Shown here piece by piece: positions 1-42,991 of a DNA stretch of 42,991 nt (the stretch's first letter is position 1; every line of letters begins with the position of its first letter). The position numbers and the translations under genes were made by a program. The notes under the pieces are model-generated. The model was not told where the DNA came from and searched no databases. It was given only the letters and a program-made list of their open reading frames with translations. Origin of the DNA: an uncultured Lachnospiraceae bacterium (lineage in GTDB: Bacteria > Bacillota > Clostridia > Lachnospirales > Lachnospiraceae); contig CACZIO010000023.1 of assembly GCA_902781215.1 (NCBI GenBank), forward strand, positions 1 to 42,991, read 5' to 3'.

Positions 1-106
1 AGTAATCCCGGTCAAACGGGACAGCGGGCAAGTGTCTGCCCAGTGTCCGCGTAAGCGGCGCGAAGCCCCCGCCTCTAAGCGTATGCGTAGGCGGTGGGTA
101 GTTCAC
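1..106 (+). mobile_element. Right end of an IS200/IS605-type element (omega-RNA scaffold end)
   Basis: Non-coding GC-rich stretch with several small hairpins, ending in a stem CCGCCT/AGGCGG (about 70-94) followed by GGGTAGTTCAC at 96-106. From memory of the family, this layout (GAAGCCCCCGCC, a hairpin, GGCGGTGGGTAGTTCAC) is typical of the right end of IS605-family elements, where it also forms the 3' part of the TnpB guide RNA and TTCAC is the right cleavage site. The tnpB gene would lie left of base 1 on the plus strand. Bases from 107 would then be flanking host DNA serving as guide. The identification is by pattern only. Confidence 0.6.
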
Positions 107-186
107 TTCTTATTCAGTTGTATTGCGGCCCCTTCTTTCTCCGAGGAATCGCAGACACTTCGGCCAGCCCTGCGGCTCATTCATTT
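107..186. other. Non-coding flank between the IS end and the palindrome
   Basis: No convincing gene is seen. If the IS605 end is right, the first 16-20 bases from 107 are the guide segment of the omega RNA. The rest is downstream sequence of the minus-strand lipoprotein gene. Confidence 0.4.
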
Positions 187-218
187 GTGAAAAATCTTGT
201 ATCGACAAGATTTTTCAC
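187..218. repeat. Palindromic repeat, copy 1
   Basis: Perfect 14-bp inverted repeat: GTGAAAAATCTTGT at 187-200, loop ATCG, ACAAGATTTTTCAC at 205-218. The stop codon of the lipoprotein gene (215-217) lies inside the right arm. A near-identical copy in the opposite orientation lies at 1044-1080, on the other side of that gene. The T-run is inside the stem, not after it, so this is not a standard intrinsic terminator, though it could still end or stabilise the transcript. Confidence 0.85.
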
Positions 219-820
219 TCTTCAGTGATCGCAATGCCGGTGACCTGCATAAACGGGCTGTCCTCCCCGGTCAGGGTGCCCTCCAGATTAATCATCGTGT
301 CCTCTTCGAGGGTCTCAACCATCTGATAAGGTTCGGATTCAACATCGCACAGGTCGGATTCAATCTTGAGCAGATAGGTCTTCCCGTCCTTCTCGATGGA
401 GAAATACAGGTCATCGCCCGGATCGCCGTTTCCGTCGGTGTCATACAGGAAGCGCAGCAGGTCTCCGCCCGGATCTTCCGTATCCACGGACTTGGCATTC
501 TTGATCGCGACCTTCTGGCCCGCATACTTTTTCAGCGCGTCCTTATCGCCCAGCTGATCCGAAATATCCACAGCCGCCACATCGTCTGCCGCTGCGAGTG
601 CTGTCGACGCAGTCTCTGCGGACGCGGCCTCCGCCGCTGTCTCCGCACCTGCCTTTGCGTCTGCGGCCGCTGCGCCCTTTGTATCTCCGCTCTTCTGCGC
701 CGCTTCCGCCGTCTCCTCCTGCTTCTTGTCAGAAGCAGATTTGGCAGATGAACTGCCGCATCCGAAGGCCGCCAGCGCCATCACCGCCACCAGCATCAAT
801 GCCACGAACTTTTTTTTCAT
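215..820 (-). CDS. Small lipoprotein, possible OB-fold domain
   Basis: This is a 201-residue protein with a type II signal peptide: MKKKF, a hydrophobic stretch, then AAFGCGSSS with the lipidated Cys at about residue 21. An Ala/Glu/Ser/Asp-rich linker to about residue 80 should hold the C-terminal domain away from the membrane. The domain (about 85-201) contains AGQKVAIKNAKSV and ends in LEGTLTGEDSPFMQVTGIAI, which resembles small bacterial OB-fold proteins; this is a resemblance only. The start at 820 is chosen because AGGAGA lies six bases upstream and the signal peptide begins there; an in-frame start at 859 would add 13 polar residues. The gene is monocistronic and framed by two palindromes. 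Its function is unknown, and the most that can be said is an extracytoplasmic membrane-anchored protein. Confidence 0.8.
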   Translation of the reverse strand: MKKKFVALMLVAVMALAAFGCGSSSAKSASDKKQEETAEAAQKSGDTKGAAAADAKAGAETAAEAASAETASTALAAADDVAAVDISDQLGDKDALKKYAGQKVAIKNAKSVDTEDPGGDLLRFLYDTDGNGDPGDDLYFSIEKDGKTYLLKIESDLCDVESEPYQMVETLEEDTMINLEGTLTGEDSPFMQVTGIAITEE

Positions 821-1200
821 AGTTCTCCTTTCCGCACCGCCCTGCACAGCGGCACCCAAAAAAGAATTCGAGAAAACAACTTCTCTTTCCAGTGTCCCGG
901 AATCCTGCTGTATCTTAATCTGCTCAATGCCTCAGTTACCCAGTTCCTGAATCCCTGCCTTCCTGAATTCCTGAGCTCTTCAGCGGATTCCCTGCCTGAC
1001 TCTTTGGAGTATACACCCGGCCTGCGTCATATTCATGTTGAAAGAGTGAAAAAATCTTGTCGATACAAGATTTTTCACTCCGGTTTCAGAACACATCCGG
1101 CGTGCCTTCGATGATTATAACATATTTCTATGGGGCGCTGAACAGTTGCCGTATTTTTACAGTCAAATCGGCCCTGCCGCTGCCGGTCCAGGAGCTCCGC
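821..1200. other. Intergenic region upstream of the lipoprotein gene
   Basis: These 380 bases hold no convincing gene. They contain the second palindrome (1044-1080) and, at about 930-1000, a degenerate run of TTCCTGAAT/CCTGCC-like motifs. The lipoprotein promoter must be here, but I cannot fix it. The GH3 gene ends at 1201. Confidence 0.5.
1044..1080. repeat. Palindromic repeat, copy 2 (inverted)
   Basis: The sequence reads GAGTGAAAAAATCTTGT, loop CGAT, ACAAGATTTTTCACTC. Apart from one extra A it is the reverse complement of the palindrome at 187-218. It lies between the lipoprotein gene and the end of the GH3 gene, where it could act as a transcription boundary. Finding the same hairpin on both sides of one gene suggests a dispersed palindromic element or a cassette boundary. 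Confidence 0.85.
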
Positions 1201-3489
1201 TCACTCAAAGGAGAGGCCGAATCCCCGCTCATACAGGATGTCACTGCCGTAAGACAGCGTGCCGTCCTCCCGGCTCTCGATCACGGGGACATTGACCGGA
1301 AGTCTGCCGGTGGGCGGATTGAAGCCGAAAATGGTCTCCAGGGCAGCCGGGACATTGGCGTTTCCGGCCAGCTGCCTGCCGGCGGAGCCGCCCTCTGTCG
1401 GATCCATGAGGCCGCTCCCCATGTAGGCGAGGACGATGGCGTCCGCGTCCTGGAAACGGGCCGCGTCATAGGGCAGGTTTTCGCTCAAAAGGACGAAACT
1501 GCCGCCGCCCGCGTGGGTGTCCTCAATGGCCCTGTGAATGCCCTCATACTGGGGTGCGCCCGCCGCCAGGGCATCGAGGCTGTAGGTCCTGGTCATGCCG
1601 ACCACCAGGTCCGCGTCCTGTATGGCCTGCCGCATCTCATCGGTGTAGCGCAGGACCGTCTCCTCACCGGATGTGTCCAGATAGGTCTCTATCGTGATCT
1701 GCGCGTCCGCCGCCAGCGCGCCTTCCTCCTGCAGAAGCTGCACATAATAGTTCAGCGCCGGGATGTCGTCAACCTGCCTGCCCAGAAGCACGATCTTCTT
1801 TCCGGACGTGACAGCGGGAAGGGTCTGCCCCTCATTTCTGACGACCGTGACCGCCTGGCGGGCGATCTCCATCTCCTTGAGATGGTGAGCGTCGGAGCCG
1901 ACCGATTCAATGGTGAGGGCTGACGAATCCTGCACAGGGTCATTCTGTGCCGGTTCTGCGCCGGCTTCCAGGATCCCGTACTTGAGTTTCAGGCGCAGAA
2001 TGCGGCGCACACTCTCATCAATCCGGCTCTCTGAAATCCTTCCGTCCGCTGTCATCTCTGCCAGGGCCGCGATGTACTGGTCATAGGAATCCGCCCTTGC
2101 CGCGCTGTTGAGGTCCATCGGGATGAGCAGGATATCCACGCCCGCATTGATGACCTTTTCCGCGACATTGACATGATACTCCAGGGACCCCTGCTCACCG
2201 GGCACCAGACCCGCCGCATCGATCGCCCCCATCTCCATGGCGTCCGTCACGACAACGCCGTCGTAGCCCATGTCGCCCCGGAGGATCTCCGTGATCATCT
2301 TTTGGGACATGGTCGCGGGGTAAAATCCCTTCGTCACGCCATCGCCGAAGGTCTGTTCCTCATCGATCGCGGGGTAGGTGATGTGGGCCGTCATGATCAT
2401 ATCCGCGCCGTTTTGAATCGCGAACTCGAAGGGGACCAGCTCGGTCTCCCTGAGCTCCTCATAGGTCTTGTCCACGGAAGGGGTCCCGATGTGGCTGTCG
2501 ACACTGGTGTCGCCGTGGCCGGGGAAATGCTTGTAGGTCGCGATGATATGGTTCTGCGCAAGCCCCTGTGCAAAGGCCCCGCCCAGCTCCGCCACAAGCT
2601 GCGGGTCGTCCGAGAAGGACCGGGGCCCGATCACGGGGTTGGCGGGGTTGTTGTTTACATCGATGTCCGGTGCGTAATCCACGTTGAAGCCCAGGGCCGC
2701 CATCTCCTCGCCCAGAACGGTTCCCGCAGCCAGTGCATTGTCCTTCGCCCTGTCCCCGGTCGCGCCGATGGCCATATTGCCGGTCATGCGGGTCCCGGTG
2801 CCCAGCCGGGCGACGATGCCTCCCTCCTCATCCACCGGCATAAAATAGGGGATGCGGGTCGAAACGCCCTCAATCTGCGCGTTGTTGGCCTGCAGGTCGG
2901 CGATCAGCTTCGCCGTCTGTCCGTTGCCGGTGATATTCCCGCTGAACAGGATGATCCCGCCGTACTGGTGTCTGCGCAGGGCCTCTGCCAGGGCGGGGAC
3001 CTGGTCCAGGTCCGTCACGTCCTGCTCGTCCCATGTCCGGATCGCAGGGATGATCATCTGGGAAATTTTTTCGTCCATGGACATCCCGCTCAGAATCCGG
3101 TCCGCCTCGGCTGCCAGAGCTGCCTCGTCAAAGGCTTCCCCGGTCTCCTCAGCACCGGACACAGCAGAAACACCAGAAGCCGCCGCAGCGGCTGTATCGC
3201 CTGTGCCGGCAGGCGCATCGGCATTGCCGACCGCATCGGCTGCATCAGCGGTCCCGGCATCAGAAGCCTCCGCCGGGACTGCAGGGTCCGTACCTGCAGC
3301 ATCATCAGAGGCGCCGGCCGACGCAGAAGCCTCAGCCACAGCCTCGGCAGACGTCATCGCGCTGCCCTGCGCGTCCTGACCGTCCCGGCCGTTTCCCCCG
3401 CTGCCGCCGCAGGCCGTCAGCAGGACCAGTCCCGCAGTACACAGGCTCACAATCCGCATAAGTCCTTTTTTTTCTCTCTTTTTCATCAT
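1201..3489 (-). CDS. nagZ: GH3 beta-N-acetylhexosaminidase lipoprotein (NagZ/YbbD-like)
   Basis: This 762-residue extracytoplasmic glycosidase probably removes GlcNAc from muropeptides during cell-wall turnover. It starts with a lipoprotein signal (VLLTACGG) followed by about 85 residues of Ala/Asp/Gly/Ser linker. The GH3 barrel carries the NagZ signature KHFPGHGDTSVDSH; D331 and H333 match the Asp-His acid/base dyad known from Bacillus NagZ. D416 in VVVTDAMEMG is the expected nucleophile. A second alpha/beta domain (about 540-762) follows, as in two-domain Bacillus NagZ, unlike the single-domain Gram-negative enzymes. Two adjacent ATGs (3489 and 3486) share a GGAAGGGGG ribosome site; the first is used here. 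The AAA+ ATPase gene ends 56 bases upstream on the same strand. The Ala-rich linker is unusually long. Confidence 0.88.
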   Translation of the reverse strand: MMKKREKKGLMRIVSLCTAGLVLLTACGGSGGNGRDGQDAQGSAMTSAEAVAEASASAGASDDAAGTDPAVPAEASDAGTADAADAVGNADAPAGTGDTAAAAASGVSAVSGAEETGEAFDEAALAAEADRILSGMSMDEKISQMIIPAIRTWDEQDVTDLDQVPALAEALRRHQYGGIILFSGNITGNGQTAKLIADLQANNAQIEGVSTRIPYFMPVDEEGGIVARLGTGTRMTGNMAIGATGDRAKDNALAAGTVLGEEMAALGFNVDYAPDIDVNNNPANPVIGPRSFSDDPQLVAELGGAFAQGLAQNHIIATYKHFPGHGDTSVDSHIGTPSVDKTYEELRETELVPFEFAIQNGADMIMTAHITYPAIDEEQTFGDGVTKGFYPATMSQKMITEILRGDMGYDGVVVTDAMEMGAIDAAGLVPGEQGSLEYHVNVAEKVINAGVDILLIPMDLNSAARADSYDQYIAALAEMTADGRISESRIDESVRRILRLKLKYGILEAGAEPAQNDPVQDSSALTIESVGSDAHHLKEMEIARQAVTVVRNEGQTLPAVTSGKKIVLLGRQVDDIPALNYYVQLLQEEGALAADAQITIETYLDTSGEETVLRYTDEMRQAIQDADLVVGMTRTYSLDALAAGAPQYEGIHRAIEDTHAGGGSFVLLSENLPYDAARFQDADAIVLAYMGSGLMDPTEGGSAGRQLAGNANVPAALETIFGFNPPTGRLPVNVPVIESREDGTLSYGSDILYERGFGLSFE

Positions 3490-3545
3490 GAAGATTACCC
3501 CCTTCCATGAATCCTTTCATGAAATCTCACATGACCGTCATGAGG

Positions 3546-4952
3546 TCACTGATACATCTGATCAAGACTGATCAGAATCGTGTTTTCTTTTTCCGCATTT
3601 TCCTCCAGCCAGTTGCTGAATCCACTTTTTGAAAAAAGCAGATACCTCACGATCTCATAGCGGTGATCCAACAGCTGATTTCTTTCCTTTAACTCATCCA
3701 GTATTTTCTTATCGAGGATCTCATTTTTATATTTACATTCTCCAATTGCTGCTTTCCGATCATATTTGTTAAGTGCAACAAGATCGATATCCGTCGTTGT
3801 TCTGGTCGCCGGGTTTGTCCCCCACCACTGCCCGACATTCAGAGGAACAAAGCCCAGCTGGTCCTCGATACCTGCCGTAAGTGTATATGACCTTGCCATC
3901 TCTTCAAAGATGCCTCCCATATATTCAGACAGGTACGGGAGAACAGCCGCCCGATAGTACTTTTCTCCGAGCCCCGCCTGAATCATATCGACCCCCTCAG
4001 GAACATATCTGTACCAGAAGCGGAACATCCCGTCTCCCAGCGTGTAGCGGATTTTCTTTTTATTCGTTTCTTCCGTAATAGAAAATCTCTTCTGAACGAC
4101 TCCAACAGACTGCAGATTGGACAGCGCATGAGAAACCGACGAGCCGTCTATATGAACATGATCAGCAATCTCATTGACTTTTCCTGCCCCTCCCGCCACT
4201 GCTTCAATGATCGCTCCATAGGAAGAGACACTCCTGAATTCCTGCGCGAGAAGGTTGGAGGGCTCTTCAAACAAATACCCGTCTCTGGAAAAAAACAGGT
4301 TCACCAGATTCTCATCCAGACTCTTACAGTCATCCAGCAACGACAGATATTTGGCGATACCCCCTGTAACGCCGTAGCAGACAGCCTTGTCTTCAGGACC
4401 ATACGCAGGAACAAATTCCCCTGCTTCCCGGTAAGAAAAGGGTCCCAGGCGAATCTGCGCAGTACGGCGCCCGAAAAGCGGACTTTTTTCCCCCAGCACA
4501 TGGTTTTCCATAAAGCTCAGGGAGGATCCGCTCAGGATCAGCATCATCTGGCCCTGCATCCACTCTGTATCTATGTATTTCTGCAGAACTGAAGTCAGGG
4601 ATCCATCCATCTCCGCCCAGTAGGGAAATTCGTCAATTACAACTATGATCCTTTCCTGCGCACTCTTTCTGGTCAAAAAAGAAAACTCTGCCTCCAGATT
4701 TCCAAAAGACATTTCTCTGCTCTCCGGCGCCAGACTTTCTACGAGACGCTTCCCGAACATTTCCATGTTCCTGCGTGCACTGGTGCGGACAGCCGTGTAG
4801 AAAACGCCCTGCTTTCCTTCCATGAACCGATTTAAAAGCGTCGTCTTGCCAATCCGCCTTCTACCATATAAGACCAGCATTTGAAATCCCGACTTTTGAT
4901 ACAGTCTCTCCAGAGAACGAAGTTCTTCTTTTCTCCCTATAAACCTCTTCAT
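3546..4952 (-). CDS. AAA+ ATPase with C-terminal nuclease-like domain (ATPase_2 + DUF234)
   Basis: The 468-residue protein has an N-terminal P-loop GRRRIGKTTL (residues 30-39, K36) and a Walker B IIVVIDEFPYW (D107, E108), typical of the archaeal-type ATPase_2 family. LSGSSLSFMEN follows, then a winged-helix stretch (about 240-300). The C-terminal part carries TTDIDLVALNKY...IGECKYKN, a D...ECK pattern matching the PD-(D/E)xK-like fold proposed for DUF234. Such proteins are common in Clostridia and archaea and their role is unsettled; ideas include DNA metabolism, defence and mobile-element upkeep. The start has a GGAAGGGGGAAC ribosome site. The promoter region carries a striking palindrome set (5031-5084), pointing to repressor control. 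Base composition is more AT-rich than its neighbours, which hints at transfer. Confidence 0.82.
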   Translation of the reverse strand: MKRFIGRKEELRSLERLYQKSGFQMLVLYGRRRIGKTTLLNRFMEGKQGVFYTAVRTSARRNMEMFGKRLVESLAPESREMSFGNLEAEFSFLTRKSAQERIIVVIDEFPYWAEMDGSLTSVLQKYIDTEWMQGQMMLILSGSSLSFMENHVLGEKSPLFGRRTAQIRLGPFSYREAGEFVPAYGPEDKAVCYGVTGGIAKYLSLLDDCKSLDENLVNLFFSRDGYLFEEPSNLLAQEFRSVSSYGAIIEAVAGGAGKVNEIADHVHIDGSSVSHALSNLQSVGVVQKRFSITEETNKKKIRYTLGDGMFRFWYRYVPEGVDMIQAGLGEKYYRAAVLPYLSEYMGGIFEEMARSYTLTAGIEDQLGFVPLNVGQWWGTNPATRTTTDIDLVALNKYDRKAAIGECKYKNEILDKKILDELKERNQLLDHRYEIVRYLLFSKSGFSNWLEENAEKENTILISLDQMYQ

Positions 4953-5030
4953 CCAGTTCCCCCTTCCGCAACATTGTGGTCTATCGCTGCAACCTTACTC
5001 CATTCAGTTGATAAGCGCCTGTCACCCGTA

Positions 5031-5084
5031 TTTACTGAATCATGTTTCAGTGAAGTATGTTTCATTGAAATATGATTCAGTAAA
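5031..5084 (-). promoter_or_regulatory. Nested palindromic operator upstream of the ATPase gene
   Basis: Outer arms TTTACTGAATCAT (5031-5043) and ATGATTCAGTAAA (5072-5084) form a perfect 13-bp inverted repeat. Between them are two more copies of a TTTCAnTGAA motif (5045-5053 and 5061-5070). The block sits just downstream of a good -10 box, the usual place for a repressor site. No regulator gene is adjacent, so the binding protein is unknown; autoregulation through the protein's own winged-helix part is possible. Confidence 0.6.
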
Positions 5085-5088
5085 ATCA

Positions 5089-5118
5089 ATTATAACATGG
5101 CTGTGCATAAACCGTAAA
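5089..5118 (-). promoter_or_regulatory. Promoter of the ATPase gene
   Basis: On the minus strand a perfect TATAAT occupies 5094-5089. A weak TTTACG lies 18 bases upstream (5118-5113). The leader would be about 130 bases and include the palindromic operator. Confidence 0.5.
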
Positions 5119-5120
5119 TG

Positions 5121-5171
5121 AAAAAGCACTGCGCCCGGAAGACAGTTTTCTCCTGTCTCCCGGGGCAGTGC
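5121..5171 (-). terminator. Intrinsic terminator of the csoR-copA operon
   Basis: On the minus strand, GCACTGC (5171-5165) pairs with GCAGTGC (5132-5126) around a CCGG and GACAG/CTGTC inner stem, followed by a run of five T (5125-5121). It lies about 45 bases after the copA stop. Confidence 0.85.
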
Positions 5172-5217
5172 CTTCGTTTATTTCAGCGCTGTGCCGCAGT
5201 CTCCTGAAGGTCCCTGG

Positions 5218-5427
5218 TCAGGCCACGCTCACGACCTCGTAGTCCTTGGCCTCGACGGCTGCCTTGAGGACGTCGTTCGCGACCTCCGCATCCATCGATA
5301 CGACGGCGGTGCCCTTCTCGTGGCTGACCTCTGCCGCGGTCACGCCCTCGACGGCCTCGAGTGCCTTCTTGACAGTCGCCTCGCAGTGGGGGCACATCAT
5401 TCCCTTGATCTCCATGGTCTTGGTCAT
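5218..5427 (-). CDS. copZ: CopZ-like copper chaperone from an internal start within copA
   Basis: The last 69 codons of copA form a complete heavy-metal-associated domain with GMMCPHC (MxCxxC; Cys 12 and 15 counted from this start). They are preceded in the same frame by a strong ribosome site: AAAGGAG at 5442-5436, eight bases before ATG 5427-5425. Free CopZ proteins are usually 68-70 residues, exactly this length. The sequence thus supports a second product: a free chaperone translated from inside the ATPase reading frame, in addition to the copy attached to the pump. In E. coli a separate chaperone is made from copA by frameshifting at the other end. The arrangement may also be a recent fusion in which a former copA stop was lost. 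Whether the internal start is used is inference. Confidence 0.6.
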   Translation of the reverse strand: MTKTMEIKGMMCPHCEATVKKALEAVEGVTAAEVSHEKGTAVVSMDAEVANDVLKAAVEAKDYEVVSVA

Positions 5428-7893
5428 TTCATTTTCTCCTTTCACGCCTGCTGCCTTCGCAGCCCTTGCAAGTTCCTCCTGCTCCTTCCGGCGGGTGTAC
5501 TCGCCCAGGAGCTTCCCGTCCGCATCGGTGCGGACCGGGTGTTTATCGTTATTTTTCCAGCGTCTGCCATCTCCCTTTGTGTCATGCACATCCATCAGGT
5601 TGAGCCGCAGCGCGTTGGTGACTACACAGAAGCTCGACAGGCTCATGGCGAGCGCGCCGAACATGGGATCCATGGTGATGCCCAGCGGGACCAGGAGGCC
5701 CGCAGCCACCGGGATCAGGATCGAGTTGTAGATGAGGGCCCAGAACAGGCCCCACAGGATGGTCCGGTAGGTCTGCCGGCTCAGACGGACGGCCGCGCTC
5801 ACATCGGTCAGCCGGCTCTTCATCAGGACGACGTCCGCCGCGTCGATCGCGACGTCCGTGCCGGCCCCGATCGCGATGCCGATGTCCGCGCGGGTCAAAG
5901 CCGGTGCGTCGTTGATGCCGTCGCCGACCATGGCGGTCCGGCCCTTCTCCTGGAGCAGGCGGATGACCTCCTCCTTGCCCGCGGGCAGGACGCCCGCCAC
6001 GACCTCGTTGACGCCGGCCTGGCGGCCGATGGCCTCGGCCGTGCGCCGGTTATCGCCGGTCAGCATGACCACATGGATGCCCATGCCGCGCAGCTCCCGG
6101 ATGGCCTGCGCGCTGTCCTCCTTCATGGTATCCGCGACCGCGATAGTCCCCAGATACTGCCCGTCACGGGCAAAGAAGAGGGGAGTCTTGCCCTCCCCGG
6201 CCAGCTGCTCCGCCGTCTGACGGATGGCGCCGTTGAGCGCGGCCGCGCCGGTTCCCTTCCCCAGCTGCCCGCTGATAAAGGACAGGTTTCCGCCGGCCAT
6301 CTGCCGGCCGCCGACCCCGGCTGTCAGTCCGTTCCCGGGCAGGGCCCGGAAATCATGCACGGCCAGCGCGCGGTATCCGGCAGAACCCGCCACTTCCGCC
6401 TTGGCCAGGACCGCCTTGGCCAGCGGGTGCTCGCTCTGCGATTCCAGGGCCGCCGCCCAGTTCAGGAGCTCCTCCTCCGTCACGCCCTCTGCGGGCAGCA
6501 GGTCCGTCACGACGGGAGCGCCCTCCGTGATAGTCCCCGTCTTGTCCAGGGCGATGATCTGCACATTGCCGGTCTCCTGCAGAGACTCGGCCGTCTTGTA
6601 GAGAATACCGTTTTTGGCCCCCATCCCGCTGCCGACCATGATGGCCACCGGTGTCGCCAGACCCAGGGCGCAGGGGCAGCTGACCACCAGCACGGAGATG
6701 CCCCTTGCCAGGGCGAAGCCCACCGTGCGGTGCATGAGCACCAGCCAGAAGAAGGTCACCACCAGGGCGATCCCGATGACCGCCGGCACGAAGACGCCGG
6801 AGATCGTGTCCGCCAGTTTGGCGATGGGCGCCTTGGTCGCCGCCGCGTCGCTCACCATCCGGATGATCTGGGCCAGGGTGCTGTCCTCGCCGACCCTGGT
6901 CGCCTCACAGCGCAGAAAGCCCGACTGGTTGAGGGTGGCGGAGGAGACCTCATCCCCCGGATTTTTGTCCACCGGGATACTCTCACCCGTCAGCGCCGCC
7001 TCGTTGACCGCGCTGCTCCCCTCCAGGACGATGCCGTCCACCGGAATATTCTCGCCGGGCCGGACCACGAAGATATCGCCCCTGCGGACGTCGTCGATCC
7101 CGACCTCCTGCTCCCGGCCGTCCCGGACCACCGTCGCCGTCTTCGGCGCCAGCTTCATCAGACTCTTGAGGGCGTCCGTCGTCCGGCCCTTGGACCGGGC
7201 CTCCAGCATCTTGCCGACCGTGATCAGGGTCAGGATCATGGCCGCCGACTCAAAGTAGAACTCCATCATGTACTGCATGACGACCGCGCTGTCCCCGTCG
7301 ACCTGGGCCCGCGTCATGGCAAACAGCATAGCTGTACTGTAGACGAAGGCCGCCCCGGATCCCAGCGCGATCAGGGTGTCCATATTGGGTGCCCCGTGGA
7401 AGAGGCTCTTGAAGCCGCTGGTAAAGAACTTCTGGTTGATCACCATGACAATGGCCGCCAGCAGAAGCTGGAGCAGGCCCATGGCCACATGATTGCCGTG
7501 GAAGAAGGCCGGCAGGGGCCATCCGAACATCATATGTCCCATGGAAAAATACATGAGCACCAGCAGAAAGCCCAGCGACGTCAGGAGCCTCTTTTTCAGA
7601 ACCGGCGTCTCCCGGTCCTTCAGGGCGTCCTCCTCCGCGGCCAGCTTGGCCGACAGGCTCCCGCCGGAGGACCCGGCTCCGCTGTCCGCACCGGCTCCCT
7701 TGGGGGATGCCCCGTAGCCGGCATTCTCCACCGCCTGCATGATGATCTCCGGCGGGGCCGTCCCCTCGACCGCCAGCGTATTGGTCAGGAGGCTGACATT
7801 GCAGCTCGTCACGCCCTCCACCTTTGAGACCGCCTTTTCCACGCGCGCCTGGCAGGCCGCGCAGCTCATTCCTGTGACTGTATACTGATCCAT
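5218..7893 (-). CDS. copA: Copper-exporting P1B-type ATPase with a C-terminal CopZ-like domain
   Basis: This 891-residue membrane pump expels Cu(I). An N-terminal metal-binding domain has GMSCAAC (Cys 11 and 14). About eight membrane helices follow, with the transport motif CPC at 406-408, the phosphorylated Asp in DKTGT (D450), TGDNRRTAEAIG, and the hinge GDGINDAP near 654. Ordinary CopA is about 750-820 residues; the excess here is a charged linker (about 775-822) and a second metal-binding domain with MCPHC (Cys 834 and 837) at the C-terminus, where it is rarely found. That extension has its own internal ribosome site and start. The gene begins 24 bases after csoR with a GAGGAG ribosome site. 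Expression should follow CsoR release by copper. Confidence 0.95.
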   Translation of the reverse strand: MDQYTVTGMSCAACQARVEKAVSKVEGVTSCNVSLLTNTLAVEGTAPPEIIMQAVENAGYGASPKGAGADSGAGSSGGSLSAKLAAEEDALKDRETPVLKKRLLTSLGFLLVLMYFSMGHMMFGWPLPAFFHGNHVAMGLLQLLLAAIVMVINQKFFTSGFKSLFHGAPNMDTLIALGSGAAFVYSTAMLFAMTRAQVDGDSAVVMQYMMEFYFESAAMILTLITVGKMLEARSKGRTTDALKSLMKLAPKTATVVRDGREQEVGIDDVRRGDIFVVRPGENIPVDGIVLEGSSAVNEAALTGESIPVDKNPGDEVSSATLNQSGFLRCEATRVGEDSTLAQIIRMVSDAAATKAPIAKLADTISGVFVPAVIGIALVVTFFWLVLMHRTVGFALARGISVLVVSCPCALGLATPVAIMVGSGMGAKNGILYKTAESLQETGNVQIIALDKTGTITEGAPVVTDLLPAEGVTEEELLNWAAALESQSEHPLAKAVLAKAEVAGSAGYRALAVHDFRALPGNGLTAGVGGRQMAGGNLSFISGQLGKGTGAAALNGAIRQTAEQLAGEGKTPLFFARDGQYLGTIAVADTMKEDSAQAIRELRGMGIHVVMLTGDNRRTAEAIGRQAGVNEVVAGVLPAGKEEVIRLLQEKGRTAMVGDGINDAPALTRADIGIAIGAGTDVAIDAADVVLMKSRLTDVSAAVRLSRQTYRTILWGLFWALIYNSILIPVAAGLLVPLGITMDPMFGALAMSLSSFCVVTNALRLNLMDVHDTKGDGRRWKNNDKHPVRTDADGKLLGEYTRRKEQEELARAAKAAGVKGENEMTKTMEIKGMMCPHCEATVKKALEAVEGVTAAEVSHEKGTAVVSMDAEVANDVLKAAVEAKDYEVVSVA

Positions 7894-7917
7894 GTTTCTC
7901 CTCTTTTCGATGAGCCT

Positions 7918-8274
7918 TTACCGCAGCAGCTTCTGCAGGGTCTTGACCAGCTCCTCCACCTTCTCCTCACGCCCCTCGCGGATGTCCTCCTCGACGCAGG
8001 TGCGGATGTGGCAGCTGAGCAACTCCTTGCTGAAGCTGGACAGGGCGCTGTTGGCGGCGGCCGCCTGATTGATGATGTCGATGCAGTAGGCATCCCGCTC
8101 GACCATGCCCTTGAGCCCGCGGATCTGGCCCTCGATCCGGCTGAGACGGTTGATCAGATCCCGCTGCTCCTTCTCCGTGCGGCTTTTCGTGCGGCAGCAG
8201 CAGCCGCCGGCTTCCTCCGCCTTACTTTCAGGGATCTGTGCACTCTGCATCTGTCCTCTCAATTCTTTATCCAT
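7918..8274 (-). CDS. csoR: Copper-sensing transcriptional repressor CsoR
   Basis: The 118-residue protein is an all-helical DUF156 family repressor. The copper ligands of CsoR are spaced exactly as in the family: C64, H89 and C93 (in DAYCIDII and SCHIRTC), the same 25 and 4 residue spacing as C36/H61/C65 of Mycobacterium CsoR. The N-terminal tail carries an extra CCC (residues 25-27), which is unusual and may bind metal as well. CsoR is released from DNA when Cu(I) binds. The gene is first in the operon with copA, and two near-perfect operators lie in its promoter region. The ribosome site (AAGGATC) is weak and far from the ATG, so the start is less certain than the identity. Confidence 0.92.
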   Translation of the reverse strand: MDKELRGQMQSAQIPESKAEEAGGCCCRTKSRTEKEQRDLINRLSRIEGQIRGLKGMVERDAYCIDIINQAAAANSALSSFSKELLSCHIRTCVEEDIREGREEKVEELVKTLQKLLR

Positions 8275-8396
8275 CTTGTTTTTTGATCCTTCCGGATTTC
8301 GATCTTATAATTTTGCGCTCGTCTTCTCTCTGTATATTTCGTATTCTTTTCGTATTCTTTCCACATTTTTCCGAGGTTCTCTTCAGAGAGTTCTGA

Positions 8397-8413
8397 ATAC
8401 CCCCTGCGGGTAT
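8397..8413. promoter_or_regulatory. CsoR operator, downstream copy
   Basis: ATACCCCCTGCGGGTAT is a GC-rich palindrome of the type CsoR binds. It lies downstream of the -10 box, its centre about 34 bases (three helical turns) from the other copy. Confidence 0.75.
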
Positions 8414-8425
8414 GCTTCGAGGCAA

Positions 8426-8454
8426 ATTATATACCCCCTGCAGGTATTCTGCAA
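8426..8454 (-). promoter_or_regulatory. csoR-copA promoter
   Basis: On the minus strand, TTGCAG (8454-8449), a 17-base spacer and TATAAT (8431-8426) form a good sigma-A type promoter. The spacer is almost exactly one CsoR operator. The leader would be about 145 bases. Confidence 0.8.
8431..8447. promoter_or_regulatory. CsoR operator, in the promoter spacer
   Basis: ATACCCCCTGCAGGTAT fills the spacer between -35 and -10 of the csoR promoter. A repressor bound here would block RNA polymerase directly. Confidence 0.8.
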
Positions 8455-8510
8455 GGGGCATCGAAAACTCTTACATACATGTCGAAGCGCTCCTGCGCTG
8501 AGACACGCAA

Positions 8511-8536
8511 GGAGAAAGCCCGGAACGGGTTTCTCC
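8511..8536 (-). terminator. Hairpin after the histidine kinase gene
   Basis: GGAGAAAgCCCG, loop GAA, CGGGTTTCTCC: a strong stem with one bulge, about 20 bases past the kinase stop. No clear T-run follows, so it may be a weak terminator or an mRNA 3' end hairpin. Confidence 0.5.
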
Positions 8537-8556
8537 GATGCGATCACAGGTGCCTG

Positions 8557-10146
8557 TTACAGCACACGATCCTGCTCGTCCTGGCCTCCGTCACCGATCG
8601 CCGCCGCGTCCTCTTTCTTCGGAAACCGCACCGTGATCTTTGTGCCCTCGCCAGGATGACTCTCCAGGTCCACGGAGGCCCCGTGGAGCTGTGCGGTATG
8701 CTTGACGATGGAAAGCCCCAGACCGGTGCCGCCCATCTTTCTGGAATGGCTCTTGTCGACGCGGTAGAAGCGCTCAAAGACGCGCTCCTGCTCCTCCTCC
8801 GGGATCCCGATACCGGTGTCCTCGACGGAGATACAGACCGCACCTGGCTGATCCGTGCCGGTGCCGGTCTCGTCTTCGCCGGAAGATCCGGCGCCTCCGA
8901 AGGACGGATCCGGGTCTGTACCGGACGCGCCATCGGCCTTCCCGCTGCCTTCCTTCCAGATCCGCACGAGGACGCGCCCGCCCTCGCGGTTGTATTTGAC
9001 AGCATTGTCGCAGAGGTTGTAGACCATCTCTTCGATGAGGCGGGCGGTGCCGGTGACAGTAGCCGCAGATCCTGCATGCTGCGCAGATTCCGCGGAAACT
9101 GCTCCGGCCGGCTCCACAGCCCGGGCGGGCTCTTCTATATCCGCCTCGATTTCCAGCTCGATGTGCCGTTTATCGGCCGCGGGCCTGAGGATGTCGATCA
9201 CATTCCGGGCAGTCTCTGCCAGGTCGACCTCCCCGGAATCGGGCCGCAGATCTCCCTCATCCAGCTCGGAGATCCGGATGATGTCGTTGACCAGGGCGAT
9301 GAGCCGCTGGCTCTCGCGGTAGATGTCGCCGGCGAACTCGATCATGGTCGCCTCGTCGCAGAGACCGCCGCTCATGAGCTCAGCAAAGCCGCTGATCGAG
9401 GTGAGGGGGGTCTTGAGCTCGTGGGAGACATTGGCGGAAAATTCCCGCCGCATGCGTTCCTGCTCCCGGGTCTGGGCCTCCACCGCCTCCCGGCGGACCT
9501 GCTCCTGCTCCACGGCCTGGCGGGCGATGATCTCGCGCTGCTCCAGCATGCGCTCCACCAGGGGCTGGAGCTCCGGGTAGGGGGCCGCGTTCGGCAGGTC
9601 CTCCAGCTCCATCTCGTTGACGGGGCCGGCGATGCTCTGCGCGATGCGGAAGGCGGTGGCGGCAGAGATCAGCAGGACCAGGAGGATGACCCAGAGTCCC
9701 GGACTGACCGCCAGAAAGGCGGACCGGACTGCGCTCAGGGGCCTGGAGAGCCGCAGGACAGTCCCGTCTTCACACCGGAAGGCATAGTACATCATCTGCG
9801 CGCCGCCGGATGTAGAGCGGCGGATGACCTGTCCGGAGCCCGTCTCCAGTGCCTGCCGGACCTCCCGGTCCTTCGCCTGGTTGGCGATGCCCTCCGGGTA
9901 TTCGCTGTCGTAGAGAACCTCGCCGTCCGCATCGATCCAGGTGACCCTGTTTGTATTGTCGAGACTCTGCAGGTAACGGATCCCGCCGATCTCGAGTCCG
10001 CTGGCTGCATAGGACGCCTCCGCCTGCAGGGCTGCGTAGGTCTCATCGAGCGCCCGCGAGTACTGGACCCCGAACAGGATCAAAGAACACAGGGCCAGGA
10101 CCAGGGCCCCCAGCGCAAAAGCGTGGAGAAAGATTTTTCGTGTCAT
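8557..10146 (-). CDS. phoR: PhoR-type sensor histidine kinase
   Basis: This 529-residue membrane sensor has a first helix at about 7-27 and an extracytoplasmic region to about 140 containing VTWIDADGEVLYDSEYP, typical of PhoR/PAS-like sensors. A second helix (about 150-170) and a coiled linker follow. The phospho-accepting His is H242 in NVSHELKTPLTSI, and the ATP-binding domain has DNAVKYN, DTGIGIP and GGTGLGLSIVKH. Two low-complexity insertions interrupt the ATP-binding domain (bases about 9050-9135 and 8864-8960), which is odd for so conserved a fold. The gene starts 17 bases after the regulator gene with GGAGG. The phosphate role is inferred from the paired regulator, the neighbouring phosphate transporter and the Pho-box-like repeats. 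Confidence 0.85.
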   Translation of the reverse strand: MTRKIFLHAFALGALVLALCSLILFGVQYSRALDETYAALQAEASYAASGLEIGGIRYLQSLDNTNRVTWIDADGEVLYDSEYPEGIANQAKDREVRQALETGSGQVIRRSTSGGAQMMYYAFRCEDGTVLRLSRPLSAVRSAFLAVSPGLWVILLVLLISAATAFRIAQSIAGPVNEMELEDLPNAAPYPELQPLVERMLEQREIIARQAVEQEQVRREAVEAQTREQERMRREFSANVSHELKTPLTSISGFAELMSGGLCDEATMIEFAGDIYRESQRLIALVNDIIRISELDEGDLRPDSGEVDLAETARNVIDILRPAADKRHIELEIEADIEEPARAVEPAGAVSAESAQHAGSAATVTGTARLIEEMVYNLCDNAVKYNREGGRVLVRIWKEGSGKADGASGTDPDPSFGGAGSSGEDETGTGTDQPGAVCISVEDTGIGIPEEEQERVFERFYRVDKSHSRKMGGTGLGLSIVKHTAQLHGASVDLESHPGEGTKITVRFPKKEDAAAIGDGGQDEQDRVL

Positions 10147-10163
10147 TCTGATCCTCCGGGACC

Positions 10164-10823
10164 TTATACCTTGAAGCGGTAGCCCACGCCCCTGACGGTC
10201 TCAATATAGGAGCCGGCGTCGCCGAGCTTGGCGCGGACCTTGCGGATGTGGACGTCCAGGGTCCGGTTTTCGGGTTCTGTCCCCAGGTCCCAGATCCGGT
10301 CCATAAGGACCTCCCGGGTCATGACGACGCCCTCGTTCTCCGCCAGGAGAAGGAGCAGCCGGAACTCCTTGTTGGTGAGGACAACAGGTTCGCCCCCCAC
10401 AAGGACTTCGTAGCGCTCGGGAAAAATCTGGAGCTCGCCGAAGCGCAGCTCGCTCCCGACCTCGGCGCGGCGCAGAAGGGCCCGGACGCGGGCCAGCAGT
10501 TCCATCATACCAAAGGGCTTGGTGACGTAGTCGTCCGCCCCGGCGTCGAGCCCCTCGACCCGGTCGTATTCCGCCCCCTTGGCCGTGAGAATGATCACAG
10601 GCAGGCGGGCCGTGCGGGGATCGCTGCGGAGCTGTTTGAGGATCTCCAGGCCGCTCTCCTCCGGCAGCATGATGTCCAGCAGCAGGAGGCTCGGGATCTG
10701 CGTCTGCATGGCTTCCCGGAAGGGGGTGGGGGAGGCAAATCCCTGGGTCGCGATCCCCTGGCTCTCCAGCGCGTATGTCACCAGCTTGCGGATGCTGTCA
10801 TCATCTTCCAGAATATAGATCAT
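10164..10823 (-). CDS. phoP: PhoP/PhoB-type response regulator
   Basis: The 219-residue OmpR-family regulator has an N-terminal receiver domain: acidic pocket EDDD at 6-9, phospho-accepting D50 in LLLLDIMLPEE, and the conserved Lys in YVTKPFGMMELL. The C-terminal winged helix ends in TVRGVGYRFKV, typical of PhoB/PhoP. The start at 10823 gives the family start MIYILEDD and has AGGAG about eight bases upstream; a longer frame from 10907 would add 28 residues unlike the family. It is co-transcribed with the kinase and probably drives the divergent phosphate transporter gene under phosphate starvation. Confidence 0.9.
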   Translation of the reverse strand: MIYILEDDDSIRKLVTYALESQGIATQGFASPTPFREAMQTQIPSLLLLDIMLPEESGLEILKQLRSDPRTARLPVIILTAKGAEYDRVEGLDAGADDYVTKPFGMMELLARVRALLRRAEVGSELRFGELQIFPERYEVLVGGEPVVLTNKEFRLLLLLAENEGVVMTREVLMDRIWDLGTEPENRTLDVHIRKVRAKLGDAGSYIETVRGVGYRFKV

Positions 10824-10937
10824 TTTTTTCTCCTGACAGGCAGTTCTGTTCTTGTCAAAAAGGGCTCCGATCCGGCCTCTGTACGATACCGTTCGGCTTC
10901 TGCCCATTGCGTTTGGTGTTCAGTGCATCTCCATTCG

Positions 10938-10943
10938 ATTATA
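10938..10943 (-). promoter_or_regulatory. -10 box of the phoP-phoR operon
   Basis: Perfect TATAAT on the minus strand, about 115 bases upstream of the regulator start. The Pho-box-like repeats begin 26 bases further upstream, suggesting autoregulation. Confidence 0.5.
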
Positions 10944-10968
10944 CCCCACTGCGCCGCGCTCGGCAAAG

Positions 10969-11020
10969 TTTACAGCCCGTGTAACATGAATTTAACATTG
11001 CGCGTGAAACGGGCTTAACA
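10969..11020 (+). promoter_or_regulatory. Pho-box-like array of TT(A/T)ACA repeats
   Basis: TTTACA (10969), GTAACA (10981), TTAACA (10992) and TTAACA (11015) are spaced 12, 11 and 23 bases apart, so all lie on one face of the helix. This matches the TT(A/C)ACA direct repeats bound by PhoP in Firmicutes. The last repeat ends nine bases before TAAAAT, replacing a -35 box as in activator-dependent pho promoters. Confidence 0.7.
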
Positions 11021-11029
11021 TAGCCGCCG

Positions 11030-11035
11030 TAAAAT
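11030..11035 (+). promoter_or_regulatory. -10 box of the Na+/phosphate cotransporter gene
   Basis: TAAAAT lies ten bases after the last Pho-box repeat. No -35 box is seen, which fits activation by PhoP. It implies a leader of about 185 bases, in which I see no gene. Confidence 0.5.
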
Positions 11036-11225
11036 GATGCCTGTACCTGAGGACCTGTCACGAATGAATCTATGCAGACCGCGCAGTTATTTTCGTAACA
11101 GTTTCTAAAGTAAAAACAAGGATGACTTACATTGCCATTCACGAATTTCCTGCAGCTGTTTTGCAGACCCCGGTGCTGTTAATCATTCATTGTTACCGCA
11201 AAACCAGGAAAGGAATCGCAAACAC

Positions 11226-13049
11226 ATGGAAATATCTGAAATCATAGCCTTGTTCAGCGGCGTCGCCCTGTTTCTGTTCGGTATGTCGCTGATGGGCGAC
11301 GGCCTCAAGAAGGTCTCCGGCGACAAGCTGGAACCCATCCTCTACAAGCTCTCCGGCACACCCCTGCGCGGGGTCCTGCTGGGCACGGGCGTCACGGCCG
11401 TCATCCAGTCCTCCTCCGCAACCGCGGTCATGATCGTCGGTTTCGTCAGCGCGGGCATGATGAAGGTCTCCCAGGGGATCAGTGTCATCCTGGGTGCCAT
11501 CCTGGGCACCAGCATTACCGGCTGGGTCATCTGTCTGAGCTACATCGACGCGGCGGGCGGCCTCGCCCAGCTCCTCTCGACCAAGACCCTCACCGGCATC
11601 GTCGCCGTCATCGGCATCCTGCTCCGCATGGTGGGCAAAAAACAGTCTACCAAGCACATCGGTGACATCCTGATGGGCTTTGTCGTCCTGATGTTCGGCA
11701 TGAGCACCATGAGCGGCGCCGTCAGCGGTCTGGGCGACCAGCCCTGGTTCACCGGAGCGCTCACTTCCATGTCCAACCCTCTGCTGGGCATCCTGGTCGG
11801 CGCCCTCTTTACAGCCCTCCTGCAGTCCGCCTCCGCGGCGGTCGGTATCATCCAGGCCCTGTCCGTGACAGGCGCCATGCAGTTTGAAGAGGCCTTCCCC
11901 CTGCTGCTGGGTATCTCGGTCGGCGCCGCGGCGCCCGTCATGCTGACGGCCCTCGGCGCCAACACCAACGGCAAGCGTGTCTCCATGGTATATCCCATCG
12001 CGACCGCCATCGGTACCGCCGTCACTGCAGCGCTCTTTTACATCGCCAACGCGATCTTCCATTTTCCTTTTATCCAGACCGTCATGAACCCCTTCAACCT
12101 GGCGGCAATCAATTCGATCATGCGTCTGTTCATGATCGTCCTGCTGTTTCCTTTCATGGATATCATCGAGGCGATCGTGCGGGCTCTGATCCCGGACCGT
12201 CCCGAGGATGCCGCGATGCCCACCGTACAGCTCGAAGAGATGCTCCTGCAGCACCCCGCCATGGCGCTCGAGCAGTGCCGGCTCACCATGAATGACATGG
12301 CCGTCCTGACCAAGAAGGCCGTGGACCTGGCCCTGGATATGGTCCGTCATCTGGACCACGACCACACCGAAGAAGTCCGCAAGCTGGAGCAGGTGGTCGA
12401 CGACTACCAGGACGCGCTCGGCACCTACCTGGTCAAGCTGACCGGCCGCGAGATGACGCTCGAGCAGAACGAGTACGTCTCCAAATATCTGCACACCATC
12501 TCCGACTTTGAGCTGATCTCCGACCAGGCCCTGGTCATCGCCATCGGCACCCAGCAGGCCCACTCCAAGTTCGGGAGCTTTTCCGGTGACGCCGGCCACG
12601 AGCTGGAGGTCATGGCCTCCGCCGTCGACAAGGTCACGACCCTCGCGACCGACGCCTTCACCCAAAACGACCTGTCCCTGGCGGAACAGATCGAGCCCCT
12701 GGAGGAGGTCATCGACAACCTCTGCGACACCATGAAGATCAACCATGTTGACCGCCTGCAGAAAAAGATCTGCACCATCAACCAGGGTCTGGTCTTCAAC
12801 GACATCATCTCCGGCTGCGAGCGTGTGTCCGACCACTGCTCCAATATCGCCGTCGCCATGATCGTCCTGGGCCATGACACCCTGGATATGCACGAGTACC
12901 TGACCAACCTGCGCGAGGAGCGGAGCTCCGCCTACGAGACCTACTACGAGCAGTACAAGAAGGAGTACGACATCGAGCTCTCCGCCTCCGACAAGGCGGT
13001 CGACGCGCCCTTTGTCCGCGCTGCTTCCGAGGCCCTTCCGGTGGTCTGA
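11226..13049 (+). CDS. nptA: Na+/phosphate cotransporter with PhoU-like domain (NptA/YjbB type)
   Basis: This 607-residue membrane transporter takes up phosphate with sodium. It has the two inverted Na_Pi_cotrans repeats: first copy QSSSATAVMIVGF, second copy LLQSASAAVGIIQ. About eight or nine membrane helices reach to residue 325. The cytoplasmic C-terminus (about 345-575) is a helical PhoU-like domain, as in YjbB. ATG at 11226 follows GGAAAGG by about 12 bases; an in-frame TTG at 11190 would add 12 polar residues and lacks a ribosome site. It is divergent from phoP-phoR across a Pho-box array, so it is very likely a member of that regulon. Confidence 0.92.
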   Translation: MEISEIIALFSGVALFLFGMSLMGDGLKKVSGDKLEPILYKLSGTPLRGVLLGTGVTAVIQSSSATAVMIVGFVSAGMMKVSQGISVILGAILGTSITGWVICLSYIDAAGGLAQLLSTKTLTGIVAVIGILLRMVGKKQSTKHIGDILMGFVVLMFGMSTMSGAVSGLGDQPWFTGALTSMSNPLLGILVGALFTALLQSASAAVGIIQALSVTGAMQFEEAFPLLLGISVGAAAPVMLTALGANTNGKRVSMVYPIATAIGTAVTAALFYIANAIFHFPFIQTVMNPFNLAAINSIMRLFMIVLLFPFMDIIEAIVRALIPDRPEDAAMPTVQLEEMLLQHPAMALEQCRLTMNDMAVLTKKAVDLALDMVRHLDHDHTEEVRKLEQVVDDYQDALGTYLVKLTGREMTLEQNEYVSKYLHTISDFELISDQALVIAIGTQQAHSKFGSFSGDAGHELEVMASAVDKVTTLATDAFTQNDLSLAEQIEPLEEVIDNLCDTMKINHVDRLQKKICTINQGLVFNDIISGCERVSDHCSNIAVAMIVLGHDTLDMHEYLTNLREERSSAYETYYEQYKKEYDIELSASDKAVDAPFVRAASEALPVV

Positions 13050-13136
13050 TCGTCATCGGCAGCCTCATCCGGCTTTTTACATTTTACACAGTCAGTCAGA
13101 ACAGCCGGATCCGGACCAATACAAAGCCCCCCTGGT

Positions 13137-13242
13137 GATCGGGCAGGACAAAACCTCCTTTCCCTGTCCGATCTGCCGGACGTACACATCCGGCAGCCTT
13201 TTTACGCAGAAACAGCCGTTCCTTTTCGGGACGGCTGTTTCT
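13137..13242 (+). terminator. Cluster of terminator hairpins after nptA
   Basis: The best is CTGCCGGA/TCCGGCAG (13173-13196) followed by CCTTTTT (to 13203). It can compete with GATCGGGCAGG pairing with CCTGTCCGATC (13137-13173). A third stem, AGAAACAGCCGTTCC/GGGACGGCTGTTTCT (13208-13242), follows without a T-run. The cluster separates nptA from the convergent amidase gene. Confidence 0.75.
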
Positions 13243-13317
13243 CATTTCATATGCAGGAACCGCCAGGGACGGTTCTTGTGGTTCTTTTTGTATCATTCAG
13301 ATACGTCCCCGGACGGT

Positions 13318-15231
13318 TTAGTCCTCCGCTTCTTCCGTCCTCTTTTTCTCTTCTTCCTCTGTCTCTTCTGACTTCTCAGTCTCTTCGTCCTCAGTCTCCC
13401 CGCAGACTGCGTCGTAAACCGCAGCGGACAGCTCCGCGATCTGGGCGTGCAGGTCGCCCTCACCGGCGCCGGGAACGGCGGACATGACAACGAGTATGTA
13501 GGGGTGGTCCTCGTCAAAGATGATGGCCGCGTCGTTCTGGACATCGACGCCGGTCCCCCGGTCATTGACGGTGATGAGCTCCCCGGTCTTGTTGGCGGTC
13601 ACCACCTCACCGGGCACGCCGGCCGGGATCTTGCCCCGGTTCCTTCCAATCTGGTCCCGCAGGGCTTCCACGATCCTCTCCGACGCCTCTTTGCTGACAA
13701 GTCTCCCCTGGTAGGCCCTGCGCAGGAGGCGCCCGCAGTCTCTGGCGGACACGTAGTTCTCGGTGCCGTTTTTCTGCAGCATTTTCCGGTTCAGCTGACC
13801 GTCCGGATAGTTGTGCTCCTTCATATAGGTATTGATCGTATCCATACCCAGGACGTCGATCAGGGTATTGGCGGACCCGTTGTCACTGGCCGAGAGCATG
13901 GCATAGAGACTGTTCTGGTAATCGTCCGAAATGTTTCCCTGATCGACCTGGTCCAGATAGCATCCGGCAATAAAGAGCTTGATCAGACTCGCGGAGATCA
14001 TGGACGTCCGGTCATGAATACCGATCTCCTCCCCGGTATCCAGGCGGAAGAGATAGAGGGACCAGTCCCCGCTCTTCTCCCCGATCATATCCCGGAGCTC
14101 ATCCTCCAGTTCTTCCATTTCCGTGGACAGGGCGGCCGCAGCCTCCTCCGCAGCGGTGCTTCCTGTGCCCGACGCAGCCCCGTCCTCTGACGGGCGCCCG
14201 GTCCTGCCGGCCCGCCCTGTATCTTTGCGCTCCTTCGCAGGGTGGTCGGCCATATAGTCGTCGATACCGTCCGCGATGCCCTCTGTCATCAGTTCCTGCA
14301 TCTCTTCATCCTGCATCAGGAGGTCCTCCTGACTGTTGGTCATGTAGCCCATCTCGATGATCGTGACCGGCACCCGGCACCAGTTGATACCGCTCATGGT
14401 ATCGGTCTCCCAGACATACATGGGGGCAATGCCGGTCTTTTCCGTGTAGGCTTCCAGGACACTGTCCGCCAGGGCGCGGGACTCCTCGTACAGGTCTCCG
14501 TTGTAGGGATTTCCCGGGGTCTGGCAGATCGTCATGGCGCCGCTTTCACCGCCGCTTCCCCCGTTGGCATGGAGCCGGATAAAGACGTCCGCATCGGCAT
14601 CGTTGGCCACGGCCGCGCGCTCGGAATTGCTGATATCGATATCATTGGTCTCGCGGACCATGATGACCTCATAGCCCCTGTGCTCCAGCTCATCGCGCAG
14701 GAGCAGACCGATGTCAAGCGTCAGCTGGTATTCCGGGACGCCGGACGCCACACCGGACGTCCCGCCGCTGACCTTGATCTTGGTCTCGGAGGCACCCGGC
14801 CCCACCGGCTCCTGTTCCGTGTTGGCATACCGCTGGTGCCCGGGATCGATCACGACGAGGCCCTTGGATGCTTTCGTCGTCTGCCCTTCGCGGCCGGGTT
14901 TCGCCGCAGCCTCTGCGCCGGTGGCATCCTCCGCCGCGGTCTGACGGGTCCTGCCTTTCCCGGCCTCCTCTTCCTCTGCAGTCATATCATCCGAATCTGT
15001 GCTGTAGGCGGCAGCATCCGTTCCGGCAGCATCCGTTCCGGCTGCATCTGCACCGTCCGCCTGCCCGGCTTCTGTCTCCGTTCCGCCAGCATCCGCTGCG
15101 GATGCGCCGTCCGCCTGGTCAGCCGCCCCGCCAGGCCCTCCTGCGCCGCCCGCGCCGTTTGATCCGCCGCAGCCCGCGATCATGAAGACCAGCACCAGAC
15201 TCATCAGTATCGCCGTCATTTTCTTTTTCAT
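13318..15231 (-). CDS. Lipoprotein fusing an N-acetylmuramoyl-L-alanine amidase and a class A beta-lactamase-like domain
   Basis: The 637-residue surface lipoprotein has signal and lipobox MIAGCGG, then an Ala/Asp/Gly linker to about 120. Domain one (about 127-330) is Amidase_3: zinc ligand H132 in VIDPGHQ, Glu in VPEYQLTL, His in FIRLHANGG, and catalytic Glu in [10 protein letters not shown]; it would cut the stem peptide from MurNAc. Domain two (about 375-615) has penicillin-recognising serine motifs: S415-L-I-K418, S449-D450-N451 and K548-T-G. I see no clear counterpart of the class A deacylating Glu166, so it may be a DD-peptidase-like or inactive penicillin binder rather than a lactamase. 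A charged Glu/Lys tail ends the protein. It lies 47 bases after the threonine aldolase gene on the same strand. I do not know this fusion as a characterised enzyme. Confidence 0.85.
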
Positions 15232-15278
15232 AGTTTGTTTCCTTTACTGCCAGAGCACGGTTTCGCTCCGCCACCAGA

Positions 15279-16313
15279 TCACAGAAGCCCGATCAGGGCC
15301 TGCGTCTCCTGGTCTGTCGTCCCCCAGTCGGTCGCGAGCCGGATGACCGTGTGGCTGTCGTCATACTTCTCCCAGAAGCTGTATTCCACCGATTCCCCGA
15401 AGGCCTCCAGCCGCCGGTTTTCCATGATGCAGAAGATCTGGTTGGTCGGTGAGCCGAAGCACTGCTGATAGCCTTTTTTCTCCAGCGCCGCCCGGATCTG
15501 CGCCGCTGCTGTCATGGCCGGAAGGCCGATCCTCTCATAGAGTCCGTCCGTAAAAAGAACATCGAACTGGATCCCCAGGATCCTCCCCTTGGCCAGCAGC
15601 GCGCCGTGCTGCTTGATGATGGTAAAAAAGGCCTGGATCCGGTCCGGGTCCGGGACGACCACGGCCTCCCCGAACAGGGCCCCGCACTTGGTCCCGCCTA
15701 TATAAAAGACGTCGCAGAGGTCCGCCAGGTCACAGAGGGTCAGGTCGTTTTCCGGGCAGGCCAGGGCATAGCCCAGGCGGGCGCCGTCCAGATAGAGCGG
15801 GATCCCGTATTCATCGCAGACCGCCCGCAGGTCCTGCAGGTCTTTTTTTGAATACAGGGTCCCGTACTCGGTCGGATGAGAGATATAGACCATGCCCGGC
15901 GCCACCATGTGGTCCCGGTTTCCGTCCGCGTGAAAGTCGGCCAGGTACGCCCGCACAACAGCCGGATCGAGTTTTCCGTCGGTGTGGGGCAGGGCCAGGA
16001 CCTTGTGCCCGCCGGCCTCGATCGCGCCGGCCTCGTGGGTCGCGATATGGCCCGTCTGCGCGGCGACCACTCCCTGCCAGGACCGCAGCAGCGCATCGAT
16101 CACCGTCGCGTTGGTCTGCGTCCCGCCGACCAGGAATTCCACCTGCGCCTGCGGACACCCGCAGGCTTCCCGGATCTTCCGCCTCGCGGATTCCGAAAAG
16201 GGATCATGCCCGTAACCGGGCGTCTCCATCATGTTGGTCTGCGCGAGCCGCTCCAGGATCGCGGGGTGGGCCCCTTTCATATAGTCACTTGCAAAGTTCA
16301 GTTTTTTTTCCAT
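15279..16313 (-). CDS. ltaE: Low-specificity L-threonine aldolase
   Basis: This 344-residue PLP enzyme is expected to split threonine or allo-threonine to glycine and acetaldehyde. The fold-type I markers are present: ASDYMKGAHPAILERL at the start, HEAGAIEAGGHKV, LYLDGARLGYAL with the PLP-binding Asp, and FYIGGTKCGALFGEAVV carrying the Schiff-base Lys. Length fits the family (330-350). The start at 16313 is preferred because it gives the family N-terminus and has AAAGGA upstream; the frame stays open to 16448, but the added 45 residues do not look like protein. It may be co-transcribed with the downstream lipoprotein, with no obvious functional link. Confidence 0.9.
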   Translation of the reverse strand: MEKKLNFASDYMKGAHPAILERLAQTNMMETPGYGHDPFSESARRKIREACGCPQAQVEFLVGGTQTNATVIDALLRSWQGVVAAQTGHIATHEAGAIEAGGHKVLALPHTDGKLDPAVVRAYLADFHADGNRDHMVAPGMVYISHPTEYGTLYSKKDLQDLRAVCDEYGIPLYLDGARLGYALACPENDLTLCDLADLCDVFYIGGTKCGALFGEAVVVPDPDRIQAFFTIIKQHGALLAKGRILGIQFDVLFTDGLYERIGLPAMTAAAQIRAALEKKGYQQCFGSPTNQIFCIMENRRLEAFGESVEYSFWEKYDDSHTVIRLATDWGTTDQETQALIGLL

Positions 16314-16408
16314 AGGTCTGGAAGTCCTTTCTGCCGTTTCCTGCCTGCAACATGCAGATTTTATCACATTCGCATGCAGACGTAAAAAGGACTCGCAAAG
16401 AGAAGCAA

Positions 16409-16455
16409 AAAAACTGTGAGGAAGTGCACTCAGTACACCTTTCCTCACAGTTTTT
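16409..16455. terminator. Bidirectional terminator between epimerase and aldolase genes
   Basis: AAAAACTGTGAGGAA (16409-16423) pairs perfectly with TTCCTCACAGTTTTT (16441-16455). T-runs lie at both ends, so it can stop transcripts from either strand; it should end the epimerase transcript. Confidence 0.88.
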
Positions 16456-16510
16456 CATTTGATCAGTCTTCAAATATCAGAACCCGGGCGGGTCCGCCTG
16501 ACAGATTTCG

Positions 16511-17443
16511 TCAGATCTGGTAGCCGACGCTCTTGAGATAGTCGACGCTGGCCTTGATGTCGCGCAGGGAGGTCTCCTGGTTGCGGGGATCGCGCTCCTG
16601 CTCGATGGTGATGTAGCCGCTGTAGCCGATCTCCTCGAGGGCGGTCTTGATGGCGGGATAGTCCAGGGCACCGGTGCCGACGGGGCACATGGTCCCTTCG
16701 CCGCAGCCGTCGAAGAAGCGGATGTGTTTGCCCATGACGGACTCGTAGACCTTCTGGTCGACATCCTTGAAGTGGACATAGTCCAGGACATCCGCGTACT
16801 TCTTCAGATATTCCACGGGATCCATGCCGCAGTAGTAGAGGTGGCCGGTGTCCAGGCAGAGGCCTGCGACCTCGTAGGGCATATCCTCCACATAGCGGGC
16901 GATCTCATCGGAGAACTCGATGTAGGTGCCGGAGTGGGGATGGATCACGGGACGGACGCCCCAGCTGTTGGCGCGCTCGCAGACGGCGCGGACATGGCTC
17001 ATGAACTGCTTCCATTCGTCCGCGTTCATGCGGGGAGCGCGGTCATAGTGACCGGCGTTGAAATCGCGCTCGTCGTGGCCCCAGTCCATGACGGTCATGT
17101 AGGGGGTCGGGAACTTCTGGCCTTCCATGACGGGCAGCTTGGGCAGCCTGTCATCGGTGATCAGCTTGCAGATGTTGTCCACTGCCTCCAGGACGGAGGG
17201 CTGATTGGCGGGATCGACCAGATCGTGGAAGATGGTGCCGGCGACGATCGCCAGCTGGTTCTTCTCCAGCTCCTCGGCGACGACCACGGGGTCGATGGGC
17301 ATGTAGCCGTAGGGGCCCAGCTCGATGGCTGTGTAGCCGGCCTGGTGCGCCTCGGACAGGACCTTGGTCCACTTGGGAAGATAGGGATTCTCGGGATTGT
17401 CAACGCCCCAGCTCGCCGGAGCTCCGCAGATCTGCATAGGCAT
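16511..17443 (-). CDS. Sugar phosphate isomerase/epimerase (xylose isomerase-like, IolE/IolI type)
   Basis: This 310-residue TIM-barrel protein belongs to the AP endonuclease 2/xylose isomerase-like group. CGAPASWGVDNPENPYLP at the N-terminus is reminiscent of inosose dehydratase relatives. Likely metal ligands lie in VRPVIHPHSGTY, LCLDTGHLYY, YVHFKDVD and the terminal ITIEQERD. The substrate cannot be read from sequence; inosose, another keto-inositol or a keto-sugar are reasonable. It follows the oxidoreductase gene on the same strand, separated by a hairpin and an array of 13-bp repeats, with AGGAGG eight bases before the ATG. Together with the oxidoreductase and AraC regulator it suggests an inositol- or sugar-oxidising pathway. 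Confidence 0.85.
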   Translation of the reverse strand: MPMQICGAPASWGVDNPENPYLPKWTKVLSEAHQAGYTAIELGPYGYMPIDPVVVAEELEKNQLAIVAGTIFHDLVDPANQPSVLEAVDNICKLITDDRLPKLPVMEGQKFPTPYMTVMDWGHDERDFNAGHYDRAPRMNADEWKQFMSHVRAVCERANSWGVRPVIHPHSGTYIEFSDEIARYVEDMPYEVAGLCLDTGHLYYCGMDPVEYLKKYADVLDYVHFKDVDQKVYESVMGKHIRFFDGCGEGTMCPVGTGALDYPAIKTALEEIGYSGYITIEQERDPRNQETSLRDIKASVDYLKSVGYQI

Positions 17444-17466
17444 GTCAGATACCTCCTGATTTCTAA

Positions 17467-17544
17467 ATCGGTTCTATACCGCGGTTCTGTATCGCAGTTT
17501 TATATCGCAGTTCTTTATTTCAGTTCTATATTGAAGTTCTATAT
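17467..17544. repeat. Six tandem copies of a 13-bp repeat
   Basis: Consensus CGCAGTTCTATAT in units starting at 17467, 17480, 17493, 17506, 17519 and 17532, no gaps, one to four mismatches each. The array begins 24 bases upstream of the epimerase start. On the minus strand each unit contains TATAGAA, close to a -10 box, so copy number could alter promoter strength or leader length. Confidence 0.88.
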
Positions 17545-17547
17545 CGC

Positions 17548-17570
17548 GCGGGGCTTATCGCAAGCCCCGC
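17548..17570 (-). terminator. Hairpin between oxidoreductase and epimerase genes
   Basis: Perfect nine-base stem GCGGGGCTT/AAGCCCCGC with a five-base loop, 28 bases after the oxidoreductase stop. No T-run follows on the minus strand, so it may protect the upstream mRNA end or partly terminate, with the 13-bp array just beyond. Confidence 0.55.
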
Positions 17571-17597
17571 ATTCATTTGCATTTGCTGTCCGACTAA

Positions 17598-18773
17598 TCA
17601 CCACTTGACCCAGATGCTGCCCTTGTCGGCGGACTCGACGCACTTCTCGAGCCACTTGATGCCGTTGGCGCCGGCCTCGACATCGGGATACCAGAAATCA
17701 CCGTACTCGCTGGTGTCCGCGCCGGACATGGCGATCGCGAACCTTCTGTAGAGGTTGCTCCATGCCTCGAACAGGCCCTCGGCATGGCCGCCGCCGATGC
17801 GGTCCTCGACGCGCGCTTCGGGATAGAGGTAGCCTGCGCCGCGCTCCAGGATGCGGACGGGCTCGCCGTCGATCTCATAGGTCATCTGGTTGGGACGCTC
17901 GTCATCCCACTCGATGGAAGCCTTGGAGCCGATGACACGGATCTTGTGGCCGTGGCGGGCGCCGCAGTTGATGGAGCTGGACCAGCAGTAGACCTGCGCG
18001 CCGTCCTGGACGTTCTCGCTGCCGTCCAGGTTCATGATCGTGAAGGCGTTGTCCTCCAGCTGACGGCCCTCGACGAAGGCCTGCTTGGTGCACATGACGT
18101 CTCTGATCTTCATATCCGGGATCATGGCCTCGATGATGTAGAGGGGATGCGTGCCGACATCGCCCATGGCGAAGGAGATGCCTGCCTTGGAGGGATCAAA
18201 ACGCCACCTGGCAGCGGGATTGGTCTCCTCGACCTTGGTGTTGTAGCCGCCGAAGGCAAAGCTCATGTTGATCAGACGGACGGGACCCAGGTCGCCGTTC
18301 TTGATCATCTGGCGGGCCTGCTGGATCATCTGGTGTCCGGAGTAGCCGTAGGTCACGCCGACGACCAGGTTCTTTTCCTTTGCGATGGTGCAGAGCTCCT
18401 CAGCTTCCTCGCTGGTGAAGCAGATCGGCTTCTCACAGACGACGTGGAAACCAGCCTCCAGAGCCGCCTTCGCGATGGCGTAGTGGGTGCTGTTGGGCGT
18501 CGCGATGGAGACGGCCTCGATGCGGTCCTCGCGCTTCTGCTCCTCGGCGAACATGGTCTGATAATCGGGATAGCAGCGGTCGGGTTCCACGCCCAGCTCC
18601 TTGCCGAACGCAATGCCGCGCTCGGGATCGATATCAAATGCGCCCGCGACCAGCCTGAAGTTGTTGTCGCGCTGTGCAGCAGACCTGTGGATGTAGCCGA
18701 TCTGGCTGCCCTTGCCGCCGCCGACCATTGCCCAGCGGATGCTGTGATCGAGAACCTTGGATCCGTTAATCAT
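17598..18773 (-). CDS. Gfo/Idh/MocA family oxidoreductase
   Basis: This 391-residue NAD(P)-dependent dehydrogenase probably oxidises an inositol or sugar. The Rossmann fold opens with WAMVGGGKGSQIG; the catalytic Lys is in VVCEKPICF; DVGTHPLYIIEAM carries the conserved His of the substrate pocket. Length is usual for the family. The ribosome site AAGGAGGG is strong. It is the first gene after the AraC regulator and precedes the epimerase, a pairing common in myo-/scyllo-inositol and related catabolic operons. A catabolite-response-like site lies 150 bases upstream. The exact substrate is not readable. Confidence 0.88.
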   Translation of the reverse strand: MINGSKVLDHSIRWAMVGGGKGSQIGYIHRSAAQRDNNFRLVAGAFDIDPERGIAFGKELGVEPDRCYPDYQTMFAEEQKREDRIEAVSIATPNSTHYAIAKAALEAGFHVVCEKPICFTSEEAEELCTIAKEKNLVVGVTYGYSGHQMIQQARQMIKNGDLGPVRLINMSFAFGGYNTKVEETNPAARWRFDPSKAGISFAMGDVGTHPLYIIEAMIPDMKIRDVMCTKQAFVEGRQLEDNAFTIMNLDGSENVQDGAQVYCWSSSINCGARHGHKIRVIGSKASIEWDDERPNQMTYEIDGEPVRILERGAGYLYPEARVEDRIGGGHAEGLFEAWSNLYRRFAIAMSGADTSEYGDFWYPDVEAGANGIKWLEKCVESADKGSIWVKW

Positions 18774-19003
18774 TGTGTTACCCTCCTTGTTTATTTCTTT
18801 TGCCGCCCTTCCCGGGTAGTTTTTGTGTTGATATCTGTTTTGAAAACTATTATTTCTGCTGTGATACTTTTTTGTTTTGTATTGCTGCTTTGTTTTGTGA
18901 TGCCTGTTTGAAAAAATCTATGTAAACGTTTGCGTGTTACCCTGTTCATTTCCGGGATCTCTCCCGGCCGCCGGTCATGCGGCGGTGTCTCATCCCGGCT
19001 GTC
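18774..19003. other. Promoter region of the oxidoreductase operon
   Basis: Contains a TG/TTTT-rich stretch (18830-18910) and the cre-like site. No gene is seen. The promoter cannot be fixed; AraC control from the adjacent gene is likely. Confidence 0.4.
18920..18935. promoter_or_regulatory. Catabolite response element-like site
   Basis: ATGTAAACGTTTGCGT matches the Firmicutes cre consensus WTGNAANCGNWWNCAW with one mismatch. It would place the oxidoreductase-epimerase genes under carbon catabolite control by CcpA. Confidence 0.5.
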
Positions 19004-19864
19004 TCATCCCTTCAGGTGGAAGAAATTGCGGAAGGCCGCCGGGGTCTGTCCCGTCTTCTCCCGGAAGAACCTGGTGAAGTGGGATGTGTTGGCGAAGCCG
19101 CACCGCTCGGCGATCTCCGCGATGGTCAGGATCTTGTCCGTCAGCATTTCCTTGGCCGCGTTGATCCTGACGTCCGCCAGATAGTCGTTCGGCGTCCTGC
19201 CCGTCTCCTTGCGGAAGAGTCTGGTAAAGTAGAAGCGGCTGAGCGATACATGCTCCGCGATCTCACTGATCTGGAGCGGACCGTCGTAGTGGCTGTTGAT
19301 GAACTCGATCGCCTCCTCGACCGGCGGCGAGAGCGTCACCGCCTTCTGATCGATCATGTTGCAGAACATGGTGTGGATCAGGAGCGAGATCGTGTGGTCC
19401 TGCGGAAAAGGCGCGTCCAGCTCGTCCATCAGCTTTTCCAGTGTCCTGTGCAGCTTCCCGGTCACCTTGAAGGTCTGTCCGCCCTCACCGGCGATCTGCC
19501 GGTAGAAGGCTTCCGAGGCGTTTCCGTCAAAGAGCATCTCCCATTTTTCCAGTGTGTCCGACGCCGCCCTGTAGGCGTGCGGTCTGCGGAAATCCAGCAG
19601 GACTGCCTCATTCTCCTTCACAATGGTCCGTTCTCCTTCATACTCCAGCTCCATCTGGCCTTTCATCACATAGATGACGGAGTAGAAATCCAGGCTTTCC
19701 CTGCGGACACTGTAGAGGCTGCTGCAGGTATACCGGCTGCTCCAGACTGCGTAGAACAGATGCTGACCGGCAAACTCGAGCGGAGTGTGAAATCCACCTC
19801 CCTTTTTCTCCAGAATCCCTTTTTCATTGTAGATTCGTATTCGTTCTCTTGTCGCCTGATCCAT
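19004..19864 (-). CDS. AraC family transcriptional regulator
   Basis: The 286-residue protein has an N-terminal cupin-like ligand domain (SLDFYSVIYVMKGQMEL, LLDFRRPHAYR) and a C-terminal double helix-turn-helix. The latter has ISEIAEHVSLSRFYFTRLFRKETG and the AraC signature IAEIAERCGFANTSHFTRFFREKTG. It probably senses the sugar handled by the two downstream enzymes and activates their promoter. GGAG six bases before ATG 19864 supports the start. It lies 230 bases upstream of the oxidoreductase gene on the same strand. Confidence 0.92.
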   Translation of the reverse strand: MDQATRERIRIYNEKGILEKKGGGFHTPLEFAGQHLFYAVWSSRYTCSSLYSVRRESLDFYSVIYVMKGQMELEYEGERTIVKENEAVLLDFRRPHAYRAASDTLEKWEMLFDGNASEAFYRQIAGEGGQTFKVTGKLHRTLEKLMDELDAPFPQDHTISLLIHTMFCNMIDQKAVTLSPPVEEAIEFINSHYDGPLQISEIAEHVSLSRFYFTRLFRKETGRTPNDYLADVRINAAKEMLTDKILTIAEIAERCGFANTSHFTRFFREKTGQTPAAFRNFFHLKG

Positions 19865-20059
19865 CTGCTTCTCCGATCTCCTGTGAGTTTTCCGGCCTCA
19901 CGGTGTTACCCGCCAATCCATCCGGCAGTGCCTGCCGGTACAGGCCCTGCGCTGACTGCAGATTTCCTTTTTGTGAACTTGTGTTTATTGTCTGTGTCTG
20001 TCCTGCTGTCTTGTGTTTGTTCCGTCCTTGTTTTGATGGTTATATTCTATCCAACTGCC

Positions 20060-20110
20060 AAGGGCAAAAAAAGACACATCCTTGCCTGGAAGTGTTCTTT
20101 TTTTGCCCTT
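20060..20110. repeat. Inverted repeat with an A7/T7 core
   Basis: AAGGGCAAAAAAAGACAC pairs with GTGTTCTTTTTTTGCCCTT apart from one extra T, around a 14-base loop. It lies about 200 bases upstream of the AraC start, so it may be a second terminator for the upstream gene or a bent regulatory site. Confidence 0.7.
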
Positions 20111-20215
20111 TTATTATTGTCCGCTTTTATCTTCATTGTTTCTTTATTGCCCACGACAAAAAAAGGACGTCCCGCCGCGCCGCCCCAAATCCGCCCCGCA
20201 CCCGGCCCGGACGCG

Positions 20216-20256
20216 TAAAAAGAGCCCGGAGAGGCGGTATTTTCCGCTCTCCGGGC
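20216..20256 (-). terminator. Terminator of the phosphohexomutase gene
   Basis: GCCCGGAG and GCGG pair with CCGC and CTCCGGGC (20224-20256), followed on the minus strand by TCTTTTTAC. It lies 265 bases past the mutase stop, so the transcript has a long 3' tail. Confidence 0.75.
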
Positions 20257-20521
20257 CCCTCTCCCTGAAGCCGCAAACGTCACATAATTGCAAAAAACGC
20301 TGTTCTTTCCATTCCTGTCATGTGGTTTCTTGCCCAAAGTTCATTGCCGTGGATGTTGATTTTCTGCTCTCTTTTTTTGCATGTGCAAAAAGAGCATGCG
20401 GGAATCTGCCGGGGCCCGGCATGTCAGGGCCGGGCCGCCGCTGCGGCAAGGCAAAAGCTCTGCCCTCACCTCATCTGCTCTGCAGGCCCGGCTCCGGGTT
20501 CTGCCGGACCTGCAGGTCTCC

Positions 20522-22309
20522 TCACTCCACCTGGCCGATGATCCGGTCCATGGCCGTCCGCATCCTGCGGACCCGGTCCGCAGCTTCTTCACGCTGCGCA
20601 GAGACCGCATAGTAATAGAACTTGATCTTGGGTTCGGTGCCGGAGGGCCGCATGGCGAACCAGCTGCCGTCCTCCATGGTGAATTTCAGGACGTTGGAGG
20701 CCGGGATATCCTCATAGCCGTCGATATAATCGGTCACCTTTGCGACCCTGAGCCCGTCGAACGCCCGCGGCGGCGCGCCGCGCAGGCTGTCCATGATCCG
20801 GCCGATGCGCGCCGCGCCCTCCTGGCCCTTGAGGACGACGGACACGCTGTCCTCCACGAAATATCCGTAGCGCCGGTAGAGGCTCTCCAGCAGGTCCCGG
20901 ATGGTCCGGCCGCGCTTTTTGCACCAGGCCGCCATCTCCATGACCAGCATGCCGGCGCAGATGCCGTCCTTGTCGCGGACCGCCTCCCCCGGCGCGCAGC
21001 CGATGCTCTCCTCGTAGCCGAAGAAATAGCTGTATCCCTCTTTTTCCAGGCGGGGGATCACACCGCAGATGTTCTTGAAGCCGGTGAGGGCCTCATAGAC
21101 CCGGATGCCGTAGTCCTCGCAGATGGCGCGCCCGAAGTCGCCCGTCACAATGGACTTGATCATGGCAGGCCCGTTCACGGCAGCAGCTGCCGCATGGCCG
21201 GCGCCGGACTTATCCGAAGGTCCGGCCTCCGCTGCCCCCGGCGCACTGCCGTCCTTCGCCCGGGAAACCGCACCTTCCTTCTCCCCGAACTGCGCCATGG
21301 CCATGTAGGCGATCAGGAGGGCGCCGGTCTGGTTGCCGTTGAGAGGCTCGTAGCCGCCCCTGCCGTCCGGGATCTCTATGGCCATGCGGTCGCTGTCGGG
21401 ATCGGTCGCGATCAGGACCTCCGCCCCGGTCTCCCGGCCCAGCTTCTCCGCCAGCTCAAAGCCCTTCGGGTCCTCCGGGTTGGGATAGCCCACCGTCGTA
21501 AACTCCGGATCGGGATCCCTCTGCTCCGGCACGATGTGGAAATCCGTGTAGCCCAGCTCCTTTGCGAGGCGGTCCATGGGGATGCTGCCCGCCCCGTTCA
21601 GCGGCGTGTAGACGACCGATACGGTCTTGTCCAGCTCCTCATCCGGCCGCTGCCGCATGCTGTAGACATAGTCCAGATAGGCCCGGTCCGTCTCCTCGCC
21701 CAGCATGGTCAGAAGCCCCCTCTTCTCCCCCTCCTCGAGGGAAATGCCGCCGAAATCGTCGAACAGGTCCAGCTTCCGGATCCCCGCCAGGATGCCGTCG
21801 GAGACCGCGCCGGAGATCTGGGCCCCGTCCTGCCAGTAGACCTTGTAGCCGTTGTACTCCCTGGGATTGTGGCTGGCCGTCATGTTGATGCCCGACACCG
21901 CCCCGTATTTGCGGATGGCAAAGGACAGCTCCGGCGTCGGCCGCATGGACGGGAACAGGTATGCCCGGATTCCCTGCCCCATCAGGATCGAGGCCGCCAG
22001 CTCCGAGAACTCCTTTGAAAAATACCGGCAGTCATAGGCGATGGCAACGCCCCGGGCCGGATCCTCGCCCGACGCCAGGATATAGTCCGCGATGGCCTTC
22101 GTGGCCCGGCCGACCGTCAGCCGGTTCATGCGGTTGGTCCCCGCCCCGCAGATGCCCCGCAGGCCGGCCGTCCCGAATTCGATCTCCTGGTAGAAGCGGT
22201 CGCTGATCTCCTTCTCGTCGCCCCCGACCGCCAGCAGCTCCGCCCGCAGCGGATCCTGCGCCGGCAGCCTGTCCAGCCAGAGCTGATACAGATCCCTTGT
22301 ATTTTTCAT
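20522..22309 (-). CDS. pgm: Phosphoglucomutase/phosphomannomutase
   Basis: This 595-residue alpha-D-phosphohexomutase interconverts hexose 1- and 6-phosphates. It has all four family markers: GTAGLRG near the N-terminus, the phosphoserine loop TASHNPREYNG, the magnesium loop ATDPDSDR, and the phosphate-binding RPSGTEPK near the C-terminus. A low-complexity insert rich in Ala, Gly, Ser and Pro (bases about 21178-21298) breaks the region between the metal loop and MIKSIVTGDFG. ATG 22309 is chosen since AGGAGG lies nine bases upstream; a GTG at 22336 is in frame but its codons overlap that ribosome site. The product feeds glycogen or cell-wall sugar nucleotide synthesis. An eight-copy 13-bp repeat array lies 57 bases upstream. 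Confidence 0.93.
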   Translation of the reverse strand: MKNTRDLYQLWLDRLPAQDPLRAELLAVGGDEKEISDRFYQEIEFGTAGLRGICGAGTNRMNRLTVGRATKAIADYILASGEDPARGVAIAYDCRYFSKEFSELAASILMGQGIRAYLFPSMRPTPELSFAIRKYGAVSGINMTASHNPREYNGYKVYWQDGAQISGAVSDGILAGIRKLDLFDDFGGISLEEGEKRGLLTMLGEETDRAYLDYVYSMRQRPDEELDKTVSVVYTPLNGAGSIPMDRLAKELGYTDFHIVPEQRDPDPEFTTVGYPNPEDPKGFELAEKLGRETGAEVLIATDPDSDRMAIEIPDGRGGYEPLNGNQTGALLIAYMAMAQFGEKEGAVSRAKDGSAPGAAEAGPSDKSGAGHAAAAAVNGPAMIKSIVTGDFGRAICEDYGIRVYEALTGFKNICGVIPRLEKEGYSYFFGYEESIGCAPGEAVRDKDGICAGMLVMEMAAWCKKRGRTIRDLLESLYRRYGYFVEDSVSVVLKGQEGAARIGRIMDSLRGAPPRAFDGLRVAKVTDYIDGYEDIPASNVLKFTMEDGSWFAMRPSGTEPKIKFYYYAVSAQREEAADRVRRMRTAMDRIIGQVE

Positions 22310-22365
22310 GCGATACAGCCTCCTTTCCTTTTTCACCGGAGAGCCTCTTCAGCGCCCTCCCTCAA

Positions 22366-22470
22366 AACGATCCAACAAAAACGATCCGAAAAAATGATTC
22401 GCCAGAACGATCCGAAAGAATGATTCACCAGAATGATCCGGCAGAACGATCCGAAAAAATGATCGGGCAA
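22366..22470. repeat. Eight tandem copies of a degenerate 13-bp repeat
   Basis: Units start at 22366, 22380, 22393, 22406, 22419, 22432, 22445 and 22458; the consensus is AAYGATYCGNMAG, with one extra base after unit 1. Alternating AACGATCCGAAAA and AATGATTCGCCAG units give a 26-bp higher order. The array is 57 bases upstream of the phosphohexomutase start. A 20-codon repetitive frame crosses it on the minus strand but does not resemble a real protein. Confidence 0.88.
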
Positions 22471-22577
22471 AATACCGAAAATCAGATGTAAACGAGCCCG
22501 GCAAACAGCGCGGCGCCCCGCACCCGCGCCGCACGCAGGCGCAGGGCGCCGGTCTCGTTCCATAAATATGTTGATCA

Positions 22578-22612
22578 TGCTGAGGTCCGTTCAAAACTCG
22601 TTGACCTCAGCA
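22578..22612 (-). terminator. Hairpin after the TRAP permease gene
   Basis: Perfect ten-base stem TGCTGAGGTC/GACCTCAGCA with a 15-base loop, 40 bases past the permease stop. The sequence after it on the minus strand is AT-rich but lacks a clean T-run. Confidence 0.6.
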
Positions 22613-22651
22613 GCAGATTGACACTGCACAGGACAGATGACCCGCAGGTGA

Positions 22652-24697
22652 TCATGCCTGTTTTTTTCTTCTGCTCACCATCAGGCCGATCGCGCCGCCC
22701 GCCACGATCAGGAGCAGGCCGATCAGGTCGGTCACATGGCCGGGGACGATCATCATCAGGCCGCCCGCGACCAGCAGGATCCTGTCGACGATGCCCATAT
22801 CCGCGAAGAGGTAGCCCTCCAGAGCCGCCGCGACGGCAAAGATACCGACCAGGGACGTGATGGCGATGACAACGACCTCCAGCACATTCGTCTCGATCAG
22901 CAGCATGGAGGGGCTGAAGCAGAAGACATAGGGAATGATGAAGGCCGCGATGGCCAGCTTGGTCGCGTTGAAGGCCGTCCGCATGGGATTGGACTTGGCG
23001 ATGGCGCTGCCCGCGTAGGCCGCCAGGGCGACGGGCGGCGTGATGTCCGCGACAATACCGAAGTAGAAGACAAAGAAGTGGGCCGCCATGATCGGGACGC
23101 CCATGCGGGTCAGGATAGGCGCGCAGGTCGCCGCCATGATGCAGTAGGTCGCCGTCGTCGGAACGCCCATGCCCAGGACGATGCAGCACAGCATGGTCAG
23201 GAAGAGGGCGATGAAGAGCTTGTCGCCCGCGACCGCCACGATGGCGTTGATCATCTCGTTGGCCAGGCCGGTCATGGTGATCGTGCCGGAGATGATGCCC
23301 GCGACGCCGCAGGCCGCGCCGACCGTGATGGTTCCCTTGCCGCCCGCCTCGAGCGAGTCAAAGAACTTCTTAACGGTAAAGCAGTTGCCGGAATCCTCGT
23401 TGTTGCCGATGATGGCGTCCTTGAGCGGGCTCGCGGAGCCGTCCCGCTTCAGGTCGCTGACCGCCCGGCGGTAGCTCCCGTCAAAGATGCCGTCGATGAT
23501 ACCGACCGCGATGGCCGCCACGATGGAATAGGCCGCCGCCCTCTGCATGGTCATCATATTGCCGGAGACCCAGATGACCAGCAGGATCAGGGGGGTCAGC
23601 AGATAGACCTTGCGGATCAGCTTCGTGAACCTGGGCAGCTTCTCCGATGGAATGCCGGTGAGCCCGTACTTTTTCGCCTCCAGATGGACCGCGATGAAAA
23701 TACCGGTAAAGTAGAGGATGGCGGGCAGAATGGCCCTGACCAGGATATCCGAATAGGGCACGCCCATGATATCCGCCATCAGGAAGGCCGCCGCCCCCAT
23801 GATGGGAGGCATGATCTGGCCGCCCGTGGAGGCCGCCGCCTCGACCGCGCCGGCAAATTCCGCCTTGTAGCCGGTGTCCTTCATCATGGGGATGGTGACA
23901 GATCCGGTCGTGACCGTATTGCCGACAGATGAACCGCTGACCATGCCGCACAGGGCCGACGAGATGACCGCCACCTTAGCGGGTCCGCCCGCATAGCGGC
24001 CGGCCGCGCAGTTGGCCAGGTTGATAAAGAACTCCGAGATGCCCGTCCGCTCCAGGAAGGCGCCGAAGACAATGAAGACGACGATGTACTTGGAGCAGAC
24101 GTTGATCGGCGTCGACAGGATACCCGTCTTGGCATAGAAAAGGTTGCGCACCAGGTAGCGCAGACGCCCCGCGATCGAGGGATTGGTCAGTCCGTAGACG
24201 ATCGCGTATACAATGAAAAAGAGGGCTACGAAAAGGATGGGCCAGCCGACGCTGCGGCGGGTCACCTCCAGCAGAGCGACGACGCCCACGATGGCGATCA
24301 GGATCTGATAGACCTGGAACCGGGTGCCCTGCTGAATGATCTGCTCCGCAAAAAAGGTGTAGTAGAGGAAGGCACCGGTGCCCAGCACCATGCCGACGAT
24401 GTCATACCAGGGGATATAGTTGGCCTTCTGCTCGCCCTTTTTGGCGGGATAGGTCAGAAAGCCCAGCAAGATGACCAGACCCATGAAGGAGGTCAAACGG
24501 ATCTCCTCCAGGAAGGTCGCGAAGAGGGTCACCCAGATGCAGAAGAGGGAGAAGCCGATCAGGATGGCCTTGACGGCCAGGGCCGGCTTTCCGGTCCAGA
24601 CACGGACGTTGGATTCGCGGTCATATTTCCGCATGACCTCCTCGAGGTCCTCCTGGACCAGCTCATATTCCCGTTCTTTTCCATTCGTGCTGCTCAT
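22652..24697 (-). CDS. TRAP transporter fused permease (DctQ-DctM type, TAXI family)
   Basis: The 681-residue polytopic protein combines the small and large TRAP permease subunits. Four helices lie in the first 200 residues, and then a DctM-like region has GTVTTGSVTIPMMK and MPPIMGAAAFLMADIMG. ATTATYCIMAATCAPIL and GIVADITPPVALAAYAGSAIA are conserved transport-core motifs. It is a sodium-driven uptake system working with the binding protein encoded just upstream. The start ATG overlaps the stop of that gene (ATGA, 24694-24697), with AGGAGG inside its end, so the two are translationally coupled. The substrate is probably a dicarboxylate or amino acid and cannot be read. Confidence 0.92.
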   Translation of the reverse strand: MSSTNGKEREYELVQEDLEEVMRKYDRESNVRVWTGKPALAVKAILIGFSLFCIWVTLFATFLEEIRLTSFMGLVILLGFLTYPAKKGEQKANYIPWYDIVGMVLGTGAFLYYTFFAEQIIQQGTRFQVYQILIAIVGVVALLEVTRRSVGWPILFVALFFIVYAIVYGLTNPSIAGRLRYLVRNLFYAKTGILSTPINVCSKYIVVFIVFGAFLERTGISEFFINLANCAAGRYAGGPAKVAVISSALCGMVSGSSVGNTVTTGSVTIPMMKDTGYKAEFAGAVEAAASTGGQIMPPIMGAAAFLMADIMGVPYSDILVRAILPAILYFTGIFIAVHLEAKKYGLTGIPSEKLPRFTKLIRKVYLLTPLILLVIWVSGNMMTMQRAAAYSIVAAIAVGIIDGIFDGSYRRAVSDLKRDGSASPLKDAIIGNNEDSGNCFTVKKFFDSLEAGGKGTITVGAACGVAGIISGTITMTGLANEMINAIVAVAGDKLFIALFLTMLCCIVLGMGVPTTATYCIMAATCAPILTRMGVPIMAAHFFVFYFGIVADITPPVALAAYAGSAIAKSNPMRTAFNATKLAIAAFIIPYVFCFSPSMLLIETNVLEVVVIAITSLVGIFAVAAALEGYLFADMGIVDRILLVAGGLMMIVPGHVTDLIGLLLIVAGGAIGLMVSRRKKQA

Positions 24698-25674
24698 TCG
24701 GCACCTCCTTCCTCCAGGGTCTCAACCGTCACGCCGTGCTCGGCAAAATACCGCGCGGCGCCGGCGTGGAAGGGAACCGCGATGCCTGAGGTCGCGTTCT
24801 CGATCGTGAGCTCCTCGCCCTTGGCGTTCTCCTGCGCGATCTCGTCCTTGTGGTCATAGATGGCGGCGGTCAGCTGATACACGACCTCCTCATCCAGGTC
24901 CGCGTCCACGATCATGGTCGCCTTGATGGTGATGGTCTCGATGGGATCCGGCTGGCCCGGATAGGTGTCGGCCGGGATCTGCAGGGGCGCATAGTAGGGG
25001 CAGATGCCCATGATCTTGTCCCGCAGCTCGCCGTCGATGGGGACCAGGTAGACGCCGTTGGTCGTCGCCAGCTCCGTGATGGCCGAGGTCGGCGCGCCCG
25101 CCACGATGAAGGCCGCGTCGATCTGGCCGTCCTTCAGGGCCTCCTTACTGTCGTCAAAGCTCTGGTACTGGGGCTTGATGTCGTCGATAGTCAGGCCCGC
25201 GCCCTCCAGGACGTCCATGGCGTTGAAATAGACGCCCGAGCCCGGGGCGCCGATCGAGACGCTCCTGCCCTTGAGGTCCGCGACGGTCTTGATGTCCTCC
25301 TTCATGGTGATCAGCTGCACCGTCTCCGCGTAGAGCGCGCCCATGACGCGGAAATCCCTGCTGGGGCCGTCCGTCTCAAAGGACTTGGTGCCCTCCCATG
25401 CGTAGACCATGACATCGGACTGGGTGAAGCCCATCTGGTAGTCCCCGTCGCCGATGCTCTGGATGTTGGCCTTGGAGGCCGCCGTGGAGACGGCGGTCAC
25501 GCTGTAGCCACTGTAGTTCTTCATGTACTGGGCCAGAACGCCGCCAAACGCATAGTAGGTTCCCGCCGTGCCGCCGGTGCCCATCATCATCCGCTGCCCC
25601 CCGCAGCCGGACAGGACGAGCATGCAGACGGCGATCAGCACTGCCGTGACAGCCCTTCGCATTCGTTTCCGCAT
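24694..25674 (-). CDS. TAXI family TRAP transporter solute-binding lipoprotein
   Basis: This 326-residue extracytoplasmic receptor has lipobox LVLSGCGG and the family signature GTGGTAGTYYAFGG directly after it. YQMGFTQSDVMVYAWEG, SIGAPGSG and AAFIVAGAPTSAITELA are typical TAXI segments. It hands its ligand to the fused permease. The start at 25674 (MRKRMRR) has GTGAGG upstream and gives a normal signal peptide; an ATG at 25695 lacks a ribosome site. A cytidylate-kinase-like gene ends 157 bases upstream on the same strand. Confidence 0.92.
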   Translation of the reverse strand: MRKRMRRAVTAVLIAVCMLVLSGCGGQRMMMGTGGTAGTYYAFGGVLAQYMKNYSGYSVTAVSTAASKANIQSIGDGDYQMGFTQSDVMVYAWEGTKSFETDGPSRDFRVMGALYAETVQLITMKEDIKTVADLKGRSVSIGAPGSGVYFNAMDVLEGAGLTIDDIKPQYQSFDDSKEALKDGQIDAAFIVAGAPTSAITELATTNGVYLVPIDGELRDKIMGICPYYAPLQIPADTYPGQPDPIETITIKATMIVDADLDEEVVYQLTAAIYDHKDEIAQENAKGEELTIENATSGIAVPFHAGAARYFAEHGVTVETLEEGGAE

Positions 25675-25831
25675 AGTTTCATACCTCACTTTCATACCAT
25701 TTATGTGTTATTCTCCGTTCTTATCCGCGATTTCTTTCTTCCCCGCTGAGGCCTGCTCACCATTGCGTCCACCTCAGGTACTGAACCGGGGCCTGCCGCA
25801 GATATGTATACAGCCGGCGCTCCGCGCCGCC

Positions 25832-26458
25832 TCACCCCTGCTGCAGGATCTGCAGGACGATGTCGGTGCAGGTCTCGATCCTGATCCTGCCCGTGTCAAA
25901 GCAGATGTTGTAGTTGTTGGCATTGCCCATGTCACAGCCGGTGTATTTTTTGTAGTAGGTCCTGCGCAGGCGGTCGCGCTTCTCGATGTACTTGTCGAGC
26001 CGCATGTCACCGTTCTCCGCCAGATCCTGCGCGCGCGCCATGCGGTCCTGCAGGGACGCGTACAGATAGATGGAGAAAGCGTCGACGCCCGCCTCCCTGA
26101 GGATGTGGTCCGCGCACCGTCCCACGATGATGCAGGGCGACTTGGACAGCTCCAGGACGACCTTTTTCTGGGCCTTGAAGATCTCATCGTGCGAGCTGGT
26201 GTAGGACACGGCGCTGTTCAGGATCGAGTTCAGGACCTGGCTGGACCGGCGCAGGTCCTCGCCCTCGCGCTCGATGTCCTCGACCCCGTAGCCGCTCACC
26301 TCCGCCGTCTTCCTCACGAAGTCCCTGTCATAATACGGGATCCCCAGGCGCTCGGACAGGGCGGCGGCCAGGGTCCTTCCCAGGGCCCCGTACTCCCTGC
26401 TGATCGTGATGACCGGGCATTTTTCCAATGATACAATATCAGTTTCTTTTTCAGGCAT
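25832..26458 (-). CDS. Cytidylate kinase-like family protein
   Basis: The 208-residue protein belongs to the Cytidylate_kin2 group, common in Clostridia beside transporters and of unknown role. ITISREYGALGRTLAAAL is the P-loop region, with ALG replacing the more usual SGG, so nucleotide binding may be altered. LGIPYYDRDF and CIIVGRCADHIL are the other markers. A tail motif (NICFDTGRI) probably corresponds to the family's usual C-terminal end. The start at 26458 has AAAGGGG upstream; an earlier in-frame start at 26497 would add 13 basic residues. It sits upstream of the TRAP-TAXI genes on the same strand, but no co-transcription is proven. Confidence 0.82.
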   Translation of the reverse strand: MPEKETDIVSLEKCPVITISREYGALGRTLAAALSERLGIPYYDRDFVRKTAEVSGYGVEDIEREGEDLRRSSQVLNSILNSAVSYTSSHDEIFKAQKKVVLELSKSPCIIVGRCADHILREAGVDAFSIYLYASLQDRMARAQDLAENGDMRLDKYIEKRDRLRRTYYKKYTGCDMGNANNYNICFDTGRIRIETCTDIVLQILQQG

Positions 26459-26631
26459 AGTTTTCCCCTTTCTATTTTTGATCCGCACACGGACCATGTG
26501 CTGCGCAGGGCATGATCATTCCGCCCGTGGACCTTATTTACCAATCATATTGCCCCTATGGGCCTGATTCCTCAACAATCCGGGCGCTCGAAGATTTCTG
26601 TTCGGCCGGATTTATTGCACTTATTGATCTG

Positions 26632-28170
26632 TCAATTCAGATGCACAGCCTCCAGATTCCCGGTATTCATATCGATCAGGGAATTATCCAGCAGCTCCCC
26701 CGTCGTTTTATCAAACGCGGCGAAAAAGATTCCCTTTTCCGATGTCGTATACCCCAGCCGGTTGACCGTGATCGAAGCGTCGTCCTCGAACTCCCCTGTC
26801 TCCTCATTCAGCCTGCCGCTGGTCACACTGTAATGGAGCACGCCTGCATCTCCCTCCACGGTCTCCGGCTTGCCGCCGGTGCCCTCGGGCGCTGTCTGGT
26901 AGACGACCTTTCCGCCGTCGATGACCGCGAGCCAGGCGTGGTCCTCCCAGGCGTGCAGGTCCGCCGTGATGCCGCACCTCTGCATCCGGGCGGCGTTCTC
27001 CTCGCTCAGCCTCTTCGGACTGATTTCCCCGTTGAGCGCAAAAATCACCAACACATCCTCCACCGGCTGATCGTGGGCGTCCACTGCCAGCACGTCTGTG
27101 ATCCTGTGCAGGGAAGACGCGTACTGCAGACAGGACTGCATCCGCCTGGCCGGATATTTTGCAAAATCCTCCCTCACCCGCTGATATACCCCGTCTTCCC
27201 CCCGCCGGTCGGGGAGTCCGTATTTTTCCTGCAGATGACGGCCGAGAAGCCGGGTCAGCTTCTCCGCTCCCCACCGGTTCAGGTGCTCTCCGTCGCTGCA
27301 GTCCGTCTCCAGGTTCAAATCCAGCCCCAGCTCCTCTGCGTCCGCCAGATAATTCATGTATTCCACATCGTTTTTCCGCGCGAAGTCAGCCACATCCTGT
27401 GTCGCGCTCCAGCGCTTGTTATACCCGTCCTGGTCAAAAAACCTGTTTTGCCCCGGAATGGGCATGGAGACCAGCAGCAGGGACGTGTCCGTTTCTCTGC
27501 ACAGCCCGACCAGCTTCTCCAAATATATACGGGCGGAATCCGTCATCGCATCCTCTACATAAGAAGGCTCATCAAAGGGATCAATCGATTTCGTATTCAC
27601 CAGGCCCTGGCCACCGTACATAGCTGCTCTGATCCCGACGTGACTGCTCGGTCTTTCAAAATCATTCCAGCGGGAATGGTAGGCGATCAGAGGAAGCATC
27701 AGTTCTTTCCACTCATCCCTGTCCCTCAGCTCCGTGATCATCCGGATCCTGTTGCGGGACAGGAGGGGCATGCAGTCTGTCACATAGTGCATGAACGGGA
27801 GATACGTGTCCTTCTCATTCCGCACCGACCGGCTGCAATCCAGGACGATCAGGGATGGATGATCCTTCTCGATCACCTCCTTCGCCAGATAATAGGACAT
27901 ACCCATTGACTGGTTGCCGGATGCCAGGTTATATCCCACAATGCCGTAATCCCTGTACAGTTCCATGGGCTGGACTGCATCCATCATGACAGATGTCCCC
28001 AGAAACACCACATCGAACGTGTCCTTCGCATAATCATAATACTCCTCCGGCAGTCCATTGTCCTGCCGCACCTTCAACGCATTGTTCAGGGTCAGTATGG
28101 TCACCGAAAGTATGGTAAGAAAAACAGCACCTCTTAAAATAATTGTAATAACGTTCTTTATGCCACTCAT
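26632..28170 (-). CDS. Membrane-anchored SGNH-hydrolase-like protein, copy 1
   Basis: This 512-residue protein has one N-terminal membrane helix (about 7-28) and an extracytoplasmic SGNH fold: block I VVFLGTSVMMD (S60), block III LASGNQSMG (N86), and block V SDGEHLNRWG (D293, H296). Such enzymes add or remove acyl groups on surface glycans, like DltD or AlgJ/X. The C-terminal part (about 340-510) looks like an ILEI/FAM3-type carbohydrate-binding fold in permuted order: VLVIFALNGEISP...AWLAVIDGGKVVY first, then ITVNRLGY...FFAAFDKTTGELLD. That reading is by eye. GGAG six bases before the ATG supports the start. It lies 102 bases after its paralogue and is about half identical to it. Confidence 0.72.
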   Translation of the reverse strand: MSGIKNVITIILRGAVFLTILSVTILTLNNALKVRQDNGLPEEYYDYAKDTFDVVFLGTSVMMDAVQPMELYRDYGIVGYNLASGNQSMGMSYYLAKEVIEKDHPSLIVLDCSRSVRNEKDTYLPFMHYVTDCMPLLSRNRIRMITELRDRDEWKELMLPLIAYHSRWNDFERPSSHVGIRAAMYGGQGLVNTKSIDPFDEPSYVEDAMTDSARIYLEKLVGLCRETDTSLLLVSMPIPGQNRFFDQDGYNKRWSATQDVADFARKNDVEYMNYLADAEELGLDLNLETDCSDGEHLNRWGAEKLTRLLGRHLQEKYGLPDRRGEDGVYQRVREDFAKYPARRMQSCLQYASSLHRITDVLAVDAHDQPVEDVLVIFALNGEISPKRLSEENAARMQRCGITADLHAWEDHAWLAVIDGGKVVYQTAPEGTGGKPETVEGDAGVLHYSVTSGRLNEETGEFEDDASITVNRLGYTTSEKGIFFAAFDKTTGELLDNSLIDMNTGNLEAVHLN

Positions 28171-28272
28171 GTATTCTCCAATTACTCCCGCCAGTCTGTC
28201 CGGAGAAGGTTTTACAGCAGGATCAAATATTGCTTTGACCGGTTCATCCGGCTCCTCCCGCCGCCGTAACGA

Positions 28273-29814
28273 CTATGGTGCCAGGTGCTCCACCCGCATA
28301 TAATCGCTCTCCAGCTCGATCTGGCAGGACTCGAGGAGTTTTCCGGTCTCTTTGTTGAAAACAGCGCAGTACAGGCCCTTCTCCGGCAGCGTGTATTCAA
28401 GCCGGTTGACTTTGATCGAAGCCCCGCTGCCGACCTCACCGGTCTCTTCATCCAGAACTCCGCTGGTCACCCGGTAGCGGAGCTCTCCGGCAGTCCCCTC
28501 CGTCTCGTCGGTGAAGTCAGCGGTTCCGTGCTTCTCCGGATCGGATTCATAGACGACCTTCCCGCCGTCGATGACCGCGAGCCAGCCGTGCCCGGTCCAT
28601 TCGTGCAGATTCTGCTTTAAGCCGATGTCCATCATCCGCTGCGCGTTTTTCTCGCCCATATTTTCCGGATCAAAGGTCCCGTTCAGGGCCAGCAGGACCA
28701 GGGCCTCCGGGACCGGCTTCTCATGGGCGTCCTCACGAAGGGTCTCCGCGATCCTGCGCAGGGAGGAGGCATTCCGCAGGCAGGCCTGCATCCGGTAAAC
28801 CGGATATTCCTGCAGGTCCTTTTCGATCCGGTCGCAGATCCCGCCGGTTCCGCGGCGGTCCGCCAGCCCGTATTTTTTCTGCATATGGTCTCCGATCAGC
28901 CTGGTAAACTTCGCTGCGCCCCAGCGGTTCAGATGCTCACCGTCAAAGACATCGGCAGTCCGGTCGATGCCGAGCTCCTCCTCGCGGCCGATATAGCCGA
29001 TGTATTCGACACCCTCCGCATCCGCCAACTCCCCGACCTCTTTTGTCAGGCTCCACCGGCGGTTGTATTCGTCCTGATCCAGGAACTCGTTCTCGCCCGG
29101 GATGGGGAGCGAGACTAACAGCAGGTTCGTGTCCGTCTCTTTACAAAGCCTGATCGTCCGCTCAATATAGTCGCGTCCCGCCGGTGTCATCGCATTCTCG
29201 ACGTAAACCGGCTTCTCAAAGGGCACCACCTCATTGCTGCTCGCCATGATCCTGGCTCCGTACAGGCCCTCCTTAATATAGACATTCTCGTCCACGACCT
29301 CCATGTCCTGCCACCTGGAGTGGTAGGCGATCAGCGGGAACCGGAGCGCGTTCCGCTCCCCCTCCTCCGCCAGGTCACTGATCATGGCCAGACGATTCCG
29401 CGAAAAAAAAGGCATCACATCCGTCACGTAATGGATAAAGGATGTCTTCGTTGTGTCCTCCTCCACACTCGCCCGGCTGCAGTCCAGCACAATGAGCTCC
29501 GGATGATCCCGCTCGATCACTTCTTTTGCCAGATAATAGGAAAGCCCCAGCGACTGATTGCCGGTCGCCAGGTTATAGGAAGTAATCCCGTACTGCTCAT
29601 AAAGGTCGGCCGGGAGCACATCGTACATCATCAGGGACGACCCGAGTAAAACTACGTCAAACGTCCCCTTCGGGAATGAATAGTACTTCCGTGACATTCC
29701 GTCCCTGTGCCGGAGCATCATCGCCTCATTCAGCGACACCAGCACCAGGCCTAGAACAGCCATAAACAATACAAACCGGGCCGCGCGGGCAGCCCATATC
29801 CTCTGTTGCTTCAT
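28273..29814 (-). CDS. Membrane-anchored SGNH-hydrolase-like protein, copy 2
   Basis: The 513-residue paralogue of the downstream gene has the same layout: membrane helix at about 11-30, VVLLGSSLMMYD with S60, LATGNQSLG, and FDGEHLNRWG with D291 and H294. The C-terminus repeats the ILEI-like pattern: ALVLLALNGTFDP, HGWLAVIDGGKVVYE, then IKVNRLEYTLPEKGLYCAVFNKETGKLLE. The two genes are probably a tandem duplication with later divergence, each keeping its catalytic residues, so both may be active on different acceptors. The ribosome site is weak (GTGAG). Substrate unknown; a secreted or membrane-facing acyl-esterase or acyltransferase is the best guess. Confidence 0.72.
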   Translation of the reverse strand: MKQQRIWAARAARFVLFMAVLGLVLVSLNEAMMLRHRDGMSRKYYSFPKGTFDVVLLGSSLMMYDVLPADLYEQYGITSYNLATGNQSLGLSYYLAKEVIERDHPELIVLDCSRASVEEDTTKTSFIHYVTDVMPFFSRNRLAMISDLAEEGERNALRFPLIAYHSRWQDMEVVDENVYIKEGLYGARIMASSNEVVPFEKPVYVENAMTPAGRDYIERTIRLCKETDTNLLLVSLPIPGENEFLDQDEYNRRWSLTKEVGELADAEGVEYIGYIGREEELGIDRTADVFDGEHLNRWGAAKFTRLIGDHMQKKYGLADRRGTGGICDRIEKDLQEYPVYRMQACLRNASSLRRIAETLREDAHEKPVPEALVLLALNGTFDPENMGEKNAQRMMDIGLKQNLHEWTGHGWLAVIDGGKVVYESDPEKHGTADFTDETEGTAGELRYRVTSGVLDEETGEVGSGASIKVNRLEYTLPEKGLYCAVFNKETGKLLESCQIELESDYMRVEHLAP

Positions 29815-29855
29815 GCATTCTCACTTCTCATCAGCAGGAGAGCCGGCATCAACAG

Positions 29856-29884
29856 AAAAGCCGGGGCAGGTTTCCCCGGCTTTT
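29856..29884 (-). terminator. Terminator after the glutaredoxin gene
   Basis: Perfect 11-base stem AAAAGCCGGGG/CCCCGGCTTTT with a seven-base loop. T-runs are present on both strands, so it separates the glutaredoxin gene from the SGNH pair. Confidence 0.85.
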
Positions 29885-29925
29885 TTCCAATGCTCCGACA
29901 ACACTCCGGCTGCAGCCGTACTCCG

Positions 29926-30165
29926 TCACTGCTGCGGATTTTTCCGCAGCCATTTCACAATGTCTCCGCTCTCGTACATCGGCTTCCCGTCGATAAAGAG
30001 GCAGGGGATCTGCTCCTTGCCGCCCTCCTCGACCAGGCGCTTCAGGTCCGCCTCGCTCAGGTCGATGTTGTGGAATTCCACGTCTGTCCGTCCCTGCTTT
30101 TCGATCTCCTTCTGTACGAGGTGGCAGTAGGGGCAGGTCGTTCCCACAAAAAGTTCCAGTTTCAT
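29926..30165 (-). CDS. Glutaredoxin-like protein
   Basis: This 79-residue thioredoxin-fold protein has redox motif TTCPYCHLV (Cys 10 and 13). IPCLFIDGKPMYESGDIVKWL contains the cis-Pro loop and glutathione-site-like GD. Clostridia usually lack glutathione, so the partner may be another thiol or a flavoprotein. Two ATGs lie in tandem (30168 and 30165); AGGAGG ends five bases before the second, which is used here. An upstream frame to 30207 has no ribosome site. It is probably a single-gene transcript. Confidence 0.88.
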   Translation of the reverse strand: MKLELFVGTTCPYCHLVQKEIEKQGRTDVEFHNIDLSEADLKRLVEEGGKEQIPCLFIDGKPMYESGDIVKWLRKNPQQ

Positions 30166-30314
30166 CATGACCTCCTTATCCGGTCCTGCGGCTGACCAAG
30201 CAGACATCTTTCATTCCGGCTGAGCCGAACCTCCACAGTTTCCTGCATTGTCCGGCACCTCCGCCGTATGCCGCCCATGTCATTCGGCAGGACTATTTCA
30301 TGTTTCGTGCCGTA

Positions 30315-31484
30315 TTATTTATACGTTTTCTTCAGAACACCTTTGGAAGAGAATTTATACCATCTGCCGTCGATCTTCTGTTTGCCGATCAGCATGTGGC
30401 CGTCCGACCTGCTCAGGAAATATTTCTTACCCCCGATCTTCTGCCAGCCGGTCAGCATGTGGCCGTCCTTCTTGCGGAAATAGTATTTCTTCTTGTTGAT
30501 CTTCTGCCAGCCTGTCAGCATGCGGCCGTCCTTCTTGCGGAAAAAATATTTCTTTCCGCCGATGGTCTGCCAACCGGTGACCTTCTTCCCCGCCGCATTG
30601 TAATAGTATTTTTTACCGGAAACGGTTCTCCAGCCGGCTTTGGAGGCTGTCGCTGCGGTTTTCTTCACCGCGGTCGTCTTCTTTTTCAGGCCAAGATACT
30701 CCGCGATCGCGGCCGCGTCCGCCTCGCCCAGCTTTTTCAGGAAGGATTCCTTCTTGAGCTTGGCGGCATCGCCGGCATTGGACATGAAGGCGTGCTCGAC
30801 GATCACGGCAGGGATCTTGAATCTCTTGCAGTGATAGAGGACGCCGTAATAGTCCCCCTTATTCCCCTTCGGGTCGCGGCGGCTCTTGTCGTCGCTGTGG
30901 CGGACACGGGCGCCCCCGTTGGCCACGCCGCAGGCTGCCACCTTGCGGACCATGATCGATGCCAGCCTCCTGGAAGCATCTCCGACAGAGCTGTAGAAGC
31001 TGCTGTTCTGATAATAGACGCGGGCACCGTTGGTCTTTTTGCTCTCACCCTCTCCGAAGGCATTGTTGTGCAGGCAGACAAAGATATCCGCACCGTTGTT
31101 CTTCGCGATCTTTGCCCTGGTCTCCCGGTCCCGGTTGTCCTTGTACTTGCTGACGGTCGTGTCCGAACTCCTGGTCATGACCACCCGCACGTTCGCGTAC
31201 TTGAGAAGCTCCGCCTGGCAGTAGCGGGCGATCTTGAGATTGAGGGTCTTCTCCTCCATCCCGTGATAGGTCGCGCCCTTCTCCCAGCCGCCGTGCCCGG
31301 GGTCCAGGACAACGACCTTCGTGCCCGCCGCGGCCTCCGCCTGCGTCTCCAGCAGCGCCTGCCCCGGCAGGATGCCTGCGCCGGCGGTCCCGGCCAGGAT
31401 CACAGCGGATAATAGCAGAGACAGAACCCTCTTCCGGATACCCCGGATCCCGTCCGAATGTCCTTCATTTCTTTTCAGATTCAT
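30315..31484 (-). CDS. Secreted N-acetylmuramoyl-L-alanine amidase with cell-wall-binding repeats
   Basis: The 389-residue secreted hydrolase has a signal peptide to about residue 52 (ending QAEAAAG). The Amidase_3 domain (about 55-260) has VVVLDPGHGG with the first zinc His, Glu in MEEKTLNLKI, the second His in IFVCLHNNAFG, and the catalytic Glu in AVIVEHAFMSN. After a Lys/Thr linker come five cell-wall-binding repeats of the choline-binding type (GWRTVSGKKYYY, GWQTIGGKKYFF, GWQKINKKKYYF, GWQKIGGKKYFL, GKQKIDGRWYKF). It cuts amide bonds in peptidoglycan during growth or separation. The start has GAGGAG upstream. It is transcribed from its own promoter about 165 bases upstream. Confidence 0.93.
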   Translation of the reverse strand: MNLKRNEGHSDGIRGIRKRVLSLLLSAVILAGTAGAGILPGQALLETQAEAAAGTKVVVLDPGHGGWEKGATYHGMEEKTLNLKIARYCQAELLKYANVRVVMTRSSDTTVSKYKDNRDRETRAKIAKNNGADIFVCLHNNAFGEGESKKTNGARVYYQNSSFYSSVGDASRRLASIMVRKVAACGVANGGARVRHSDDKSRRDPKGNKGDYYGVLYHCKRFKIPAVIVEHAFMSNAGDAAKLKKESFLKKLGEADAAAIAEYLGLKKKTTAVKKTAATASKAGWRTVSGKKYYYNAAGKKVTGWQTIGGKKYFFRKKDGRMLTGWQKINKKKYYFRKKDGHMLTGWQKIGGKKYFLSRSDGHMLIGKQKIDGRWYKFSSKGVLKKTYK

Positions 31485-31514
31485 CGTCTGTCTCTCCTCT
31501 TTCTCAAGAACTGC

Positions 31515-31685
31515 TCAAGAACTGATCTTCACGTCCGCGCCCGGATAAAAATAGTCCGCAGGGATCGGCACCCCCATCTCCGAACCGGATGGAATGATCC
31601 GCAGGCCCCGGCGCCCCGCAGGCTGCCGGAGGGCGCTATTGCTTTCATTATAGCCGCCGAGCCACTTCCCCGCAACAAAAAAGCA
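31515..31685 (-). pseudogene. Coding-like reading frame without a start (possible gene remnant)
   Basis: A 56-codon open frame on the minus strand ends at TGA 31517-31515, 30 bases before the amidase start. Its composition looks like protein, for example WLGGYNESNSAL and IPADYFYPGADVKISS, with GC-rich third positions. There is no in-frame ATG/GTG/TTG start except an internal ATG giving 20 residues. Its upstream end runs into the terminator of the gene before it. It overlaps the likely amidase promoter. It may be the tail of a decayed gene, or chance. Confidence 0.25.
31647..31675 (-). promoter_or_regulatory. Promoter of the amidase gene
   Basis: On the minus strand TTGCGG (31675-31670), a 17-base spacer and a perfect TATAAT (31652-31647). 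The leader is about 155 bases. Confidence 0.55.
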
Positions 31686-31747
31686 CCTGCGGTCCCGGGC
31701 CGCCGCGGCAGCAGCTGCCGCAGACGGGTCGAAAACCCGCAGGTGCT
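31677..31747 (-). terminator. Terminator of the ftsH/FakA-like transcript
   Basis: AGCACCTGCGG (31682-31692) pairs with CCGCAGGTGCT (31737-31747) and encloses a second hairpin GCGGCAGC/GCTGCCGC. On the minus strand a T-run follows (31682-31677). Confidence 0.85.
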
Positions 31748-31898
31748 CTCATATTTTGCTTTTGAGGATCACTGTATCATCGTTTCAGCCGATAAATGCG
31801 TCATCCATGCGTCATCCGCTCATGGCCTCTGCTGCAGCCCGGGCCAACCGGCCGCTTCCCGTCCGGGCATCGCGCCGGGAAACCGTCCTCAGCCGGTC

Positions 31899-32171
31899 TC
31901 AGCCCTGCAGGCCTCTGGCCTGGCGGTCCATATCCTCGACCACGATATCGTAGATCTCGCCCAGGGTCCGGCAGTAGGCCAGCACCAGCCAGGGCTCGTT
32001 GGTGTGGTAGTGGATCTTGATGGGATCGCCGTCGCCGCCGACCGCCAGCAGGCTGTCGCCCTTGAAATTCGTGGCGATATAATCGAAGACTTCATCCTCA
32101 TCCAGGTCCTCGTAGCCGTCGATCAGGAGCTGTGTGTCATATCTGAATTCAATGCTCTGTTCCGGTATCAT
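31899..32171 (-). CDS. Small protein resembling the middle domain of FakA/YloV (DAK-kinase family)
   Basis: This 90-residue protein contains GDSLLAVGGDGDPIKIHYHT followed by NEPWLVLAYCRTLGEI and IVVEDMDRQ. This closely follows the conserved block GDSLVVVGDD..KVHVHTN.PG.VLEYA...GEL..I.IENM of fatty-acid kinase subunit FakA (YloV), the part often annotated as kinase to dihydroxyacetone kinase. The nucleotide-binding DAK2 domain is missing, so it cannot be a kinase alone; it may bind a FakB-like partner or be a regulator. GGAGGG just before the ATG supports the start. It lies 62 bases after ftsH on the same strand and is probably co-transcribed. Confidence 0.7.
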   Translation of the reverse strand: MIPEQSIEFRYDTQLLIDGYEDLDEDEVFDYIATNFKGDSLLAVGGDGDPIKIHYHTNEPWLVLAYCRTLGEIYDIVVEDMDRQARGLQG

Positions 32172-32233
32172 TTTTCCCTCCGCTCAAATCCTGCTGATTT
32201 TTGTTAAATATCCGGTGTCTGCGCAGTGTCCTG

Positions 32234-34264
32234 TCACTGCTTCGGAGTCTCTTCCTTCTCCGCAGCGATCTGACCCGCGGCCGGAGTCTCCTCCACCGCT
32301 GCGTTCTGTCCTGCGGCCGGAGCCTCCTCCACCGAAGCGTCCTGTTCCGCGGCCGGAGTCTCCTCCACCGCTGCGTTCTGTCCTGCGGCCGGAATCTCCT
32401 CCTCTGCCGCAGCTTCCTCCGCAGTCCCGATCCTCCGGGGCTCCGGCTTCCTGTTCAGGATCGCCATGAACTCCTCACCGGTGATCGTTTCTTTAAAATA
32501 CAGGTATTCCGCGATCTCGTCAAGCTTGCGCTTGTTGTCGCGCAGGATCTTCAGGGCTTTTTCGTGCTGCCTGCGGACCAGTTCGACGACCTTGCGGTCG
32601 ATCAGGGCCTGGGTCTCTGCCGAGCAGGCCAGGGACGTGTCGCCGCCCAGGTACTGGTTGGTGACGGTCTCCATGGCGACCATATCGAACTCGTCGCTCA
32701 TGCCGTAGCGGGTGATCATAGCCCGGGCCAGCTTCGTCGCCTGCTCGATATCATTGGAGGCGCCCGTTGTAACAGAGCCGAACTCCACCTCCTCGGCCGC
32801 CCGGCCGCCGGTGAGCGTGGCGATCTTGTTCTCCAGCTCCTCCTTGCTCATCAGGTAGTGGTTGCCCTCCTCCTCGACCTGCATGGTGTAGCCCAGGGCG
32901 CCCGAGGTGCGGGGGATGATCGTGATCTTCTGCACCGGCGCGCTGTGGGTCTGCATGGCAGCGACCAGGGCGTGACCGACCTCGTGGTAGGAGACGATCA
33001 GCTTCTCCTTGTCCGTCAGGATGGCGTTCTTTTTCTGATAGCCGGCGATGACGACCTCGATGCTCTCCTCCATATCCGCCTCGTTGGCAAAGCGCCGGCC
33101 GTCGCGGACCGCCCGGAGGGCCGCCTCATTGACGATGTTGGCAAGCTCGGCGCCCGAGGCGCCCGCCGCCATGCGGGCGATCTTGCTGAAATCGACATCC
33201 GTGCCGATCTTGATCTTTTTCGCGTGGACCTTGAGGATATCGATGCGGCCCTGGAGGTCGGGAAGCTCCACCGGCACCCGGCGGTCGAAACGGCCGGGCC
33301 TGGTCAGGGCGGGGTCCAGCGCCTCGGGGCGGTTGGTCGCAGCCAGGATGACGACGCCCAGGTTCTCCTCGAAGCCGTCCATCTCCGTCAGCAGCTGGTT
33401 CAGGGTCTGCTCGCGTTCATCGTTGCCGCCCAGGGCGGAGCCGTCGCGCTTTTTGCCGATGGCGTCGATCTCGTCGATAAAGACGATGCAGGGGGCCTTC
33501 TCCTTGGCCTGGTTGAAGAGGTCGCGCACCTTGGAGGCGCCCATGCCGACGAACATCTCGACGAATTCCGAGCCGGACATGGAGAAGAAGGGCACATTGG
33601 ACTCGCCCGCCACCGCCTTGGCCAGCATGGTCTTGCCGGTTCCGGGAGGGCCCACCAGGAGGATCCCCTTGGGCATGGTGGCGCCGATCTCCTTGTATTT
33701 GCCGGGGTCGTGCAGGTACTCCACGATCTCCATCAGGTTTTCCTTGGCCTCTTCCTCGCCGGCGACGTCCGCAAAGCGGATGCCCTCCGTCGACTTGACA
33801 TAGACCCTGGCATTGCTCTTGCCCATGCCGAACATCATGGACGACGCCCCGCCTCCGGCCCGGTCCATCATTTTTTTATTCAGGTAGTAGCCCAGGCCGC
33901 CGAAGATGGCGATCGGCAGCACCCAGTTGAGCAGGAAGGCCGCCATGGGCGACGTCTGCGGGATGATATCGCTGCCGAAACTGGCGCCCGCCTGATAGAG
34001 GCGGTCCACCAGGCCGTCATCGGTCACATAGCCCGTGCAGTAGACCTTGCCGTCCTTGTCCGTGAACAGGATGTCGCTCGTGCGCAGCTCCACCTTCTCG
34101 ATTTGCTTCTTTTCTGTCATCGCCATGAAGGTCTCATAACCCACCTCCTCGATGGAAGCCCTCTGCAGATAAGGCATGACAAAGGCGTTGATGATCATCA
34201 TGAACAGAATGACCAGCAGACTGTAGTACAACATTGACCTCCGGGGAGGTTTGACTTCTTTCAT
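32234..34264 (-). CDS. ftsH: ATP-dependent zinc metalloprotease FtsH
   Basis: This 676-residue membrane protease degrades misfolded and regulatory membrane proteins. It has two membrane helices (about 10-30 and 105-125) around a small external domain. The AAA module has GPPGTGKT (about 205), [11 protein letters not shown] and the second region of homology [20 protein letters not shown]. The zinc site is H427-E-V-G-H431, with Val where HEAGH is usual. The tail after residue 610 is an acidic Ala/Glu/Pro repeat not found in ordinary FtsH. ATG 34264 is chosen because AGGAGG lies six bases upstream; the frame to 34294 would add ten residues. An extended -10 promoter lies 208 bases upstream. Confidence 0.95.
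32244..32410. repeat. 36-bp tandem repeats encoding the FtsH tail
   Basis: Three near-identical 36-bp units (32283-32318, 32319-32354, 32355-32390), with degenerate copies on both sides, encode [12 protein letters not shown]-like 12-residue repeats. The first and third units are identical, which points to recent duplication. The result is an acidic, probably disordered tail. Confidence 0.85.
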
Positions 34265-34576
34265 AAAATGCCTCCTGTGTACGCCTGTACACAACTCAAA
34301 AAACTGTCTCGAAAAACATGGCCGCAGCAGCTTTCACGCATGCCGGCTCCCCTGCGCCGGACCGCGCATCCTGACGGTCCGCGTGCTCTGCAGCGCGCGC
34401 ACCAGCCGCGCCGGATGCACCGGTCTGCCATAAGTGCCGGCCGCATAAGCGTTTCTGCGTCTGTTCTAAGGATAATAGCACACGCACAACTGAATTCCCA
34501 TAAAAAAACTATGAAAAAACTGTTACCACGATGCAAAATATCCGGGCAGGAGGGCGCAGGACCGAGGAAAACCGCG
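34265..34576. other. ftsH leader and ftsH-aroK intergenic region
   Basis: These 312 bases hold the ftsH promoter and a GC-rich leader of about 200 bases able to form hairpins (CCGGAC/GTCCG near 34358-34380). No gene is seen. The AT-rich part (34495-34540) follows the aroK stop without a clear terminator. Confidence 0.45.
34472..34480 (-). promoter_or_regulatory. Extended -10 promoter of ftsH
   Basis: TGCTATTAT on the minus strand (TGn plus TATTAT) without a good -35. The same TGCTAT core is seen in the aroK and sugar-operon promoters. Confidence 0.5.
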
Positions 34577-35095
34577 TCAGCTCTCCGCTCCCGCCCGCAG
34601 CGCCCGTATGATCCGGGCGACGACCGCTTCGATCTCGCCGCTCCCCTCCCGGACGATCAGGTCCGCATACTTTTCGTACAGGGCGCACCGCTCCTCATAC
34701 AGGTCCCGCAGGGTCTGGCCCTCCCGCAGCACCACGCCGCGGCGCCGGATATTGCGGAGCCTGGCCTGAATGATCTCGAAATCCACCTGCAGATACACCA
34801 CGGCTCCGATCTCGCGCAGGTGCCGCATGGCCTCCTCGCCGTACACGGCGCTCCCGCCGGTCGCGATCACGCTCCGCGACGCCCGGATCGAGGCATTGAC
34901 CTCATTCTCCACGTCGATAAAACCATCGATGCCCTTCTTCTCGATGATCTCCGCCAGCCGCATCCCCTCCCTGCGCTGAATGAGCAGGTCGGAATCAATA
35001 AAATCGTATCCGATCACCTTGGCCAGGATCACCCCCACCGTGCTCTTGCCGGATGCCGGCATCCCGATCAGGATCAGGTTATCTTTTTTTTCCAA
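34577..35095 (-). CDS. aroK: Shikimate kinase
   Basis: The 172-residue enzyme phosphorylates shikimate in the chorismate pathway. It has P-loop GMPASGKST, the substrate Asp in DFIDSDLLIQ, E..R-type contacts in GFIDVENEV, and the shikimate-binding glycines in VIATGGSAVYGEEAM. The lid Arg lies in IRRRGVVLREGQTL. The start is taken as TTG 35095 (reading M-EKKDNLILIG) because GGAGGAG lies ten bases upstream and no ATG is available; the other TTG at 35122 would place that ribosome site inside the gene. It is transcribed divergently from the sugar-modification operon. Confidence 0.9.
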   Translation of the reverse strand: MEKKDNLILIGMPASGKSTVGVILAKVIGYDFIDSDLLIQRREGMRLAEIIEKKGIDGFIDVENEVNASIRASRSVIATGGSAVYGEEAMRHLREIGAVVYLQVDFEIIQARLRNIRRRGVVLREGQTLRDLYEERCALYEKYADLIVREGSGEIEAVVARIIRALRAGAES

Positions 35096-35250
35096 GCTAC
35101 TATCTCCTCCTCCCTGCAACAAGTTATATTGCAGATTCCTGACTCACTGATGACTGCTGTGGCATCATACTGAGTCTCGTATGATAAGCGCGCAGTCTCT
35201 TCACAGGACGGCTTACTAATTCTCAGTATTGAAAATACTTTCCATACCTG

Positions 35251-35262
35251 ACAGTATAGCAC
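35251..35262 (-). promoter_or_regulatory. Extended -10 promoter of aroK
   Basis: On the minus strand GTGCTATACTGT contains TGC-TATACT (-10 at 35258-35253). A TTGAAT lies 20 bases upstream, too far to be ideal. The identical 12-mer forms the promoter of the divergent operon. Confidence 0.55.
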
Positions 35263-35453
35263 AACGTCCCGCGTCCGTATTCAAATGCGCCGAAATACAC
35301 GAATACGCATCAAAACACACCCGGGCGCATCCGGATATATCCATATTTTCTCGATTGGCTGCAGTCAATGACTGCGCATCGACTGTATCGGCTGCACCTC
35401 CTGCCGATTTTCCGGGCGGTCTGAACGGTTATGTTTTCATTCCTGTCCGAGAC

Positions 35454-35465
35454 GTGCTATACTGT
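35454..35465 (+). promoter_or_regulatory. Extended -10 promoter of the sugar-modification operon
   Basis: GTGCTATACTGT contains TGC-TATACT (-10 at 35458-35463), about 45 bases before the aminotransferase start. The -35 region is poor (TTTTCA). It is the same 12-mer as in the aroK promoter. Confidence 0.6.
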
Positions 35466-35507
35466 AACAGATTAACTGTACATCTGCATCACGGAGGCAG
35501 ACAATTT

Positions 35508-36641
35508 ATGATTTCCTTTAATGTTCCCCCTTTTATCGGGACAGAATTGACATATGTAAAAGAGGCCATCGACGCCCACAAGATCTGCGGCGACGGCCAG
35601 TTCACCAAAAAGTGCCACGCCTTTCTCGAGGAGAGGTTCGGCGCCCAGAAGGCCCTGCTGACCACCAGCGGGACGACCGCGCTCGAGATGGCCACCCTGC
35701 TGTGCGGACTGAAAAAAGGCGACGAGGTCCTCGTCCCCAGCTTCACCTTCTCCAGCACCGCCACCGCCATCGTCCTGACAGGCGCCACTCCCGTCTTTGT
35801 AGATATCCGCCCGGATACCATGAACATCGACGAGACGAAGCTCGAGGCTGCCATCACCGACCGGACCCGGGCCATCATGGCCGTCCACTACGCCGGCGTC
35901 GCCTGTGAGATGGACACCATCATGGACATCGCCGCCCGCCATGGCCTCAAGGTCATCGAGGACGCCGCGCAGGGCGTCATGTCCACCTACAAGGGCCGCG
36001 CCCTGGGCACCATCGGCGACTTCGGCTGCTACTCCTTCCATGAGACCAAAAACTACTCCATGGGAGAGGGCGGCGCCCTCATCATCCGCGACCCGGAGAA
36101 CAACGACGCCGCTGAGATCCTGCGCGAAAAGGGCACCAACCGCGCCCGCTTTTTCCGCGGCCAGGTCGACAAATACACCTGGGTCGACTACGGCTCCAGC
36201 TACCTGCCCAGCGACATGAACGCCGCCTACCTCTGGGCCCAGCTCCAGGAGGCCGACAGGATCAACGACGACCGCCTGGCCATCTGGAACAAATACTCAC
36301 AGGCCTTCGCGCCCCTCGCAGAGGCGGGCCGCGTCGAAGTCCCCACCATCCCGGAGGGCTGCGTCCACAACGCGCACATGTACTACCTCAAGCTCCGCGA
36401 CCTGGAGGACCGCACCGCCTTCATCCAGTACCTCAAGGACAACGGCATCGTCGCCGTCTTCCACTACATCCCCCTGCACTCCGCGCCCGCCGGCCTCAAA
36501 TTCGGCCGCTTCCACGGCGAGGACGTCTACACCACCCGCGAGAGCGACCGGCTCGTCCGCCTGCCCCTCTACTACGGCCTCACCGAAGCGGACCAGCAGC
36601 ATGTCATCGACACCGCCCTGGCCTACTTCGCTCAGAACTGA
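35508..36641 (+). CDS. wecE: dTDP-4-amino-4,6-dideoxygalactose transaminase (WecE type)
   Basis: This 377-residue PLP aminotransferase of the DegT/DnrJ/EryC1 family matches WecE in length (376). It carries the Schiff-base Lys in SFHETKNYSMGEGG, which falls at K181. LLTTSGTTALEMA and VIEDAAQGVMSTYKG hold the cofactor phosphate and ring contacts. It should convert a nucleotide-linked 4-keto-6-deoxy sugar to a 4-amino sugar with glutamate. ATG 35508 follows GGAGG by ten bases and begins the family start MISFNVPP. It is the first gene of the plus-strand cluster for an amino-sugar surface modification. The exact nucleotide sugar is not certain. Confidence 0.92.
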   Translation: MISFNVPPFIGTELTYVKEAIDAHKICGDGQFTKKCHAFLEERFGAQKALLTTSGTTALEMATLLCGLKKGDEVLVPSFTFSSTATAIVLTGATPVFVDIRPDTMNIDETKLEAAITDRTRAIMAVHYAGVACEMDTIMDIAARHGLKVIEDAAQGVMSTYKGRALGTIGDFGCYSFHETKNYSMGEGGALIIRDPENNDAAEILREKGTNRARFFRGQVDKYTWVDYGSSYLPSDMNAAYLWAQLQEADRINDDRLAIWNKYSQAFAPLAEAGRVEVPTIPEGCVHNAHMYYLKLRDLEDRTAFIQYLKDNGIVAVFHYIPLHSAPAGLKFGRFHGEDVYTTRESDRLVRLPLYYGLTEADQQHVIDTALAYFAQN

Positions 36642-36719
36642 GTACCGGCAGATACGTCCCGGGTGGTCTCCTTGCCCGCAGCCCATGTAATACAGAATCA
36701 TTCAGAAAGTAAAACATCT

Positions 36720-37751
36720 ATGACAGAAAAGACATATTCAACGGAGAACACCGGGCTCACAGCACCTGCTGACACCGCCCGGGACGCCGGGAAGAACGCA
36801 AAGAACGGAAATAACAAGAAGCTCATCAGCTTCCTCATCCCCTGCTACGCCAGTGAGGGCTCCGTCGGCCTCGTTATCGACGAGATCCGCCAGGTCGTCG
36901 CGCAGAAGCCCGATTTCGACTACCAGGTCGTCGCCGTCAATGACTGCTCTCCCGACAATGTGCTGGACGTCCTGCGGGACATCGCCGCCCGGGACCCCAG
37001 GGTCGCCGTCATCGACCTGGCCAAAAACGGCGGGCGCCACAACGCCCTGATGTGCGGCTGTCACTACGCCAAAGGCGACTATATCGTCTTCATCGACGAC
37101 GACCAGCAGTGCCCGGCCGACCGGCTCTGGGACCTCATCGACCCCCTCGAGCACGGAAATTACGACGTCGCCATCGCCCGCTACCCCAAAAAGACCCAGT
37201 CCCGCTTCAAGAACTTCGGCTCCTGGGTCAACGACCGCGTCGCCACCTGGCTTCTGGGCAAGGACCCCAGCCTGAAGTTCTCCAACTTTTCCGTGATGAA
37301 AAAGTTCGTCAAGGATGAAGTCATCAAATACACCAATCCCTACCCCTACCTCTCCGGCCTGATGCTGCGCGCGACCCGCCGCGTCATCAACGTCGACATG
37401 GAGGAAAGGGTGCGGACCATCGGCGTCGGCCACTACAACTTCCGCAAATCCCTGTCCCTGTGGCTCAACAGCTTCACCGCCTTCTCGGTCAAGCCCCTGC
37501 GCTTCGCGACCGGCATCGGTGTCCTCTGGGCCATCCTGGGAAGCCTCCTGGGCCTGCGGACCGTCATCCGCAAGCTCCTCAATCCCGCCATCCCGCTGGG
37601 ATACAGCTCCACCATGGCCGCCCTGCTCTTCTCCACCGGCATGATCATGTTCATGCTGGGCCTCATCGGAGAGTACGTCGGCCGCATCTACATATCACTC
37701 AACAACTCACCGCAGTTTGTCATCCGGGACACCATCAACCTGGACGACTGA
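36720..37751 (+). CDS. Polyprenyl-phosphate glycosyltransferase (ArnC/DPM1-like GT2)
   Basis: The 343-residue family 2 glycosyltransferase has an N-terminal polar tail (1-40), then the GT-A fold: ISFLIPCYASEGSVG, VAVNDCSPDNV, ARDPRVAVIDLAKNGGRHNALMCG split over two strands, and DDDQQCPAD as the metal-binding site. Two C-terminal membrane helices (about 262-285 and 297-325) end in LIGEYVGRIYISL, the standard C-terminus of ArnC/GtrB proteins. It should load the amino sugar made by the upstream enzyme onto undecaprenyl phosphate at the inner face. The start at 36720 has only a weak ribosome site (AGAAAG); an in-frame start at 36663 would add 19 residues and has none. Confidence 0.9.
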   Translation: MTEKTYSTENTGLTAPADTARDAGKNAKNGNNKKLISFLIPCYASEGSVGLVIDEIRQVVAQKPDFDYQVVAVNDCSPDNVLDVLRDIAARDPRVAVIDLAKNGGRHNALMCGCHYAKGDYIVFIDDDQQCPADRLWDLIDPLEHGNYDVAIARYPKKTQSRFKNFGSWVNDRVATWLLGKDPSLKFSNFSVMKKFVKDEVIKYTNPYPYLSGLMLRATRRVINVDMEERVRTIGVGHYNFRKSLSLWLNSFTAFSVKPLRFATGIGVLWAILGSLLGLRTVIRKLLNPAIPLGYSSTMAALLFSTGMIMFMLGLIGEYVGRIYISLNNSPQFVIRDTINLDD

Positions 37752-37782
37752 CTTTTGCGCATTCTTTTTATGGAGGGACACT

Positions 37783-39024
37783 ATGTCTTCGATCCATACA
37801 CCAAAGCTCCTCATCATCGGGGCGGGCGACTTCCAGCTCCCCCTGGTCCAGGAGGCGGCAAAGTCCTGTCAGGTCCTCCTGGCCGCCCCCGTCATCTCCG
37901 GGGCTTTTGACCCCTACATCTCCGACCGGCTGATCTGTGACGTCCGCGACGAGGAGACCATCCTCGCCTTTGCAAAAAAACATCAGATCGACGGCGTCAT
38001 CACAGACCAGACCGACATCGCCGTCCGCAGCGTCGCCTATGTCGCGGAGAACATGGGCCTCCCCGGCATCGGAAGCGAGACCGGCCTTCTCTTTACCGAC
38101 AAGAGCCGCATGCGCGCCCGCATGGCGGAGCTCGGCATCCATCAGCTCGAAAACCGCACCGTCGCCTCGGTCGAGGAGGCAGTTGAATTTTTCAGACACT
38201 ACGGCGGCCGCGTCATCATCAAGCCCCTGGACACCCAGGGCAGCCGCGGCGTCCAGGTCTGTGCCAGCGAGCAGGAGCTGCGGGACAAATACCCCGAGGC
38301 CGCCCGCTGGTCCGGCAACGGCAACGTCATCGTCGAGCAGTTCGCCACCGGGCGGGAGTTCGTCGTCGAATCCCTCGTCCTGGATTATGACTACCACAAC
38401 CTCTGCATCGGCGACACCCTCTATTTCGACATCCCCGATGCCTTCGCCGCCAAGAGCCGGATCTTCCCGACCACGGCGGACGAAGCCCTGCGCAGCAAGG
38501 TCCTCGCCCTCGATGAGCAGATCATCCGCGGCTTCGGCCTCCGGCAGGGCATCACACACAGCGAATACATCATGGAAGGCGACGAGGTCTACCTGATCGA
38601 GACCGCAGCCCGCGGCGGCGGCGTCTTCATCTCCTCCGACCTGATCCACCTCTCCAGCGGCCTCCACACGGAGCAGTTCCTGATCAACATCGCCCTCGGC
38701 CGCCAGAAGGAGGTCCCCGAGATCCTGCCCCAGCAGCAGTACTGCGGCTACATGGCCTTCTACCTCCCCGTCGGACGCGTCACCCGCGTCGAAGGCGTGG
38801 AGGAGGTCTGCGCCCTGCCCTTCGTCCACAGAAACCAGCTCGGCAAGCTTCATGCCGGCATGGAGAACCGCGAGGGCGCGACCGACAAGACCTCCCGCCT
38901 GGCCGTGATCGTCTCCGGCCCCACTCGGCAGGCCCTCATGGACAACATGGCCGCCGTCCGCCGGACCCTTCAGATCGAGATCCAGGCCCCCGACGGCAGC
39001 ATTCACACCCCCATCTGGGAATAA
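37783..39024 (+). CDS. ATP-grasp domain ligase
   Basis: This 413-residue protein has an N-terminal pre-ATP-grasp Rossmann fold (LLIIGAGDFQLPLVQEA) and DKSRMRARMAELG at the entry of the ATP-grasp fold. RVIIKPLDTQGSRGV supplies the ATP lysine and glycine loop, and VYLIETAARGGG is the metal-binding segment, with ETAAR where E.N.R is usual. The C-terminal part resembles carboxylases of the PurK/CarB type. Such enzymes join a carboxylate to an amine through an acyl-phosphate. Between an amino-sugar transferase and flippase-like genes it could attach an amino acid or other acid to the sugar amine; this is inference. GGAGGG lies five bases before ATG 37783. Confidence 0.85.
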   Translation: MSSIHTPKLLIIGAGDFQLPLVQEAAKSCQVLLAAPVISGAFDPYISDRLICDVRDEETILAFAKKHQIDGVITDQTDIAVRSVAYVAENMGLPGIGSETGLLFTDKSRMRARMAELGIHQLENRTVASVEEAVEFFRHYGGRVIIKPLDTQGSRGVQVCASEQELRDKYPEAARWSGNGNVIVEQFATGREFVVESLVLDYDYHNLCIGDTLYFDIPDAFAAKSRIFPTTADEALRSKVLALDEQIIRGFGLRQGITHSEYIMEGDEVYLIETAARGGGVFISSDLIHLSSGLHTEQFLINIALGRQKEVPEILPQQQYCGYMAFYLPVGRVTRVEGVEEVCALPFVHRNQLGKLHAGMENREGATDKTSRLAVIVSGPTRQALMDNMAAVRRTLQIEIQAPDGSIHTPIWE

Positions 39025-39042
39025 TCTTCAGGAGGTACCTTT

Positions 39043-39450
39043 TTGCTCAGAAAATTTCTCGACAAGCGGCGCAACGTCTTTCTCCTCGCCGCCTTCGCTG
39101 TCTTCATGGAGAGCCTGACCTCTCCCTGCCTCAAGATCGGCTCCCAGCGCTACGACACCTTCTCGGCGGGTTATTTCTTCTGGTTCGGCCTCGCCGTCGT
39201 CATCCTCGGCATCTACGCCGTCTGCTGGCAGCTCATCCTGGAGCGCATCCCACTGACCACCGCCTACCTGCGCCGCGGATTCAGCTATATCCTGCTCTTC
39301 GTCTGGTCCATGCTGATCTTCCACGAGACCATCACCCCCAAACAGATCATCGGCATCATCGTGATCTCCCTGGGCATGGTGATCAGCGTTTCCGACGAAC
39401 GAAAACCGGACAAAAAAGAACCGGCTGAGGGCGGGACCCAGGAGGTCTGA
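39043..39450 (+). CDS. Small EmrE/ArnE-like membrane protein, first of a pair
   Basis: The 135-residue four-helix protein of the DMT/SMR superfamily has helices at about 11-30, 43-63, 72-95 and 98-118, and a charged cytoplasmic tail. The TTG start at 39043 is well supported by AGGAGG eight bases upstream, 18 bases after the ATP-grasp stop. IPLTTAYLRRGFSYILLFVWS and ITPKQIIGIIVISLGMVIS match the last two helices of SMR proteins. It is likely one half of a heterodimer with the next gene, like ArnE/ArnF, which flip undecaprenyl-phosphate-aminoarabinose. Confidence 0.82.
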   Translation: MLRKFLDKRRNVFLLAAFAVFMESLTSPCLKIGSQRYDTFSAGYFFWFGLAVVILGIYAVCWQLILERIPLTTAYLRRGFSYILLFVWSMLIFHETITPKQIIGIIVISLGMVISVSDERKPDKKEPAEGGTQEV

Positions 39451-39486
39451 TAACCGGAACCTGATTCCCGTTACCCTGTTGTAAGC

Positions 39487-39526
39487 AGCGGTCAGCGAAC
39501 ATCACCCTCTGTTCCATACCGCTTTT
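39487..39526 (+). terminator. Weak hairpin between the two flippase-like genes
   Basis: AGCGGT (39487-39492) pairs with ACCGCT (39518-39523) followed by TTTT. The loop is long (25 bases), so at most a partial attenuator. Confidence 0.3.
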
Positions 39527-39561
39527 CCGCATAATATCTTCACAAAAGGAGCTTTGAATCC

Positions 39562-39918
39562 ATGTCCTCGATCCTCACCCCGCAGGTCTGCTACGCGGCC
39601 GCCATCGCCGGCGCCTTCATCACTGCGCTCAGCCAGATCCTGCTCAAGACCCAGGCCAACACGACCGGCGACAAGGGCTTTTTCAGCAAATTCCTCAACG
39701 TCCGCGTCATCGCGTCCTACGGCCTCCTCTTCCTGACCCTGGCCATCAACCAGGTTGCCCTGCGCTACGTTCCCCTCTCCGTCATGCCCTGCATCACCGC
39801 GACCAGCTTCGTCTGGGTCTTCGTCATGGGCGCCCTCATTCTCAAGGAGAAGGTCTCCCCCCGCAAGGCCCTCGGCGTCGCCATCATCATCGCCGGCGTC
39901 ATCATTTCCAGGATCTGA
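39562..39918 (+). CDS. Small EmrE/ArnF-like membrane protein, second of a pair
   Basis: This 118-residue four-helix protein has the EamA/SMR pattern: CYAAAIAGAFITALSQILLK with the typical early polar residues, LFLTLAINQVALRYVPLSV, CITATSFVWVFVMGALILKE and KALGVAIIIAGVIIS. GLLF..A..Q.ALRYVPLS resembles ArnE/ArnF helix 2. AAAGGAG about 13 bases before the ATG is somewhat far. With the preceding gene it would form the two-subunit flippase for the lipid-linked sugar. Confidence 0.85.
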   Translation: MSSILTPQVCYAAAIAGAFITALSQILLKTQANTTGDKGFFSKFLNVRVIASYGLLFLTLAINQVALRYVPLSVMPCITATSFVWVFVMGALILKEKVSPRKALGVAIIIAGVIISRI

Positions 39919-40052
39919 CCGGGCTCTGCCTCAAACTGCAGCGAGCGGTTCCTGCTGATCATCAGCCTCTTTCACGCCCCGCACCATCGCTCCCGGATCC
40001 GGCAGACTTTGACTGCTATCGACTGCCCACCAGCTTCAACACGGAGGAAGCC

Positions 40053-41846
40053 ATGCACGCTACGATCAAAGAATACTCTGAAAAAATCACGAGCAGGAAA
40101 TCCTACTGGATCCCCCTGCTCTTTTATACATTCGGAGCCTACGGCTTCTCCATGCTCAACCGCACCGTCGGCGCGGACGACCTCGCCACCTCCCTCTATG
40201 TGGACGGCACCGTCTGGCTCTCCGAGCTGCGCTGGGGCGCCGTCCTGTGGAAAAAGCTCTTCTCCTTCGGCGACTGCGTCCCCTACCTGGACAAATTCCT
40301 GTCCGTCTGCTTCCTCATGCTGGCGGGCACTGCCTTCGCCTGCCTGCTCTACACCATGAACGGCAGAAAGGACCGGGTCTGGCTCTACACGGTCGCCGCC
40401 TGCTCCTTCATCACCTACCCCATCATCTGCGAGATCTGGGAATTCACCTGTGGCGGCACCATCATCGTCCCCGGCGACTTCTTCTGCACCTTCGTCCTGC
40501 TGCTCTGGCTCCTGCATGGGCAGACAGATATCAGATCCGGTCATTCCGCTGACACCGCTGACACCGCGGACGCCGGTACTCATGAAAAAAACGACGGGCA
40601 GCGTTATGCAAAGAGCGCGGGAAAAAGGCCTTCCGGCAAATACTCCTCCCGCATCCGGGGCGGCTCCGCTTCCGGCATTCCCTTTCTCTCCGACGCCCGC
40701 AAGCTCCTCCTCGCCGGCATCCTCCTGACCCCCGTGATCTCCAGCGCCGAATCCATCGCGCCTGTCTACGTCACGACGGTCCTGATCATGCTCTTCTACC
40801 GCCACTGCGTCCGCCGGGTCCGCCCCGGTGAAAAGACCGCCTGGTTCATGGAGGGCGTCTACTATGCCATTCCCCTCATCATCGCCTTCATCCTGCGCCT
40901 GGTGATCGGCTACGGCATCATGGCCGTCCTGGGCCTGCACTACCAGCACACAGGCGCCACCCGCATCGAATGGCCCCTGTCGGGCGCCCAGCTCGCGGGC
41001 CTCTTCAAGGGCATCCTGATCGACTACGGCGTCGCCGCCCTGATCAACCTGCCCATCACGATCTTCATCGTCTGCACCGTCCTGTTCGCCGTCCGCTGCA
41101 TCCTGCTCGCCGTCCGCCGCCGCAGCCCTCTCCCCCTTTTCCTGGGGATCTGCATCGGCATCTCCCTCTTCCTGATCACCCTGATCCAGGGAGCCGTCAT
41201 GTACTACCGGACCGCGATCACCCTCATGGTCTTCTGCGCCTTTGTCTTCTACCTCTTCGCGGAGGACTTCTGCCGCTGGATCAACGACGGGATCCTGAAC
41301 CGGCGCCGCCTGCAGGCCGCCCTGGGCCGCTGCGGCATCGTCCTGCTGCTCTTCATCACCTGGCGCCAGGCAGCCCACCTGCACCGCTTCCTGGCCCTCA
41401 ACAACCAGCGCTACGACAACGAGGCAGCCGTCATGCAGCAGATCGGCTACACCCTCTCCACAGAGTATGACACCTCCAAGCCCCTGATCTTCGTAGGCGA
41501 CTTCTCCAACGGAGACGCCCTCTACAGCATCACCCACGACCTGGGTGAGACCAGACAGGGTGCCCTCTACCGCCGCATCCGCCACAGGATCGACGGCACA
41601 GAGACCTGGAAATCCCCCGCCCTCGTCCAGACCACCGTCTCCTCCGCCATCGACTGGTATCACTGGGAGTTCGACGGCCGGCTCATGGGCAGATTCCTGG
41701 CCTACTACGGCTACGACTTCGACGTCCGCGCCCTCTCCCGCGAGGAGCTGGAGCCCTACAACGCAGAGGCCGCTGAGCTCGGCATGAAGCCCTTCCAGAT
41801 CATCGACCGCGGTGACTACCTGCTCATCTGCCTCGGCCGCCTGTAA
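40053..41846 (+). CDS. GtrII-like polytopic membrane glycosyltransferase
   Basis: The 597-residue protein has about ten to eleven membrane helices and a C-terminal cytoplasmic or external domain (about 450-597). The GtrII glucosyltransferase features are near the N-terminus: LFYTFGAYGFSMLNR, then GADDLATSLY and ELRWGAVLWKKLF (acidic pair and RWG). GT-C enzymes of this kind take a sugar from a polyprenyl-phosphate donor outside the cell and attach it to a polymer. A polar insert (bases about 40525-40695, Asp/Thr/Ser/Lys-rich) interrupts the helices. GGAGGAAGCC before ATG 40053 fixes the start. It is the last gene of the cluster and the likely final transferase. Confidence 0.83.
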   Translation: MHATIKEYSEKITSRKSYWIPLLFYTFGAYGFSMLNRTVGADDLATSLYVDGTVWLSELRWGAVLWKKLFSFGDCVPYLDKFLSVCFLMLAGTAFACLLYTMNGRKDRVWLYTVAACSFITYPIICEIWEFTCGGTIIVPGDFFCTFVLLLWLLHGQTDIRSGHSADTADTADAGTHEKNDGQRYAKSAGKRPSGKYSSRIRGGSASGIPFLSDARKLLLAGILLTPVISSAESIAPVYVTTVLIMLFYRHCVRRVRPGEKTAWFMEGVYYAIPLIIAFILRLVIGYGIMAVLGLHYQHTGATRIEWPLSGAQLAGLFKGILIDYGVAALINLPITIFIVCTVLFAVRCILLAVRRRSPLPLFLGICIGISLFLITLIQGAVMYYRTAITLMVFCAFVFYLFAEDFCRWINDGILNRRRLQAALGRCGIVLLLFITWRQAAHLHRFLALNNQRYDNEAAVMQQIGYTLSTEYDTSKPLIFVGDFSNGDALYSITHDLGETRQGALYRRIRHRIDGTETWKSPALVQTTVSSAIDWYHWEFDGRLMGRFLAYYGYDFDVRALSREELEPYNAEAAELGMKPFQIIDRGDYLLICLGRL

Positions 41847-42066
41847 AATCCGGCTGCACAGCCGGCACCTGTAAACAACGGCTGCACAGCCCCGGCACCT
41901 GTAAACAACGGCTGCACACCCGGCACCTCTAAGAAACCGGTGTTCTTTCCCCGAGCATCTGCAAGCTCTCATCATCCGGCCGGCCGCTGTATTCGCATTC
42001 CCCGGTCAGATCCCCTGGTCAGCACCGACAAGCCGGGCATTGGCCTGCCTGCAGAAATAATCAAAA
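41847..42066. other. Intergenic region with tandem repeats after the GtrII-like gene
   Basis: Holds three tandem repeats (41851-41937) and a GC-rich remainder. No gene is seen. No clear terminator for the plus-strand operon is present apart from the repeat palindromes. Confidence 0.5.
41851..41937. repeat. Three tandem 28-30-bp repeats
   Basis: Units at 41851-41878, 41879-41908 and 41909-41937 share CGGCTGCACAGC, CGGCACCTGTAAAC. The end of the GtrII-like gene (GGCCGCCTGTAAAATC) resembles the repeat's second half, so the array may stem from duplication of the gene's 3' end. Each unit contains the palindrome CCGGCTGCACAGCCGG or a decayed form. Confidence 0.85.
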
Positions 42067-42118
42067 AAATCCCCTGCCGGAGACTTTGCCGTCTCTGACA
42101 GGGGATTTCATTGTTCAG
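42063..42118 (-). terminator. Terminator of the L,D-transpeptidase gene
   Basis: AAATCCCCTG and GAGAC pair with GTCTC and CAGGGGATTT (42067-42118). On the minus strand a run of T follows (42069-42063). Confidence 0.88.
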
Positions 42119-42147
42119 ATCATGTTTCTCCTATGCCACGAAAAGGC

Positions 42148-42991
42148 TTAGTAGACGATAACACGTGTCTTGGTCGGTGTGACCTGGTAGATAAACTTCG
42201 CGTCCGCGAGAGGCAGGCGGATGCAGCTGTTGGATTTGCTCTTTCCAAGAGATCCGTCTTTCACCTTTGCGGTCGCAGGGTTTCTGCTTCCCTTCCTGTA
42301 CAGGATCGAGTGGAAATAGTTGCCTGCGCTGATCCTGGTCGCATAGAAAGCGGTGGAAGCGGAGAAATCCTTGTATCCGTGCTTCTTGTTGGTCTTGTGA
42401 TTCAGTGTCCAGGAACCGGAAGGGCTGGGTGTGGACTTCTTGCCGATCGTGCACTTGATATTTCTGCGGATGCAGGTCCATTTTCCTTTGGAGCCCTGGT
42501 AAATGTTGATGTTGTGTTGGCCCTTGTTGACCAGGATCAGATATCTGGTACTGCTGCTGTACTTCTGCGCTTTTGCATCCATGCCATAGGCATCTTTTCC
42601 GCCTGCAGCCGCCGTACTCGGAGCCGCTGCCGGCGCCGCACCGAGGTACTGAAGAGAAGTATCCGCAAGAACCTTGTAACGGTAGCCATTGGCAGTCACC
42701 ACAGTATTGGCCGTGCGTACCTGCCTGCCGGAGCCGGGTGTGAAATAATAGTACTTAGCCCCTATTTTGACAAGTCCGGTCACCATAGCCCCACCATTAG
42801 GATTCAGGTAATAGTAGGCTCCGCCGATATTTCTGAGACCTGTCAGAAGCGCACCATACTTGACCGGGCTTGCGCCTGTGTTAGTGCTGGCGTAGAACCA
42901 TTTATTGTTCTTTTTGACCCAGCCTTTCTGGACATAGCCGTTCTTGTCAAAGGCATATACATAGCCGTTGATCATTTTGAGCGTGTTCTTA
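42148..42991 (-). CDS. L,D-transpeptidase with cell-wall-binding repeats (5' part outside the window)
   Basis: The frame is open through the right edge, reading KNTLK before the first ATG in view (42975), so the gene begins beyond the window. At least 280 residues are present. Cell-wall-binding repeats come first (NGYVYAFDKNGYVQKGW, GGAYYYLNPNGGAMVTG, GAKYYYFTPGSGRQV). After an Ala-rich linker follows a YkuD domain (about 135-275): RYLILVNKGQHNINIYQG, TPSPSGSW, FHSILY, and active-site SNSCIRLPLADAKFIY. The usual motif is SHGCIR; here Asn-Ser replaces His-Gly while the catalytic Cys and Arg remain. It forms 3-3 crosslinks or attaches proteins to peptidoglycan. Confidence 0.88.
   Translation of the reverse strand, partial: KNTLKMINGYVYAFDKNGYVQKGWVKKNNKWFYASTNTGASPVKYGALLTGLRNIGGAYYYLNPNGGAMVTGLVKIGAKYYYFTPGSGRQVRTANTVVTANGYRYKVLADTSLQYLGAAPAAAPSTAAAGGKDAYGMDAKAQKYSSSTRYLILVNKGQHNINIYQGSKGKWTCIRRNIKCTIGKKSTPSPSGSWTLNHKTNKKHGYKDFSASTAFYATRISAGNYFHSILYRKGSRNPATAKVKDGSLGKSKSNSCIRLPLADAKFIYQVTPTKTRVIVY

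Follow-up and report, generated by a model that had tools for sequence, protein, structure and literature searches.

A candidate operon for making, capping and exporting a Fuc4N unit in a Lachnospiraceae bacterium

Gram-positive wall polymers are modified by a multi-component design in which a GT-A enzyme, a flippase and a GT-C enzyme act together (PMC8035078). CsbB/GtcA/YfhO and GtlA/GtcA/GtlB combine a GT-A type polyprenyl-phosphate sugar synthase, a small flippase (GtrA or Wzx) and a polytopic transferase. The Arn operon, whose target is lipid A, pairs membrane components with an aminotransferase, ArnB, and uses a UDP-pentose, while RffH, RffG, WecE and RffC make up the Fuc4N arm of enterobacterial common antigen. 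Amide ligases feature in two further systems. In Clostridium difficile RT027, flagellin no longer carries its terminal peptidylamido sugar, Fuc3N, when an ATP-grasp gene (PF13535) is mutated (PMC5207246, PMC5207245); there, the type B glycan bears a taurinyl-Ala-Gly cap and involves FdtB with FemAB-like and cyclodeaminase partners. In the dapdiamide pathway, the adenylate-forming ligase DdaG and the ATP-grasp ligase DdaF form one amide bond each, and the product is a free antibiotic (PMC12568646).

Here we describe a locus of an uncultured Lachnospiraceae bacterium that shares features with several of these systems. Its parts are known, and their combination in a gut bacterium without an outer membrane seems to be undescribed. 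The literature searched contained no report joining an ATP-grasp enzyme with Fuc4N, which does not prove absence from print, and the one paper it offered on wecE together with Lachnospiraceae was a cattle growth study. The window, that is, the whole analysed stretch of 42,991 nucleotides (contig CACZIO010000023.1), contains at 35508-41846 the six consecutive plus-strand pathway genes given in a preliminary description, in the order reported there:

35508..36641, plus strand: wecE, predicted dTDP-4-keto-6-deoxyglucose 4-aminotransferase yielding dTDP-Fuc4N, named from curated models and identity to E. coli WecE
36720..37751 (alternative GTG start at 36663), plus strand: gt2, membrane GT2 of the GtrB/PgfS/ArnC kind, putative polyprenyl-phosphate sugar synthase
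37783..39024, plus strand: ATP-grasp carboxylate-amine ligase with an L-amino acid ligase fold, putatively aminoacylating the 4-amino group
39043..39450 (TTG start), plus strand: smrA, SMR/EamA-type half transporter with a glutamate in the first helix, putative flippase subunit
39562..39918, plus strand: smrB, SMR/EamA-type half transporter, partner of smrA
40053..41846, plus strand: gtrII, putative transferase of the lipid-borne sugar to an outside acceptor

Gaps between these genes range from 18 to 134 bases, and a GGAG-type run, read by eye, stands clearly upstream of the start in five of the six genes and weakly so for GT2. Comparison with two relatives revealed purifying selection on aligned stretches of all six genes (dN 0.04-0.22; dS 0.64-1.39, with synonymous sites near saturation). 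The preliminary description had called for a look at gene order in relatives, and of the 26 same-genus relatives that have an ATP-grasp ortholog, 22 indeed keep the five-gene core wecE-GT2-ATP-grasp-smrA-smrB in the same order and on the same strand, indicating that the arrangement is not due to chance. One of these 22 (L036) carries an extra gene inside the core. Among the four exceptions, the locus is cut by a contig end in G174 and split over two contigs in G171, smrB is only a remnant in G185, and the ATP-grasp gene is located elsewhere in G192. The sixth gene is less fixed, as gtrII follows the core in nine of the 26 relatives. All six genes are present in order in a culture-collection relative, Sarcina sp. 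DSM 11001 (L068), so that the predictions made here are open to experiment.

Neighbours of the operon in the window are an FtsH-like gene (our label), a shikimate kinase gene and an L,D-transpeptidase gene. A promoter scan returned three promoter-like sites where 1.6 were expected, and the one upstream of wecE (35434-35463) therefore carries little weight; terminator-like sites numbered 11 against 4.3 expected. The window had no Rfam match above gathering score and no tRNA, and the six proteins had no match to PADLOC defence models at E 0.001.

The aminotransferase matched curated WecE models over its full length and well above both cut-offs (TIGR02379, 624.4 bits, cut-off 434.85; NF008687, 626.4 bits, cut-off 375). 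It shares 66% identity over 376 amino acids with E. coli WecE, and its best PDB sequence match, 4piw, is named dTDP-4-amino-4,6-dideoxygalactose transaminase. An assignment as ArnB was ruled out by a score of 193.7 bits against the ArnB model NF008658 (cut-off 631) and an identity of only 34%. Judged by sequence, the enzyme is a true WecE, in agreement with the preliminary description, and its expected product is dTDP-Fuc4N, not L-Ara4N. The expected sugar is hence a TDP-hexosamine, Fuc4N, the one used for enterobacterial common antigen. Enzymes for the preceding steps are encoded outside the operon in the same genome, namely RmlB (501.2 bits, cut-off 365.1) and two RmlA proteins (463.6 and 460.7 bits, cut-off 360.65). 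RmlB exceeded its cut-off in 23 of 27 ligase-bearing genus genomes; rmlA and/or rmlB lie near the cluster in L036, L136, L105 and L112, and 11 of 36 close loci have rmlB nearby, encoded on the opposite strand. A search for RffC, the Fuc4N acetyltransferase of E. coli, which gave a match in 10 of 14 control genomes, found none at E 0.01 in this draft genome (94.7% complete). The locus thus shares RmlA/RmlB/WecE chemistry with the enterobacterial pathway, but differs from it in the missing RffC match, the operon-borne ATP-grasp ligase and the export machinery.

Sequence family membership suggests that GT2 is a membrane-linked, GT-A type polyprenyl-phosphate sugar synthase. It matched PF00535 (94.7 bits, cut-off 23.3) and a GtrB-like PHROG (183.5 bits), shows two C-terminal hydropathy peaks and has as its best PDB match sll0501, which we take to be a GtrB homologue. 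Scores for the PgfS (136.2 bits) and ArnC (108.7 bits, ArnC cut-off 529) models both fell below cut-off, and identity to ArnC is 25%; of the proposed ArnC-like transferase, the polyprenyl-phosphate-type GT2 stands, whereas ArnC itself does not. For both SMR proteins, named as such in the preliminary description and each with four hydropathy peaks, ArnE was the best NCBIfam model, although smrA (40.8 bits) and smrB (35.5 bits) remained below its cut-off of 92. They reached 29.9 and 28.3 bits for EamA (cut-off 28.2) and are 31% (over 68 amino acids) and 35% (over 60 amino acids) identical to E. coli ArnE; neither had a match among PDB sequences at E 5 (phmmer). With smrB adjoining smrA in 22 of 26 relatives, the pair is a putative flippase, but it need not be, since two GtrA-family genes lie elsewhere in the genome. 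The last protein was placed in the GtrII family, as first proposed, by PF14264 (46.1 bits, cut-off 30), with the match limited to residues 32-131. It has ten hydropathy peaks, and N36 R37 T38 and A41 D42 D43 L44 are invariant in ten orthologs. Its structure model (pLDDT 44.5) was unusable for a fold search, and searches gave no match among PDB sequences at E 5 (profile), to ArnT at E 1 or in NCBIfam at E 0.01. A gtrII homologue at E 1e-15 occurs in only 13 of 27 ligase-bearing genomes.

By these comparisons, the operon resembles Arn in its membrane half only. Each is a single operon that combines an aminotransferase and a GT2 with a pair of SMR subunits and a polytopic transferase, but ArnB and a UDP-pentose are replaced here by WecE and a TDP-hexose, ArnA, ArnD and ArnT have no match in the operon (the six proteins against E. 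coli ArnA and ArnD at E 1), an amino acid ligase is present, and lipid A is not expected in this host. Membership of the Arn pathway was therefore rejected, and the view that these genes carry out the same steps as ArnB, ArnC, ArnE/F and ArnT is not supported. From CsbB/GtcA/YfhO and GtlA/GtcA/GtlB, with which it would share the synthase, small flippase and polytopic transferase layout, the locus differs in its ArnE-related SMR pair and in an operon that also encodes amino-sugar synthesis and an ATP-grasp ligase.

The ATP-grasp ligase is the distinctive part of the operon, and the preliminary description had assigned it no role. The protein matched ATP-grasp_4 (PF13535, 31.5 bits, cut-off 27), scored just below cut-off for an LAL_C2 domain (27.7 bits, cut-off 29.4), and its structure model was closest to an L-amino acid ligase; as modelled, it is folded and arranged into domains like an amino acid ligase. 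Because of this fold and the missing RffC match, we infer that it putatively aminoacylates the 4-amino group of Fuc4N. The C. difficile RT027 glycan offers a precedent: a PF13535 ATP-grasp gene is needed there for a terminal amino-dideoxygalactose with an amide-linked, peptide-like cap, but that system differs in its sugar Fuc3N, in FdtB, and in its cap, partner enzymes and flagellin target.

Orthologs of the ligase were found in 27 of 61 sampled genus genomes, compared with 2 of 150 family genomes (E 1e-40) and 5 of 295 order genomes (E 1e-60), the bacterium's own genome being counted in both of the latter; the gene is thus common in the genus and rare in the surrounding samples. Of 80 loci, which span several phyla, 64 have a DegT aminotransferase within 9 kb of the ligase, and 63 have one on the ligase strand. 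As DegT matches number seven in the own genome, including two strong ones, such proximity would arise by chance in about 1-4% of cases by our arithmetic. Related ligase-aminotransferase loci lie on contigs labelled Coriobacteriia, Deltaproteobacteria, Bacteroidota and Methanolobus. No wecE was near the ligase in 3 of 36 close loci, for which the sequence covers 9 kb to either side in L086 and L088 and 9 kb on the upstream side alone in L087. Conversely, seven loci of close relatives (L141-L147) hold wecE and GT2 without the ligase, and gtrII and/or the SMR pair in five of the seven, suggesting that capping is optional or done otherwise. On trees of 65 GT2 and 67 WecE rows, from which short hits and L048 and L055 were left out, presence of the ligase required 4 and 5 changes, respectively, versus 21.8 and 22.7 for shuffled labels, but near-copies cluster by themselves; L136 and L131, whose ligases are under the 45% cut, were labelled as being without it.

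A second ligase follows the distribution of the first. Of the sampled genus genomes, 26 of the 27 that carry the ATP-grasp ortholog also encode a PaaK-like adenylate-forming ligase, as against 0 of the 34 that lack it (raw genome counts, ignoring kinship). Its gene starts less than 200 bases downstream of the ATP-grasp gene at 13 of 80 named loci, and it is unlinked to the operon in the own genome, where it occupies C42:27261-28646; in four relatives, the ATP-grasp gene is separate from wecE and has a divergent PaaK-like gene next to it. The name PaaK-like derives from PDB matches and from NCBIfam PaaK models, whose cut-offs were far from reached. In Pfam, the proteins of the own genome, L036, L092 and L112 matched nothing, and the one from L136 hit AMP-binding weakly (17.6 bits, cut-off 29.9). 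By analogy with DdaG/DdaF, the two ligases may together build an N-acyl-aminoacyl cap. In both systems each ligase would form one amide bond. The model matches are weak, at 26.1 bits for the window ligase against DdaF (cut-off 840) and 31.6 bits for the PaaK-like protein of L136 against DdaG (cut-off 700), and the cap proposed here would sit on a surface sugar instead of ending in a free antibiotic.

Taken together, we think it probable that the operon serves to make, cap, export and attach a Fuc4N unit, with putative substrates, flippase role and acceptor. RmlA and RmlB would supply dTDP-4-keto-6-deoxyglucose, which WecE would aminate to dTDP-Fuc4N. The ATP-grasp ligase would link an amino acid through its carboxyl to the 4-amino group, taking the role that RffC has in enterobacterial common antigen, either before or after GT2 transfers the sugar to polyprenyl phosphate, and where the PaaK-like ligase is present, the cap amino acid may receive another acyl group. 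The SMR pair would then flip the polyprenyl-phosphate sugar, and the GtrII-family protein would pass it to an acceptor, either wall polymer or surface protein. A cationic product would require the amine to remain free or the cap to bring a new one. More tentatively, and with somewhat more doubt than belief, we propose the full combination of an N-acyl-aminoacyl cap put on Fuc4N by both stand-alone ligases and export as a polyprenyl-phosphate monosaccharide via the ArnE-like pair in a Gram-positive-type cell.

Four other readings were weighed. Fuc4N might keep a free, cationic amine that lowers binding of cationic peptides, as an analogue of Arn in which the ATP-grasp protein has another role or adds a temporary cap like the Arn formyl group. 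The likeness of the SMR pair to ArnE and the ligase-free loci L141-L147 speak for this, but the operon has no ArnD-like protein and 22 of 26 relatives keep the ligase and SMR genes in the conserved order, and we consider such an analogue unlikely. Similarly improbable in our estimation is that Fuc4N is built into the backbone of a capsule-like polymer or an O-glycan chain instead of being a single unit added outside by three-component chemistry. Clostridium butyricum capsule or flagellin glycans are predicted to contain Fuc4N (PMC12342839, PMC13317340), and the distant loci L110 and L121 resemble polysaccharide gene clusters by our reading of their open reading frames; the window neighbours are not polymer genes, a weak counterargument given that relatives' flanks were checked for the query genes only and read in part.

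The ligases could also belong to a small-peptide pathway apart from the sugar, their linkage to wecE being historical. DdaG/DdaF provide the precedent (PMC12568646), and the unlinked PaaK-like gene of the own genome, the ligase genes away from wecE in L086-L088 and the four ligase-PaaK pairs apart from wecE agree with it. We nevertheless hold this to be quite improbable in view of the DegT aminotransferases near 64 of 80 ligase loci across several phyla. Least credible to us is an SMR pair that is an ordinary drug or cation exporter, in the operon by happenstance. Both proteins weakly match the efflux model EbrA (23.4 and 23.9 bits), and the first-helix glutamate of the window smrA presumably resembles that of EmrE. 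However, this glutamate is present in three and absent from two of five aligned smrA sequences, ArnE was the best NCBIfam model for both proteins, and the pair lies downstream of the ligase in 22 of 26 relatives.

If the capped Fuc4N reading is true, the surface of gut and rumen Clostridia would bear an amino-acid-capped sugar with a defined genetic basis. The reading would also connect stand-alone amide ligases with the capping of glycans and show an ArnE-like SMR pair active beyond lipid A modification, while the gene set would serve as a marker for predicting such glycans from genomes.

Six plus-strand genes occupy positions 35508-41846 of the window, as the preliminary description had it, and most likely form a Fuc4N transmembrane glycosylation system with a predicted amino-acid-ligase capping step.

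Genes of the operon, with best-matching families
35508-36641, +, wecE: WecE (624 bits against a cut-off of 435)
36720-37751, +, GT2: PF00535; GtrB-like PHROG
37783-39024, +, ATP-grasp ligase: ATP-grasp_4
39043-39450, +, smrA: EamA
39562-39918, +, smrB: EamA
40053-41846, +, gtrII: GtrII

Compared with two relatives, all six genes showed less amino-acid than synonymous change. In a draft genome of 3.33 Mb and 132 contigs, contig 23 corresponds to the window; the genome's named relatives are chiefly gut and rumen metagenome genomes under the title Lachnospiraceae, plus the strain Sarcina sp. DSM 11001, which NCBI places in Clostridiaceae.

Among 61 sampled genomes of the genus, a ligase ortholog (at least 64% identity) was present in 27, own genome counted. 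The order wecE-GT2-ligase-smrA-smrB recurred on one strand in 22 of the 26 others, the relative's locus L036 having one extra gene between, whereas gtrII followed this core in 9 of the 26. A gtrII homologue (E 1e-15) was found in 21/61 genomes, 13/27 with the ligase and 8/34 without. A ligase-profile search of named loci gave 81 passing loci, of which the best 80 were used. At the 36 of these with at least 64% ligase identity, wecE (31), GT2 (32), smrA (30) and smrB (31) all lay on the ligase's strand, whereas the window's flanking ftsH and aroK were present in 10 and 13. At 45-64% ligase identity (15 loci), wecE and the SMR pair were each found in 8; below 45% (29 loci), a gene at least 45% identical to WecE was found in 12. 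For 64 of the 80, a DegT-type match of any kind lay no further than 9 kb from the ligase. Many of the 80 loci belong to species identical or close to those sampled for the genus, so the counts from loci and from genomes cannot be treated as independent. Near residue 139, the ligases of L053 and L030 carry species-specific insertions (reaching roughly 28 residues in L053), and in several other genomes the ligase match is split at the same place. Convergent to the cluster lies an L,D-transpeptidase gene with choline-binding-type repeats (42148-42990, minus strand); of the 36 close loci, 18 hold a match to this gene (at least 30%) no more than 9 kb from the ligase, a count that may include repeat matches. 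That these repeats are tied to the operon's glycan is only a thought.

A WecE match (E 1e-60) was present in 59/61 genus genomes, and wecE loci without the ligase showed several layouts.

Layouts of ligase-free wecE loci
L141, L142, L147: gtrII-wecE-GT2-smrA-smrB
L143, L144: wecE-GT2-rmlA-gtrII
L145, L146: wecE-GT2 alone
L149-L161, L163-L166, L168-L171, L173 (22 loci): wecE, with a GT2 (40-47% identical) some 2-3 kb distant

The last 22 loci had no ligase or SMR match, and their GT2s formed a separate group in the GT2 tree (support 95/87). GT2 was not seen at five further loci (L148, L162, L167, L172, L174), most of them at contig ends. The genome of L142 (G192) holds the ligase elsewhere. From these layouts, wecE and a GT2 are the common core, with the ligase, gtrII and the SMR pair acting as modules added to it. 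A large membrane protein gene was seen at L153 and L155, the two distant-GT2 loci with ORFs read. Among the relatives read, L044 only has a 576-codon membrane-protein ORF (8447-10174, minus strand) between smrB and rmlB, a candidate for a putative transferase replacing gtrII.

The operon had been described as Arn-like, with steps as for ArnB, ArnC, ArnE/F and ArnT. In the export half this likeness held, in the sugar half it did not: over its full length, the aminotransferase shares 66% identity with E. coli WecE versus 34% with ArnB, and it is over the cut-off in both WecE models and far below it in the ArnB model. WecE converts dTDP-4-keto-6-deoxyglucose to dTDP-Fuc4N. Over the cut-off, the own genome has one RmlB (contig C35, with an adjoining RmlC gene) and two RmlA genes. 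In relatives, an opposite-strand rmlB accompanies the cluster at 11 of the 36 close loci, rmlA lies within the cluster of L036, and L136 carries wecE, GT2, ligase, a PaaK-like ligase gene, smrA, smrB, rmlA and rmlB on one strand, other genes interspersed. Given the WecE match and RmlA/RmlB in the genome and near relatives' clusters, Fuc4N rather than L-Ara4N would be the sugar to expect. E. coli RffC, which acetylates Fuc4N and was the only N-acyltransferase query, had no match at E 0.01 in the own draft (94.7% complete); the same search gave a match in 10/14 control genomes, above the cut-off solely in E. coli. Fuc4N was predicted earlier at capsule and flagellin loci of C. butyricum in PMC12342839 and PMC13317340, whose main texts lack the term ATP-grasp.

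On the export side, the GT2 matches models of GtrB/PgfS/ArnC type, and 60-68 residues of each SMR protein align to E. coli ArnE. In PMC7389260, ArnE/ArnF are named as SMR proteins believed to flip a lipid-linked sugar. Glycosylation of Gram-positive wall polymers is known to combine a GT-A enzyme, a flippase (GtrA or Wzx) and a GT-C enzyme (PMC8035078); where those systems have GtrA or Wzx, the window operon has the SMR pair, which seems to occupy the flippase slot. Two GtrA-family genes in the own genome count against the pair as certain flippase. In a 12-row alignment, three of five smrA rows (those of the window, L036 and L092) have a Glu in the first helix, where L096 has Gln and L136 has Phe; none of the five smrB rows has one.

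The extra gene of L036, between the ATP-grasp gene and smrA, encodes a PaaK-like adenylate-forming ligase (NCBIfam PaaK models E about 1e-14, yet far below cut-off; PDB phenylacetate-CoA ligase match, 7.5e-11). A homologue started at most 200 bases after the ligase in 13 of the best 80 of 81 loci. PaaK-like orthologs (at least 68% identity) were present in 26/27 ligase-bearing versus 0/34 other genus genomes (Fisher p 2e-16, phylogeny uncorrected), the sole exception, G171, being 77% complete. Seven of the 34 had a divergent homologue (46-58%); in four of these (G168, G169, G181, G206), roughly 400 bases separate one from an ATP-grasp gene that is itself divergent (24-28%). By reading of ORFs, a HIT-family gene precedes this divergent pair in L184 and L186, and likewise the unlinked ligase ortholog of L087; on this ground, pair and ortholog may occupy a common place. 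The own PaaK-like gene (C42:27261-28646) directly follows a UDP-galactopyranose mutase gene (together C42:26087-28646; L177 6088-8647), also matched in two of eight other PaaK-like ortholog loci compared (L179, L189); this neighbour hints at a galactofuranose-containing glycan. L112-L114 include Deltaproteobacteria-labelled contigs with clustered rmlA, GT2, ATP-grasp, PaaK-like and wecE matches, and a Methanolobus-labelled contig with an ATP-grasp homologue adjoining a DegT-type gene.

Dapdiamide (DdaF, DdaG) and E-64 synthesis are known to use ATP-grasp and adenylate-forming amide-bond enzymes one after the other (PMC12568646). By analogy with this two-ligase logic, a bolder reading is that the ATP-grasp and PaaK-like ligases would build an acyl-aminoacyl cap. 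In the mechanism we propose, WecE would make dTDP-Fuc4N, the sugar of a transmembrane glycosylation system, and an amino-acid-ligase step would cap the Fuc4N. Each single part is known; their combination seems to be new.
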